A stretch of 64,000 bases of DNA from an uncultured Alphaproteobacteria bacterium. Its GTDB lineage: Bacteria; Pseudomonadota; Alphaproteobacteria; Rickettsiales; CAIJLX01. Every line of letters begins with the position of its first letter. Within the stretch, counting starts at the first letter, position 1. Of this stretch, positions 1 to 64,000 are shown one piece after another. Location of the stretch: assembly GCA_903821695.1 (NCBI GenBank), contig CAIJLX010000051.1, positions 1-64,000 of the forward strand, in the 5' to 3' direction. The notes below the pieces were generated by a model. It searched no databases. It saw only the letters and a list, made by a program, of their open reading frames with translations, and was not told the DNA's origin. The position numbers and the translations under genes were made by a program.

Positions 1-239
1 AATGTTGCGTCACTGTGGGTTACAGCGTATGCCACCACAGTGCTATGATCCAGTTTCCACGGCCGAGAACCCATCGGCCTAGGCGATAAATCACCGCCCG
101 TTTTCTTCGCTAAAGTGATCCAGCGTTGTAGAGTCGTGTGTGCAAGACGAAATATCTTGCAGCCATCATCACGATTACCACCTTTAGACACGTATCCAAC
201 CGCTCGCTCTCTCAAATCTATCGAATATGCTCGTGTCAT
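1..239 (-). mobile_element. IS630-family transposase, N-terminal part (runs off window edge)
   Basis: Minus strand from ATG at 239 is open to the window edge: MTRAYSIDLRERAVGYVSKGGNRDDGCKIFRLAHTTLQRWITLAKKTGGDLSPRPMGSRPWKLDHSTVVAYAVTHSDAT; the HTH N-terminus is typical of IS630 transposases. Not in the ORF track because it is cut by the edge. Confidence 0.8.
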
Positions 240-335
240 AAATGGCAACATAACACATCTAATTAAATTGGGAAATACTATATTACCGCCCAGAACGGCA
301 AAGACGCTTTAATACAACTCTGGCACCACCCGGAA

Positions 336-1097
336 GTGCAGGTGATTATTCTGGACTGGATGATGCCTGTTATGGATGGGATGGATTTTCTTTTCCGGTT
401 ACGGCAGAATCAGCAATTTGATCGCGTTCCGGTTATTTTCCAAACCGCCAGAACGTCACCTGAGCACATCGCCACGGGTCTGGCCGCAGGTGTGTTTTAT
501 TATCTGCAAAAACCCTATGCCTCAAGAATTTTACAAGCTCTGGTTGAAGCTGCGCTACGGGATGCCGCGCAGTGGCAAGCACTGCAATCACATTGTGCCA
601 CACTTTCCAAGAAATCCCATGATTTATGCCGGGCACTGATCCGCATGCGTAATAGCGAGTTTGGCTTTAGAACACCCGCACAGGCGCGGCGAGTGGCTTC
701 GCTGCTGGCTTCCTGCTTCCCTGATCCTTCACAGGTGGTGATTGGCATTCTTGAGCTGATGATGAACGCGGTTGAACATGGCAATCTTGGTTTCAGTTTT
801 AGCGAAAAACGCAAGCTGCTTGAGCAACGTGAGTGGGAGAGAGCAGTACAACACCGGCTCTGCCAAGAAGAATATATGGAAAAAGAAGCCAGTGTGTATG
901 TCACCAAACAAGGCAGAAATATCGAGCTGGTGATTGAGGATCAGGGTGGCGGATTTGACTGGAAACCCTTTCTTTCACTGAATGTTGAACGCGCGGATGC
1001 GCCCAACGGGCGAGGTATTGTACTCGCCAAACAAGATTTTGACGTGATCGAATTTCAGAAAAATGGTAGTCGGGTCGTCTGTCGCAAGACGATTTAG
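336..1097 (+). pseudogene. Response regulator receiver + HATPase (RsbW-like) protein, apparently N-terminally truncated
   Basis: VIILDWMMPVMDGMDFL receiver motif and ELMMNAVEHGN...IEDQGGGFDW...NGRGIVLAK HATPase motifs. The frame extends upstream as GKYYITAQNGKDALIQLWHHPEVQ to about 267 but lacks the N-terminal acidic pocket; an in-frame stop lies at 264 next to the IS630 fragment. Confidence 0.7.
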
Positions 1098-1306
1098 TAC
1101 TTTTTGGCCTCTGCGTTTGCTTTGTTTTTCTCTATCTCTATTGCTCTTTCAGTCGCCATTTTTACAATTTTGCTAAGATCAATGCCTGCTGATATTGCCA
1201 CAGATGCAATAATATCCAAAGGTCGCGGTATTCGACAAATCTTTATTTTTATTTACAACCGGGTTTATTAACATTTTCTTAAGCTATCCGGGCTTATATT
1301 GGGGGC

Positions 1307-2125
1307 ATGAAGAAAAAAGAACATACGCCAGAGGAGGCAATTTCAAAATTTCTAATAATTCACCTAAACGGCGAAGAGCCTCGCCTGCTAGGTTTTTATA
1401 AAACCAAGCAGGAAAAAGAAGATACAAACAGAATACCTCACTGGCTCAATAAAGCACTACCCAAAAAAGACCTGGAGATATTCGGCATCCAATCTTTGAT
1501 CAGAGTCAGAGCAAATACCCAGGAAAGACCTTGTTTGGATTGGGTGAAAATGGAAGTGCATGACGCCAAGACATTCAAAGAGAAATTCCCAAATACAAAA
1601 ATGTTTACAGTCGAGGAACTCTTCCAAACCGCAGAGAAAGCGCGCGGCGAAAACGGCAATACTATTCTAAAATTTGATAAAAGAAAACCGGCAATCGCGG
1701 CAATAGAAGTTTTGCAGACTAATTTTTTCTATCCGGCAGCCCCAAACTTTAATGGGGAGAAAAAGAAAGGTGATCCTTATCAAATTGATGTCTCATTCAT
1801 CGATTTTAGAAAATCTCCCTTCGCGGATTTGGTTTCAAAAATAGATTGGAGACCTTCGCCCCAGAATCTACAATCATTAAGGAAGAAAGCGAGTGTAAAT
1901 GAAACTCCGTCGCCGAGCGAAGAGCGCTGTTTTGCAACACATCCCAAAGAGGATGAAAAGGATTTTGCTAATATGGTGCGTTGGCTGCGTTTGTTAACCG
2001 ACATTGATATTCAAGCTGAGAAGGGGATAATTTCCTATCCACGCGGTAGTTTTTTGGATTTAAGAAAAATTTTCCCCGGTGCAAACATTCCTGATCCTCC
2101 TGCAATACAAAAAACGCTTTTTTAA
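1307..2125 (+). CDS. Hypothetical protein (272 aa)
   Basis: Long ORF with plausible upstream signals; no family recognised. Confidence 0.7.
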   Translation: MKKKEHTPEEAISKFLIIHLNGEEPRLLGFYKTKQEKEDTNRIPHWLNKALPKKDLEIFGIQSLIRVRANTQERPCLDWVKMEVHDAKTFKEKFPNTKMFTVEELFQTAEKARGENGNTILKFDKRKPAIAAIEVLQTNFFYPAAPNFNGEKKKGDPYQIDVSFIDFRKSPFADLVSKIDWRPSPQNLQSLRKKASVNETPSPSEERCFATHPKEDEKDFANMVRWLRLLTDIDIQAEKGIISYPRGSFLDLRKIFPGANIPDPPAIQKTLF

Positions 2126-2170
2126 TCCGGTGATAATTCTTTCTTAACAACTTTCTAGTAAGCTTATATT

Positions 2171-3094
2171 ATGAACGATATGCCAACAAAAGACTTGGAT
2201 TCGCGTGCACTGAAAGGAGCTCATTTCACGGAATTAGGTCGGCTGCTTAGAACGCTTTTGGATGCGCTGGAACGTCTGGATGATGCCCCGCGCTTTATCA
2301 AAGATGGTTATTTTGGCAATTACTATCAGGCCCCGTCCTTTAGACGTGGTGACCGTGATTATGGCATCTATCAAGAAGCCGAGGGATTTGATGATTCAGG
2401 TATTCGTGGCTGTGCTCTGATCGCCGATCGTATCCATGGCCCACTCCGACTGTTTGGCCGCCAAGTTGGCGAGCGCTTTGACATTTACAGTGTCCCTGCC
2501 ACAGCAGAATATAAAGCCAAACTAGATTGGTATCTGGAAGCCTATGAAATCATGGTGGAGGTAAGTGGCGATGATTATCGCAAAATTCCGCGTCCATTAA
2601 CACAAGAAGTGCTAGAGAAAATGAGGACACATCCTTCAATGAACGAAGGGAGGATAGAAGTATTAAGCGAAGTAAAACCAAAGTTTTTTGAAGATCTCGA
2701 TCTGTTTTTAGTAAATCTGGAGCAACATTTATGCCAATACCACACCATCCGTTTTAACCTAAACAGTGAGCAGGGCATACTCTTACAAAACTCTGTGCCG
2801 CTTAATTCCGACCCACAGCTAGACTTGTCATATCCTGCACATGCAATGTTTTCGATGCGTTATGTTGGCGAAGCCATGATAGATCGTAACGAAGTCCCGG
2901 AAGCAGTATTTCAATGGCTTAACCGCGCGGTACATCAGGAAAACTCAATCACGGACACCATTAAAAACCTATTTATGCAAATTTTTGAAGCGGGACGAGG
3001 ACAAGGAGTATCAGAGGATGAAATTAAGAGCCAGCTGCCGAAAGTAACTGCAAGAAACATGATGAAAACGATCCACGACCATGTCTCCAATTGA
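2171..3094 (+). CDS. Hypothetical protein (307 aa)
   Basis: Long ORF, same strand and close behind the preceding ORF; no family recognised. Confidence 0.75.
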   Translation: MNDMPTKDLDSRALKGAHFTELGRLLRTLLDALERLDDAPRFIKDGYFGNYYQAPSFRRGDRDYGIYQEAEGFDDSGIRGCALIADRIHGPLRLFGRQVGERFDIYSVPATAEYKAKLDWYLEAYEIMVEVSGDDYRKIPRPLTQEVLEKMRTHPSMNEGRIEVLSEVKPKFFEDLDLFLVNLEQHLCQYHTIRFNLNSEQGILLQNSVPLNSDPQLDLSYPAHAMFSMRYVGEAMIDRNEVPEAVFQWLNRAVHQENSITDTIKNLFMQIFEAGRGQGVSEDEIKSQLPKVTARNMMKTIHDHVSN

Positions 3095-3127
3095 GATTCA
3101 GGAATCGCCATGATTTGTCATACTCCA

Positions 3128-4156
3128 TTAAAGTAGAGATGCCCTCAAAGCGGCTTCGAATTTTCCATAGGAGTCCATACCTCGTGTCCTGAGTACGTTC
3201 AATTTCGAAAGATCGTACTCGAGAAAGTCAGTAGCCATTTCGGGGCGTTCAAACGTTTCGTTGATTCGGACAGTTGGGATATCCTGAAAAAGCAAAGACC
3301 GGAGCTGATCCATGGAATGAGTGTTGATCTCAAGAGTCTTTTGAAGCAATTTGACTGACGTAAGTTGCTGAACCAACCACTTTTTGGGAGATCGGATGGG
3401 ACTCAGCGTCACTGGTGGATACGATCCGACACCAACGCTAACGATGCGGATATCCTGACGCTCCTTCCCAAGTGCTACTAAAGCATCAGTTATCGCGTAA
3501 AGAGCTGGGTTGTTTGCGCAGAAACCGCCATCGATAAGCTCAAACGATGCGCCGCTTCCTGTGGTAACTGTTTTTCTGTTGAAGAACGGATATGCAGAAC
3601 AGGAAGCTTGAACGGCCTCCCCAATTGGAACTCCAAAGCCGGGCAGAAAGGTGCTTTTGCGACCGAATGCTTGATTTACGTTGGCCTTGAAGATCATCGG
3701 CTGCTCGGTGACCCACTTGGTTGAAACAATCCCAATACCAGTTTTTACCTCTTCAAAACTCGCCTTCCCAAACACGTCGACAGACAGATTGGCAAGCGCG
3801 ATCGACTTGCCAGAAGCACTTGATTGCTTCATGATTGCCGGAACATACTTCCGATAGTATTGATGAATTTCTTCAACCGTGTGCCCGAGGGCAATCAACG
3901 CTGCAATGATCGCTCCGGTACTTGTGCCGTAAACAAGGTCAAAGCGTTTGTGCAAAGGGCATTGCAGCAACCCTTCGATCTCGTGCAAGACCCCCAGGGT
4001 ATAGAACCCCTTGGAACCACCGCCGTCGAGCGACAGGATTCGAAACACGCCATCGCTTTTATGTTCTATGTGTGGCGCCATTTTCCGGTGTGATTTATTG
4101 GGGCGAGCAGTGCGTTGAACGACGGGTAGGGTATACGGAAATTGATCAAATCGCAA
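3128..4156 (-). CDS. Patatin-like phospholipase (CapV-like)
   Basis: DGGGSKGFYTLGVL oxyanion motif, GTSTG nucleophile elbow, DGG (IDGGFCANNPA) catalytic Asp motif. Alternative start at 4081 (MAPHIEHKSDGVFRILSLDGGG). Confidence 0.88.
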   Translation of the reverse strand: MRFDQFPYTLPVVQRTARPNKSHRKMAPHIEHKSDGVFRILSLDGGGSKGFYTLGVLHEIEGLLQCPLHKRFDLVYGTSTGAIIAALIALGHTVEEIHQYYRKYVPAIMKQSSASGKSIALANLSVDVFGKASFEEVKTGIGIVSTKWVTEQPMIFKANVNQAFGRKSTFLPGFGVPIGEAVQASCSAYPFFNRKTVTTGSGASFELIDGGFCANNPALYAITDALVALGKERQDIRIVSVGVGSYPPVTLSPIRSPKKWLVQQLTSVKLLQKTLEINTHSMDQLRSLLFQDIPTVRINETFERPEMATDFLEYDLSKLNVLRTRGMDSYGKFEAALRASLL

Positions 4157-4178
4157 CCACGCGCCTCATTTTGACTCA

Positions 4179-4197
4179 ATTCAAGCTCCGCTTGAAT
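4179..4197. repeat. Perfect 8-bp inverted repeat, 3-nt loop
   Basis: ATTCAAGC-tcc-GCTTGAAT just upstream of the patatin gene. Confidence 0.6.
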
Positions 4198-4290
4198 CAC
4201 CCTTAAGGCTACACTCTGATCTGATCCTGCGCAGCGAAGTTATTGCCTAGCGTCAGCAAATTACTGTCCAGCCGCAATCGATGAAGCCAC

Positions 4291-4327
4291 AAAAAAGGCG
4301 TCGTGGAGGAAATCCCCACGGCGCCTT
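4291..4327 (-). terminator. Rho-independent terminator for the minus-strand ORF ending at 4347
   Basis: On the minus strand: AAGGCGCCGTGGGGATTTCCTCCACGACGCCTT followed by TTTTTT. Confidence 0.7.
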
Positions 4328-4346
4328 AAAGCAAAAAACGTTCCAA

Positions 4347-4649
4347 TCACTCGACAAACTCGATTACTTCCTTGCGACCGGTTTTGATCTCTGTGCCTTC
4401 CAGCCGGATTCCCGGCTTGGACATCATGACAACAATAGCGGCCTGAATTAGCGGACTTTGATCTGGCCACAAATCCAGTGGCTGCCCATTGCGGGTCATC
4501 ACAACCTCTATCCCCCCCTCTGGCAACTGTTCGAGATTAGTGCTTCCCCTCAAGCTGGCAGTAAACAGATACCTAACGAATGTGGTGTCACCTTCCTGTC
4601 TAACAACCTCTACCCCTCTCGTTATGCTCCAGCAAAAAAATCCTACCAT
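4347..4649 (-). CDS. Hypothetical protein (100 aa)
   Basis: ORF followed by a good intrinsic terminator; no family recognised. Confidence 0.5.
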   Translation of the reverse strand: MVGFFCWSITRGVEVVRQEGDTTFVRYLFTASLRGSTNLEQLPEGGIEVVMTRNGQPLDLWPDQSPLIQAAIVVMMSKPGIRLEGTEIKTGRKEVIEFVE

Positions 4650-4934
4650 TTTTTTTCTCCAGATCCCGCCATTTCGACCAGACCTCTAGCCGCGCGGCAG
4701 AGGATATCTTAATCGCTCTACAGGCGGAAAATCAGTCTGTACTATGCACATAAAATGTTACGGTTTTATGACGATTCAAAACATTTAGTAGTGTTGATGG
4801 TCGCTGTGGCCATTGGTTATAGCGAACTCCGACTTATTTCATGCCAAGCTACTTTCTTGCCTTTGCCTCAAGAAGCAGAAAGCAGGAAGGTGAGCGTGTG
4901 TTAAATACTTATTGTTAAATTAAGTGTGTTACGC

Positions 4935-4943
4935 TGTGGATAA
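4935..4943 (-). promoter_or_regulatory. Consensus DnaA box (TTATCCACA)
   Basis: TGTGGATAA on + strand = TTATCCACA on - strand, next to an AT-rich tract and upstream of iteron-like repeats. Confidence 0.6.
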
Positions 4944-4986
4944 GTGCAAATAACATACTGAGTTGCATTGCTTATTCAGAAAGGCC

Positions 4987-5079
4987 GGTGTGTAAACTAT
5001 CGAAACTCGGTGTGTAAACCATCGAAGAAAGGTGTGCAAACTGTCGAAACGTTGTCAAAGGTGGGTGAAATATCGAAAG
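4987..5079 (+). repeat. Four iteron-like direct repeats, consensus GGTGTGTAAACTATCGAAAC
   Basis: Copies at 4987-5006, 5009-5028, 5031-5050 and 5060-5079; start-to-start spacing 22, 22 and 29 bp. Confidence 0.8.
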
Positions 5080-5160
5080 AACCGACCAGTGGGTTCGTTT
5101 TAGAGTCGGGGTATTACCCCGATTCTTAATCAATCCAAGAAGAATAAAAAGAAGGGTGAT

Positions 5161-5973
5161 TTGGTCGAACTCATTGCTGGTATGCAGGAAGGCAAGGCGA
5201 TTGCTTGTTCACTTCTTCATTTTTTGAATCCAGATGAAGCAAGGCGAATGGGGCAGCCGCCAGCTCTTATAGCCCAATCAAAAACCATCCCTTCTTTGGC
5301 CACTTTACGTGATAGCGCACACCAGTTTAGCCATCTGCTATTTCCAAAAGATAATGGGATTTGGCGACAGCCGGAAGTTCAACAGGCTATTCGCTACACG
5401 AATTTGTGGCCTTGGGCACGAAAATCATTCATGTCTGAAGATATGTCTGACAAGCTAAGGTCTGCGCATAAAAATACCGCAGACAGAGCCGCAGTTTCTT
5501 ATTTCATAAATAACTTGTCTCATCGCTCTGATGCCGAGAATACTCTCTACGTTCTAGTAACTCACGATGGCCCACTGATCAGTGATTTTGTAAAATTTAT
5601 AACAGGTGTTGAAAAAAGTGAGATAAGGGTGAAAGGAGAAGGCAGAAAAAAACAAATTTTCTGGAATTCAGTCGATAAAGAACAATACGAAGAGCGTGGG
5701 TTGGCTATTCCAGATAAGCTAGCTCACAGCGCTATTTTAACTGGCAAAGAACTCGTCGAGTTTATCCATCGTGAACAAGTAAGGATACAGAAGCATTGCC
5801 ATACGACGCACGAACTTACTCAGGCAATGGAGAGGTTAACGGATGCCGTCGATCTCCTTGAATTGAAAGTTAAAAAAGATATTCAGGCGCATGGCTTAAC
5901 TGAAGGCGGAACATTCGCTAAGAGGATTAGAGACACAGCTGCCCATAGCAAACATATAGGCGAAAGTAGATAA
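5161..5973 (+). CDS. Hypothetical protein downstream of iteron-like repeats (270 aa)
   Basis: Long ORF; TTG start in track. The frame is open upstream to 5104 (SRGITPILNQSKKNKKKGD), so the true start is uncertain. No recognised Rep family. Confidence 0.65.
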   Translation: MVELIAGMQEGKAIACSLLHFLNPDEARRMGQPPALIAQSKTIPSLATLRDSAHQFSHLLFPKDNGIWRQPEVQQAIRYTNLWPWARKSFMSEDMSDKLRSAHKNTADRAAVSYFINNLSHRSDAENTLYVLVTHDGPLISDFVKFITGVEKSEIRVKGEGRKKQIFWNSVDKEQYEERGLAIPDKLAHSAILTGKELVEFIHREQVRIQKHCHTTHELTQAMERLTDAVDLLELKVKKDIQAHGLTEGGTFAKRIRDTAAHSKHIGESR

Positions 5974-6068
5974 GATGAGAGAATATCTTGGTAGTAACCT
6001 TGATTTACCCAGTATCGCACTCATTCCGAAGAGTCCGTATGACGTTGCGGCATGGGAGTAAAACCAAA

Positions 6069-6120
6069 TAAACACAAATGTTTATATGGCGGTTGACAAT
6101 TAAACTTATGTGTTTATTAT
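6069..6120 (+). promoter_or_regulatory. Promoter with two 16-bp dyad operators
   Basis: -35 TTGACA 6093-6098, 16-nt spacer, -10 TATTAT 6115-6120. Operators TAAACACAAATGTTTA (6069-6084) and TAAACTTATGTGTTTA (6101-6116), 32 bp apart. Confidence 0.65.
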
Positions 6121-6182
6121 CTAGCTACAGAGGTTGCATGTACTCATCACGAGTGAAAGGCCTCAAATCTTGAAAAATCAGT

Positions 6183-6482
6183 TTGGTAGGAGAAAAAATG
6201 GCTGAAATGAATCCCGTCCATGAGCAACCAATGGATGTAGGATCGGTCTTAATGGAAGTGCTGTTTGAATTGAGGCGCGTAAAGGGCAAGGCGGATGAAC
6301 TTTGGAAGCTACAAGAGGTGGCTGATTATTTGCGCTATCCCAAAACCACCACACAGCAACGGATTATCTGCCAGCCAGATTTTCCAGCTCCTACAAAAAT
6401 TAGAACGGGAAAAGATTCAGAAAGCGGTGGCAAACGCTGGCTCGCTCGTGAAGTTCGTGCCTGGGCCTTAAAACATCGTTAA
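6183..6482 (+). CDS. AlpA/excisionase-like helix-turn-helix DNA-binding protein
   Basis: LWKLQEVADYLRYPKTTTQQRIICQPDFPAPTKI...KRWLAREVRAWA resembles AlpA/HTH_17 proteins; adjacent to an integrase. Confidence 0.75.
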   Translation: MVGEKMAEMNPVHEQPMDVGSVLMEVLFELRRVKGKADELWKLQEVADYLRYPKTTTQQRIICQPDFPAPTKIRTGKDSESGGKRWLAREVRAWALKHR

Positions 6483-6519
6483 AAACGAAGTCGCAGATTA
6501 TCCGGGTAGGAATAATCTC

Positions 6520-7509
6520 TCAATCTAACCTGCTCGCAATTTCTGAGGCCGTGGCATTATAATAGATCATCAGGCTGCGTGGGTCTTTGTGGCCAACCAT
6601 CCGCGCCAGATCAAGCACATCTAGTTTCCGTGCCAGCCGTGTAAGTGCTTCGTGGCGGGTGTCGTGAAAGTGCAGGTTATCAATTCCTGTCAGCATCACT
6701 GATCGCCGGAAGATAACCTCCGCGCTTGCTTGTGGAAATGAAAACAAATTACCCTCCGGCGCGGGCTCCATCTTTTCTAGCAATTGTACCGCACGTTTGT
6801 TTAAAGGCACGTTCCGACGTGTTCCGTTTTTTGTATCGTGCAGTGTGAGATAGCGTTCATTAAGAAAAATATCCGGCCATTCTAGATTCCAAATCTCTCC
6901 CTGCCGCATTGCCGTTTCTAGCGCCAGCAGAAACGCCACCGCCAACTGTTGACGTTTGGTACGTATGGGCTCATTTTCTTCATAACCAAGTGCTAGCAGG
7001 ACGCGATCTATTTCTTCTTGGTTGATACGTCGGTCGCGTGGTGGAGATTTTCTTGGTTTATCGACGTCGCGCATTACTTCCTGGCTTATCCACTTCCACT
7101 TTACGCGTGCCACCTTTAATACTGAGCTAATTAGACCAAGTTCACGGCGAACGCTGGCAGGGGAAATTGTTTGTGTTTTTATCCAGCGGGTAATATCTTC
7201 GGGGGTGAGGTCAGAAAGAATGTAATCAGCAATCGATTGACGTAGTAGTTTTTTCAGACGTATTATTTCCCAGCGCTCTCCTTTTTTTGTAGGACATATT
7301 TCTTCTTGATAGCGGCGCATGGCATCACCGACCGTTTTGCCAGTAGCATTAAAGCCTTTCGCGGCAACCCGTTGCTCCAGATTAGCTGACCATGAAATGG
7401 CTTCCAGCTTGGTATTAAAGGTTTCAGATTTATAAAAAGAGTCATCGCCTACCTTCCGGCGAACCTCTGCAATCCATTTCCCTGTTTTCAGTTTAGCAAT
7501 CCGCGCCAT
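6520..7509 (-). CDS. Tyrosine recombinase / phage-type integrase
   Basis: LHFHDTRHEALTRLARKLDVLDLARMVGHKDPRSLMIYYN contains the catalytic HxxR, GH and Y motifs; adjacent to tRNA-Thr. Confidence 0.95.
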   Translation of the reverse strand: MARIAKLKTGKWIAEVRRKVGDDSFYKSETFNTKLEAISWSANLEQRVAAKGFNATGKTVGDAMRRYQEEICPTKKGERWEIIRLKKLLRQSIADYILSDLTPEDITRWIKTQTISPASVRRELGLISSVLKVARVKWKWISQEVMRDVDKPRKSPPRDRRINQEEIDRVLLALGYEENEPIRTKRQQLAVAFLLALETAMRQGEIWNLEWPDIFLNERYLTLHDTKNGTRRNVPLNKRAVQLLEKMEPAPEGNLFSFPQASAEVIFRRSVMLTGIDNLHFHDTRHEALTRLARKLDVLDLARMVGHKDPRSLMIYYNATASEIASRLD

Positions 7510-7664
7510 ATCTCATTCGTAATTTTTCGTAATTGAATTCGTAATTTTTTACGAATAACTAAACAATACGCAATAGCATGAAAAACAGCAAGACCCTATT
7601 AATGGCTTAAAACCTTGCTTTTAAGCAAAAATAAAGAAAATGAAAATATATGGAAAAAGGGAGC

Positions 7665-7740
7665 TGGTGCCGCTTAGGTGACTCGAACACCTGACCTACT
7701 GATTACAAATCAGTTGCTCTACCAACTGAGCTAAAGCGGC
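7665..7740 (-). tRNA. tRNA-Thr (anticodon UGU)
   Basis: Minus strand: GCCGCTTTAGCTCAGTTGGTAGAGCAACTGATTTGTAATCAGTAGGTCAGGTGTTCGAGTCACCTAAGCGGCACCA, cloverleaf with TGT anticodon and encoded CCA. Confidence 0.97.
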
Positions 7741-7750
7741 AATGTGGGGC

Positions 7751-8230
7751 TTAATAGGGGATGGAAACGTTTAATACAAGAGATTCTACGCCCGGATTGC
7801 GTTCATAGAGGCTTGCATTGCTCATATGGCTGAAGTTCAGACCAACGCGATAGTCGTTATCCAGCTCATAGGCAAGCTCCACACCGCTGCGGAATTGGAT
7901 AGGGCCGCCCAGGTCTTTGCTATCATTATCCGTATAAATACCTACACCCGTAAAAGGAGTAAGGGTGATTTTTTGGGTGAGGTTGATGTCGTAGTTTACG
8001 CCCAATACGCCATATACACCGCCATCGGTATTCACCATTAGGCCAAGCGATGGATAAAGCTGATGCCATATATTTGGATGGCGATATTCGAGACGAAATT
8101 CTGTGGAACTAGAGGCCTCATTATGCAGAAGATCAAATTTACCCACGCCGAACGTGAGGTAAGTATTTTCGGCAGCATTTGCTCGCCAGGCCGCGGTGAG
8201 TAGAACGAGTACAAAAGCCAGCTTTTTCAT
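7751..8230 (-). CDS. Acyloxyacyl hydrolase / PagL-like lipid A 3-O-deacylase
   Basis: Signal peptide, beta-barrel-like pattern, C-terminal FSHMSNASLYERNPG matching the PagL His-Ser motif. Confidence 0.8.
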   Translation of the reverse strand: MKKLAFVLVLLTAAWRANAAENTYLTFGVGKFDLLHNEASSSTEFRLEYRHPNIWHQLYPSLGLMVNTDGGVYGVLGVNYDINLTQKITLTPFTGVGIYTDNDSKDLGGPIQFRSGVELAYELDNDYRVGLNFSHMSNASLYERNPGVESLVLNVSIPY

Positions 8231-8258
8231 ACATTTTTCCTTGTAGGGTTAAAATTAA

Positions 8259-9296
8259 TTATACCTTCCAATTCACCGGATCAACCATCTCCGGGAAATC
8301 AGTGGAGATGCCTTTGCCACTACCACTTGCGACATGAAACAGCGCATCGCCTTCATTCGAAAGTGGCAAATAACTCATGCCGATAATGATGCCTGAGTTA
8401 TCCGCTTCGATGGCCGTAAAATGATCGCCAAACGGCGAGCTGATATGCCCAAGCACTTCTCCTTTTTTTACGTTATCACCCAATTTTTTCTGTGCAAGAA
8501 AAATACCACCATGTGGCGCGCGCACCCAACGGGTGGAGCGGGCAATAAATACTTTATTTTTATTTGCGGGCGGCGTGGCTCCGGCAGGCAACATGCCAAT
8601 TTGACCCATCACCCGCAAAATGCCCTGAATACCCATCAAAATTGGCTCTTCATGAAAACGTAGCGCTTCGCCCGCTTCGTAAAGCAGCATCGGTAATTTT
8701 TGCGCCGCCGCTGCTTCGCGCAAGGAACCATCGCGTAAGGAGGCATTAATAATCACCGGCGCACCAAATGCTTTCGCCAGGCGCATGGTTTCTACATCTT
8801 CGATATTGCCACGGATCTGCATCAAATTATGGCGATGGAAGGCGCCAGTGTGTAAATCGATACCATGCGTTGATTTGGCGACGATTTCTTCCATAAAAAT
8901 ATGGGCGAGTTGTGAACCCATCGAGCCATGTTCGGAGCCGGGGAAGCAGCGGTTTAAATCGCGGCGATCGGGCAAATAACGTGAGCGTTCGTTGAAGCCG
9001 AATACGTTGACTATGGGAACAGCGATCAATGTGCCGTGGATTACTTCTAGCGCGGAATGGTTCAGCAACCGGCGGATAATTTCGACACCGTTGATTTCAT
9101 CGCCATGGATCGCCGCGCTGATAAATAAGACTGGCCCTTCTTTTTTGCCGCGCACGACTTCGACCGGCATTTTCATTTCGGTGAAATCATACAGCCGGGC
9201 AACACCGAGATTCACTTTGTGTCGCTCACCAGGCTTTATCACCACTCCGCCGAGGGTAAAATCCTGATTTACAGAAGTTTTTTTGTTCTTTTGCAT
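8259..9296 (-). CDS. Succinylglutamate desuccinylase/aspartoacylase family protein
   Basis: AAIHGDEINGVEIIRRL zinc-binding motif, DLNRCFPG, GIDLHTG. Confidence 0.9.
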   Translation of the reverse strand: MQKNKKTSVNQDFTLGGVVIKPGERHKVNLGVARLYDFTEMKMPVEVVRGKKEGPVLFISAAIHGDEINGVEIIRRLLNHSALEVIHGTLIAVPIVNVFGFNERSRYLPDRRDLNRCFPGSEHGSMGSQLAHIFMEEIVAKSTHGIDLHTGAFHRHNLMQIRGNIEDVETMRLAKAFGAPVIINASLRDGSLREAAAAQKLPMLLYEAGEALRFHEEPILMGIQGILRVMGQIGMLPAGATPPANKNKVFIARSTRWVRAPHGGIFLAQKKLGDNVKKGEVLGHISSPFGDHFTAIEADNSGIIIGMSYLPLSNEGDALFHVASGSGKGISTDFPEMVDPVNWKV

Positions 9297-9362
9297 TCAG
9301 ATATTCATCTCATATTTTCTGCGCCGTGACAATGTTTCAATAAATATGATACATATTCGCGC

Positions 9363-10760
9363 ATGAAAAATATCCAGCCAGTTATCCTTTCCGGCGGCTC
9401 CGGCACCAGACTTTGGCCCCTCTCACGCCAATCTTTACCGAAGCAATTATTGCCACTCACGGGCGAAGAATCGTTGCTGCAACAAACCATTAAACGCTTC
9501 CGCAATTTTCTGCCACCACTGGTGATTGCAAATGAAGAACACCGCTTCGTCATCGCCGAACAATTGCGCGAAATGAACATTACGCCGAGCCATTTAGTAC
9601 TGGAACCTTGTGGTCGTAACACCGCTCCTGCTGCCGCGATTGCAAGCTTACTCGCGGAACCTGATGCATTGTTATTGGTGTTGCCAGCAGATCATCATAT
9701 TACCGATCTCGATAAATTTTATGCGGATATCCAGATTGCAGCGGAAGCAGCAGCGACTGGCAGAATTGTGACACTCGGCCTAAAACCAACCGCACCAGAA
9801 ACCGGTTATGGTTATTTGGAAATGGGTGCGCCACTAAAAGAAGTGAAGGGTGCATTCGCGCTTGCTTCATTCACCGAAAAACCGGAGCGCAAAAAAGCGG
9901 AGGTGCTGCTGAAAGGTGGTAAACATTTATGGAATAGCGGGATGTTTTTGTTTCAGGCAAAAACATTTATCGCGTTGCTGGAATCATTACAGCCAGAGAT
10001 TTTGAAGCTTGCCAAACAAGCGGTGCAAACGGCAACACGTGATTTGGATTTCTTGCGGCTGGATGAAAAAATATTCGCTGCGATGCCTTCGATCTCGATC
10101 GATTATGCCATCATGGAACATACGGCGAATGGTGCGTTAGTTCCGGCGCAATTCGGGTGGTGTGATTTGGGTGCGTGGGATGCGTTGTGGGATATTGCGC
10201 CGAAGGATAAAGCTGGCAATGCGTTACAGGGAAATAGCGTCGCACTTCACACGAAAAATTCTTATGTGCGCAGTGAGGGAATACTTACTGCTGTGCTGGG
10301 CTTGGAAGATGTCGTGGTGGTAACAACGGCGGATGCGGTGCTCGTCACCCATCGCAGCAAAGCCCAACAATTGCGCGAATTGGTGGATGTATTAAAAGAT
10401 AAAAAAGAATTATTCACCCACCGCAAAGTCTATCGCCCATGGGGGCATTATGAAGGGCTTGATCAGGGCAATCATTTTCAGGTGAAACGTTTATTCGTAA
10501 AACCCGGCAGCAAAATTTCACTGCAAAAACACTTGAAGCGGGCCGAGCATTGGGTTGTCGTCGAAGGCACTGCGTTCATTACACTGAATGAAAAAGAATT
10601 CGACCTACACGAAAATGAATCGGTGCATATCCCAATCGGCGCAACCCACCGCATCGAAAATAAACAAAAGACGCCGCTGACACTGATCGAAGTACAAACC
10701 GGTGCGTATCTTGGTGAAGATGATATTGTGCGGTTTAATGATAGTTATGGGCGGAAATAG
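9363..10760 (+). CDS. Mannose-1-phosphate guanylyltransferase / mannose-6-phosphate isomerase
   Basis: PVILSGGSGTRLWPLSRQSLPKQ nucleotidyltransferase motif; C-terminal cupin RPWGHYEGLDQG... Confidence 0.95.
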   Translation: MKNIQPVILSGGSGTRLWPLSRQSLPKQLLPLTGEESLLQQTIKRFRNFLPPLVIANEEHRFVIAEQLREMNITPSHLVLEPCGRNTAPAAAIASLLAEPDALLLVLPADHHITDLDKFYADIQIAAEAAATGRIVTLGLKPTAPETGYGYLEMGAPLKEVKGAFALASFTEKPERKKAEVLLKGGKHLWNSGMFLFQAKTFIALLESLQPEILKLAKQAVQTATRDLDFLRLDEKIFAAMPSISIDYAIMEHTANGALVPAQFGWCDLGAWDALWDIAPKDKAGNALQGNSVALHTKNSYVRSEGILTAVLGLEDVVVVTTADAVLVTHRSKAQQLRELVDVLKDKKELFTHRKVYRPWGHYEGLDQGNHFQVKRLFVKPGSKISLQKHLKRAEHWVVVEGTAFITLNEKEFDLHENESVHIPIGATHRIENKQKTPLTLIEVQTGAYLGEDDIVRFNDSYGRK

Positions 10761-10761
10761 T

Positions 10762-11079
10762 TTAATTATTTTCGGAACTTTCGCCGCCGGAATAATGTGA
10801 GGCATCTGGATGATGTGTGCCCGTTTCATCACCACTTGTGTGACCAAAAAAATCGCCACGCTGGCCTTCAATCATCATTGCAGTATAAAGTGCTCTAACT
10901 TGGTTATATTGAGGATCGGTTGGTTGTAATTCATCTAGCAATTTTCGTAGTTTCGCTAATTGCCGTTCCTTAGCTTTTTTATTAAAAAACCAATAAACAC
11001 CTAATCCTAATAATAGCAATCCAGATAGACCATACAAGCTTGTCCAGATGATAGAAATGCCATCAAAAATCGATGGCAC
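10762..11079 (-). CDS. Hypothetical membrane protein (105 aa)
   Basis: One N-terminal TM segment; contiguous with purS. Confidence 0.65.
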   Translation of the reverse strand: MPSIFDGISIIWTSLYGLSGLLLLGLGVYWFFNKKAKERQLAKLRKLLDELQPTDPQYNQVRALYTAMMIEGQRGDFFGHTSGDETGTHHPDASHYSGGESSENN

Positions 11080-11322
11080 TTAGTCCACCAAATCGAACTG
11101 ATAGTTCTCAATCACTGTATTCGCGAGTAGCTTTTCGCACATTTGTTTGACGTTGGCGGAGGCTTTTTCTTTGTCGCGTTCTCTGAGTTCTATTTCGACA
11201 AATTTACCTTGGCGGACATCGGCTACTTCGGAGAAACCGAGGTTTGCGAGGGCGCCGGCGACGGCTTTGCCTTGTGGGTCGAGCACGCCGTTTTTCAGCG
11301 TGATATATACTTTTGCTTTCAT
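11080..11322 (-). CDS. purS: Phosphoribosylformylglycinamidine synthase subunit PurS
   Basis: MKAKVYITLKNGVLDPQGKAVAGALANLGFSEVADVRQGKFVEIEL. Confidence 0.95.
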   Translation of the reverse strand: MKAKVYITLKNGVLDPQGKAVAGALANLGFSEVADVRQGKFVEIELRERDKEKASANVKQMCEKLLANTVIENYQFDLVD

Positions 11323-11325
11323 GAT

Positions 11326-12138
11326 TTATTTCTTCTTCGTGCTTGGCTTACGTGGAGGGGAACCGGGCGTGACAGCACGCAAAGATGCGCGTTGTTGTTC
11401 GCTTTCTTCGAGAACGCCGAGGCGGCGCGCCACTTCGCGGTAGGCTTCTTCAACGCCACCCATATCACGGCGGAAACGGTCTTTATCCATTTTCTCGTTG
11501 GTTTTTGCATCCCACAGGCGGCAAGAATCCGGGCTGATTTCATCGGCGACGACAATACGCAATTCATCATTTTCAACCAAACGACCGAATTCGATTTTGA
11601 AATCAACCAGGCGAATGCCCACGCCCATGAACAGGCCGGAGAGGTAATCATTCACGCGGTAAGCGAGGCCTTTCATTTCTTCGAGCTCGAAAATATGTGC
11701 CCAGCCGAAGGAAATAATGTGATCTTCCGACACAATAGGATCGCCCAGCGCATCGCTTTTATAGCAAAATTCGATGATGGTGCGTGGCAATGGTTTGCCT
11801 TCATCAATACCCAACCGTTTGGAGAGCGAACCAGCCGCTACGTTACGGATGATGACTTCGAGCGGAATAATATCGACCGCTTTGACCAATTGCTCACGCA
11901 TATTGATAGAACGGATGAAATGGGTCGGGATGCTCATCTCGCCCAAGCGGTTCATGATATATTCGGAAATGCGGTTATTGAGCACGCCTTTGCCGGTAAT
12001 TAACCCACGCTTCTGGTTGTTAAACGCCGTCGCATCATCTTTAAAATGCATGATATGAGTGCCAGGTTCTGGCCCCTCAAACATTACTTTGGCTTTTCCT
12101 TCATATATAATCGAGCGGCGGGGCATGTTCATGTGCAT
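11326..12138 (-). CDS. purC: SAICAR synthase
   Basis: [51 protein letters not shown]. Confidence 0.97.
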
Positions 12139-12217
12139 ATACTTTCTGATTGAAATCGACGTCCATTACTGTATTAAAACCTCCATTCTTTTACGTCAAC
12201 GAGTTTGAAACCAGATT

Positions 12218-12538
12218 ATGACTATCTTTGATAAACGCGAAAAAGGCTCTGAAACAAAATTTGCGGTGGATGCAGAGCTTCAGTTTAAAATCCGTGCTCG
12301 GCGCAATAAGCTGGTCGGCCTTTGGGCTGCAGAAAAAATGGGTCTGACAGAGGATAAAGCGAAAGACTATGCATTTTCGATTATCGATGAAGATGCCAAA
12401 GTCGCCGGTGACTCAGATGTGGTCGCTAAATTGCTAGCTGATTTTGCCAATGCGAAAGTGGCAATAACCGAAGAACAGGTTAAAAACCAGCTGGTTGACT
12501 ACGAAAGCGAAGCGAAAAAGCAGCTATTGGGACAATAA
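12218..12538 (+). CDS. DUF1476 family protein (alphaproteobacterial F1-ATPase zeta-like)
   Basis: MTIFDKREKGSETKFAVDAELQFKIRARRNKLVGLWAAEKMGL. Confidence 0.9.
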   Translation: MTIFDKREKGSETKFAVDAELQFKIRARRNKLVGLWAAEKMGLTEDKAKDYAFSIIDEDAKVAGDSDVVAKLLADFANAKVAITEEQVKNQLVDYESEAKKQLLGQ

Positions 12539-12576
12539 AAAAGCAGACTGGTGGGATACCAAGTCTGCTTTTTCGT
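12538..12576 (+). terminator. Rho-independent terminator after the DUF1476 gene
   Basis: AAAAAGCAGACTGGTGGGATACCAAGTCTGCTTTTT hairpin with T tract. Confidence 0.75.
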
Positions 12577-12584
12577 TTAGCATC

Positions 12585-12914
12585 CTAATCACTGAATGCT
12601 TTTTCGAGCCGCTCACGATTGGCGTTCCACCACATCGCGAAATCTTTCTTCAGATTATCAACTTTCGCTGATCTCTCGTGCGTCCATCCTGGGAAACTCA
12701 GATACTTGCCGACGTCCGTTCCCTCCAGCAGGGCTTTCGTGAGCCCCGCTCTCGCTTCTTGTTCTCCTTTTTCGGACAGTCCAGATCTTCCCAACCCCCT
12801 CTTCATCATCTCCGGATCCGGATGGTGGATCACCGGTGATAAGTAACTGCATCTCTCCAACCAATCAACCATAAACTGTTCACACACCGCCTCCACTAAC
12901 TTTTCATTAGCCAT
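12585..12914 (-). CDS. Hypothetical protein (MANEKLVEAV start; track start 12935)
   Basis: ORF; no family recognised. Confidence 0.55.
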   Translation of the reverse strand: MANEKLVEAVCEQFMVDWLERCSYLSPVIHHPDPEMMKRGLGRSGLSEKGEQEARAGLTKALLEGTDVGKYLSFPGWTHERSAKVDNLKKDFAMWWNANRERLEKAFSD

Positions 12915-12944
12915 GCTTTCTCCTTTGAAAAGCAATTTAAAGAC

Positions 12945-13011
12945 CTCCGCGTACTTGCAACGTTTCAGGCCTATACCGGCACATCTGAAACGTTTCCAGA
13001 CAAGCGCGGAG
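12945..13011. repeat. Nested inverted-repeat structure
   Basis: Outer CTCCGCG(ta)CTTG / CAAGCGCGGAG; inner ACGTTTCAG-N16-CTGAAACGT. Confidence 0.6.
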
Positions 13012-13085
13012 ATATGGTTCTATTTTACAGTGAGTGAGTGAGTGAGTAAAGGGTAGAATTGTGAAATTTTTATGACAGTTTTACT

Positions 13086-13177
13086 CGTCATTCCCCGAAT
13101 TTGCTTGCAAATTCCAGGGGAATCCATCTTTCTTCCTGGATTGCCCTAGAATCGCATTCGCGATTCAGGCAATGACG
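13086..13177. repeat. Palindromic intergenic element (92 bp)
   Basis: Outer CGTCATT/AATGACG; inner GAATTTGC-tt-GCAAATTC and GAATCGC/GCGATTC palindromes. Confidence 0.7.
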
Positions 13178-13195
13178 ATTATCTTATTGAGTTAC

Positions 13196-14266
13196 ATGAC
13201 AAAAGCCCTCGTATTCCACCCTTTTTTAGTAAACAAAAAATCCGGTGCCCTGCGCCCGGAATATGCGCTGGATGAAGCCAAGCTTTTGGCGCAGACGCTC
13301 GGGCTTATCGTCACAGAACAGCATCTTATTCCCTTAAAGAAGATTACGCCTGCAACCTATATCGGCAGCGGCAAATGCCTAGAAATTGCGGAGTTAGCGA
13401 AGCAGCATAAAGCCACATTGGTGGTGATGGATTGCGCGCTTTCGCCGGGCCAGCAGAAGAATTTGGAAGATGCCTGCAAATGCAAAATCATTGATCGTAC
13501 GGGTCTGATTCTGGAAATTTTCGGCGCCCGGGCTCGCACAGCAGAGGGAAAACTGCAGGTAGAGCTCGCCGCACTCGATTACCAAAAAGGCCGATTAGTT
13601 CGCGCATGGACGCACTTGGAGCGCCAGCGCGGCGGTTTCGGCTTTGCTGGCGGCCCGGGCGAAACGCAGATTGAGCTTGATCGCCGCCGCATCCGCGACC
13701 GCATCGCTGGCATCAAAAAAGACCTAGAAAAGGTGAAAAACACCCGCTCCCTCCAACGCAAAAAACGAGCGGCAGTGCCTTATCCCGTAGTGGCGCTGGT
13801 GGGCTATACCAACGCGGGCAAATCAACCCTATTTAATCGCCTGACCAAGGCCAATGTGCTGGCAGAAGATAAGCTTTTTGCCACATTGGACCCCACCATG
13901 CGCGCCCTCACCCTGCCCTCAGGGCGGAAAGTGATGCTGTCCGATACCGTGGGTTTTATCTCGCTGCTGCCCACCCAACTCATCGCCGCCTTCCGCGCAA
14001 CGTTGGAGGAGGTGAGTCAGGCCAATTTGCTATTACATATAAGAGATGCCACCGCTGAAGATAGCGAAGCTCAGAAAATCGCCGTGTTGGGCGTATTAAA
14101 AGACCTAGATATAGCCGAAGATGAAGGCCGGAAAATACTTGAAGTGATGAATAAAATCGATTCTGTGGAACTCGAACACCGTCCTGCCAACACGATCGCC
14201 GTTTCCGCTCTCACCGGCGCTGGAATCATGGAATTATTGGCAGAAATCGACTCCGCTTTAGCATAA
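13196..14266 (+). CDS. hflX: GTPase HflX
   Basis: GGPGETQIELDRRRIRDRI, VGYTNAGKSTLFNRLT, DTVGFI. Start revised from 13172 because that ATG lies inside the palindromic repeat. Confidence 0.95.
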   Translation: MTKALVFHPFLVNKKSGALRPEYALDEAKLLAQTLGLIVTEQHLIPLKKITPATYIGSGKCLEIAELAKQHKATLVVMDCALSPGQQKNLEDACKCKIIDRTGLILEIFGARARTAEGKLQVELAALDYQKGRLVRAWTHLERQRGGFGFAGGPGETQIELDRRRIRDRIAGIKKDLEKVKNTRSLQRKKRAAVPYPVVALVGYTNAGKSTLFNRLTKANVLAEDKLFATLDPTMRALTLPSGRKVMLSDTVGFISLLPTQLIAAFRATLEEVSQANLLLHIRDATAEDSEAQKIAVLGVLKDLDIAEDEGRKILEVMNKIDSVELEHRPANTIAVSALTGAGIMELLAEIDSALA

Positions 14267-15058
14267 CGCAAGTTCACGTAAAACTTGGGGTATTACTGCC
14301 ACCAAATCATCGGCAATAAGCCCTTCGCCTGCTAGCTCGCCCGCTCTGCTATGAATCCATACGCCCGCACACGCCGCTTCATAGGCCGGCATTTTTGCCG
14401 CGAGCAAGCCACCTATAATGCCAGAAAGTGTATCGCCAGAACCCGCTGTAGCCAGCCATGGTGTTGCTGGATCATTCACTGTTATCCGCCCGCCTTGTGC
14501 GGCAATCACCGTTTGATTGCCTTTTAGCAGCACCACAGAACCAGTCAGTTCCGCCGCTTTTCGGGCTTTTTCTTCCCGCGTACCGGATATATCGGGGAAA
14601 AGTCGCGCGAACTCGCCCTCATGAGGCGTGAGAACCGCATGCTTATTAGGGCGGGGCTTATCGAGTGCATCGGCATCCATCAATAAGGGTTTGCCGCTGG
14701 TAGTAATGTGATCGAGCATTTTCGCTTGTTTTTCACCTTTGCCAAACCCAGGCCCGACAATCACGCACGAAACACGGTTATCCGCCAAGAAATCCGGCAT
14801 TTTTTCATAGGTATTGAACATCAGGGCCGATATGTTGCAAGAGGCCACATAACATTGCATGGCCTCTTTATCGGGGGCCAATAATGTTACTAAACCAGCA
14901 GCGGTACGAAGTGCACTGATACCCGCAAGCTTTGAAGCGCCGGCGGTTTCCAGCGGCCCACCGATAACCACCACATGCCCACGTGTATATTTGTTCCCCC
15001 CTGGCGCGGGCCAAGGAAAATGTGGCAACCAGAGGTCCTTTGCTTCTTTATTGTTCAT
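14258..15058 (-). CDS. nnrD: ADP-dependent NAD(P)H-hydrate dehydratase
   Basis: VVVIGGPLETAGASKLAGISALRTAAGLVT; LTPHEGEFARLFP; TAGSGDTLSGIIGGLLA. Confidence 0.9.
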   Translation of the reverse strand: MNNKEAKDLWLPHFPWPAPGGNKYTRGHVVVIGGPLETAGASKLAGISALRTAAGLVTLLAPDKEAMQCYVASCNISALMFNTYEKMPDFLADNRVSCVIVGPGFGKGEKQAKMLDHITTSGKPLLMDADALDKPRPNKHAVLTPHEGEFARLFPDISGTREEKARKAAELTGSVVLLKGNQTVIAAQGGRITVNDPATPWLATAGSGDTLSGIIGGLLAAKMPAYEAACAGVWIHSRAGELAGEGLIADDLVAVIPQVLRELALC

Positions 15059-15188
15059 ATTATCATCCTGTTATGCATGAATTATACCAGTATAACCCTG
15101 AAAATAAGCGGCTAAATCGCCTTTGCCGTAACAATTTGTAACAATCAATGCTTTGCCCAATTTGGGGGGCATTGGTATAAGCAGCTAT

Positions 15189-16127
15189 ATGTTAAACGAA
15201 ATTCCAATGCAGCATACCCTTGCCCACAGCGTTTCTTGTGTAGGCGTTGCTCTTCATACCGGCGAAAAAATCTCGATGACGTTGCATCCGGCGCCGGAAA
15301 ATACTGGCATCGTATTCCAACGCAGCGATCTTAAAAACCAGCCGAATGTGGTTCCTGCTTCCTATAAAAACGTGACGAAAACCACGCTCGGCACCACCAT
15401 TACGAATGCTGCGGGCGTTTCGGTGAGCACGATTGAACATTTAATGGCAGCCCTTTGGGGTTGCGGCATTGATAATGCACGCATTGAACTTGATGGCGCG
15501 GAAGTGCCAATCATGGATGGCAGCTCTGAGCCGTTCGTATTTTTGATCGAGTGTGCTGGTAAAACCGAGCAAAACGCGCCGCGTAAAATGATCGAAGTGC
15601 TAAAAACCGTCTCGGTCACCGATGGCGATAAGCATGCCTCGATCTCCCCTGCCCCATATTTTGGCGTATCGCTCGAAATTAATTTCAAAAGCGGTGCCAT
15701 CGCAACTCAACAATGCGTGTTCAGCGTGGAAGATGCGTCATTCAAAACCGATTTAAGCCGCGCTCGCACCTTCTGCTTCGACCACGAAGTTGAGCAAATG
15801 CGCGCTGCTGGCCTCGCCCGTGGCGGTTCGCTCGATAACGCGATCGTCGTCAGTGGTGATAAAGTGTTAAATAAGGAAGGCCTGCGCTATAAAGACGAAT
15901 TCGTGCGCCATAAAGTGCTCGATTGCATCGGCGACCTCTATCTCGCTGGCGGCCAATTGGTTGGTCAAGTGAGCGCTGCCCGCACTGGCCATGGCCTGAA
16001 CAACAAACTTCTGCATGCCCTATTTAGCACCGAAGGTGCATGGCGCATCGCGGCCCCTAGCGATATCATCGCAATGCCAATGCACAGCCAAGAAGCTCCC
16101 GCTGCTTATACCGCCGTTAGCGCTTAA
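15189..16127 (+). CDS. lpxC: UDP-3-O-acyl-N-acetylglucosamine deacetylase
   Basis: HSVSCVGVALHTGEKISMTLHPAPENTGIVFQR; TIEHLMAALWG; KVLDCIGDLYLAG. Confidence 0.97.
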   Translation: MLNEIPMQHTLAHSVSCVGVALHTGEKISMTLHPAPENTGIVFQRSDLKNQPNVVPASYKNVTKTTLGTTITNAAGVSVSTIEHLMAALWGCGIDNARIELDGAEVPIMDGSSEPFVFLIECAGKTEQNAPRKMIEVLKTVSVTDGDKHASISPAPYFGVSLEINFKSGAIATQQCVFSVEDASFKTDLSRARTFCFDHEVEQMRAAGLARGGSLDNAIVVSGDKVLNKEGLRYKDEFVRHKVLDCIGDLYLAGGQLVGQVSAARTGHGLNNKLLHALFSTEGAWRIAAPSDIIAMPMHSQEAPAAYTAVSA

Positions 16128-16170
16128 ATTAAAGTTGAAGCCTTGGGCGGACTTCGCTACATCTTCTAGG

Positions 16171-16964
16171 ATGCGATTTTCCTCTATTTTTGCTTTGTGC
16201 CTGTTATCCGTATTTCTCGTTGCGTGCGGCGATAAAAAATCGGATATCGGCGAAACCCGTCCGCCTAACGTGCTCTATGCCGAAGCAGATGGCCAAATGC
16301 AGGAAAAACTCTATAAAACCGCCGCCGAAAAATTCCAGCAAATCGAACAACTTTACCCTTATTCGCCGGAAGCCACCCGAGCGCAACTCATGGCTGGTTA
16401 TGCATTCTACCGCGATGGCAAATATGACGATGCCGAAATTGCATTAGAGCGCTTCGTCAAACTCCACCCCGCGCATAAAGATGTGCCCTATGCGTATTAT
16501 CTGCGTGCGATTTGCTATTACGAACAAATTACCGATATCGCCCGCGACCAAAAAATAACCGAAGAAGCCCTCGCTGCCTTGCGTGAAGTGGCGCAGCGTT
16601 TTCCCGAAACCAGCTATGCGCGCGATGCAAAAATTAAAATCGACCTCACCCAAGATCACCTCGCGGGCAAACAACTTGAGATCGGCCGTTTTTACCAAAA
16701 ACGTCAGGATTATGTCGCCGCCATCAATCGCTTCCGCGATGTAGTGGAGCGTTATCAAACCACAAGCCAAGTGCCGGAAGCATTGCATCGTTTAGTCGAA
16801 ACTTATTTGATGCTTGGCATCACGGCTGAAGCGCAGAAATATGCATCCGTATTGGGCCATAATTATCCTGATAGCGCATGGTATAAACGCAGTTTCGCGC
16901 TGCTTGGCAAAAACGCGCCCCAGCCGGAACAAATAAAGGACGAAAAAACCTTTGGGCTGTTCTA

Positions 16965-16965
<1 letters not shown>
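16171..16965 (+). CDS. bamD: Outer membrane assembly lipoprotein BamD
   Basis: Lipoprotein signal (FLVACGDKK) and TPR: LYKTAAEKFQQIEQLYPYSPEATRAQLMAGYAFYRDGKYDDAEIALERFVKLHP. Confidence 0.92.
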
Positions 16966-22266
<5,301 letters not shown>

Positions 22267-22276
22267 CTTTGATATT

Positions 22277-22346
22277 CGTCATTTCGACCACTTGGGAGAA
22301 ATCTGTGAACTAGCGCTTCAGATTTCTCACTACGTTCGAAATGACG
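22277..22346. repeat. Palindromic dispersed element (70 bp)
   Basis: CGTCATTTCGA (22277-22287) / TCGAAATGACG (22336-22346); inner GAGAAATCTG / CAGATTTCTC. Confidence 0.8.
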
Positions 22347-22359
22347 GAAGTTTATTATT

Positions 22360-22950
22360 CTACGCGTGACCTACTACATCAGAAATACGATATGGATCTA
22401 CACCCAACAATTTATTCGAGAGCAGCCATTTATCGGTTGGGTTATCGCCGAATAATAAATCTTCCGTCGCAGGAACGGTGATCCAGCTATTGGCTTGGAG
22501 TTCTTGTTCCAATTGACCTGCTGTCCAACCTGCATGGCCGAGCACTAATAATTTTTGTGCTGGCCCTTTGCCGAGTGTTGTATCTCGTAAAATATCCAAG
22601 CTTGAAGTCACGGATACTGCGCTATTAAGCGAAGTGGTGCCATCACCGCTATATTCGGCAGAGTGCAAAACATAGCCGCGTGCAGTATCAATTGGGCCAC
22701 CGAAATGTACGGGTTGATCAACCATGCCTTCTTCTATCGGCAATTTAAAATGCTCCAGCACACCGTGCAGCGAAATATGCTGCATTGGTTGGTTGATGAT
22801 AAAACCCATCGCGCCTTCTGCATTATGCGTGGCGAGATAGATCACCGAACGGTGGAAACATGAAAATTGGATCTGCGGTGTCGCTACCAGCAATTGTCCA
22901 GTAAGGTAACCGTCAGTGGTGGTTGGAAGGTAGATGTCTTTGTTGGCCAT
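22360..22950 (-). CDS. YqgE/AlgH family (UPF0301) protein
   Basis: LTGQLLVATPQIQFSCFHRSVIYLATHNAEGAMGFIINQPM; LVLGHAGWTAGQLEQEL. Confidence 0.93.
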   Translation of the reverse strand: MANKDIYLPTTTDGYLTGQLLVATPQIQFSCFHRSVIYLATHNAEGAMGFIINQPMQHISLHGVLEHFKLPIEEGMVDQPVHFGGPIDTARGYVLHSAEYSGDGTTSLNSAVSVTSSLDILRDTTLGKGPAQKLLVLGHAGWTAGQLEQELQANSWITVPATEDLLFGDNPTDKWLLSNKLLGVDPYRISDVVGHA

Positions 22951-22951
22951 A

Positions 22952-23836
22952 CTAGAAATATAGTACGGATTCAGCCCGAATCAAGGAGACTAGTTTTTCT
23001 ATTAACAGCTTGCGTGGAAAATGGCTGCGCGTGCAAAGCATGATCTTCCGCTTAAATGGTTGATTTTGAAACGGAATATACACAATGTCCGCATGCTCTT
23101 TACCAATCGCCAGTTGTGGCATCAGCGTCACCGCCACACCGCTTGCCACCATCTGCCGTAGCGTTTCGAGACTCGTCGCGCGGAAATTGTCCGTTTCCTT
23201 CGCCCCCACCCGCTGACAAAGTGCCAAAGCCTGATCCCGCAAACAATGCCCCTCATCCAGCAACAAGATAGGTTGTGCCGCAATATCTTCAGCCGTTACC
23301 GTTTTCTTTTCCGCCAGCGCATGCCTACGTGGAACGGCCAATAAAAATGCTTCCGAAAAAAGTGATTTAGCGGCGATACCAGATTCCTCTACAGGCGCCG
23401 CGATAAATGCCGCATCCAGTTTTCCTTCTTTCAATTGACTCAGCAAAACATTGGTTTTTTCCTCTACCAGCAGTAATTTTAGCTTTGGAAACGCCGCGTT
23501 TATTTTGGGCACTACCAGCGGAAATAAATAAGGCGCCAATGTCGGAAATGCCCCCAGCCTCAACTCCCCCGCCAGCGGATCATTGCTTTCCTTGGCATAG
23601 GCAATGAGCTGATCCGTCTGCGCTAATATTTCCCGGGCTTTGGCGGCGATTTCATGGCCAGCCTCCGTCAACATTACTTGCTTTCCCCGTTCGATTAAGG
23701 TGACGCCGAGGGTCTCCTCCAGCTTTTTGAGCTGCATCGAAAGTGTCGGCTGGCTGACAAAACATGCCTCCGCCGCCCGTCCGAAATGGCGCAAATCTGC
23801 GACGGCAACGAGATATTTAAGATCGCGGAGGTTCAT
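22952..23836 (-). CDS. oxyR: LysR-type peroxide regulator OxyR
   Basis: LysR HTH plus LLLDEGHCLRDQALALC redox-Cys motif; divergent from ahpC. Confidence 0.92.
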   Translation of the reverse strand: MNLRDLKYLVAVADLRHFGRAAEACFVSQPTLSMQLKKLEETLGVTLIERGKQVMLTEAGHEIAAKAREILAQTDQLIAYAKESNDPLAGELRLGAFPTLAPYLFPLVVPKINAAFPKLKLLLVEEKTNVLLSQLKEGKLDAAFIAAPVEESGIAAKSLFSEAFLLAVPRRHALAEKKTVTAEDIAAQPILLLDEGHCLRDQALALCQRVGAKETDNFRATSLETLRQMVASGVAVTLMPQLAIGKEHADIVYIPFQNQPFKRKIMLCTRSHFPRKLLIEKLVSLIRAESVLYF

Positions 23837-23838
23837 TG

Positions 23839-23875
23839 ATAGATTATATCTATCGTTATTATAAAATCAATCGAT
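23839..23875. promoter_or_regulatory. OxyR binding site
   Basis: ATAG-N7-CTAT-N7-ATAA-N7-CGAT with exact 7-nt spacers between oxyR and ahpC; another ATAG follows 7 nt later (23883-23886). Confidence 0.85.
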
Positions 23876-23946
23876 TATACTTATAGAACTTCTCGGCATA
23901 TAAACACTCTCAGAACCCACAACCAACCAACTAAAGGAGTTTTACT

Positions 23947-24486
23947 ATGTTAGGCATCGGCGCAAAGTTTCCAGAATTTAATCTGAAAGCAGCAGTTTCA
24001 AACGATATCACCACCGCATTCAAAGATATCACCAACAAAAGCTATAAAGGCAAATGGCTAGTCGTATTCTTCTGGCCAAAAGATTTCACCTTTGTGTGCC
24101 CTACCGAAATTGCGGAATTCGGCAAACTGAACAAAGATTTCGCCGATCGCGATGCGCAAGTATTGGGCGCAAGTATCGATAGTGAATTCGTGCACCTCGC
24201 ATGGCGCCAGAACCACAAAGATCTAAATAATCTGCCCTTCCCAATGCTGGCTGATGTGAAGCGTGAGCTTTCTACCGCACTTGGCATTCTCGATCCCGCG
24301 GAAGGTGTCGCACAACGCGCAACCTATATCGTCGATCCGGAAGGCATCGTGCGCTTCGTGATGGTGACCGATTTAAATGTCGGCCGCAACGTGAAGGAAG
24401 TCATCCGCGTGCTGGATGCATTGCAGACCGATGAACTCTGCCCATGCAACTGGGAAAAAGGCAAAGACACGCTGAAGGTGGCCTAA
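23947..24486 (+). CDS. ahpC: Peroxiredoxin AhpC
   Basis: FFWPKDFTFVCPTEIAEFGKL peroxidatic Cys motif; resolving Cys LCPCNWEKG. Confidence 0.96.
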   Translation: MLGIGAKFPEFNLKAAVSNDITTAFKDITNKSYKGKWLVVFFWPKDFTFVCPTEIAEFGKLNKDFADRDAQVLGASIDSEFVHLAWRQNHKDLNNLPFPMLADVKRELSTALGILDPAEGVAQRATYIVDPEGIVRFVMVTDLNVGRNVKEVIRVLDALQTDELCPCNWEKGKDTLKVA

Positions 24487-24491
24487 AGGCC

Positions 24492-24540
24492 GATGAGGGA
24501 TGAATGGATGAGTGATAAGCTAATCCGTTCATCCCTCATC
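24492..24540. repeat. Strong ahpC-ahpD intergenic hairpin
   Basis: GATGAGGGATGAATGG / CCGTTCATCCCTCATC, 16-bp arms with one T-G position, 17-nt loop, no T tract. Confidence 0.75.
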
Positions 24541-24572
24541 CAATCATCTTTCATCACATTTTGGAGAAACCT

Positions 24573-25097
24573 ATGTCGCTCGAACAACTCAAAGATCAAT
24601 TACCCGATTATGCCAAAGATATACGCCTTAATCTAAGCAGTGTCTTAACTGCCGAAGGCGCAACAGATTTGAGCATCAACCAAATTCACGGCGTTGCACT
24701 TTCTTCCGCCTATGCCACACGGAATCAGACAGTGATTGCGGCAATCAAAGCCGAAGTGTCACTCTCCGATGCCGAACATGAGGCAGCTAAAGCCGCCGCA
24801 ACCATTATGGGCATGAACAATATTTATTACCGCTTCGTGCATTTAGTGGGCGATGAAGAATACAAAAAAATGCCCGCCAAACTCCGCATGAACGTGATCG
24901 GGGCCCCCGGCATTCCAAAAGTGGATTTTGAGCTTTATTCACTCGCCGTTTCCGCCATCAACGGCTGCGGCATGTGCATCGAAGCGCATAACCATGAAGT
25001 GTTAAAAGCCGGTGTAACGAAATTAGGCATCCAATCCGCCATCCGGATTGCAGCGGTAATTAACGCGACGGCCCAGGGGCTGGCGATTGCTGATTAA
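24573..25097 (+). CDS. ahpD: Alkyl hydroperoxide reductase AhpD
   Basis: AINGCGMCIEAHNHEV CxxC motif; start MSLEQLKDQL. Confidence 0.95.
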   Translation: MSLEQLKDQLPDYAKDIRLNLSSVLTAEGATDLSINQIHGVALSSAYATRNQTVIAAIKAEVSLSDAEHEAAKAAATIMGMNNIYYRFVHLVGDEEYKKMPAKLRMNVIGAPGIPKVDFELYSLAVSAINGCGMCIEAHNHEVLKAGVTKLGIQSAIRIAAVINATAQGLAIAD

Positions 25098-26127
25098 CAA
25101 GGATAAGGTTTGCAGGATAAAGCTTGTTTAAATCTAAAGATGTGCCTGGTGGAAAGCGATACACAATAAATTTATCCTGTGAGAATCTTGCCTCACCGAG
25201 CCCATTCCCGAAAGTATATTGACGTTTGGCTGGAAATATATCTTTAAACATTTCAGGTGCGGATTCGGTATTTAGTACCGCATAGACATTTCCAGCACCG
25301 ATTACCTTTCCAATACCATTTTTATTTACAGATAGTGAGGTGTAGGTATCAACCCCTACTCCGGTAAGCTCTGGGTGTTTTTCGATCATAGTGAGCAGCC
25401 GGCCTAGCCGCTCAAACTCGCCCAGATGCATGTCATAAATAGTATGAGGAAAAATGGCCAAGCCAGGATTCATTCTTGCTCGTACTTTTTCTGGCTCGTG
25501 TGAACGACCACCAGTAGGCATTATCTTTCCGATAAGCGCTGTTGAGGCGGAATTGGTGCCAATGACACAATTTCCTTCTTGTGCCGCTTTCATAAATGCT
25601 TCCAGTGTAAGTTTGCCAGCTTGCAGCGCATCCCACAGATCGTCCTGATCACCACCTGGCAAAAGGATTAAATCTGCGCGGGAAATTAAGGTCGCATTAT
25701 CTTTATCGTTATAGTCACCTATGTGACCGATATAATTCACCTTACTGGTTGGAGAAAGATAATTGATGATGCTTATATAGCGTGCACCCGTCTCATCTGC
25801 TTTCTGGCCAGATGCACCTGTAATAACAACAGTCGTAGGAGATTCTTTACCCGTTTGACGAAAACACTCCGCAAAATATCCATGTGCATCGACCGTTTCT
25901 TTAGAGAAAATACTAATCGGCGCATCACAGCGCACCACATCTGAATTTGGTGCAAATACCTCATCACCAACTGTGCCGCCACCGGCAATAATAAAATGAC
26001 TATGTTTTACTTTTGTTTGCGTCTGACGCTCCGCGCCAATTTCCTGCCCTATATTATTGCGAGCAGTTTCCGCACATAATGCCAAAGAGTTCAAAGATAA
26101 ACCCAATAATCTCCGCCAGCCAATCAT
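25060..26127 (-). CDS. Cyanophycinase-like S51 family protein
   Basis: HFIIAGGGTVGDEV, ADLILLPGGDQDDLWDAL, CVIGTNSASTALIG. Convergent 3' overlap with ahpD. Confidence 0.8.
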   Translation of the reverse strand: MIGWRRLLGLSLNSLALCAETARNNIGQEIGAERQTQTKVKHSHFIIAGGGTVGDEVFAPNSDVVRCDAPISIFSKETVDAHGYFAECFRQTGKESPTTVVITGASGQKADETGARYISIINYLSPTSKVNYIGHIGDYNDKDNATLISRADLILLPGGDQDDLWDALQAGKLTLEAFMKAAQEGNCVIGTNSASTALIGKIMPTGGRSHEPEKVRARMNPGLAIFPHTIYDMHLGEFERLGRLLTMIEKHPELTGVGVDTYTSLSVNKNGIGKVIGAGNVYAVLNTESAPEMFKDIFPAKRQYTFGNGLGEARFSQDKFIVYRFPPGTSLDLNKLYPANLILVNQQSPAPGPSR

Positions 26128-26209
26128 GGATAAAGGCTCCTTTACTCATGTGACTATAATCCCAATTTGGTAAATAAATCGTTAAGCAAAACAGAAAGTT
26201 GGACTGAAT

Positions 26210-26572
26210 TTACTTTCTGCGCCAAAACACCAGAAAACCGGCAAAAAGTAGCCCAAATGGCCCGAACCATAGCAATAATGTGCCTATTTCCAGCGGCGGA
26301 GTAGTGGCAATTTCCGCGCCATAGCGGGTTTCTAGGTAGGCGATTATTTGGGCATCGGTGGCGCCAGCCGTGATTTTTTCGCGGATGAGTTTGCGCATGT
26401 CTTGGGCGATGGCGGCGTCGGATTCGCTTAAAGGCTGACCCTGGCAAACGACGCATTTGAGTTCGCGGAAGAGGGTTTGGGCGCGCGCTTCCTGGGCAGC
26501 ATCAGGCAGGGTTTGGTCGATGGTGAAGGCGGAGAGGATGAGGATTAAACTGATGGCCAGAAGTTTGCTCAT
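26210..26572 (-). CDS. ccmH: Cytochrome c maturation protein CcmH
   Basis: LFRELKCVVCQGQPLSESDAAIAQDMRKLIREKI. Confidence 0.95.
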   Translation of the reverse strand: MSKLLAISLILILSAFTIDQTLPDAAQEARAQTLFRELKCVVCQGQPLSESDAAIAQDMRKLIREKITAGATDAQIIAYLETRYGAEIATTPPLEIGTLLLWFGPFGLLFAGFLVFWRRK

Positions 26573-27063
26573 TTTAACCTGTCCAAAATATCATGCTCAA
26601 TTTGGTCTTCGGTCAGTGGCCCTTTGAAATGGGCGATGATGCGGCGGTCTTTGGAAATTAAAAAACTTTCCGGTGTACCGCTGATGCCTAATTCAAGCCC
26701 AAGCATACCATCGTCATAACCAATTTTTTGATAGGGGCTGCCCGCTTGCTTTAGCCAGGTCTGAAGCGCTTCCGGTTTATCTTTCCAGGCAACGCCATAA
26801 ATCGGAATTTTTTTGGCGAGTTTGACCAATAACGGGTGCTCGATTTTACATGCCGCACACCAAGAGGCGGTGATATGAAGTAGCGATGCGCCCTTGATAT
26901 CGTTATTGCTAAGCCCATTGATGGCAAAGCTTGGCAAGGCCCGATCGACCACAACCGAAGGCGGCTGCGTAACCATTTTTAAGTTTTGCTGAAGCAAGGA
27001 ATAGAGCATCGCCGCGAGTGCGATTAATAGGATGAGCGGAAGAAAATACACCCAACGTTTCAT
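26569..27063 (-). CDS. ccmG: Thiol:disulfide interchange protein CcmG/DsbE
   Basis: LLHITASWCAACKIEHP, GISGTPESFLI; start revised to MKRWVYFLPLI. Confidence 0.94.
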   Translation of the reverse strand: MKRWVYFLPLILLIALAAMLYSLLQQNLKMVTQPPSVVVDRALPSFAINGLSNNDIKGASLLHITASWCAACKIEHPLLVKLAKKIPIYGVAWKDKPEALQTWLKQAGSPYQKIGYDDGMLGLELGISGTPESFLISKDRRIIAHFKGPLTEDQIEHDILDRLK

Positions 27064-28889
27064 CGCTTCCTCCGAAGCGCAACGCCCAACGCGCCGCCAA
27101 GAGCCATCAACGCCGCGCCACCCCAAATGCCAAACATCATCGGCCGCCAATAAATGCGAACGGCGAAGCTATTATGTTTTAAATCGCGATCGCCGATCAC
27201 CAGATAGAGATCACCATTCCAACGTCTGGCTAATGCAGTCTCATTTGTCTTTTGCCCTTCCACAGGGAAATAGCGGGTTTGTGGATAGAGGTCGGAAAGG
27301 CGGCTGCCATATTGCGCGATGAAATGACCCTCGCGCGCAATGTAATTATCGCCATCGACCGCTTTTACTTCCTGTAATTTTATTTCGTAACCAGCGAACT
27401 TCGTGGTGTCGCCGATTTTCATATTGAGTTCTTGCTGCGTGCCTAAGGCAAAATGGATAACAATAGAAAGTGCGACGATAGCAACGCCCACATGCGCAAG
27501 CCACATCGGCCAAATGTTTTTTTGGCGTGGAATATTGAGCGCCATGCTGATCACAAGCCATAAAGCACCCCATAGGCTTAAAAATGGAATGACTTCGTGA
27601 ATAAAAATGAGGCAGATACCAAGCGCGATGATCGGCGGCAAGAGCATTTTCTGTTTCGGCTTATCCTTGCGCCAAGCAATTCCGCTGCCAATGGCGCAGA
27701 GTGCTAATGTAAGGCCTGCGATAGGATTAAAGGTTGTATTGAAATACGGTGTGCCGACAGAAATAGAACCGAGATTGAAGGCATGCATGAATAATGGATA
27801 GAGCGTGCCGATTAAAACGGTGACGCATAATGTCATCAGCAATAAATTATTGAGTAGCAAAAAACCTTCGCGGGAGAAGAGGCCGTAATTTTCGGTTGGC
27901 TTGATGCGTGCACCGTTCATCGCAAACAATACAAATGCGCTACCGATAAAAATCGTCAGCAATAATAAAATGCCTAATCCGCGGCCGGGATCTAACGCGA
28001 AACTATGCACCGAACTGAGCACACCGGAACGCACAAGAAAAAACCCGATGAGACCTAATGCAAACGTCAGAACCGCTAGCATAATAGACCAACGAATTTG
28101 TGCGCCCTGCACTTCAACGACGCGCAAACTATGAATAAGTGCGGTACCGGCAAGCCATGGAAGCAGCGATGCGTTTTCGACCGGATCCCAGAACCAGAAA
28201 CCGCCCCACCCTAATTCGCGATACGCCCACCAACTGCCGAGTGTGATGCCTATAGTGAGCAACACCCACGCAATTTGCATGTAGGGGCGCAATTCTTTTG
28301 CCCAGCGTTTCGCATCTTTGGGCAACATCAAAACGGCAACAGCGTGGCTGAAGGCAAGCGAGAAAAAAACATAACCCGCATACAGCATCGGCGGATGCAT
28401 CGCGAGGCCGATATCCTGCAAAATAGGGTTAAGACCGTTGCCTTCAAAAGGCGTTGGGAATAAACGAACGAAGGGATTGGAGGTGAAGATGGTGAAGGCT
28501 GAAAAACCGGCAATCAGCGCACCTTGGCTGCCCAATACGCGCAACATGAAAGGGCTTTTTTGACGGAAGGCGAAGAAAAGATAAAGACAGCTAAGTGCGG
28601 CTAGAAACCAGGTGAATAAAAGGATTGAGCCTTCGTGATTCGCCCATGTGCCCGAAATTTTATAGATAAGTGGTTTGCTGCTGTGGGAATGTTCCGCCAC
28701 CAACTCCACCGAAAAATCAGAGATAGCGAAAGAATAGACCAATGCGCCGAAGGCAAGGCTTGCTAAAATGCCCGAAACAATTGTCGCAGCGCAGACATAT
28801 TCTTTGTATTTCCCGAACAGGCCAAAGGTCTGCACCAATCCCATCAATAGCAATAATTGCAAACAAGTTGCGCCGATAAGCGGTATCAT
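27060..28889 (-). CDS. ccmF: Heme lyase CcmF
   Basis: ELGWGGFWFWDPVENASLLPWLAGTALIHSL WWD motif; ATGA overlap with ccmG. Confidence 0.97.
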   Translation of the reverse strand: MIPLIGATCLQLLLLMGLVQTFGLFGKYKEYVCAATIVSGILASLAFGALVYSFAISDFSVELVAEHSHSSKPLIYKISGTWANHEGSILLFTWFLAALSCLYLFFAFRQKSPFMLRVLGSQGALIAGFSAFTIFTSNPFVRLFPTPFEGNGLNPILQDIGLAMHPPMLYAGYVFFSLAFSHAVAVLMLPKDAKRWAKELRPYMQIAWVLLTIGITLGSWWAYRELGWGGFWFWDPVENASLLPWLAGTALIHSLRVVEVQGAQIRWSIMLAVLTFALGLIGFFLVRSGVLSSVHSFALDPGRGLGILLLLTIFIGSAFVLFAMNGARIKPTENYGLFSREGFLLLNNLLLMTLCVTVLIGTLYPLFMHAFNLGSISVGTPYFNTTFNPIAGLTLALCAIGSGIAWRKDKPKQKMLLPPIIALGICLIFIHEVIPFLSLWGALWLVISMALNIPRQKNIWPMWLAHVGVAIVALSIVIHFALGTQQELNMKIGDTTKFAGYEIKLQEVKAVDGDNYIAREGHFIAQYGSRLSDLYPQTRYFPVEGQKTNETALARRWNGDLYLVIGDRDLKHNSFAVRIYWRPMMFGIWGGAALMALGGALGVALRRKR

Positions 28890-29338
28890 GGTTTGATGCC
28901 TTTAGTTTGCACTTGCTGTTTCCAGTGTCCGGACTTTTTAATCGCCGCAGCAACTTCCGGCGGCATATAATTTTCATCATGCTTTGCCAGCAAATTAGTG
29001 GCGATAAATTGTCCGTTTATGAAATTACCTTCGGCCACAATCCCCTGCCCTTCGCGGAACAAACCGGGCGTGATGCCCTGATAGGTGATGTGGATTGTGT
29101 GTGCGGTATCAGTGACCTCAAACTCAATTTTATCTTTTTCTTTTTTGACCGATTTTTCGACTACTAATCCGCCAATGCGGATGCGCTGTTCGGGCCCCGG
29201 CTTTTTTACGAGTAGTTCAGAAGGACTATAGAAAAACACGATATTTTCTTTGAGCGCCGAGAGAATCAACATCACGCCGATGCTCACAGAAATGAGCGCA
29301 ATCAATAGGTAAATGAAGCGTTTATATTTTGGTTTCAT
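28886..29338 (-). CDS. ccmE: Heme chaperone CcmE
   Basis: MKPKYKRFIYLLIALISVSIGVMLIL; LLAKHDENYMPPEV heme-binding His motif. Confidence 0.96.
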   Translation of the reverse strand: MKPKYKRFIYLLIALISVSIGVMLILSALKENIVFFYSPSELLVKKPGPEQRIRIGGLVVEKSVKKEKDKIEFEVTDTAHTIHITYQGITPGLFREGQGIVAEGNFINGQFIATNLLAKHDENYMPPEVAAAIKKSGHWKQQVQTKGIKP

Positions 29339-29450
29339 TGCGGGCTTTTTTATACGCACGCGCGACAGCAAATACAAGCCCAGCCAAAGCAATAATGGCA
29401 AGCGCATAAGCGGCGATTACAAAATCAACATGAGGAGCGTTTAAGTCCAT
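29322..29450 (-). CDS. ccmD: CcmD (42 aa), not in ORF track
   Basis: MDLNAPHVDFVIAAYALAIIALAGLVFAVARAYKKARNETKI*; single TM with basic tail immediately upstream of ccmE. Confidence 0.88.
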   Translation of the reverse strand: MDLNAPHVDFVIAAYALAIIALAGLVFAVARAYKKARNETKI

Positions 29451-29465
29451 GCCGTATTTATAGCG

Positions 29466-30191
29466 TTACTGAATGCATTGTACATTGATAATATAACGCT
29501 GCCCTGCCTCGAATTTTTGCTCATCCGTCATAGGCTGAAAATTGAGCATGTTGCTGTAACTGACAAAATTGGCCTGCAGAAAACGGGTCACGACCGGCAG
29601 GTTAATCGCGATATCGGAGGATTGCTCCGCCGTGCGACTTAATTCCTGCTGTGTGCCATCTCTTAGCTCTCTATATTTTACCTGCACGAAACTCACTCTG
29701 CCGCGCACAACGCCAATGACGTTGCCGAATTGATCGAGCAACGGACCGCCGCTATTTCCATGTTGCAATGCTTGCGTAAATTGTAGCCAGCCTGTTTGCC
29801 CGGAAGGACCTTTGGTGTCGATAATTTGGGCGGTACGCATGCGATATTGATCGGCTCGTCCATTTTCTGCCGGAAAACCGATGACGGTCACTTCATCTCC
29901 CGGTTTCAAATTCTGCTCATAACGCATCGTCGCAATATAACCCGGCTTTTTATTGGCCTCGAGCAACGCAAGATCATTCTCTTCATCGACCGCCTTTAGC
30001 ACCGCATCCACCGTTTCATCGGCTGATCTAACGCGGATCGATTTACAGTTTTGCACTACGTGATTATTGGTAATCACATGTCCATCGGGGCTTACATAAA
30101 ATCCGGTGCCACTTGAAATGGTGATCATCTCTGCATCTGCTGAAAAGCAGAATAAAACCACTAATGCCGCGAGATAAAATCTATTTACCAT
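29466..30191 (-). CDS. Secreted trypsin-like serine protease (S1C/HtrA-like)
   Basis: GTGFYVSPDGHVITNNHVV, ENDLALLEA, GNSGGPLLDQFGNVIGVV triad motifs. Confidence 0.9.
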   Translation of the reverse strand: MVNRFYLAALVVLFCFSADAEMITISSGTGFYVSPDGHVITNNHVVQNCKSIRVRSADETVDAVLKAVDEENDLALLEANKKPGYIATMRYEQNLKPGDEVTVIGFPAENGRADQYRMRTAQIIDTKGPSGQTGWLQFTQALQHGNSGGPLLDQFGNVIGVVRGRVSFVQVKYRELRDGTQQELSRTAEQSSDIAINLPVVTRFLQANFVSYSNMLNFQPMTDEQKFEAGQRYIINVQCIQ

Positions 30192-32811
30192 CCGCGATTT
30201 CTTTCAATTGGTAAATCAAATCCAATGCATCACGTGGCGAAAGCGAATCCGCATTTACCGATTCCAACATGCTATCCAGTTTGCTTTTTTGCACCGGAGG
30301 TTGCGCAGTAAACAGGGGCAGATCTCCCGAAAGTTGGTTTAATTTTTGATGGTTTTTATCTGTCTCCAACAACGCCAATACTTCCGATGCTCGTTTAATC
30401 ACCGGCTTTGGCAAACCAGCCAGTTTCGCGACATGCACGCCATAGGAACGATCCGCATTGCCCTTCACAACTTCATATAAAAACACGACATCACCATTCC
30501 ATTCTTTCACACGCACGGTGTGGCAGGAAAGTGCAGGTAGCGATGCGGCGAGTGCGGTGAGTTCGTGGTAATGCGTTGCAAATAATCCCCGGCATTTGTT
30601 GGTGTGGTGCAGATGTTCAAGTACGGCCCAGGCGATCGATAATCCATCATAAGTCGAAGTGCCGCGACCTATTTCATCGAGGATGACTAAGGAATGTGGT
30701 GTGGCTTGATGCAAGATTGCAGCGGTTTCAAACATTTCGACCATGAAGGTAGAGCGGCCACGCGCCAAATCATCCGCTGCACCCACACGGCTGAATACCC
30801 GATCTACGACACCGATATGAGCGGATTCGGCAGGAACGAAACTGCCCATTTGCGCGAGGATGACGATCAATGCGTTTTGGCGGAGGAACGTACTTTTACC
30901 CGCCATATTGGGACCAGTCATCAGCCAGAGGCGCTGCTGGCCCGATAAATCACAATCATTGGCGACGAAATTATTTTGGGTGAAGGCTTCGACCACCGGG
31001 TGCCGCGCATTAATAATATTAAACGCAGTCGAGTGATCGATTTTTGGGCGGCAATAATTTTTCTCGGCAGCAAGCGCTGCGAGACTGCTTGATACATCTA
31101 ATGTCGCGAGTGCTTGTGCGCTTAGGCGAATGGTTTCGGCTTGTTTGATGGCATTTACAATCAGCTCTTCGAATAATTGGAGTTCGAGAGAGAGCGAAAA
31201 TTCTTTGGCTTGGATGAGGCGCTGTTCGAGCTCCTTCATTTCTGGCGTGCTATAACGCACCGCGCCAGCCATGGTTTGACGGTGGACGAATGGGGCAGAC
31301 ATTTTGTCGATATGTTGGGCGCTCACTTCGACATACATGCCGATCACATTATTTTCGCTGAGCTTTAAATTATTAATGCCGGTTTCTTTGCGATAACGAT
31401 CACGGAGTTTTAGTTTTGCTTCTTCACTATGGTCACGCGCCTCGCGATACTGATCGAGTGTTGGGTTATAACCTGCACGGATAAAATTGCCTTCACGGGC
31501 GTGATATGGCACTTGATCCGCCATTGCCGATTCTAGCAAAAATAACAGTTCACTGTGATTGCCCAATTGCTCGATTAATCCTGAAATTGCTGGCGGTGCA
31601 TCGCTGCCATTTACCGCGAACACACCCGCAATCAACATGGCCTGCTTCAAGCCAAAGCGAATGGAGAGCATATCTTTTGGCGTGCCACGGCTCATCATTA
31701 GACGCGATAATGCGCGCTCCATATCCGGCAGACCTTGCAGATGTTGGCGCACTGCATCGCGTATTGGAGATTGCTCGACAAAGTAAGCCACACGATTCAG
31801 CCGTGCATCAATCGCGCCGGCATCCAGCAACGGTGCATAAAGATGTTGCCGCAATAAGCGTGTGCCTGCGGCGGTAACGGTTTTATCGATCACCGAAAGC
31901 AGACTGCCGATCGCTTGACCAGAAGTTGTCATGCCTAGTTCAAGATTACGGCGAGTGGCGGCATCCATACCCATGAAACGTTCGCGTTCGAAACGTTGTG
32001 GCAGATTAAGCGAAGGCAAATTATCGCGCTGGGTAATTTGTATATATTCCAATATCGCACCACACGCCGCAATCTCTGGCGGTGTCACTGCATGGCGTAA
32101 AGATTCGGCGAGTGCACCATAAAATTGCTCCAGTGAGCGTTCGGCTTTGGCGGCCGCGAAGAAACTAATCACTTGTGGCGAGAGCGCTTGTTTATATTCT
32201 TTCAGCACTTGCCAGATCGCATCATCCTTCATCAAATTTTCAGGAAATAATAATTCCTTGGGGCTGATGCGTGAGAGATCGGATGACAGTGATTCCGGCG
32301 TAGTGGTCGACATATAAAATTCGCCGGTAGTAATATCGGTATATGCCAATGCCCAACCGGATTTATCTTTTACCAGCGCGGCGAGATATTGCGATGCTTT
32401 CGCTTCGACCATCGTTTCTTCGGTCAATGTGCCGGGTGTTAAAATACGCACCACTTCACGGCGGACGACGGCTTTATAGCCCCGTTTCTTTGCTTCTTTC
32501 GGATCTTCCATCTGCTCACAGAGCGCAAGCTTAAACCCCTGGCGCATGAGTTTTTCGATATAGGCATCGGCGGCATGATGCGGCACCCCGCACATCGGAA
32601 TATCAGCCCCCGCTTGTTTGCCACGACGGGTTAGCGCGATGTCCAGTGCCTTACTTGCTGCAATCGCATCATCAAAAAATATTTCGAAAAAATCACCCAT
32701 TTGAAACAACACCAAGCAATCCGGATGCTGCGCTTTTACCGCGAGATATTGCTGCATCGCGGGGGTCACATCTTCAGGCTGTGGCATGGGAAGGGCGGTC
32801 ATTATGTTCAT
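30181..32811 (-). CDS. mutS: DNA mismatch repair protein MutS
   Basis: FFEIFFDDAI, TGPNMAGKSTFLRQNALIVILAQMGSFVPA, DEIGRGTSTYDGLSIAWA. Confidence 0.98.
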   Translation of the reverse strand: MNIMTALPMPQPEDVTPAMQQYLAVKAQHPDCLVLFQMGDFFEIFFDDAIAASKALDIALTRRGKQAGADIPMCGVPHHAADAYIEKLMRQGFKLALCEQMEDPKEAKKRGYKAVVRREVVRILTPGTLTEETMVEAKASQYLAALVKDKSGWALAYTDITTGEFYMSTTTPESLSSDLSRISPKELLFPENLMKDDAIWQVLKEYKQALSPQVISFFAAAKAERSLEQFYGALAESLRHAVTPPEIAACGAILEYIQITQRDNLPSLNLPQRFERERFMGMDAATRRNLELGMTTSGQAIGSLLSVIDKTVTAAGTRLLRQHLYAPLLDAGAIDARLNRVAYFVEQSPIRDAVRQHLQGLPDMERALSRLMMSRGTPKDMLSIRFGLKQAMLIAGVFAVNGSDAPPAISGLIEQLGNHSELLFLLESAMADQVPYHAREGNFIRAGYNPTLDQYREARDHSEEAKLKLRDRYRKETGINNLKLSENNVIGMYVEVSAQHIDKMSAPFVHRQTMAGAVRYSTPEMKELEQRLIQAKEFSLSLELQLFEELIVNAIKQAETIRLSAQALATLDVSSSLAALAAEKNYCRPKIDHSTAFNIINARHPVVEAFTQNNFVANDCDLSGQQRLWLMTGPNMAGKSTFLRQNALIVILAQMGSFVPAESAHIGVVDRVFSRVGAADDLARGRSTFMVEMFETAAILHQATPHSLVILDEIGRGTSTYDGLSIAWAVLEHLHHTNKCRGLFATHYHELTALAASLPALSCHTVRVKEWNGDVVFLYEVVKGNADRSYGVHVAKLAGLPKPVIKRASEVLALLETDKNHQKLNQLSGDLPLFTAQPPVQKSKLDSMLESVNADSLSPRDALDLIYQLKEIADGK

Positions 32812-32899
32812 TATAGAAAGTCACGTTTGAGATGCAACCCTGGGCGCCGGCGCTTGTGCAGTGCAGCATAATAACTAGGGTTTTCAAGGGTTTTAACGT

Positions 32900-32928
32900 T
32901 TGACAAGGGGGGTAAATTTGTTACTTAT
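32900..32928 (+). promoter_or_regulatory. Putative sigma70 promoter of maeB
   Basis: TTGACA (32900) - 17 nt - ACTTAT (32923). Confidence 0.45.
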
Positions 32929-32965
32929 CTTGCTCCTCACATAATTTTATATAAGCGAAGAGACA

Positions 32966-35266
32966 ATGGCCAAGAAAACCACGAGCACTAAAAAAACATC
33001 TGTCACCAAAGAAGAAGCTCTCGAATTCCATCGGGAAGGGAAGCCGGGTAAAATTTCCATCGCGCCGCATAAGCCGCTGATGACCCAACGCGACCTCTCG
33101 CTCGCTTATTCGCCAGGTGTGGCGTATCCGTGCCTCGAGATCCAGAAGGATCCGGAAACGTCGTATGAATATACCTCACGCGGCAACATGGTCGCCATTA
33201 TTTCCAACGGTACGGCGGTATTAGGTCTCGGCAATTTAGGTGCACTTGCTTCAAAACCAGTGATGGAAGGCAAAGCTGCCCTGTTCAAACGTTTTGCTGA
33301 TATTGATGGGATCGACCTTGAAGTTGATACTGAAGATGCAGACACCTTCATCAACGTTGTGCGTTATTTGGGCCCAACCTGGGGCGGCATTAACCTCGAA
33401 GATATCAAAGCGCCTGAATGCTTTATCATCGAACAAAAACTCAAAGAATTGATGGATATCCCGGTATTCCATGATGACCAACACGGCACCGCGATTATCT
33501 CGCTCGCCGGGATGATCAACGCGGCGGATATTACGGGCCGTCGCTTTAAAGATATGCGTGTTGTGGTAAATGGTGCGGGCGCTGCAGGCATTGCATGCCT
33601 CGAGTTGCTGAAAGCAATGGGCTTGCCAGATGACCATGCGATTTTATGCGACACTAAAGGTGTTATTTATAAAGGCCGTACCGATGGTATGAACCAATGG
33701 AAATCCGCACATGCTGCTGAAACAAAGGCACGCACATTGGCTGAAGCACTCAAAGGTGCGGATGTATTCCTCGGCCTTTCCGTAAAAGGTGCCGTAACGC
33801 CTGAGATGGTGAAATCCATGGCGAAAAACCCGATCATTTTTGCAATGGCGAACCCAGACCCAGAAATTACACCCGATCAGGTAAAAGAAGTGCGTGATGA
33901 TGCAATCGTTGCAACAGGCCGCTCGGATTATCCGAACCAGGTGAACAACGTAATGGGCTTCCCTTTCATTTTCCGTGGCGCGTTGGATGTTCAGGCCTCA
34001 ACCATTAACGATGACATGAAAATTGCGGCAGCAAAAGCGCTCGCGCAATTGGCGCGTGAACATGTGGCAGATGAAGTGGCAGCGGCTTATTCCGGTCGTA
34101 AAATGAAATATGGCCCAGAATATATTATCCCAACCCCGTTTGATCCACGTTTGATCGCAACTGTTTCTCCAGCTGTTGCGCAAGCCGCAATGGATTCTGG
34201 CGTGGCGAAAAAACCAATCAAAAACATGGCGGAATATAAGGCTCAATTGAACGCACGCTTGAACCCAGCTGCGAACACCATGAACCTTATTTTCGAGCGC
34301 GTGCGTGAAAACCCAACCACCATCGTGTTTGCAGAGGGTGAAGAAGAGCAGGCAATCCGCGCCGCAATAAGCTGGCAGGAAAATGAATATGGTAAAGCGA
34401 TCATCGTCGGCCGCCAAAAAACCATCGATAACCAACTCAAGAAAATGGGCATTAAAGACTTGAAGGGTGTAGAAGTCGCAAACTCGGTTAATTCGCCAAA
34501 TGTCAGCCAATATGTTGATCTGGTTTATAAAAAGTTGCAGCGCAAAGGCTATCTACACCGCGACGTCGTGCGCATCGTGAAAAACGATCGTAACACCTTC
34601 GCCGCAGCCATGGTGCTTGCTGGCCATGCTGAGGGTATGGTGACTGGCCTCACCCGTAATTATTATGTAGGCCTCAAGGAAGTATCGCGCTTGATTGAGC
34701 CAGAGAAAAACCGCCTGATCATGGGTTATTCGTTAGTGCTCACCAAAACCGGCAAAACCGTGTTCCTCGCAGATACCACCGTGCATGAACTGCCAACACC
34801 GGAAGAACTCGCGCAAATCGCCATCCAAACCGCGCACAAAGCCCGCGAATGGGGTTATGAGCCACGCGTGGCATTCCTCTCCTTCTCAAATTTTGGTAAC
34901 CCAATGGGCGAAAAAGCGGAGCGCGTGCGCAAGGCTGTCGAATTGCTCGATACGATGAAAGTAGATTTCGAATATGACGGCGAAATGGCGCCTGATGTGG
35001 CCTTGAACCCAGAATTGCTGAAACTCTATCCATTCAGCCGCCTGACCAAGCCTGCAAACGTTCTGATCATGCCAGCACTCCATACTTCCAGCATCACTTC
35101 CAAAATGCTCAAAGAAGTAGGTGGCAGCACGGTAATTGGCCCAATCCTCTCCGGCTTCGAACACGCCGTACAAATCGTGCCGCTCAATGCGACGGTTTCA
35201 GACATATTGAACTATGCGGCATTGGCCTCAATCAGCGCGATCAAGGACCGTAAGCCTAAAAAATAG
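32966..35266 (+). CDS. maeB: NADP-dependent malic enzyme with phosphate acetyltransferase-like domain
   Basis: [32 protein letters not shown]-terminal PTA-like domain. Confidence 0.95.
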
Positions 35267-35321
35267 CCTTAGGTTTAACTGTGGAAGTCAAAAAGTGGCC
35301 TAAATCCTAGTGTTAGATGTC

Positions 35322-35350
35322 TTGAATTATGCCGTCTAGACAGGTATAAT
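35322..35350 (+). promoter_or_regulatory. Putative sigma70 promoter
   Basis: TTGAAT - 17 nt - TATAAT. Confidence 0.6.
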
Positions 35351-35385
35351 AGACGCCTAACCCTCAGAAGTAAGGATCTTTTTCC

Positions 35386-35685
35386 ATGACAACGCATAGC
35401 GATATTATCACCAGAGCGAGCCAAATCAGCGAAAACCTGTTTGATTTCAAAGTGAAGGGCGAAGTGTTCATTTATCACATGAAAATCCTTAATGCTGTGT
35501 TGTTGCTGCGTCTGCCTAATTTCTCGTTGGGCGTGCCATTCTTTCCTGGCTTAAACGAACTTATCTCCCGTTTATCAGAGGCTTACTTGAATGATCGCCG
35601 TGTCACCAACGTTGATGCGGCCATTAAGCAGGCAAAAACGGACGCGACCAACATCCAAAAAGCAGTTTCAGAAATCCTGGTCTAA
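35386..35685 (+). CDS. Hypothetical protein (99 aa)
   Basis: ORF with good upstream promoter; no family recognised. Confidence 0.65.
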   Translation: MTTHSDIITRASQISENLFDFKVKGEVFIYHMKILNAVLLLRLPNFSLGVPFFPGLNELISRLSEAYLNDRRVTNVDAAIKQAKTDATNIQKAVSEILV

Positions 35686-35699
35686 TCCATAAACGACCG

Positions 35700-35728
35700 T
35701 TGACTTCACTCTTTTTTGCTACTATAAG
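35700..35728 (+). promoter_or_regulatory. Putative rpsT promoter
   Basis: TTGACT - 17 nt - TATAAG. Confidence 0.6.
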
Positions 35729-35757
35729 GCGTCCTCTAATTTCAAAAAGGGTGAATC

Positions 35758-36024
35758 ATGGCAAACGTAAAAGCCTCTAAAAAAGCCGTCCGTCAGACAA
35801 TCGTTCGTACTGAGCGTAACCGCGCGCGCAAAAGCCGCGTACGCACGTTCTTGAAGAAAGTGGACGATGCAATCCTCGCCGGCAAAAAGGCTGACGCAAT
35901 GGCGGCATTACGCGAAGCTGAATCCCAATACATGAAAGTGGTGAGCACCGGCGTCCTCAAAAGAGAAACCGCCAGCCGCAAAATCAGCCGCCTCTCCGCA
36001 AAAATCAAAGCGCTCGCTGCTTAA
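35758..36024 (+). CDS. rpsT: 30S ribosomal protein S20
   Basis: MANVKASKKAVRQTIVRTERNRARKSRVRTFLKKVDDAI. Confidence 0.97.
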   Translation: MANVKASKKAVRQTIVRTERNRARKSRVRTFLKKVDDAILAGKKADAMAALREAESQYMKVVSTGVLKRETASRKISRLSAKIKALAA

Positions 36025-36899
36025 TTACCTTTGCCGATATGTTGCGCGGCTTCCTTAAGCGCAACACGCATTTCCTTTGGGTAATCGGTAATAATTGTAA
36101 TCTCATCTTCCACAATGCGCCTAATATCAGGTGCAATCTTATGGCTCTGCCAGTTTGGAAGCTTTTCTTTATAAGTCCACGCCACCGGTTGGTATCCTGC
36201 TTTACGGATTTTTTCTGCAATCTTGTGCGTTGAGTAATATTCAATAGGCAGATTGATTGTGCCAGCACCTATTTTTTCCATTTCCTTGAAGGCACGGTCT
36301 AATAAGCCATACACTTTACGATAGCCCAGTCGTTCGCCCAAATTTTGGGTATAAAGCGCGCCGATTTCAATGCTTGGCAATTGCTCGCGAATAATATGCA
36401 AGCGATCTAATTTAAAACCGGAAATATGGAAATTTTTCTCGCTCCATTTCCCGCTCGCCAACCGCCGTTTGACTTCTTCGGCTACCGCATGCGGCGCTTC
36501 CTTACCTTTGATTTCGATATTCACCTTAAAATGGCGGCCATCCTGCGCGCCACAATAAGTGCTAAGATGCGGCTCAATCTTATCCAATACCTCCGTTAAT
36601 GTGGGGATAATCGGATCGTGATGCGAAACAGCCTTCTCTGTTTTATTAAAAACATTCAATTGGCGAAGATCTTCAAATTTAGTATGGCGTACTCGGCCCT
36701 TTCCCTCTGTCCAATCATTTAAATCGCGATCGTGGAACACAACGGCAACATCATCCGCCGTTAGCCTTACATCAAACTCCACTCCATCGACTTCTTGGCG
36801 AATGGCTTCACGTAGTGCTGGTATGGTGTTTTCCGGCGGGTTGCCCCGTGTACCGCGGCAGAAACGATGACCCCAAATATTAAATTTAGAATCCGACAA
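36021..36899 (-). CDS. Glycerophosphodiester phosphodiesterase family protein
   Basis: GHRFCRGTRGNPPENTIPALREAIRQEVDGVEFDVRLTADDVAVVFHD. Confidence 0.92.
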   Translation of the reverse strand: MSDSKFNIWGHRFCRGTRGNPPENTIPALREAIRQEVDGVEFDVRLTADDVAVVFHDRDLNDWTEGKGRVRHTKFEDLRQLNVFNKTEKAVSHHDPIIPTLTEVLDKIEPHLSTYCGAQDGRHFKVNIEIKGKEAPHAVAEEVKRRLASGKWSEKNFHISGFKLDRLHIIREQLPSIEIGALYTQNLGERLGYRKVYGLLDRAFKEMEKIGAGTINLPIEYYSTHKIAEKIRKAGYQPVAWTYKEKLPNWQSHKIAPDIRRIVEDEITIITDYPKEMRVALKEAAQHIGKGN

Positions 36900-37074
36900 G
36901 ATTCCTCACTGTCCTAAACGCACCGCTCACACCATCATAAATGTCGGCACCTGCTTCGTTGGCAGTATGGCTTACCTCATTGCTGGCTGTAGAAGCCGCG
37001 TTATTCCAGTTCACTGCCATCAAAAATTGATAGAGGAAAAAAGCAACCACCGCAAAGAACAGAAACTTCAACAT
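36886..37074 (-). CDS. Hypothetical small membrane protein (62 aa)
   Basis: N-terminal TM segment; TATAAT-like element upstream; overlaps the 5' end of the GDPD gene. Confidence 0.6.
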   Translation of the reverse strand: MLKFLFFAVVAFFLYQFLMAVNWNNAASTASNEVSHTANEAGADIYDGVSGAFRTVRNLVGF

Positions 37075-37139
37075 GGGGTGATTATACCAAATTATTTGGG
37101 GGAGCGCCAGCGAAGGGGACGCTTGGCAAAACCCAATAA

Positions 37140-38537
37140 TTACATATGAATCACGCGACCGTATGCATCCAATACCGACTCATGCATTGCTTCCGAGATA
37201 GTCGGATGCGGGAAGATGGTGTGCATGAAATCTGCTTCGGTGGCTTCCATCGTTTTGCCGATGACGTAACCTTGAATCATTTCGGTCACTTCCGCACCAA
37301 GCAAATGTGCGCCTAACAGCTCGCCGGTTTTCTCATCGAAAATGGTTTTAACAATGCCGTCTGGCTCACCCAGCGCAATCGCCTTGCCATTGCCGATAAA
37401 GCTGAAGCGGCCGACTTTTACTTTATAGCCCTTTTCTTTTGCGGCTTTCTCGGTAAGGCCGACGCTTGCAACTTGTGGGTGCGAATAGGTACAGCCTGGG
37501 ATGTTAAGCTTCTTCATTGGGTGCACATCTTTGACGCCTGCGATTTTTTCGACACAGATCACGCCTTCATGGCTCGCTTTATGCGCCAACCATGGGGCAC
37601 CCGTAATGTCGCCAATTGCGTAGATACCTTTCTCCGCTGTTTCGCACCATTCATTGACCACGACATGGCCTTTTTCTGTTTTGACTTTGGTGGTCTCTAA
37701 GCCGAGATTTTCGGTATTTGGCGAAATGCCGACCGCCATGATGACGCGATCAAAAGTTTGGTCCGTTGCTTTGCCGCCTTGCTCGATGGTCGCGGTGACA
37801 TTGTTTTTGCCTTTTTTGAGCGCTTTGGTGACTGCCCCGGTCAAAATTTTGATACCGTGTTTTTCGAATTGCTTCTGTGCGAGTTTGGAAATTTCTTCAT
37901 CTTCCACGGGCAGCACGCGGTCTTGCACTTCCACCACCGTCACTTCTGCGCCGAGTGCATTATAAAAGCTCGCAAACTCAATCCCGATTGCGCCCGAACC
38001 CACCACGAGCAATGTTTTCGGCATCACATCCGGCACCATCGCTTCCTTATAGGTCCACACCAACTTCCCATCCGGCTCCAGGCCCGGCAATTGACGTGCA
38101 CGTGCACCAGTCGCGAGGATGATGTGTTTGGCAACGATATCCGCCACTAGTTTGCCATCTTTCTCGACTTTAATTTTGCCAGCGCCATTTAATTTGCCTT
38201 GGCCATCAAACACGGTGACTTTATTTTTCTTCATCAGGCCTTTGATACCGCCCGAAAGCTGACCCGCCACTTTACGCGAACGCTCCACCACTTTCGCCAA
38301 ATCAAAACTGATTTTTTCCGCCTTCAACCCAAACATTTCTGCATGTTTCATGTTGGTATAAATTTCGGCCGTACGCAACAGCGCCTTGGTCGGAATGCAT
38401 CCCCAATTCAAGCAAATGCCACCCAAATGCTCGCGCTCAATAATCGCCGTTTTCATCCCCAACTGCGCCGCCCGAATCGCCGCCACATACCCACCAGGCC
38501 CCGCGCCAATAATTACGATATCAAATTGTTCTGTCAT
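37140..38537 (-). CDS. lpdA: Dihydrolipoyl dehydrogenase
   Basis: GGICLNWGCIPTKALL redox motif; start MTEQFDIVIIGAGPGGY. Confidence 0.97.
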   Translation of the reverse strand: MTEQFDIVIIGAGPGGYVAAIRAAQLGMKTAIIEREHLGGICLNWGCIPTKALLRTAEIYTNMKHAEMFGLKAEKISFDLAKVVERSRKVAGQLSGGIKGLMKKNKVTVFDGQGKLNGAGKIKVEKDGKLVADIVAKHIILATGARARQLPGLEPDGKLVWTYKEAMVPDVMPKTLLVVGSGAIGIEFASFYNALGAEVTVVEVQDRVLPVEDEEISKLAQKQFEKHGIKILTGAVTKALKKGKNNVTATIEQGGKATDQTFDRVIMAVGISPNTENLGLETTKVKTEKGHVVVNEWCETAEKGIYAIGDITGAPWLAHKASHEGVICVEKIAGVKDVHPMKKLNIPGCTYSHPQVASVGLTEKAAKEKGYKVKVGRFSFIGNGKAIALGEPDGIVKTIFDEKTGELLGAHLLGAEVTEMIQGYVIGKTMEATEADFMHTIFPHPTISEAMHESVLDAYGRVIHM

Positions 38538-38589
38538 ATGAGTTCCTTTTGTTGGGGCGAATATGGTGATTTGGAAATGTTTCGTCAAG

Positions 38590-39180
38590 TTATCCGGTAA
38601 CTAGTGGACCCACACCAGGGCGATGAACAGCTGCAACTTCTGCCAGTCCCTTTTTTTGATGAATGGGGGAAGAAAGGATGTACATTCTGGGATTCAATTC
38701 TCCCAGTAATTTATCTTTTGATGCGTCTCTTTCTGCGCTCTCGAATTGGCCAAAGAAAGGCCTAAGTTCATCATGGCGGCTTGTATTAAAACGCCCTGCA
38801 AGTAATGCAGAACCTTCGGGCTTCAGTATCTCCGCAATACCCCTTGGATACGTTTCTTCCGAAATTATATTTTGATAAGCAAATATCGTTGCAAAATCAA
38901 ATGTGTGTATTTGATCGCGCGGCATGTTTTCAACACCCCTGCGATGGCCTGTTATTCTCGCTGTTTCCAACTCGAAATCCGAAATTTTAAGCCGTGGATC
39001 TACCACATGTACTTCCTTAGCACCCATTTCATAGGCAACTACTGCTAAGGGAATGGTAATCATTCCATCATAGCCACCAATATCTATCACTTTCTTTCCA
39101 TTAAGATCGATATTATTGGCTTGGAATACACTTTTTATATCTTGCACCAAAATCTCTTCGTGGGATTCCAGCTCTCGCAT
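38590..39180 (-). CDS. Putative SAM-dependent methyltransferase-like protein
   Basis: GKKVIDIGGYDGMITIPLAVVAYEMGAKEVHVVDPRL resembles SAM-binding motif I. Confidence 0.6.
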   Translation of the reverse strand: MRELESHEEILVQDIKSVFQANNIDLNGKKVIDIGGYDGMITIPLAVVAYEMGAKEVHVVDPRLKISDFELETARITGHRRGVENMPRDQIHTFDFATIFAYQNIISEETYPRGIAEILKPEGSALLAGRFNTSRHDELRPFFGQFESAERDASKDKLLGELNPRMYILSSPIHQKKGLAEVAAVHRPGVGPLVTG

Positions 39181-39183
39181 TCA

Positions 39184-40437
39184 CTACACCATCATCATGA
39201 TTGGGTCTTCGATATAGCGCTTGAAGGCCGCCAAGAATTCAGCACCCACTGCGCCATCCACACTGCGGTGATCCACCGAGAGGGTGACATTCATGATGGT
39301 GGCGATTTCGATTTTACCGCCTTTGACTACGGGGCGTTCTTCGGAGCTACCGACTGCTAGGATGCAGCTTTGTGGTGGGTTCACGATGGCGCTGAAGCTT
39401 TTCACGCCATACATACCTAGGTTTGAAATCGAGAAGCCGCCGCCCTGGAATTCTTCTGGTTTCAACGTGCCTTTGCGCGCGCGGCCAGCGAGATCTTTTA
39501 CTTCGCCAGAAATTGCCGCGAGCGATTTTTGATCTGCATTTTTTACGATTGGGGTGATCAAGCCGCCATCGATTGCAACGGCGACTGAAATATCGATATT
39601 GTTATATTGCAAAATCGCTACGTCGGTCCAGGTTGCGTTGGCGGCTGGCACGGTTTTCAAAGCTTGCGCGGTTGCTTTGATGACCATATCGTTCACGGAA
39701 ATTTTGTAGGCCGGTTTGCCTTCTTTATCTTTCGGTGCAGCATCGTTAATGCGTTCGCGAGCGGCGAGCAGATTGTTGATATCGCAATCGACTGACAAAT
39801 AGAAGTGCGGCACTGTTTGCTTGGATTCCAGCAAACGTTTTGCGATCACTTTACGCATCATGCCATTTGGAATTTCCGTAGTTTCAACTGGGTTGCGGCC
39901 ATAGGAAACGGCAGCAGCGGTGCGACCACCAGCAGCCGGTGAAGATTTCGCTTCTTCCACATCCGCTCTGATAATACGGCCATGCGGGCCGGTGCCTTGA
40001 ATGCCGGAAAGGTTTACACCTTTTTGTTCGGCAATGCGTTTAGCAAGTGGGCTTGCTTTTGCGGTGCCGGATGCAGCAACAGGTGCTGGTGCAGGAGCGG
40101 CGGCAGGTGCAGCTGTTGTTGGCACAGGTGCTGCGGCTGCCTTGTTTTCATTCGCGCTACTGGCTTTGAAATTTTCCAATGCTTTTTTGTCTTCGCCTTC
40201 TTCAAGCAATACGGCGATGAGCGCGTTTACTTTGACGGATTCGGTGCCGGCAGGGACGATGATTTTGCCCATGATGCCACCATCGACAGCTTCGACTTCC
40301 ATCGTCGCTTTATCGGTTTCGATTTCGGCAATCACATCGCCTGGCTTAATTTTATCGCCTTCTTTTTTGGTCCATTTAGCAAGATTGCCTTCGGTCATGG
40401 TAGGGGAAAGCGCGGGCATTAAAATTTCGATCGGCAT
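39184..40437 (-). CDS. pdhC: Pyruvate dehydrogenase E2 (dihydrolipoamide acetyltransferase)
   Basis: Lipoyl domain [16 protein letters not shown]3-binding domain, catalytic [16 protein letters not shown]. Confidence 0.97.
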
Positions 40438-40447
40438 AGTGAAATCC

Positions 40448-40564
40448 TTATCTTGCAGTTCTTTCGATGGAGTTTCCTAAATGCTGCAAATCTTGGCCGA
40501 AACCAGCGAAGGTGTTGCAGGCAGAAAGGGAAAGTATAGTGAGGGTGAGTAATAATATACGCAT
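40448..40564 (-). CDS. Entericidin-like small lipoprotein (38 aa), not in ORF track
   Basis: [38 protein letters not shown]; lipobox LSAC and entericidin-like ACNT-AG-G-D-QH-G--I pattern. Confidence 0.85.
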
Positions 40565-40567
40565 AAA

Positions 40568-40684
40568 TTATCTTCCTGTATTGGCCATGGTTTTGTCACC
40601 GGTGCAGCCTGGTTTTGGGTGCGGATAAGGGCCCCAACAGCCCATCAACGCCAACACGCCCAAGATTGCAACCGCACGCTTCAT
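40568..40684 (-). CDS. Small lipoprotein (38 aa), not in ORF track
   Basis: MKRAVAILGVLALMGCWGPYPHPKPGCTGDKTMANTGR*; lipobox LMGC; contiguous with pdhB. Confidence 0.7.
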   Translation of the reverse strand: MKRAVAILGVLALMGCWGPYPHPKPGCTGDKTMANTGR

Positions 40685-41677
40685 CTATTTAGAGCGATAG
40701 CACACCTTGCGTGCCGCTTCCAAAATATTTTCAACCTGCGGCAACGCCAATTTTTCAAGGTTCGCCGCATAAGGCAATGGCACATCGACACCCGCCACGC
40801 GCACAACCGGCGCATCGAGATAATCAAATGCCTCTTCCATCACGAGTGCCGCCAGTTCCGAACCAATGCCTGCAAAAGGCCAGCCTTCTTCCACAGAAAC
40901 CACACGACTCGTTTTTTTAACAGATTCAATAACTGTTGCCGTATCAAGCGGGCGGATCGTACGCAAATCAATCACCTCCGCGCTAATGCCTTCGCCAGCC
41001 AAAATTTCAGCCGCCTCTAGCGCATGTTTCACCGGCAGCGAGAATGCAACGATGGTGACATCCGTCCCCTCGCGTAGTACTTCTGCTTTGCCAATTTCGA
41101 GTACGTAATCATCATTAATATTATCCGGCACATCATAGCTGTTGCCGTAAAGCATTTCGTTCTCGAGGAAGATCACTGGATTCGGATCACGTATCGCCGC
41201 TTTGAGCAAACCCTTCGCCGAAGCCGCATCGTACGGCGCAATTACTTTCAAACCAGGCACATGTGCATACCAGCTCGCGTAACATTGCGAGTGCTGTGCA
41301 CCTACGCGCGAAGCCGCACCATTGGGACCACGGAACACGATCGGGCAACGCACCTGACCGCCGCTCATATAGTTGGTTTTCGCCGCAGAGTTGATGATTT
41401 GATCCATCGCCTGCATCGCAAAGTTAAACGTCATGAATTCCACAATCGGCTTCAGCCCCGTCATCGCCGCACCAACAGCAAGCCCTGCAAAACCATGTTC
41501 CGTAATCGGCGTATCAATCACTCGTTTCGCGCCAAATTCCGCGAGCAACCCTTCGGTAATTTTATATGCACCCTGATATTCTGCGACTTCTTCGCCCATC
41601 ACGAACACATCTTTATCGAGGCGCATTTCTTCCGCCATTGCATCACGAAGCGCTACGCGTACTGTTTGTTTTGCCAT
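40685..41677 (-). CDS. pdhB: Pyruvate dehydrogenase E1 beta subunit
   Basis: [48 protein letters not shown]. Confidence 0.97.
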
Positions 41678-41686
41678 ATTGATTTC

Positions 41687-42703
41687 CTATACGTTGTAAA
41701 CGTCTGTCCAGAGTTCTGAAGCATCTGGCTCTGGGCTGTTCTTCGAGAATTCGGCGGCTTCGTTGACGATATCTTTGATTTCTTTTTCGATCTTCTCGAA
41801 ATCAGCTTCTTTCGCCTGTTTATCCGCGATCATGCGGGCTTTCAATTTTTCGATTGGGTCGCGGTTTTCTTTGTAATCTTGTACTTCTTCCTTCGTACGA
41901 TATTTCGCAGGGTCAGACATGGAATGGCCGCGGTAACGATAGGTTTTCATCTCAAGGATGATCGGCCCTTTGCCGCTGCGGCAATGTTCGACTGCTTTCA
42001 CACCAGCCTCATACACATCGGTCACGCTCATGCCATTTACCTGCACGCCCGGAATACCAAACGATGCGCCACGCTGATAAAGTTCCGTCGTTGAAGAACT
42101 ACGTTTCACCGAAGTACCCATCGCGTATTCGTTATTTTCGATGATATAAATGCATGGCAGTTTCCATAATTTCGCCATGTTGAAACTTTCATATACCTGA
42201 CCTTGGTTCGCCGAACCATCGCCGAAATAGGTGAGGCTCACGCGATCTGTACCGCGATATTGATTAGCGAATGCGAGGCCAGTGCCGAGCGAGACTTGCG
42301 CGCCAACGATGCCGTGACCACCATAGAAATGGTTGGCGGTATCAAACATATGCATCGAGCCGCCTTTGCCCTTTGAACAGCCATCAATGCGGCCAAGCAA
42401 CTCAGCAAAAATAATTTTTGGATCGGAACCTTGGGCAAGCATCAAGCCGTGGTCGCGGTAGCTGGTGATAACGGAATCACCTTTGCCGATTGCGTGCTGC
42501 ATGCCGATAGCGACTGCTTCTTGCCCGATATATAAATGGCAGAAACCACCGATCAAACCCATGCCGTATAACTGGCCGGCTTTTTCTTCAAAACGGCGGA
42601 TTAATAACATCTCGCGGAAGCATTTTAACAGCTCCGTTGCGGAAAGACCTTGAGGGGTCGCGGAAGGTGCAATCGTCTTTTTCTTCATAACAGCCTGGTT
42701 CAT
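41687..42703 (-). CDS. pdhA: Pyruvate dehydrogenase E1 alpha subunit
   Basis: GFCHLYIGQEAVAIGMQHAI; TYFGDGSANQGQVYESFNMA TPP motif; YRYRGHSMSDPAKYR. Confidence 0.97.
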   Translation of the reverse strand: MNQAVMKKKTIAPSATPQGLSATELLKCFREMLLIRRFEEKAGQLYGMGLIGGFCHLYIGQEAVAIGMQHAIGKGDSVITSYRDHGLMLAQGSDPKIIFAELLGRIDGCSKGKGGSMHMFDTANHFYGGHGIVGAQVSLGTGLAFANQYRGTDRVSLTYFGDGSANQGQVYESFNMAKLWKLPCIYIIENNEYAMGTSVKRSSSTTELYQRGASFGIPGVQVNGMSVTDVYEAGVKAVEHCRSGKGPIILEMKTYRYRGHSMSDPAKYRTKEEVQDYKENRDPIEKLKARMIADKQAKEADFEKIEKEIKDIVNEAAEFSKNSPEPDASELWTDVYNV

Positions 42704-42804
42704 GATTTAGAGGCTCCCAATATAGCCAAAACTTGGCGCGGAACCTAATAATAACCATGCTGCAATGCAACCAAAATCCATGTTGCAGTGCAACAGAGCA
42801 TACT

Positions 42805-43206
42805 TTACTTTTTGCTCTCTAAATAGGCCCGGATAACCGCCCGAATACGTTTAGTATTGAAGGGTTTTACGACATAATCGGCCGCGCCAAGGCTTAGCGC
42901 TTGTTTTATATCTGCCTCAACCCGGCTTGCTGTTACCATCACCACCCAGCAATTAGGGTCTTGCTCTTTGAAATTTTTGAGCAGCGCAAAACCATCCCCA
43001 TCCGGCAGGCCAATATCGACCAATGCAATTTGTGGCCTGGAGGTTTTAAAAGCCATTAAACCCTCTTTTTGGCTGCCTGCCATGTATCGCTCTATTTTAT
43101 AATCACGTATGCCTTTTAAAGCCTCGCTTACAATAGCACGCGCGAAAGGATCATCTTCCACGATTAGGATGCTCATTTTCTGTTTACTGCTGATTTCTGG
43201 TTTCAT
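42805..43206 (-). CDS. Single-domain response regulator (receiver)
   Basis: SILIVEDDPFARAI, QIALVDIGLPDGDGFALL, VMVTAS, DYVVKPF. Confidence 0.92.
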   Translation of the reverse strand: MKPEISSKQKMSILIVEDDPFARAIVSEALKGIRDYKIERYMAGSQKEGLMAFKTSRPQIALVDIGLPDGDGFALLKNFKEQDPNCWVVMVTASRVEADIKQALSLGAADYVVKPFNTKRIRAVIRAYLESKK

Positions 43207-43237
43207 TGGCTAAAGATTTAGCGAAAAAAACCTGAAA

Positions 43238-44260
43238 TTACAAAGCATTCTTCGAAAAAAGCCCCGGCAAACCAGCTGCGTCGCATATCCCGCGCTCCGT
43301 AATAAACCCCGTTACCAACCTGGCGGGGGTAATATCAAAGGCAGGGTTGGCAGCTTTTGTGCCAGCGGCATAGATGGCGCCCAGCACCTCATCCTGCCCA
43401 CGCTCCTCAATTTCGATGTGAGAAGCATCCGCCAAATCCCAGTCAATGGTCGTATAAGGCAGCGCCACATAAAATGGCACATGGTTATCTTTGGCTGCCA
43501 GCGCCTTCAAATAAGTGCCAATTTTATTACACACATCACCATTTCGAAGTGTCCGATCGGTGCCCACAATACAGAGATCAATCACCCCCTGTTGCATGAG
43601 TAACCCACCCGCATTATCGACAATCACCGTATTAGGCACCCCCGCCTGGCTCAATTCAAACGACGTCAGCGCACCTTGATTGCGTGGCCGCGTTTCATCA
43701 ACCCACACATGCACCGGAATGCCCTTCTCATGCACCTTATAAATCGGCGCTAACGCTGTTCCCCAATCCACACAAGCAAGCCACCCGGCATTGCAATGGG
43801 TTAGGATATTGAGTCGCTTTTTCTCAGCATAAATTTTTTCAAAAAGCTTCAAACCATGCGTGCCAATCGCCTCATGAATCGCCGCATCTTCATCGCAAAG
43901 TTCTTGCGCTTTTGCATATGCGGCTTCAATGCGCTGTTCAGGCTTTAATGGAGCCAACACTTCCATCATTTGATCCAGCGACCATTTCAAATTAATCGCC
44001 GTCGGCCGTGTTGCGAGCAATGTTTTATAGGCCGCTTGCAGGTCGATATTTTTCTCCAGCGCAAAGCATAAACCATATGCCGCCGTTGCCCCAATCAGCG
44101 GTGCCCCACGCACCCACATTTCTTTAATGGCGATGGCAACTTCCTCCATCGTTTTGAGCGTGACGAGCTTAATTTCACGCGGCAAAACACGCTGATCGAG
44201 AATCTCAATGCCGCCCTTCACCCGCTCAATCGAACGGCGATATTGTCCGTTGAGTTTCAT
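43238..44260 (-). CDS. mtnA: S-methyl-5-thioribose-1-phosphate isomerase
   Basis: ILDQRVLPREIKLVTLKTMEEVAIAIKEMWVRGAPLIGATAAYGL; LTHCNAGWLACVDWGTALAPIY; DETRPRNQGA. Confidence 0.97.
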   Translation of the reverse strand: MKLNGQYRRSIERVKGGIEILDQRVLPREIKLVTLKTMEEVAIAIKEMWVRGAPLIGATAAYGLCFALEKNIDLQAAYKTLLATRPTAINLKWSLDQMMEVLAPLKPEQRIEAAYAKAQELCDEDAAIHEAIGTHGLKLFEKIYAEKKRLNILTHCNAGWLACVDWGTALAPIYKVHEKGIPVHVWVDETRPRNQGALTSFELSQAGVPNTVIVDNAGGLLMQQGVIDLCIVGTDRTLRNGDVCNKIGTYLKALAAKDNHVPFYVALPYTTIDWDLADASHIEIEERGQDEVLGAIYAAGTKAANPAFDITPARLVTGFITERGICDAAGLPGLFSKNAL

Positions 44261-46068
44261 AATACGGAGGCAATATCATGAATAGTATTGCGCCCCAAAA
44301 TTAACTTCCGCGCAAACGCAATCGCCGCATTCTCTTTGGTGCCACGCTCCGCAGCATCCGCTATCGATTCCAAATCTTCCACATGCGCAAGACCTACGAT
44401 ACGGCGGATAATTTCTACGCCACAATAACCCAACGTATCCTGCCAGATCGTCGCCAATATTTTTTCCAATGCTTGTTTATTAATGTTAAGCGCGAGCGAA
44501 AAACTATCGCCGCTTTTACGCGCGAGGAATAATGCTGAAAATTCTTCTGCGAAAATATTCCAGGTATCCTTCACTTGCGCCAACAACCATTTTTTATATT
44601 CAGCATCCGAGTGCGAAAAATAACTGAGCAGTAAATTCGCGAGATACATGCCCACATCAAAGCCAATCGGCGCGAAGAAACCAAATTCTGGATCAATCAC
44701 CCGTGTTTCCTTTTCCGTCACCATGATCGAACCACTATGCAAATCCCCATGCGCTAATGCTTCTGCACGAGTAAGGAATGCATGTTTCAATTCCTGCGCG
44801 GCCAATTTAAGTGGCACATCCGTTGCCAAAGATTCCATGGTTTTATCAAGTGCTGGCGAATTCCATTTGTTCATTGGTGCATTGAAATAAGGCTCGCTGA
44901 ACACCAAATCTTCGGTGATTTTGCACATCGCCGTATTGCCCGCAAACTGCACCATTTTATTTTTCTTCTCAGCAGCAGAGAGATAAAAATCCGAGGTATA
45001 AAACAAATTCCGCGCCATGAATTGGCCGATATGTTTTGCGAGGTTCGGATAACGCGTTTTAGCAATCAATCCTTTGCGCAAAATAATATGCGGCGACAGA
45101 CATTCCATCACCGTCAATGCCAATTCCGCATCATGCAAATAAAGTGCCGGAACCAACTCCGGCGTATTCTTATTTTGCTCGACTAACGCCAGGTATTCAT
45201 AATGCGCACGCGACAACGGCAATGGCCAGCTTTCGCCTACCAAGCGCACATAAGGCAGGGCTTGTTTTACGCAGAGTGATTGCTTTGTGCCCTTCACGAT
45301 AAATACGAGGTTTAAATTGCCATCACCCACTTCGCGGATATTCCATTCTTTAGGATTTCCGCCCAAAAACTCCGCCAATTTTTTATGCTCGGCAAGATAG
45401 GCCGGAAGTGTATCCACATCCATTGCGCGGTAAGCAAGATAGGTAATCTCTGCAAAGGTTTTGGCTTCAGTATGCGGCGGTTTCGCAGTGCTGCTGTAAC
45501 GGTTCAGCCACACGGTTTTCCAACCTGCTTTTTTGGCAGCATCTAATTCCGCAACGGAATCAGAGAGGAATAAAATTTCCTGTGGCGCATAGCCGATTTG
45601 CTTTTGAATTTTTTGATACGAATCCGCTTCGAGTTTTCCGCCGATCGTCGTATCGAAATAGCCGGAGAATAGGTTATTCACGTCACCAGCCGCAGTATTC
45701 CCGAATAATAATTTCTGTGCAGCGATGGAGCCTGAGGAATAGACATACAACGTAAAACCAGTGGCTTTCCATTCTTTCAATTTGGCAAGCGCATCGGGAT
45801 AAATATCGGCGACCAATTCACCACTTTTATAGCCTTCCGCCCATACGATACCTTGCAGGGTTTTGAGCGCGGTTTCTTTTTTATCCTCGCGCATCCATTG
45901 CTCAAGTTTTTCGATGGGGTTTTCGCCAACAGCTTTAACTTCCGGGCTGTTTGCATGCTTGCGCACATAATCCGGCAGATGTTTCTCGGCATAGGGAAAC
46001 AGCACCTCTTTCACGAATGAAAGCGAGCTGGTGGTTCCTTCGATATCGGTAACAATGGCTTTAATCAT
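44257..46068 (-). CDS. Fusion: enolase-phosphatase E1 (MtnC) + methylthioribose kinase (MtnK)
   Basis: N-terminal ~215 aa: MIKAIVTDIEGTTSSLSFVKEVLFPYAEKHLPDYV...VYSSGS...FLSDSVAELDAAKKAGW (MtnC). C-terminal ~388 aa: REVGDGNLNLVFIVKG...ALAHGDLHSGSIMV...VIDPEFGFFAPIGFDVGMYLANL (MtnK). One uninterrupted ORF. Confidence 0.93.
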   Translation of the reverse strand: MIKAIVTDIEGTTSSLSFVKEVLFPYAEKHLPDYVRKHANSPEVKAVGENPIEKLEQWMREDKKETALKTLQGIVWAEGYKSGELVADIYPDALAKLKEWKATGFTLYVYSSGSIAAQKLLFGNTAAGDVNNLFSGYFDTTIGGKLEADSYQKIQKQIGYAPQEILFLSDSVAELDAAKKAGWKTVWLNRYSSTAKPPHTEAKTFAEITYLAYRAMDVDTLPAYLAEHKKLAEFLGGNPKEWNIREVGDGNLNLVFIVKGTKQSLCVKQALPYVRLVGESWPLPLSRAHYEYLALVEQNKNTPELVPALYLHDAELALTVMECLSPHIILRKGLIAKTRYPNLAKHIGQFMARNLFYTSDFYLSAAEKKNKMVQFAGNTAMCKITEDLVFSEPYFNAPMNKWNSPALDKTMESLATDVPLKLAAQELKHAFLTRAEALAHGDLHSGSIMVTEKETRVIDPEFGFFAPIGFDVGMYLANLLLSYFSHSDAEYKKWLLAQVKDTWNIFAEEFSALFLARKSGDSFSLALNINKQALEKILATIWQDTLGYCGVEIIRRIVGLAHVEDLESIADAAERGTKENAAIAFARKLILGRNTIHDIASVL

Positions 46069-46077
46069 GGCCGCTTT

Positions 46078-46653
46078 TTACGCAGCTTTTTGGCCAGATG
46101 CCAGCTTAAATTGCTCATAGGTCGGAAAGCGGGCAGAGATTGATTCGCCGGTGAAGTTCGCAACCCAACCTTCGGGGTTGGTGAACAGGCGAATGGCGCA
46201 GAATTGCGGGTTTTCACCCATATCAAACCAATGCGGCGTGTTATCCGGCACCGAAATCAAATCCCCGCGCTCACACAAGGTGGCATAGACCTTGCCGCCA
46301 ACATGCAAATAAAACAGCCCCTCGCCTTCGACAAAGAAGCGCACTTCATCTTCGCTATGGCGATGTTCGTTGAGAAATTTCTGGCGAAGCTCAGCCTTTT
46401 TTGGATTATCGGCTTTGAGACGAATCACATCCACCGCCTGATAGCCTTTTTCAGCTTTAAGGCGTTCTATATCCTTACTATAGGCCGCAATCACTTCTTC
46501 TTGCCCGGCCTCTGCATCTAATTGAACGGCAGCTTGCCATTGCTCGAAGCGCACGCCCAGTTTTTGCAGGATTGCCGCAATCTGCTTCGCATCACGTGTT
46601 TCTACTTCGGGCGTTTGAGGCGCCGCATCGGGATATACTTTTAGCCAGCTCAT
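46078..46653 (-). CDS. mtnD: Acireductone dioxygenase
   Basis: EHRHSEDEVRFFVEGEGLFYLHVGGKVYATLCERGDLISVPDNTPHWFDMG cupin metal motif; start revised to MSWLKVY. Confidence 0.95.
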   Translation of the reverse strand: MSWLKVYPDAAPQTPEVETRDAKQIAAILQKLGVRFEQWQAAVQLDAEAGQEEVIAAYSKDIERLKAEKGYQAVDVIRLKADNPKKAELRQKFLNEHRHSEDEVRFFVEGEGLFYLHVGGKVYATLCERGDLISVPDNTPHWFDMGENPQFCAIRLFTNPEGWVANFTGESISARFPTYEQFKLASGQKAA

Positions 46654-46654
46654 G

Positions 46655-47296
46655 TTATTTCCGTAAACCCAGCTCGCAAGCGAAGAGGAATTCAAGGGCT
46701 TCAACAGCTTTTTGCGCTTCATGCACATCCGCACCCCAGCTATAGAGGCCGTGGCCACGGACTAAAAAGCCCGGAACATCGCTGCGGCCTTCGAGTTTTT
46801 CTTTCACTTCTTCCGCGAGCGACACCATATCCTGCGTGTTTTTGAAGATTGGCACGATCACTTCCGTTTCATGTGTCTCAACACCACCAAAGGCTTTGAG
46901 GATTTCATAGCCGCTGAATTTCAGTTTTTTACGATAATCCGGCAATTGGGTGATGACTACAGCGTTTACCGAATGGGTATGCAACACCGAACCGATTTTA
47001 TCGTTCAGTTTATAAAGCATCGTGTGCAGCGGCGTTTCGGCCGAAGGCTTGCGGCCATCCTGGCTATTGCCTTCCATATCGATGGTGAGGATTTGTTCCG
47101 GGGTTAGGCTGCCTTTTGCAGCGCCGGAGAGGCTGATGGCGGCATATTCCGCATCCAGACGGGCAGAGTAATTGCCGCTGGTGGCGGGGGCCCAGCCTTT
47201 GCTGTCAAAAAACTTGCCAACTTTTACTAATGATTGAGCTGCATCGCTGATAATGCTCTTGTCAAAACTCGGTTTACGTAAGGCTTGAACGCTCAT
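46655..47296 (-). CDS. mtnB: Methylthioribulose-1-phosphate dehydratase
   Basis: GWAPATSGNYSARL, SVLHTHSVNAVV, FLVRGHGLYSWG; start revised to MSVQALRK. Confidence 0.95.
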   Translation of the reverse strand: MSVQALRKPSFDKSIISDAAQSLVKVGKFFDSKGWAPATSGNYSARLDAEYAAISLSGAAKGSLTPEQILTIDMEGNSQDGRKPSAETPLHTMLYKLNDKIGSVLHTHSVNAVVITQLPDYRKKLKFSGYEILKAFGGVETHETEVIVPIFKNTQDMVSLAEEVKEKLEGRSDVPGFLVRGHGLYSWGADVHEAQKAVEALEFLFACELGLRK

Positions 47297-47408
47297 AGTT
47301 ACCTCCCCTGTTTGGATGCCAAAATTGGCAGAAAACCAGGCCAAGTCAAGGTGTTTGGTAACCCATTGAGTCTAGGCCCTTTTTAAGGACCGAAATTTTC
47401 AATTCACG

Positions 47409-47423
47409 TTAACCTTTCGTTAA
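47409..47423 (+). promoter_or_regulatory. CtrA-like binding site TTAACCTTTCGTTAA
   Basis: TTAA-N7-TTAA (TTAACC-TTTCG-TTAAAC) 56 bp upstream of the ORF at 47479. Confidence 0.65.
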
Positions 47424-47478
47424 ACATTCTTTGGTACTCTAGGAAATATAAGGAATAACGCTTTAGGAGACGCTCTAA

Positions 47479-47805
47479 ATGGCACACCAACGACAAGGCA
47501 TCCCCCAATCCGCACAACGCCTGTTCCCCGAACGCAGCGAACAGCCGTTTGATGTGTTTTTGGTATGCGATAATATCAGCCAGTTTGATCAGAAATATGT
47601 TCAGGATTTGACAGGCTACAACTGCAACTTGTTTCAGGTTGCCCCAGAAGCTGCAAAAGACATCAAAAAAACGCGCAAACTTCGAGCCATTATTAGCGTA
47701 CCGGAACTGAAAGAGGGCAATGGGTTTGAGCTATTGAATAGTCTGCGTGAAGTCGTGGGCAAAAATACCCCCCTGATGGTATTTTCTACAGCAGAAGCCG
47801 CATAA
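47479..47805 (+). CDS. Degenerate receiver-like protein (108 aa)
   Basis: DVFLVCDN...AIISVPELKEGNGFELLNSLREVVGKNTPLMVFSTAEAA resembles a receiver fold but the phospho-acceptor Asp is not conserved. Confidence 0.6.
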   Translation: MAHQRQGIPQSAQRLFPERSEQPFDVFLVCDNISQFDQKYVQDLTGYNCNLFQVAPEAAKDIKKTRKLRAIISVPELKEGNGFELLNSLREVVGKNTPLMVFSTAEAA

Positions 47806-47816
47806 GGAGTGAATGT

Positions 47817-48011
47817 ATGGATGCTAAAACAGAAAAAGATATTGCTATACTTAACATGACACCGCTTGTTAGGAGTGCCAAAGAAACAGCGGCTTTATCT
47901 GGCATGAGCTTAGAAGTAAAACAATCCAGCCTTGGGGGCACCATGAAACATGCCAAACTTGGTAGAGGTATAGCAGATCAGGCACCAGCCGGCCAAAATA
48001 GTCGTTTCTAA
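47817..48011 (+). CDS. Hypothetical small protein (64 aa)
   Basis: Short ORF directly behind the preceding gene. Confidence 0.45.
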   Translation: MDAKTEKDIAILNMTPLVRSAKETAALSGMSLEVKQSSLGGTMKHAKLGRGIADQAPAGQNSRF

Positions 48012-48949
48012 GCTTGCTTCAACACCTTCCCCAGTACTTCCGGCGGGAGTTTGAATTTTACGTTTTCTTCGATGCCTTTTAGGATTTCAACTTTTGCGCC
48101 GTGTTTATCGGTGAAATAATCCACCACTTGTTGCACAAGAATTTCAGGTGCTGAGGCACCGGCCGTCAGGCCTACCACTTTTGCATCCTTGCACCATTCT
48201 GGCTGAATCGAGGACACATCGTTGATGAGATAGGCGCGTGTACCCATTTCCTCGCCCAAATCTCGCAGGCGGTTCGAATTCGAGCTATTGGCGGCCCCTA
48301 CTACCAGAATCACATCGCATTGCTCGGCCAGTTCCCGCACGGCGTTTTGGCGGTTTTGGGTGGCGTAGCAAATATCGCGCAAATCGGGCCCCTTGATTTC
48401 GGGGAAACGGGCTTTGAGGGCATCAATGATCGAGCGTGTGTCGTCGACGCTTAATGTTGTCTGTGTCACATAGGCCAGGCGGCTAGGGTCTGCGACAAGC
48501 AAATCTGCGACGTCTTCCGCCTTCTGCACCAATAACACCGGGTTTTTGACTCGGCCAGCCGTGCCTTCCACTTCCGGGTGGCCCTCATGGCCGATCAGCA
48601 CAATCTGGCGCTCTTCCTGCTCATAACGCTGCGCCTCATTATGCACTTTGGTTACCAACGGGCAGGTCGCATCAATCACTGGCAGGCCACGCAGGCGGGC
48701 CATGTCTTCCACTTTTTCGGCCACGCCGTGGGCGCTAAATACCGTAATCGCACCATCGGGAATTTGGGACAATTCCTCAACGAAAATAGCCCCCTTCGCC
48801 CGCAAATCTTCCACCACAAATTTATTATGCACAATTTCATGTCGCACATAAATCGGCGGCCCATAAAGCTTCAGGGCCTGCTCGACAATCTCAATGGCGC
48901 GATCAACGCCAGCGCAAAATCCACGCGGTTGGGCTAAAATGACTTTCAT
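48008..48949 (-). CDS. ispH: 4-hydroxy-3-methylbut-2-enyl diphosphate reductase
   Basis: MKVILAQPRGFCAGVDRAIEIVEQAL; DATCPLVTKVHNEA; GAANSSNSNRL. Confidence 0.97.
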   Translation of the reverse strand: MKVILAQPRGFCAGVDRAIEIVEQALKLYGPPIYVRHEIVHNKFVVEDLRAKGAIFVEELSQIPDGAITVFSAHGVAEKVEDMARLRGLPVIDATCPLVTKVHNEAQRYEQEERQIVLIGHEGHPEVEGTAGRVKNPVLLVQKAEDVADLLVADPSRLAYVTQTTLSVDDTRSIIDALKARFPEIKGPDLRDICYATQNRQNAVRELAEQCDVILVVGAANSSNSNRLRDLGEEMGTRAYLINDVSSIQPEWCKDAKVVGLTAGASAPEILVQQVVDYFTDKHGAKVEILKGIEENVKFKLPPEVLGKVLKQA

Positions 48950-48953
48950 GGGG

Positions 48954-49295
48954 TTACCATTCCTTGAAAATCACAAAAACCGCAAGCACGATTAAGGCAA
49001 AGCCTAATAAATGGTTCCATTTGAGTGATTCGCCGAGATAGAAAATGGAAAAGGCAGCAAATACCGTCAGCGTAATCACTTCCTGGATCGTTTTGAGCTG
49101 TACGCCGGAAAATTGGCTGGAGCCGATGCGGTTGGCAGGGACTTGCAAACAATATTCAAAAAACGCGATGCCCCAGCTGACCAGGATCACCTGCCAAATT
49201 GGATATTCCTTGAACTTCAAATGGCCATACCAGGCGAAGGTCATGAATAAGTTGGATAGAAACAGCAATCCGATGGTGGTGAGCGAAACGGGCAT
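48954..49295 (-). CDS. DMT/DUF486 family small membrane protein
   Basis: FAWYGHLKFKEYPIWQVILVSWGIAFFEYCLQVPANRIGSSQFSGVQLKTIQEVITL. Confidence 0.9.
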   Translation of the reverse strand: MPVSLTTIGLLFLSNLFMTFAWYGHLKFKEYPIWQVILVSWGIAFFEYCLQVPANRIGSSQFSGVQLKTIQEVITLTVFAAFSIFYLGESLKWNHLLGFALIVLAVFVIFKEW

Positions 49296-49298
49296 AGT

Positions 49299-49832
49299 TT
49301 AGCGACCAAAAGAGGGTTTTACAGGAGGTTCGATTTTCTGTGCTGCTTTGACAATATCAGCAGCAAGCTCTGATGGTTTTTCATAAATTCTAGTAATCGG
49401 GTGACCTAGATGAACTTCACTCCGAAGCTCGCCGGCCTTTTGGTAATATTTTTTTTCTACTGGGAAAAGTCCAATTGCTGGTTCAACTGATGCGGGGCCA
49501 TTAGCAAGCACTTTATCAGTAGCTCGTTCCGTCATGACAATTACAAATTCTGTTGCCGTTTGTGGAATAGATTCCCTTTGTACATTCCCTAAGTCGATAA
49601 ACTTCCCGCCCTCTTGGTAGCCGAGCATAAGTTTACGTCCGTGAGAATATTTTTGAAGGTGATCTTGCGCTTCGGATGGCACAAATAAACAAAGTGATTC
49701 TTGCTAATCCATTTCACCATGCCCAGAATTGCCGCTCATGTTTAAGCGCCTTGTCCATTTAGGCTTTCCCGGTTCTGCAGCATCGATTACGTAGATGCTT
49801 CCATGAGACGTTTGAAACCCTAAAACCGGCAT
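49299..49832 (-). pseudogene. Hypothetical ORF interrupted by one in-frame amber codon
   Basis: ATG at 49832: MPVLGFQTSHGSIYVIDAAEPGKPKWTRRLNMSGNSGHGEMD-TAG(49704-49706)-QESLCLFVPSEAQDHLQKY... continuing in the same frame into the 127-aa track ORF (49299-49682). Confidence 0.6.
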
Positions 49833-49885
49833 TCATTTACCTATTTGCTGTATTATCGCATCATAGCAATAAGTAGCATTGATAT

Positions 49886-51274
49886 CTAGAGCGAACGGCG
49901 AATTGCCCGGCCGGTTGTCACAAACGCATGGAATGGCAGTTTATCTAAATAGCGCAGCAGCAGGATGGAGGCGAAGAAGAACGTCACCAGTGTCGAGATA
50001 AAATAGCCGTAGCCATAAAATTCCAGACCTGCGCGCATCGAGATTAAGGTGAAGAGGCCGTTGGTGACCATGAACATGCATTGAATCCACATCGCTTGGC
50101 GGCGGCTATCGAAATAATTGAACATGATGGTGATGAACAGCATCAACACGTGGAAGAACGCGCCTAGTACACCGAAACGATACATCGCGATATGGATAAA
50201 GCGAATGCCCATCAGTTCTAGTATTTTATGCGCCAGCACGATGGATACGAAGCAGATAATGCCTTGCAGCACGATGATGTTGCGGGCACCCGACAGCACG
50301 CTTTCTTTGATCGCGCGTTGGTTTTCCAGAATGCGTTTAAACGGCGCGTGGTTCAAAATTTCATTATAGAAACGGTGGTATTTCTCGAAGAAATCCGTCT
50401 CCACGCTTAAAATAAACACGGCCATGGCGGGAATAATGGTGAGGTAGGCGAGGAACATCGCATTGCCATATTCGAAATACATCACCATTTTACTTTGCAG
50501 AGTCGTCGCTTCCGGCGCAAAGCACATCACGAGTTTGTCGATCCAGATACCGACCGCATAAAACAAACCACCGAGCGCTACGTCCCAATAACGGTGGAAA
50601 TATTTGATTACGTCGAAGGGTTCGACCACACGGTAGTTATATTCCGAGAACACTTGTGCGAGCAGAATGAAGAAAGTGATGCCAACGCCAACGTTAAAGC
50701 CAAGCAACATCCCTGCATCGCGGTAATCGCCTTTGAGCCAGATCGCGACGATAACGCCTACGGTCATGCCAATGGCGAAGGCACGGGTGATCATCCGGTA
50801 ATCTTTGAGTGCTGTTAAGAAGGCGCTGATCATCCAGATGGCGCCGACTAAGAAATAGTTCGAGAAGGCGAGCAATTTGAGCGACAGCGGCAGCTGCACA
50901 TAACCAAAATAATACCAGGCAACGAGCGGCAGCTGGATAATCATCAGCATCACATAGCTTGAAATCATCATACCGATCGAGCCGGTCACGTTTTTGCGGA
51001 AAATCGCATCGGCCAGATGTCGGGTCGCCACCATACTGAAGGGCGAGGCGAAAATGAGCGAGAAGGCGAAGTTATAAATCAGGATCACGTGGAAATCGAG
51101 GAAGTAGCGGAACGTATGGGTGCTTGAGCCATAAATCGAGATCGCGCCGATCGCGAGAATGGTGATCAGCCATGGGCCGGCAGTGACCATCGCGGAATGC
51201 AGGTGCGCTTGCACCAACCCCATCAAATCGTCTTTATCCATTAATCGCTTAAGCGTAAATCCAATGCCTGCCAT
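49886..51274 (-). CDS. pelG: Pel polysaccharide membrane transporter PelG
   Basis: MAGIGFTLKRLMDKDDLMGLVQAHLHSAMVTAGPWLITILAIGAI; multi-TM. Confidence 0.93.
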   Translation of the reverse strand: MAGIGFTLKRLMDKDDLMGLVQAHLHSAMVTAGPWLITILAIGAISIYGSSTHTFRYFLDFHVILIYNFAFSLIFASPFSMVATRHLADAIFRKNVTGSIGMMISSYVMLMIIQLPLVAWYYFGYVQLPLSLKLLAFSNYFLVGAIWMISAFLTALKDYRMITRAFAIGMTVGVIVAIWLKGDYRDAGMLLGFNVGVGITFFILLAQVFSEYNYRVVEPFDVIKYFHRYWDVALGGLFYAVGIWIDKLVMCFAPEATTLQSKMVMYFEYGNAMFLAYLTIIPAMAVFILSVETDFFEKYHRFYNEILNHAPFKRILENQRAIKESVLSGARNIIVLQGIICFVSIVLAHKILELMGIRFIHIAMYRFGVLGAFFHVLMLFITIMFNYFDSRRQAMWIQCMFMVTNGLFTLISMRAGLEFYGYGYFISTLVTFFFASILLLRYLDKLPFHAFVTTGRAIRRSL

Positions 51275-51278
51275 GATG

Positions 51279-52793
51279 TTATCCCATTACCTTTGCGCCG
51301 ATGAGTGATTGATAGAGATAGTGGTACGTGCGGTTATGCAGATTACGGTCATAATAACGGTGCACCCGTTCTTTGATCGCTTGTGAATAACGTTGGTGCT
51401 TCTCTTTATCGATCAGCAATTCGTAAATTTCTTCCGCCATTTCTTGCGGGTTTGAAATGCCGACAATCTCGCCGCCCTGCCCTAACATTGGCTCTTCAAG
51501 CTCCGTGCCACAAATCAATTCGCGGCAGTTTCCAACATCGGTCGCAACACATGGAATGCCCGCAGCTCCGGCTTCCAGAATCACCAAGGGCTGTGCTTCC
51601 GAAATGCTCGAAAGCGCCACAACATCAATCTCTGGCAAGAATTCATCGACCTTCACGCTGCCTTTAAATTGTACAGTGCTTTCGAGGCCTAATATTTTGA
51701 CCAATTCCTGGCACTCTTCCGCATAATCCGTGTCTTCATCAAGCGGGCCCATAATCCATGCACGCGCATTTGGCAGCATTTTTTTGAGCTCTGCACAGGA
51801 ACGGATAAAGGTTTTGGTATCTTTAATCTGCACCACACGCCCAATAAGCGCCACTGTTGGCGGGTGGATAGTGTTGCTGTGGCGAATTGCACCGAAACGG
51901 TTCAGGTTAATACCATTGGCGATGATCTGCATTTTTGCAGGGTCTGCACCATCTTCAATTTGCAAGGTTTGGTTTTCTTTGAACAATGTGATGATGCGGC
52001 TTGAGGCCTCATAGCATACGCGGGAATAGCTGATGAACATACCCAGCCAAAGTTCACGCAGACCACGATCAATCTTATCAATCGTCAAATGTTGCGAGAG
52101 AATATTTTGGCTTTCCAACCAATCGACCGATGCAATTTCAATGCGGCGTTCGTTGGTGTAAATGCCGTGTTCGGAAACAATCAGCGGATTGCCGGTTTGT
52201 AAACGCGCACGGGCGCCGAGTAGCCCCGCAAAACCAGTGCAAGTCGCGTGATATAATTTTGCTTTTGGCAATGGCGCAGAAAGAACGGAATAAAAACCGG
52301 TGATCAACGAACGGAACGACCAGAAATAATCGATGAAGGAATTACCTGGCAGTAACTCGTTATACACATTCACCATCGCGCTCCAGCCTTCCTGCGTATC
52401 GAGGAATTCGCGGATGTCGAAATTCTTATCTTCGCGATCAATGAAATCGATGATTTTTTTCAAATCAAACAATGTCGCGTTTTCCTGGCTGAAGATTTTA
52501 ATCTGTTCCGCCACTTTTTCGGCGATGGCTTTGCTGCCATGCTCGGAAACGTCTTTCTCGATTGGGCTATTGCGCAGGATCACCGTTTCGACATGCTTCA
52601 GATTCGCAGGGTATGTGTAACGCTGTTTATACTCTTCCTGCTCGGGCATGATGGAGACGATGCTGAAGGTAAAATCCTTCTGCGATTCGATCAAATCATG
52701 CACCCAGGTGGAAACACCGCCCATCACGTATGGGTAGCTACCTTCTACGATAATGCAGATATCAGTTTCGACTTTGCTAAATTTACGGCTCAT
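51279..52793 (-). CDS. pelF: Pel glycosyltransferase PelF (GT4)
   Basis: DICIIVEGSYPYVMGGVSTWVHDLI; ALIGRVVQIKDTKTFI; SSISEAQPLVILEAGAAGIPCVATDVGNCREL. Confidence 0.95.
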   Translation of the reverse strand: MSRKFSKVETDICIIVEGSYPYVMGGVSTWVHDLIESQKDFTFSIVSIMPEQEEYKQRYTYPANLKHVETVILRNSPIEKDVSEHGSKAIAEKVAEQIKIFSQENATLFDLKKIIDFIDREDKNFDIREFLDTQEGWSAMVNVYNELLPGNSFIDYFWSFRSLITGFYSVLSAPLPKAKLYHATCTGFAGLLGARARLQTGNPLIVSEHGIYTNERRIEIASVDWLESQNILSQHLTIDKIDRGLRELWLGMFISYSRVCYEASSRIITLFKENQTLQIEDGADPAKMQIIANGINLNRFGAIRHSNTIHPPTVALIGRVVQIKDTKTFIRSCAELKKMLPNARAWIMGPLDEDTDYAEECQELVKILGLESTVQFKGSVKVDEFLPEIDVVALSSISEAQPLVILEAGAAGIPCVATDVGNCRELICGTELEEPMLGQGGEIVGISNPQEMAEEIYELLIDKEKHQRYSQAIKERVHRYYDRNLHNRTYHYLYQSLIGAKVMG

Positions 52794-53920
52794 GCTGCCA
52801 CCTTTTCTACTGGACCACGGCCGGACCACAGCAAAATGCTTTCGCAAATCACATCCGGATATTTGCGCGATTGTAATACTTGCTCACAATTCATTCGGGC
52901 CTGACGACGCAAATCGCTATAACGTTTGAGGTGGAATAAGCACTCCGCATACAGCACCCAGATATCGAGTTTCAGCGTTTCGGAAGTGATAGCACTTTCA
53001 AACCAACGCACCGCCTCTTCGTATTTTTCTTGGCGCATTAGCAAGCGGCCAATCAAATAGAAAATGCGTTTGTCGTTCGGTTTAAAGCTTAAATAATCAC
53101 GATAGAATTTCATTGCAAGCAGGCGCGCTTCGCTTTCTTGCTCAGGTTCCAAAATGGTTGAGAACGCAAGGTCATCATAGACCGATGCAATCGCCAATAA
53201 CACTTCATAACGATCCGGATATTTCTGGCGCAACTTCTCGAGCTTCAACAATTGTGCGAAGAAATTGTTTTTGATTTTCGTAATTGCGGTTGCCGCCTGT
53301 ACGCGCACCACGTTGCTCGTATCTTCACGCAGTGCCATTTTGATTACCGAACCGAAATCCGGGTGGAAGAACTGTGTCATTTTCAGAATCGCCTCGCGCT
53401 TTTGCATTTCTGTCCCGCGCTTGATCACATCGACAAACGGGATAATGCTATAATTCATCCAGCTTTTATCGCGGCCATATTGCAGCGCTTCGGCGATTTC
53501 CTGCGGCTGGCTTTTCTTTTGTTCTGGGAAAATCGAATAATACCACTCTGTAAAGCTGGTGGCGTGGCCTTTGGAAATTTTGAATACAATCAGCAGTAAC
53601 ATCATACCCGCTGCTGCGAAGGGCCCGAGCACCGTGAGGAAGATCGAGAAGATAATACCGAAACGTGCCCCGATTTTGAGGCGTACCGTCGCAATCGTAT
53701 AGATATATGCCGCTAAGCAGCAGGCGATGTGGATAATGAGTGCCGCAAAGCCTGAATCTTCAAGCAATAACGATACGGAGAAAATTTCTGCGTATAAAAT
53801 CAGTGCCGCTAAAATGAACAGCGTAACCCGGCCAGCAGGCGACGCACGGAACCGCCGATGAATCTCATCGGCATCCATTAATCCTTCCGTGAGGGCGAGA
53901 TTGCGCTTTAAAAAGTTCAT
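52790..53920 (-). CDS. pelE: PelE (membrane + TPR)
   Basis: N-terminal TM segments, TPR-like C-terminus; position between pelD and pelF with ATGA overlaps. Confidence 0.85.
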   Translation of the reverse strand: MNFLKRNLALTEGLMDADEIHRRFRASPAGRVTLFILAALILYAEIFSVSLLLEDSGFAALIIHIACCLAAYIYTIATVRLKIGARFGIIFSIFLTVLGPFAAAGMMLLLIVFKISKGHATSFTEWYYSIFPEQKKSQPQEIAEALQYGRDKSWMNYSIIPFVDVIKRGTEMQKREAILKMTQFFHPDFGSVIKMALREDTSNVVRVQAATAITKIKNNFFAQLLKLEKLRQKYPDRYEVLLAIASVYDDLAFSTILEPEQESEARLLAMKFYRDYLSFKPNDKRIFYLIGRLLMRQEKYEEAVRWFESAITSETLKLDIWVLYAECLFHLKRYSDLRRQARMNCEQVLQSRKYPDVICESILLWSGRGPVEKVAA

Positions 53921-55341
53921 GCTGCCGCCTGACCTTGGAAGAGTGATTGAATGTTGAATTGCAGTTCAACACCAGCCAGCGCAGGCTCATTGTTTAAATT
54001 GATCTGACGCTGAATTTTCTGCACCACGATACTTGCATTATTAAGCGCTGTGTTTGGCAGAATCACCGTAAACACTGAGTGCGGCAATGCATTTTGCTCG
54101 GTCAGGCTTTCCTCAAACAACTGGTCAATTTTGCGTGTATGGCCAGAAATAATTTTACCAAGCGCACGTGCTGCTTCACGACGTGCCGGCTCCGCAATTT
54201 TTGAAGCGCCCACCATACGAATGCTAATGAGCGATGCATCAAAGCCCACGCGTTTCGCAAGTTCCGGCAGATATGCCGCCTGCTGGCGCAAGAAGCTGCC
54301 CGAAAGCACATTGCTATCAGGATTCAGCATGCTGTCGCGTTTCGCAATTTGATAACCAAGTGCACGTGCATAAGCCGCACCGACCCATTCGCAAAGCACT
54401 TTAAAGCTCTCAATGGTCGAGAAATTGAGCACCGAAAAGCCCATCGATTCGATTTTAAGCATACCGAATACGCGACCGCTCACGACATCATAGAGGCTTC
54501 CCGCCAATACGCCGTGGCCATCCAATTTGCGTTCATCTTCTTCATTTACTAAATTCAATACACGCCCTTTGGTCAACACTTCGCGGTATAATGTGCTGCT
54601 GCTATCATATTCGCGTGGATAGGTAGCATCTGCCGGCCAACCGAAACTGTTTTGCAATTCCAGGCGATCATTTTTAAACAGGAAAATCGAATAACGTTCT
54701 GCATTCAGCAACACGCTCACCAGATTTTCTACACCATCCAATACGCCATTCGGATCGCGCACTTCGATTGCACGCGCTGCATCATAAGCCGAAAATGCGG
54801 TGCGCAATTGACCAGCCACACGGAATTCCAAATTTTCTTTGATCAGACGAATATCATTATATTTTTCAGCAATGGTTTCTTCACGAACGCGGCTTTCGTA
54901 TAATTCTTCTGTCAGCCGTTGTTGGCGACGTACATGGCGCTGGCGCATTTCGCCCAGAATCAATGCTGCCATCAGCCACATAACGGGATTGATGCAAAGC
55001 TCATATAAATGGCTGAAGGAATCAAGGCCTTCGGTTGCATGTACCGGAATATGTGGGTTGCCGAGCAGCAACACGACTGAAGCAACGATTGCACTTAAAA
55101 AGCCTTCTTTCACGCCATATTGCACCGAAGTGAGGAGTACAATAATCCAGAATGGATGCGGGCTTACGCTCCAGAAACGGTCACCTTTAAAGACGAGGTC
55201 GATGAGAATCGCGACCACAAAAAAGATCCCGATCTCAAGCACCGCCGAAGGGCGGATGAGCCATGGGCGTTTCGGCTTATTGACCACTTGTAACTGTGTG
55301 GTTTCTGCCGAACGCGGTGTGGTGGTGGTGACTGCTAACAT
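53917..55341 (-). CDS. pelD: PelD (TM-GAF-degenerate GGDEF, c-di-GMP receptor)
   Basis: Four TM segments, GAF domain, degenerate GGDEF lacking the GGDEF motif, retained RxxD (GHTRKIDQ). Confidence 0.88.
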   Translation of the reverse strand: MLAVTTTTPRSAETTQLQVVNKPKRPWLIRPSAVLEIGIFFVVAILIDLVFKGDRFWSVSPHPFWIIVLLTSVQYGVKEGFLSAIVASVVLLLGNPHIPVHATEGLDSFSHLYELCINPVMWLMAALILGEMRQRHVRRQQRLTEELYESRVREETIAEKYNDIRLIKENLEFRVAGQLRTAFSAYDAARAIEVRDPNGVLDGVENLVSVLLNAERYSIFLFKNDRLELQNSFGWPADATYPREYDSSSTLYREVLTKGRVLNLVNEEDERKLDGHGVLAGSLYDVVSGRVFGMLKIESMGFSVLNFSTIESFKVLCEWVGAAYARALGYQIAKRDSMLNPDSNVLSGSFLRQQAAYLPELAKRVGFDASLISIRMVGASKIAEPARREAARALGKIISGHTRKIDQLFEESLTEQNALPHSVFTVILPNTALNNASIVVQKIQRQINLNNEPALAGVELQFNIQSLFQGQAAA

Positions 55342-55350
55342 ATTAAGCCC

Positions 55351-58300
55351 CTATAACTTCCATTTGAAATAACCGCCAACACGGGTTGAATCTGCGTCGG
55401 ATTGTTTAAACCCGATACTATGACTGAACCGTAATTGGAATTCTTTATTTAAGCCGACTTGCTGGATCCAGCGTCCACCGAGATATGGCCCGTTGCCGCC
55501 GAATCGATCATATGCATAACCACCGAACGCTTCCCAATAGGATGCTTCGATCAAATCGGTCGGGATTTCCTGGCGCCAACCGACCGTACCATAATGTACT
55601 TCGCGGGTAACGAGCGGGTAATAGCGATAATCCTGGCCGGATGGATCGGTGTTATGTTGGACATCCATCGGATATTCCGCATCCAACCCATATTCTGCAA
55701 ACAGACGTGGATCAATACGGCTGCCAACATAATAGAGTGGCAAGCGCATTGTGGCACCAACCGTTACTGAGCGATCAACATCTTCAACATCTTCCAAATT
55801 ATAGCGGTTATAGCCAACTGTAACTGACGGCGCGATATCTGGGCGAATGCGGAAGTTTTGCGAATAAGCGATACGGTCGCGGTTCACATAATCGAGCACA
55901 CCTTCAACGAAATCCCAGTTCGAGCGGTGATATTCAGCATTCACCGTAATATCGCCACGCATATAACGTTTGAGATATTCGATGCCCGCACCTACGGTTT
56001 TCATATTAAAGAAGCCAGACGCCTTCAGCTGATCACCATTATCCAATTCATGACGCAGATAAACTTCCTGACGTACACGGAGCTCATTGGTATCTTCAAC
56101 AGCACCCGTTTCACCGCGGCGCACACCTTCGGCCATCACATAGTTATGATCCGCTACAATGCCCATCACGTTATTCTGATTCGCACGAACTTCACCGCTA
56201 AGCTGGCCGAGAATCTGCGTGTCATCATCAAGCAGCTGAATCTCGCCATCAACCTTCATAAAGCCACGGCGTGATTCTTGAATGCGATTGCGCAGACGTG
56301 CTGCATCTTCATTGGTTGGAGCAAGCACTAACACTTCGTTTACATGCCCCAGTGCTTGCGGTGTATTGCCCATATACCACTCTACGCTTGAAAGCGCGGC
56401 AAGCACCTGCGGATTATTTGGATAACGCGCATTGATAGCCTGCAGGCGATCGCGTGAGCGGGCTTGGTGACCGGTTTCGAGATCCAATTGTGCATGTAGC
56501 AATTCCAGGCGAATTTCACCCTCTTGGCTCACCTGTTCAATGGTTTGCACCGGTATTTGTTTTTCTTCCGGAAGCACAGCCGTAATGGTGAAGGTTTTGT
56601 CTTTGCTCTCCGCGAAATTATTGCTCAAGCGCATACCGCGATCCGCCACCAGCACGATCGAGTCATAGCTGGTCGAGGTCAGCTGTATCCAAGCTGGCAT
56701 TTCTTTGCCGAGCGTACGCAGCAATGGTTGTTTTGAAGCTTCGCCCGTAAATTGAATCACCATTTCGTTTGGCAATTGGGTGCCACGCACTTTGAGCACA
56801 TGCTGGCGCGGTAATGTGAAGCTGCTCATCTCTGCCGCCATCGGAGTGATCGTCATTTTCTGCACCGTGCGCACATTGTTCTGCGCGATGGTATGGAAGA
56901 ATTCACGCGCAGCGTCATATTGCTTGTTGGTCAGCAACAACAACACATAATCGGCCTGCAAATTCTTATCGTCCGGATTTTTTTCAATCACTTTTGCCAT
57001 CATCGCTTGTGCTTCCGGATAACTGCCCAAATGGAACAAGGATTTGGCGGTAATCAATTCCGCATCTCTGGTTTGTGGCGTCACCATTTTCGCGCCAACC
57101 AATGCACGTTGGTAATAAGGGGTCGCATCCGTTTTGTGGCCCTGACGGGTCAAAATATCCGCCATATCATAGAAAGTGCGGAAATCATTGCCGCCTTTGG
57201 CGTGATATTTTTTAAACACTTCTGCTGCTTGCGTATAATTCGCACGGTTATAGAGCATAATGCCATAATCACGCAGCAAATTGGCATCATCCGGGCGCAG
57301 GCTAACTAATTTCTCGAGCACTTTATCGCCCAATGCCGGGTAATTATTACCAAGCGCCACATTGCGCAAGGTTTCAAGACGTTTTGGATCCTGCGTGTTG
57401 TTAAACATACGGGTTAAATCCGCTTCCGTCGCTGCATTGCCAAGCACGGAAAGAGTTTCGAGATAAATCTCATCTTCCGCCTGGCCACGTTTATCGGCCG
57501 GAATATTCTCGATCAGGCGCAGAATCTGGTGATAGCCACCGCTCGCATAAAGCAGTTTCATCCATTCAATACGCTCTTGTGCTGGTGCATTGACTGCACG
57601 GCGAGCCATCCAATCCAATTTATCTTCTTCCGGACGAGTGCCCCAGAGATACATTAATTGCTCGAGATCTTTATTGCCTGGGTGCGCGGTGTTCGAAAGC
57701 TCAACGAATAATGCTGCCGCATCTTTTTTGTCGCCTGCGGCCAAAGAATCATATGCAAAGCGGCGTTTCTCGGAATTTGGAGCGCCTGGTCGTGTCGCTT
57801 GTGCTTTTTCGAATGCGCGCAGTTCAGCCATTTTACCCTGTTTACGCAGCATGGCGGTATAGAAATAGCTCCATTTGCTGGTCGGGTTCGCAAGCGCTTT
57901 TTCTTTAATCATCGGCGTATAATCATCCGCTGCATTATAGGTTACCAATTGCTGGATAACCGCAATTTGGCGCTCTTCGGGCACATTTGGCTGAGCCAAT
58001 TCTGCTTTGAGCAGCACAATCATTTCCGGCCAATATTTGGGTTCATTCGGCGCTACCGCATAGAGCAGCGAGCTATACAGCTGCGGATCCATCGCGAAGC
58101 CGTTGTCTTTCAACTCTTTGATATGCTCAAATGCTTCCACTTGCTGGCCATTATTAATCAGCGCCGTCGCATAAAGGAATTGGTCATCATCCTTCGCCGT
58201 GCGCCAATAGAGACGTTTTGCAGCATAAGCCGCAATCGCAGGGTGTTTATAATCATTCGAGATATAGTAAACATCGCGCAATAACGCAGGCGATACAACA

Positions 58301-59775
58301 TCATCCGCATGCATATTAAGCCACTGAATAACTTCCTTATCTTTACCCGCAGCCGATGCCATTTTGAGCCATGCAATATCCACCATCAACGATGGACGAG
58401 TAACACGGAAACCTTCGAATATTTTGAGGCCTTCTTCGGTCACTTTATGTTGCAACATCAACCATGTCAGCGCGCCGAGATCGTTATCTTCCACTTGTGT
58501 ATAAGGGCGCAGGCTAAACAAGAAATCGCGTGATAAATCGACCATACCCGCACGCATCGTTGCCTTGCTCAGGGCCACCGTTTCAAATACTTGAATCTTT
58601 GGTGTTTTATTCAATTGGCTTTGTGCTTTTGCTTGCGCATCTGACTCACGCAATGCGAGCGCAAAAATAGCATCAAGTGCTGGCCATTGCGCCAATTTGG
58701 TTGGCCCAACTGCCGTGCGCAATGCTTTAATTGGATCGGTTTGCTGCTCATCTTGATAGAATTCAGTCAACTGGATGAAGCGGAATTCCGGCAATTTATC
58801 GACATCGCCAGGACCAGTTAGCGCCTGAATCAGCGGAATATTACGCTGACGGATTGCGACATCCAGGAACAGTTCCTGCAGGCTCTCTGGCAAACGTGAT
58901 GCATTATATAAATTCACCATCCGCTCATAGGCCCTACGCTCCTGCCCGCTCGCAATTTCGGCACGAACGAGAGCAATGGTAATGTCCGGATCTGTCGTGA
59001 AATCACGATAAGGCGCAAGCAGCGCGAGGCTTAAATCTGGGCGACGGCTGGAGTAGAAAATATTGGACAAATGCAACACGGTCTGGCGTCTTACTTTTTC
59101 GTTTTGACCTGCAAGCCACGTGCTCGCAATCGCAAATGCATCATCCTGGCGGCCTAATTGTGAAAGCGCGATCACCCAGCTTTCCATCGCTTCCTGGTTC
59201 ATTGCCTTTGGATTGCGCTGGAACAAAGTTTTCATCACATTCGCCGCATCTTCATTGCGGTTCATTTGGCGATAAATAAACGCAAGCTGCGTATAGTTTT
59301 CCGTTTTATCAGGCTCTGATTGCAGCAATTTTTCCAGCACCGCGATCTGCTTGTTATAATCTTGGTTATAGTTATAAATATCCGAAAGTTTTTTGAGCTT
59401 TTCTGGGTCTGCGCGCAGCGTGTTCATTTTTTCGAGCACCCGTGCATAATCCGCCTGACGACCGGCATATTGATAGAGTGTTGAAATTCGGTCCAGCGCA
59501 CGAATATCGTCCGGATTTTTTTGCAAATACGCTTCGAGTAGTGAGATCGCGCGGTTTAACTCATTGTTCTCAAGATAAATGCGCACCAATGGGAATACGA
59601 TTTCCGGCGAAAGATTACCCACCGTCAGCTGGGTTTCATAATCGGCGCGCGATTCGATAAGACCCGAACCGTCGACTTTCATCATCGCGATGCCGGTTTT
59701 GGTCGGCAGCAAATAACTGGCGGATAAAATACCCGCAACAATCAACCCCAAGATAATAATGTACGTGAGACGCAT
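55351..59775 (-). CDS. pelB: PelB-like TPR + outer-membrane beta-barrel protein (1474 aa)
   Basis: N-terminal TM anchor, many TPRs, C-terminal barrel ending in ...RVGGYFKWKL; directly upstream of pelD. Confidence 0.88.
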   Translation of the reverse strand: MRLTYIIILGLIVAGILSASYLLPTKTGIAMMKVDGSGLIESRADYETQLTVGNLSPEIVFPLVRIYLENNELNRAISLLEAYLQKNPDDIRALDRISTLYQYAGRQADYARVLEKMNTLRADPEKLKKLSDIYNYNQDYNKQIAVLEKLLQSEPDKTENYTQLAFIYRQMNRNEDAANVMKTLFQRNPKAMNQEAMESWVIALSQLGRQDDAFAIASTWLAGQNEKVRRQTVLHLSNIFYSSRRPDLSLALLAPYRDFTTDPDITIALVRAEIASGQERRAYERMVNLYNASRLPESLQELFLDVAIRQRNIPLIQALTGPGDVDKLPEFRFIQLTEFYQDEQQTDPIKALRTAVGPTKLAQWPALDAIFALALRESDAQAKAQSQLNKTPKIQVFETVALSKATMRAGMVDLSRDFLFSLRPYTQVEDNDLGALTWLMLQHKVTEEGLKIFEGFRVTRPSLMVDIAWLKMASAAGKDKEVIQWLNMHADDVVSPALLRDVYYISNDYKHPAIAAYAAKRLYWRTAKDDDQFLYATALINNGQQVEAFEHIKELKDNGFAMDPQLYSSLLYAVAPNEPKYWPEMIVLLKAELAQPNVPEERQIAVIQQLVTYNAADDYTPMIKEKALANPTSKWSYFYTAMLRKQGKMAELRAFEKAQATRPGAPNSEKRRFAYDSLAAGDKKDAAALFVELSNTAHPGNKDLEQLMYLWGTRPEEDKLDWMARRAVNAPAQERIEWMKLLYASGGYHQILRLIENIPADKRGQAEDEIYLETLSVLGNAATEADLTRMFNNTQDPKRLETLRNVALGNNYPALGDKVLEKLVSLRPDDANLLRDYGIMLYNRANYTQAAEVFKKYHAKGGNDFRTFYDMADILTRQGHKTDATPYYQRALVGAKMVTPQTRDAELITAKSLFHLGSYPEAQAMMAKVIEKNPDDKNLQADYVLLLLTNKQYDAAREFFHTIAQNNVRTVQKMTITPMAAEMSSFTLPRQHVLKVRGTQLPNEMVIQFTGEASKQPLLRTLGKEMPAWIQLTSTSYDSIVLVADRGMRLSNNFAESKDKTFTITAVLPEEKQIPVQTIEQVSQEGEIRLELLHAQLDLETGHQARSRDRLQAINARYPNNPQVLAALSSVEWYMGNTPQALGHVNEVLVLAPTNEDAARLRNRIQESRRGFMKVDGEIQLLDDDTQILGQLSGEVRANQNNVMGIVADHNYVMAEGVRRGETGAVEDTNELRVRQEVYLRHELDNGDQLKASGFFNMKTVGAGIEYLKRYMRGDITVNAEYHRSNWDFVEGVLDYVNRDRIAYSQNFRIRPDIAPSVTVGYNRYNLEDVEDVDRSVTVGATMRLPLYYVGSRIDPRLFAEYGLDAEYPMDVQHNTDPSGQDYRYYPLVTREVHYGTVGWRQEIPTDLIEASYWEAFGGYAYDRFGGNGPYLGGRWIQQVGLNKEFQLRFSHSIGFKQSDADSTRVGGYFKWKL

Positions 59776-59901
59776 TTAAATACTAAAAATCCGATAGTTA
59801 AAAAATTAACATCAATCGTTAATGAAAAACAAATAGTGCTGTGGATAATTGATAAATGTTTAGAGGTTTTTTAACCTTTTTGCAAGTATTTAACTGCTTT
59901 G

Positions 59902-60717
59902 TTACCTCACATGCACCAAGGTTCTGTTGGAAATGTAGGGCAACATGTTGTTCTCAAACATTTTTTTAGTTAACATTTCTTCTGTCTTTACATCCGTCAG
60001 ATCCCAATATTCCAGACCCAATACACCCACTGCTGGCGCTTTTGCCTTCGCTTTATATAAATAATTGAGGGCATAATCCTGCTCCTCCTTACTTCTTAAT
60101 ATATGTTTTTGCTGGGCTGGATCGAAGTTAGTAAACGTACTTTCGGCCAATACATAGTTTAGCATCGGCGCGGTTTCTTCTAACACATGGTAGCCTCGGT
60201 TCTGGATAAGAAGCAAATGCGGGTATGCTTCCCGAATGGCCTTTACCAGCTGCACCGCTGCTTTTTCCATGCCTGGCTTTTGCTCTTCCAGAGCCACCGG
60301 GCTATCTAACGTATCAAACATTAATCCTGCAAAACCTCGTTGTATCAACGGTGGAATTACTTCTTCTAATAACATTTTCTGCCAAAGCGGGTTGCGGATA
60401 TCAACCACATAACTGCCCGGCCAATGTGGGTTTTCCTGTAGCAGTAGCCCTTCTGCTTTTGCATGCTGATACCACGGGTCGTTCACTGTAATTTCGCCCA
60501 AGCTCACATAACCCACCACCTGCGTATCGTTTTTGATCAGTCTTTTCAGGCTAAAGGGATATAGCCGGTCTAGCACCACCAACTTATAGGATGTAAAAAC
60601 CTTCGGTTTTGCGGTATCACCATAATACACCGCCCAGCCAGTCGGTTTTTGGCAGGACGTTGTAAAAACCAGCAGGACGGCCCACAATAACCCATTGATA
60701 TATAAACGAAAGTTCAT
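59902..60717 (-). CDS. PelA-like GH114 (endo-alpha-1,4-polygalactosaminidase-type) domain protein, no deacetylase
   Basis: Lipoprotein-like N-terminus (FTTSCQKP), TGWAVYYGD...YKLVVLDRLYP...VVGYVSLGEI...GFAGLMFDTLDS; 271 aa only. Confidence 0.85.
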   Translation of the reverse strand: MNFRLYINGLLWAVLLVFTTSCQKPTGWAVYYGDTAKPKVFTSYKLVVLDRLYPFSLKRLIKNDTQVVGYVSLGEITVNDPWYQHAKAEGLLLQENPHWPGSYVVDIRNPLWQKMLLEEVIPPLIQRGFAGLMFDTLDSPVALEEQKPGMEKAAVQLVKAIREAYPHLLLIQNRGYHVLEETAPMLNYVLAESTFTNFDPAQQKHILRSKEEQDYALNYLYKAKAKAPAVGVLGLEYWDLTDVKTEEMLTKKMFENNMLPYISNRTLVHVR

Positions 60718-60719
60718 CT

Positions 60720-61373
60720 ATGAAGCATATCATTACTTTCATCATTTTTACAGGGGTTTTACTGTTCCTTTTGTGGCGCGCCTTCCCCGAGGTCGAAATC
60801 ACGCAAAACGACATGGGCACCATCGTCCAATTGCTATTAGTCGGCAGCATGTTGAGCGGCTCGGTGCTGCTACTTTTCCGCCAAAACTTAGGCAAAGGCT
60901 TTCATTACGCCGTGATCTGGCTCACCTTGGGCTTCGCCTGCGTTGTCTTCTATAGCGGCAAAAACGTGATCCTCGCGAGCCTCCTTCCCGGTCATGCCAC
61001 TCAAGGCGAAACCATTACCATCCGCGCCGCCACTGATGGCCATTTTTACCTGGTCGCCGAGGTCAACGGCAAACCCATCCGCTTCATGATTGATACCGGC
61101 GCCTCAACTCTCTTTATTCCCCTACGCACCGCGCAAAGACTGGGCGTTTCGCTCGAAGACCTCGCCTATACCCAAAGCTTCCAAACTGCCAACGGCCAAA
61201 CCTATGGCGCGCCCACTACTTTGAGCACCGTCAAAATCGGCAGCCATGTATTCACTGATGTCCCGGCCTATATCAACCAAGGCGAATCCCTCACCCCACT
61301 CATGGGCATACGCTTCCTAGATAGAGCTAAGTCCTTGGAAATCAAAGGAGATGAGCTGATTATACATTTTTAA
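60720..61373 (+). CDS. Retropepsin-like aspartic protease (TIGR02281 type)
   Basis: RFMIDTGASTLFIPLRTAQRLGV; N-terminal TM segments. Confidence 0.88.
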   Translation: MKHIITFIIFTGVLLFLLWRAFPEVEITQNDMGTIVQLLLVGSMLSGSVLLLFRQNLGKGFHYAVIWLTLGFACVVFYSGKNVILASLLPGHATQGETITIRAATDGHFYLVAEVNGKPIRFMIDTGASTLFIPLRTAQRLGVSLEDLAYTQSFQTANGQTYGAPTTLSTVKIGSHVFTDVPAYINQGESLTPLMGIRFLDRAKSLEIKGDELIIHF

Positions 61374-61378
61374 CCTCC

Positions 61379-61404
61379 GATTTCTCACTTGCGCTCGGAA
61401 TGAC
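61379..61404. repeat. Half-copy of the 22277-22346 dispersed palindrome
   Basis: GATTTCTCACTTGCGCTCGGAATGAC vs GATTTCTCACTACGTTCGAAATGAC at 22321-22345. Confidence 0.6.
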
Positions 61405-61427
61405 AAATTATAAAATACCGCACTTAT

Positions 61428-63025
<1,598 letters not shown>

Positions 63026-63059
63026 TGAAAATTATACCATCCTCCTGTATTATTAGGGA

Positions 63060-63752
63060 ATGGTAAGGATCACTTCAGATAAAGCGGCTGAGTTACTTTT
63101 TGCTGGAATACCCCATTTTGATTTTAAAAAAGGGATCGGTCCTACTGGAGATCCTGAACTTAGCGCGAATTTAGGCAAAGAAGGAACTCTGCTTGGCACA
63201 GTATGTTATGGACTAGGCCGTCCGGTAGAGCACGGCAAGCTACACATGTATGCAGAAATTTTTATTAAAGAAACTGTGCAAGGTTTGGGTCTGGGAAGAG
63301 AGTTATTGTGTAATCTTATTGATTATACTCAGGCTCGTGCTGCAGATAAGCTCGAATTTTACGCTTTGGAGGCTGGAACTTATGCGTGGTTGCGAATGGG
63401 ATTTTTGCCAACAAGAGAAGATTTTGGTTTTTTAAAAGAACACCTTAACGAACAAAAGCAAATACTCGATCTAACACCCGCCGAAACAGAAATCGTAGAC
63501 GCCATCTGTCTTAGTAAGAAACCAGAAGCAGTACGTATGCTGTTTGGACTAACATCCTCGGACAACACAACAAGTATTGCTTGGCAATTGTTATGGGATA
63601 CCGAATATTATTTGCAGCTCAATCTTAAAAATCCTGAATCGATGCGGATATTCAGTGAATATACAGGCTGGAAAGATCGGGAGCGGAATATAATATCACA
63701 GCGTTGGGTAGATGCTATCAGCAAAATTCAGCAAGAAGGGAGACAAAAATGA
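63060..63752 (+). CDS. Putative GNAT-family acetyltransferase with C-terminal extension
   Basis: IFIKETVQGLGLGRELLCNLIDYTQARAADKLEFYALEAGTYAWLRMGFLP resembles a GNAT acyl-CoA-binding region. Confidence 0.65.
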   Translation: MVRITSDKAAELLFAGIPHFDFKKGIGPTGDPELSANLGKEGTLLGTVCYGLGRPVEHGKLHMYAEIFIKETVQGLGLGRELLCNLIDYTQARAADKLEFYALEAGTYAWLRMGFLPTREDFGFLKEHLNEQKQILDLTPAETEIVDAICLSKKPEAVRMLFGLTSSDNTTSIAWQLLWDTEYYLQLNLKNPESMRIFSEYTGWKDRERNIISQRWVDAISKIQQEGRQK

Positions 63753-63928
63753 AGCGGCTAGAACAAGCATTAGTCGAAGAAGCCGAGCGGATGCAGGCAA
63801 AATTGCCAGAGCTGCATTACCAGGCTATTCTTCCTGCGATTTACGAAGCACAAAAACATTATATTGCAGATAAAATAATCGAATCTGCATTCGGCATTAC
63901 ATTAAAACCCGAAGATAGACGCAGTTAA
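63749..63928 (+). CDS. Hypothetical protein (59 aa), translationally coupled
   Basis: MKRLEQALVEEAERMQAKLPELHYQAILPAIYEAQKHY; ATGA overlap with preceding ORF; GGGAG SD-like sequence upstream. Confidence 0.6.
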   Translation: MKRLEQALVEEAERMQAKLPELHYQAILPAIYEAQKHYIADKIIESAFGITLKPEDRRS

Positions 63929-63931
63929 CTA

Positions 63932-64000
63932 TTAAAGCGGCAGCAGACTTTCCACGCGTCTGCTAGCAACCATCAAGATTGCCGTATCAATATATTCCAG
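63932..64000 (-). CDS. Unidentified CDS, C-terminal fragment at window edge
   Basis: Minus strand ...LEYIDTAILMVASRRVESLLPL*, open to the window edge. Confidence 0.35.
   Translation of the reverse strand: MEYIDTAILMVASRRVESLLPL

Follow-up and report, generated by a model that had tools for sequence, protein, structure and literature searches.

A set of short direct repeats standing immediately in front of an open reading frame, close to an integrase and a tRNA gene, raises the question of whether a 64-kb stretch of DNA from an uncultured alphaproteobacterium (referred to here, in its entirety, as the window) harbors the replication origin of a plasmid and, if so, what kind of plasmid it came from and whether the gene behind the repeats encodes its initiator. 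A sequence-only reading of the window had proposed a plasmid-like, iteron-controlled origin within an integrated element, followed by a 270-aa open reading frame that would be either a new type of initiator or a gene that had replaced the initiator. The host assembly has no close relatives in the genome set with which it was compared (264 relatives).

Origin elements and their plasmid relatives

The left end of the putative origin is formed by an AT-rich putative unwinding element (4898-4934, plus strand) containing three (G/T)TGTTA repeats, with TGTTA at 4899, 4913, and 4927. Positions 4902-4930 within this element have an A+T content of 83%, matched or exceeded by 0.16% of 29-bp windows, such that the AT-rich tract recognized in the sequence-only reading is indeed present and ranks in the top 0.2% of the window. 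Next to it lies a DnaA box, TTATCCACA (4935-4943, minus strand), which is an exact match to the consensus, as had been claimed; a DnaA box alone is weak evidence, given that three are found in the window where 0.43 are expected. A repeat search identified four 22-nt iterons on the plus strand, at 4986-5007, 5008-5029, 5030-5051, and 5059-5080, the fourth beginning 29 bp after the third, which yields a spacing of 22/22/29. When up to three mismatches are allowed, the 18-bp iteron core, GGTGTGTAAACTATCGAA, occurs at exactly four sites in the 64 kb, all between 4987 and 5077, as compared to an expectation of 0.01 from shuffled sequence, and a search of the whole 2.1-Mb assembly for the iteron pattern with one mismatch returned these four sites and one stray. 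The four repeats of about 20 bp that had been noted are accordingly present at 4986-5080 and lie far beyond chance. The sequence AGTGGGT (5088-5095, plus strand), 29 bp after the fourth iteron, may be the stub of a fifth; not significant by itself, it is in phase with the fifth iteron of Bartonella and Roseovarius origins. The origin homology ends, and homology to a gene fragment begins, at a 32-bp junction segment (5096-5127) that includes a hairpin of 11 pairs (5102-5126, with stems at 5102-5112 and 5116-5126), also described previously, which is real though modest, given its z of -2.1.

The kinship of these elements was investigated by blastn comparison of positions 4860-5160 with 72,556 plasmids, in which 22 plasmid records were matched. 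The strongest matches were to three Bartonella plasmids (E = 2e-10), and weaker ones were to plasmids of Roseovarius, Sulfitobacter, Roseobacter, Phaeobacter, Gemmobacter, and others. Examination of the downstream gene in ten of the 22 records revealed an annotated 'replication initiator protein A' just downstream, and in the same orientation, in all seven that have an annotated gene there; in the other three, the match is at or close to an end of the record, or no downstream gene is listed. Three of these seven proteins were profile-scanned, and all belong to the replication initiator protein A (RPA) family of Pfam, PF10134 (E < 1e-75).

Similarity to these plasmids extends to the layout of the origin. 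In the Bartonella origin, GTGTTAAATATA repeats are followed immediately by a DnaA box and then by iterons spaced 22/22/28, with a fifth iteron copy before the rep start. The window shows these elements in an identical order, at a spacing of 22/22/29. Three GTGTTA repeats approximately 11-12 bp apart are found in the RPA origins of Bartonella, Roseovarius, Pukyongiella, and Acetobacter, and in the Bartonella HY406 as well as the Roseovarius THAF27 plasmid the AT-rich repeats are followed directly by a DnaA box. Specifically, the window resembles Bartonella sp. HY406 unnamed3 (NZ_CP104896.1) and Roseovarius pTHAF27_c (NZ_CP045396.1) in its AT-rich GTGTTA repeats with an adjacent DnaA box, in its four iterons, which agree in type and very nearly in spacing, and in the presence of a gene right behind them in the same orientation. 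It differs from both in that this gene does not belong to PF10134, no member of which was detected in the genome, and in that the origin is chromosomal and lies beside an integrase. RPA origins picked by protein similarity are more varied than the blastn matches: the general scheme is shared by those of Acetobacter, Pukyongiella, and a genome of the same order as the host (G113), and it was not clearly seen in those of Haematobacter and Pseudomonas amygdali.

The general rule for iteron plasmids is that Rep occupies the iterons, with possible help from DnaA at its own box, and that the AT-rich repeats melt (PMC4980987). A phage origin was considered and rejected, the matches being short and weak, and a search of the open-access literature found no description of this origin. 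Taken together, the AT-rich GTGTTA repeats with their DnaA box and the 22-bp-spaced iterons, which resemble the iterons of RPA plasmids, support the assignment of positions 4898-5095 to a known kind of element, the predicted origin, acting in cis, of an iteron plasmid of the RPA type (PF10134), and so make specific the earlier proposal of a plasmid-like iteron origin in an integrated element.

The open reading frame behind the iterons

The 270-aa open reading frame is called from a TTG start at 5161 to 5973, with the frame open from about 5104. A Shine-Dalgarno-like AGAAGGG precedes the TTG, and no consensus promoter was found between 4650 and 5161. In agreement with its description as unrecognized, the protein has no convincing match in Pfam, PHROGs, NCBIfam, PADLOC, or PDB sequences, and the profile search that had been suggested as a check yielded no convincing match to a Rep or DNA-binding family, although such a match would be expected of a plasmid initiator.

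A six-frame search of relatives revealed homologs in six other genomes of the same order. The window copy is about 34% identical to residues 203-421 of a 517-aa relative, with homology beginning at position 5128, and it represents the C-terminal ~60% of the family protein. The sequence at 5128-5973 (plus strand) is, by homology, a C-terminal fragment of an unnamed chromosomal protein of 440-550 aa (the open frame in the relatives being about 440-560 codons), and it occupies the position that rep holds in RPA plasmids. The first ~200 residues are missing from the window copy, and the genome to which the window belongs yielded no other part of the 517-aa relative; with these residues are lost the first two conserved motifs, VDxCAE and DTxQG, and the fragment reads ADRAAV where its relatives have ADxSYL.

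The full-length family comprises six loci GTDB-wide (L046-L051; for example, L046:6001-7647), every one from a metagenome-assembled genome and two carrying the label Rickettsiales, and within GTDB it is confined to this order. Neighboring genes are mostly housekeeping genes in the five relatives with enough flanking sequence, no comparable repeat array is present upstream of the family loci in relatives, and neither the window's open reading frame nor a full-length relative was found on plasmids. Searches with full-length relatives gave no match in Pfam, in the defense families of PADLOC, or in the PDB, and Foldseek on a full-length relative returned nothing at E <= 0.001. The invariant acidic residues D49, E88, D352, and D380 occur in an order fitting the PIN motif, which suggests that the full-length proteins may be PIN-like nucleases.

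AlphaFold2 modeled a full-length relative with a pLDDT of 84 and a pTM of 0.81 and the window fragment with a pLDDT of 43 and a pTM of 0.32, both models using the same seven sequences, a thin alignment on which to judge the low score of the fragment. Among residues invariant in four close full-length members, 62% are kept in the fragment as compared to 79-93% in those members, which suggests relaxed constraint on the fragment, the window copy also being a divergent branch. No stop codon interrupts the frame over its 270 codons, as might be expected if it encoded a short functional protein or had been truncated recently. The proposal of a new initiator family was rejected because the open reading frame is a truncated member of a chromosomal family: it is a decapitated protein, the relatives of which have no comparable repeats upstream, and modeling of the fragment gave no confident fold. 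As for the suggestion of a gene that replaced the initiator, the position is right, and the replacing sequence is a gene fragment.

Integrase, tRNA gene, and surroundings

To the right of the fragment lie a small HTH/excisionase-like regulator (6201-6482, plus strand; PHROG 4996, E = 2e-19; excisionase/regulator PHROG 66, E = 3e-5), a tyrosine integrase (6520-7509, minus strand; Pfam Phage_integrase, E = 4e-23), and a tRNA-Thr (TGT) gene (7665-7740, minus strand; ARAGORN and Rfam), the presumed attachment gene. The claim of a tRNA-associated integrase was therefore accurate, and a tyrosine integrase beside a tRNA 3' end is what is expected of a tRNA-integrated element. The far end of the element was not found in the contig, so that the term 'integrated' rests on the integrase and tRNA gene next door.

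No copy of the tRNA-Thr 3' end was found farther left along the contig. One candidate left boundary, a 15-bp match at 871-885, was set aside because it falls within an open reading frame and outside the tRNA gene. Three other contigs of the assembly, with no established link to this one, carry partial copies (18-30 bp) of that 3' end (C53:97748-97790, C67:73532-73549, and C108:1660-1681; L052-L054 in genome G000). These lie outside tRNA genes and 1.6-3.7 kb from a contig end, the C53 copy has an integrase-like open reading frame downstream, and all three could be candidate attachment sites of this or other islands.

The insertion sequence that had been placed to the left of the origin was not recovered: the larger open reading frames at 1-4900 were scanned without detection of a transposase, and they encode a patatin-type anti-phage phospholipase, a receiver-plus-ATPase protein, and three unknowns. 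The patatin-like phospholipase (3128-4156, minus strand) scores over the NCBIfam cut-off for DS2_1_antiphage (NF053870), matches PADLOC phospholipase effectors, and is possibly defense cargo of the element. Beside it are open reading frames of 272 and 307 aa (1307-2125 and 2171-3094, both plus strand) with no convincing Pfam, NCBIfam, or PADLOC match. Separately, an 18-nt inverted repeat (89%) at 6067-6120 flanks a near-consensus promoter, TTGACA-16-TATTAT, before the HTH/excisionase-like gene at 6201, of which it is probably the operator.

The missing initiator and the history of the junction

A complete RPA replicon carries a PF10134 gene behind its iterons, and none is present there in the window. 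No gene in the assembly exceeds the PF10134 cut-off (best E = 0.085), although, among 111 contigs, such a gene could have been missed in a gap or lost along with a plasmid, and no remnant of rep was seen in the window. These findings are most probably explained by an RPA-plasmid origin that was stranded in a chromosomal element when a deletion or rearrangement took the initiator and fused a decapitated gene in its place, the origin itself now probably being silent. According to this explanation, an RPA-type plasmid, or an element with its origin, would have integrated next to tRNA-Thr. While the replicon was intact, RPA would have bound the iterons and host DnaA its box, whereupon the AT-rich repeats would have opened and helicase would have been loaded. 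One deletion or rearrangement, with a break at approximately 5095-5127, near the expected start of rep (which in the closest RPA plasmids lies tens of bp behind the last iteron), would then have removed rep together with the front of another, unrelated gene of chromosomal type, leaving the origin fused to the C-terminal part of that gene. Such a single event is the simplest account and the most likely one. Donors are available, as two other genomes of the order have RPA genes: in G113 the gene neighbors one of ParA type and a conjugation-type ATPase, and in G042 it sits at a contig edge. The loss of rep may have been favored because a plasmid origin firing in a chromosome would be harmful, and the origin would thereafter be activated only by the arrival in trans of an RPA protein with matching specificity.

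It is unlikely, although conceivable, that such arrivals are what the locus is for, namely that it is a satellite origin for which an RPA plasmid supplies the initiator in trans, or a decoy in which the iterons titrate the initiator of incoming plasmids; if true, an initiator-less element would exploit incoming RPA plasmids as replication helpers or act as an anti-plasmid iteron decoy. The four iterons, the DnaA box, and the AT-rich repeats look intact, and other members of the order (G113 and G042) have RPA genes. However, the iterons of the window, GTGTGTAAACTATCGA, differ from those of G113, GTGGGTGAAGTGACGA, and the origin was found in this one genome and not in the 264 relatives searched, so that there is no conservation showing selection. 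Salmonella Genomic Island 1 (SGI1), which offers a precedent, comes with a replication module of its own and a known helper plasmid, whereas neither an initiator nor a helper was found for the window's origin. As described in two reports (PMC7826253, PMC7433901), SGI1 resembles the present case as an integrated island holding a plasmid-like oriV; its replication is helper-dependent, and it also destabilizes its helper.

It is very improbable that the junction is an artefact of assembly, in which a plasmid origin was joined to an unrelated chromosomal contig. The division of the assembly into 111 contigs and the inverted repeat at the junction are consistent with such an error, but the assembly yielded neither the rest of the truncated gene nor, on any other contig, this origin or a PF10134 rep gene, partners that such an error would be expected to leave somewhere. 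It is hardly to be credited that the 270-aa protein works as a replacement initiator and has taken over the origin. Its open reading frame has the position and orientation of rep, a Shine-Dalgarno-like sequence, and an open frame, but the protein corresponds to the C-terminal part of a chromosomal family whose upstream regions lack a comparable repeat array, matches no Rep or DNA-binding family, and yields a low-confidence model.

The stranding of an RPA-plasmid origin thus remains the preferred explanation, and it carries a caution for the annotation of similar loci, in that a gene in the position of rep, behind iterons, does not necessarily encode an initiator. More broadly, the findings indicate that plasmids of the RPA type extend into a poorly sampled order of the Alphaproteobacteria that is Rickettsiales-like, and that one such origin has become stranded in a chromosome after the loss of its initiator.

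Follow-up and report, generated by a model that had tools for sequence, protein, structure and literature searches.

The window analyzed here is a stretch of 64,000 nucleotides (bases 1-64000 of the 82,962-base contig C51) within a 2.11-Mb draft assembly of 111 contigs, for which completeness is given as 100% and contamination as 0.24%. On the minus strand, from position 60717 to 49886, we found six intact ORFs in the order pelA(hydrolase)-pelB-pelD-pelE-pelF-pelG (Table 1), the gene order proposed in the original prediction, which was made from the sequence alone. PelF scores 477 bits against the NF038011 equivalog model (cut-off 100), and PelG, the sole copy in the genome, scores 394 bits against PF16933. 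From pelB to pelG, neighboring genes are at most 9 bp apart or overlap by 4 bp, as is the case for pelD and pelE and, with the likelier pelF start (ATG at 52793), for pelE and pelF. The spacing between pelB and pelD is 9 bp (predicted as 10 bp) and therefore leaves no space for a pelC gene, as had been claimed, and the gap between pelA and pelB is too small for a lost domain. PelD retains the RxxD c-di-GMP I-site motif as RKID, and our alignment has RxxD in all complete PelD homologues of the order; a phmmer search against solved PelD structures gave no sequence match, and the identity of PelD comes from its position, its relatives and this motif. The genome encodes four GGDEF proteins.

Table 1. 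Features of the pel operon in the window.
Feature	Coordinates	Strand	Description
pelA_H	59902..60717	-	271-aa lipoprotein with endo-alpha-1,4-N-acetylgalactosaminidase domain (Pfam GH114; nearest GH166 PelA hydrolase); lipobox FTTSC, Cys22; D135 and E192 catalytic
pelA-pelB gap	59776..59901	-	126 bp, AT-rich; occupied by the CE21 gene pelA_DA in relatives L021-L023, L025, L028 and L032; no remnant here
pelB	55351..59775	-	1474-aa exporter; TPR families; 23-29% identity to relatives' PelB over most of its length
pelD	53917..55341	-	membrane protein with GAF and degenerate GGDEF region; GAF_3 9e-9; 35-40% identity to relatives' PelD
pelE	52790..53920	-	membrane and TPR protein; TPR families; homologous to the pelE position in all relatives
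pelF	51279..52793	-	GT4 glycosyltransferase (polymerase); NF038011 PelF equivalog 6e-143; PF11997 1.7e-78
pelG	49886..51274	-	inner-membrane exporter; PF16933 1.7e-117

Immediately 5' of pelA, most relatives (L021, L022, L025, L027, L032, L099, and L101) carry a gene for a GalE-like sugar-nucleotide epimerase. The window has none at this position, which is taken instead by a divergent retropepsin-like gene (60720-61373). Elsewhere in the window, a single 603-aa ORF (44257-46068, minus strand) encodes an acireductone synthase, MtnC (residues 2-196, TIGR01691), fused to a methylthioribose kinase, MtnK (residues 213-602, TIGR01767), within a methionine-salvage cluster that also holds MtnA-like, MtnD-like, and MtnB ORFs. 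We know of no described example of an MtnC-MtnK fusion. Among the papers covered by our literature search, none dealt with Pel in Rickettsiales, the order to which this genome belongs.

The hydrolase encoded by the first gene, PelA_H, matches PF03537 in a Pfam search (2e-15), and phmmer against solved structures gave PelA as the best match (5tcb, 2e-14; 9cgy, 9e-14). When its AlphaFold2 (AF2) model (pLDDT 93) was compared with solved structures using Foldseek, 5tcb ranked first (E 1e-19, TM 0.80), followed by GH191, with the fungal GH114 enzyme Ega3 much lower. Judged by this ranking of the predicted fold, the nearest structural relative of PelA_H is the PelA hydrolase (GH166), the family founded by the P. 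aeruginosa enzyme (PMC12054363). The catalytic Asp and Glu are kept in every aligned homologue. In relatives from the same order, a ~300-aa hydrolase gene is accompanied by a gene for a ~780-aa (770-800) CE21 deacetylase, which sits between the hydrolase gene and pelB. We regard this as a PelA split into two genes because the 770-800-aa protein matches PelA 9cgy across its non-hydrolase part (1.7e-48), which has been characterized as the founding CE21 deacetylase (PMC12022489). Split hydrolase and deacetylase genes are also present in Magnetococcales and in many alphaproteobacterial and acidobacterial operons. The original prediction had described a PelA of 271 aa with only a GH114-like domain: the hydrolase-only content is borne out by PF03537 and the 5tcb fold, but a truncated or reduced PelA is ruled out, since stand-alone hydrolase and deacetylase genes are usual in this lineage and in these other groups. 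Truncation through assembly error is excluded as well: the hydrolase-only layout recurs in genomes of another family that were assembled independently.

To search whole genomes for the deacetylase, we used a profile of the relatives' deacetylase protein (A1). This profile found nothing in the whole genome of the window, even at E 10, which excludes an unlinked CE21 gene and agrees with the predicted absence of a PelA-type deacetylase from both operon and genome. PelG is present in 30 of the 344 genomes of the order. Fourteen of these 30 have the deacetylase, and it is absent from the window's genome and from all 14 pel genomes of one family, f29, which span several genera. The 30th (G469) was dropped from the deacetylase-less set, as its operon runs off the contig in pelB and its deacetylase state is unreadable; outside f29 and the window, the deacetylase is present in 14 out of 15 pel genomes. 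In two of the 14 deacetylase-positive genomes, A1 located the gene on another contig. Outside the order, the hydrolase-only layout was found in three cultured species, Microvirga calopogonii, Paracraurococcus sp. LOR1-02, and Caldimonas tepidiphila, which encode the hydrolase together with pelB, D, E, F, and G and have no CE21 match genome-wide, in a search whose controls gave E-values below 1e-100.

For PelC, we built a profile (A2) from operons of the phylum, whose canonical member matches PelC 9h80 and 5t10. No PelC was found in the window's genome or in 18 others of the order (0/19), and all six control genomes were positive (E<=4e-50), one of which (G090) had contributed to the profile. 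The claim that PelC is encoded nowhere else thus extends from the window to the 2.1-Mb genome, and an unlinked copy was discarded as a candidate. Within f29, the genome-wide PelC search covered 5 of the 14 genomes. Of 76 surveyed pel loci that have both PelB and PelD, PelC was present in 20, and 47 had neither a PelC match nor 250 bp of space for it (raw counts that ignore relatedness). Pel operons without PelC are therefore common, despite the description of PelC as a hallmark of Gram-negative Pel and as essential in P. aeruginosa (PMC12141448), and its absence does not set this operon apart. What is unusual is the genome-wide absence of the deacetylase, and neither the lack of PelC nor the stand-alone hydrolase. 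We dropped the idea that PelC loss and deacetylase loss are strictly coupled, as their association across the survey was not significant (20/2 versus 30/9, Fisher p 0.30). Two PelC-bearing loci scored as deacetylase-less (L080 and L083) are doubtful, with the upstream part of pelB missing beside the barrel gene, and one PelC-less row (Minwuia, L115) has a deacetylase elsewhere in the genome.

Several loci have arrangements of their own. The pel locus of L024 (G030) is broken up, with pelD-E-F-G on one strand and the hydrolase and deacetylase on the other, and it encodes an additional, distant GH114 protein (682 aa). In Pseudovibrio, Methylobacterium, Hyphomicrobium, and related genomes (L151, L153, L167, L170, L176, and L177), the pel-like cluster is more divergent: its PelD, PelE, and PelG are distant, its PelB is short (~530 aa or smaller), a CE21 protein is present, and in some cases GH114 proteins are encoded on the opposite strand. 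In the Nitrospinota loci L111 and L136, three ORFs share the PelB match and the 3' end holds a distant GH114 protein, and four gammaproteobacterial loci (L144, L146, L149, and L157) have two tandem PelC-like genes between pelB and pelD.

PelB has an N-terminal membrane anchor followed by a TPR scaffold; a beta domain (about residues 985-1067) is inserted ahead of further TPRs (about 1079-1167), and the C-terminal part forms a beta-barrel (about 1172-1474). The AF2 model of residues 880-1474 (pLDDT 86) shows TPRs, the inserted beta domain, TPRs, and the barrel, and among solved structures Foldseek ranks PelB from the PelBC complex 9h80 first (E 6e-16). A full TPR and barrel exporter in a genome without PelC supports the earlier suggestion that this PelB may not need PelC. 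We considered whether the inserted beta domain could stand in for PelC within PelB itself and ruled this out, because the domain also occurs in the barrels of PelC-bearing Azospirillum and is missing in PelC-less Acidobacteria (alignment A5). Deacetylase-less lineages showed no clear difference in PelB net charge, and the PelA-docking TPRs of their PelB gave no clear local signal of relaxation.

The hydrolases do differ with the presence of the deacetylase. A lipobox Cys (e.g. FTTSC, CLAGC, AASAC) closes the signal peptide in all seven readable deacetylase-less hydrolases of the order (window, L026, L027, L029, L034, L099, and L101; L099 is included because the tree places it inside the f29 clade) and in none of the seven readable hydrolases that have a deacetylase partner. 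The lipobox was not seen in the hydrolases of the three deacetylase-less species outside the order. The residue following the Cys is never Asp. In E. coli, lipoproteins without Asp after the Cys go to the outer membrane; by this rule, PelA_H would be sorted there. Because in P. aeruginosa PelB is bound by full-length PelA and not by the isolated hydrolase domain (PMC12022489), lipidation of PelA_H could replace the lost docking partner, standing in for deacetylase-mediated docking. The PelA hydrolase cleaves acetylated Pel better (PMC12022489).

We asked whether the deacetylase was lost once or twice using two trees, one of PelD-G and one of PelB with PelD-G, leaving out canonical PelD-G for their long branches. 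In both trees, the window fell outside the clade comprising f29 and most of the deacetylase-bearing families (99/99 and 100/100), and grouping all deacetylase-less rows into one clade was disfavored (AU p 0.02). The shared derived traits, i.e. deacetylase absence and the lipobox, instead argue for a single event. In the Pel tree, the window lineage sits on a long branch, which is compatible with relaxed constraint.

On balance, and with modest confidence, the sequence evidence leads us to favor a complete, probably working Pel-type operon without deacetylase or PelC that is controlled by c-di-GMP and exports a fully N-acetylated polymer through PelB alone, with its hydrolase tethered to the outer membrane. 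By homology, PelF would polymerize GalNAc under c-di-GMP control through PelD, in which the RxxD motif is seen, and PelD, PelE, and PelG would move the chain over the inner membrane. PelB would then use its TPR scaffold and beta-barrel to pass the polymer through the outer membrane, with no PelC ring involved. Given that CE21 is missing genome-wide, the exported chain is most likely uncharged alpha-1,4-GalNAc that is fully N-acetylated. The hydrolase, elsewhere a domain or neighbor of the PelB-docking deacetylase and here a lipoprotein, is probably held on the periplasmic side of the outer membrane and may trim or clear the polymer there. The need for deacetylation may have vanished with an earlier loss of PelC, which has been described as a negatively charged funnel for cationic Pel.

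A different possibility, which we regard as the less probable one, is that an enzyme from another family (CE4, CE18, or unknown), encoded away from the operon, still deacetylates the polymer. Relatives G011 and G034 have unlinked CE21 genes, as does Minwuia, and our genome-wide searches, which covered CE21 and CE4, found one CE4 (PF01522) protein in the window's genome (C99:7989-8360, beginning MPCNKAVFILSLDCEGKWG). However, this protein has no signal peptide, and its gene is flanked by acyltransferase and GNAT-like genes in a different polysaccharide cluster, which makes it an unlikely periplasmic Pel deacetylase; moreover, neither CE21 nor CE4 is present in four of the five f29 genomes tested. 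That the deacetylase gene is missing only through assembly or binning gaps seems very improbable, even in a draft of 111 contigs: pelA_H and pelB lie side by side on a single 83-kb contig, 126 bp apart, in a genome given as complete, and the absence is replicated in independently assembled genomes, one of which (G057) has just nine contigs. Its absence from all 14 f29 pel genomes likewise argues against an assembly gap.

The operon could also be a decaying remnant that, having lost deacetylase and PelC, exports no polymer. Export through the PelC channel is said to require deacetylation (PMC12022489), and a P. aeruginosa deacetylase point mutant has no extracellular Pel (PMC10269871). As P. 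aeruginosa needs both functions (PMC10269871; PMC12141448), an operon lacking both might be inactive, and the long branch of the window lineage fits such decay. Against this, all pel ORFs are intact with their catalytic and regulatory residues retained, the hydrolase-only layout is kept in f29 and in the three cultured species, and the new lipobox suggests adaptation rather than decay. The main counterargument is that a whole family, f29, retains the operon without deacetylase (14/14) and without PelC (5/5 searched), and we therefore consider inactivity unlikely.

More tentatively than for the window itself, we propose that a working, deacetylase-less operon of this kind represents a stable and recurrent Gram-negative class of Pel, in which neutral, fully acetylated poly-alpha-1,4-GalNAc would pass through PelB alone and a lipid-tethered hydrolase would replace deacetylase-mediated docking; neither deacetylation nor the PelC ring would then be intrinsically needed for Pel export. 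In existing models, deacetylation by PelA is needed to push the cationic polymer through the negatively charged PelC funnel. Family f29, in which all pel genomes lack the deacetylase and all searched ones lack PelC, would allow the essential steps of Pel export to be told apart directly from the pseudomonad-specific ones. If our proposal is true, pel operons cannot be presumed to yield a cationic, DNA-binding matrix. The three cultured carriers of the hydrolase-only layout put the polymer chemistry within reach.

The operon shares with P. aeruginosa pelABCDEFG the order of pelB, D, E, F, and G, the hydrolase fold and catalytic residues, and the RxxD site of PelD. It differs in that P. aeruginosa PelA is a single ~950-aa protein of hydrolase and CE21 deacetylase and PelC is present, whereas the window has a hydrolase-only lipoprotein and neither deacetylase nor PelC. 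Closer in layout are the split-PelA operons of relatives and Magnetococcales (L021, L075, and L078), in which a ~300-aa hydrolase gene likewise comes first, followed by pelB, D, E, F, and G, but in these a ~780-aa CE21 gene lies between the hydrolase gene and pelB, the hydrolases lack a lipobox, and the magnetococcal operons also carry PelC. Bacillus cereus pelDEA(DA)FG (PMC7112168) resembles the window in having hydrolase and deacetylase as separate genes and no PelC. In this Gram-positive species without an outer membrane, the deacetylase is kept and the hydrolase is accessory, which is the reverse of what we find in the window.
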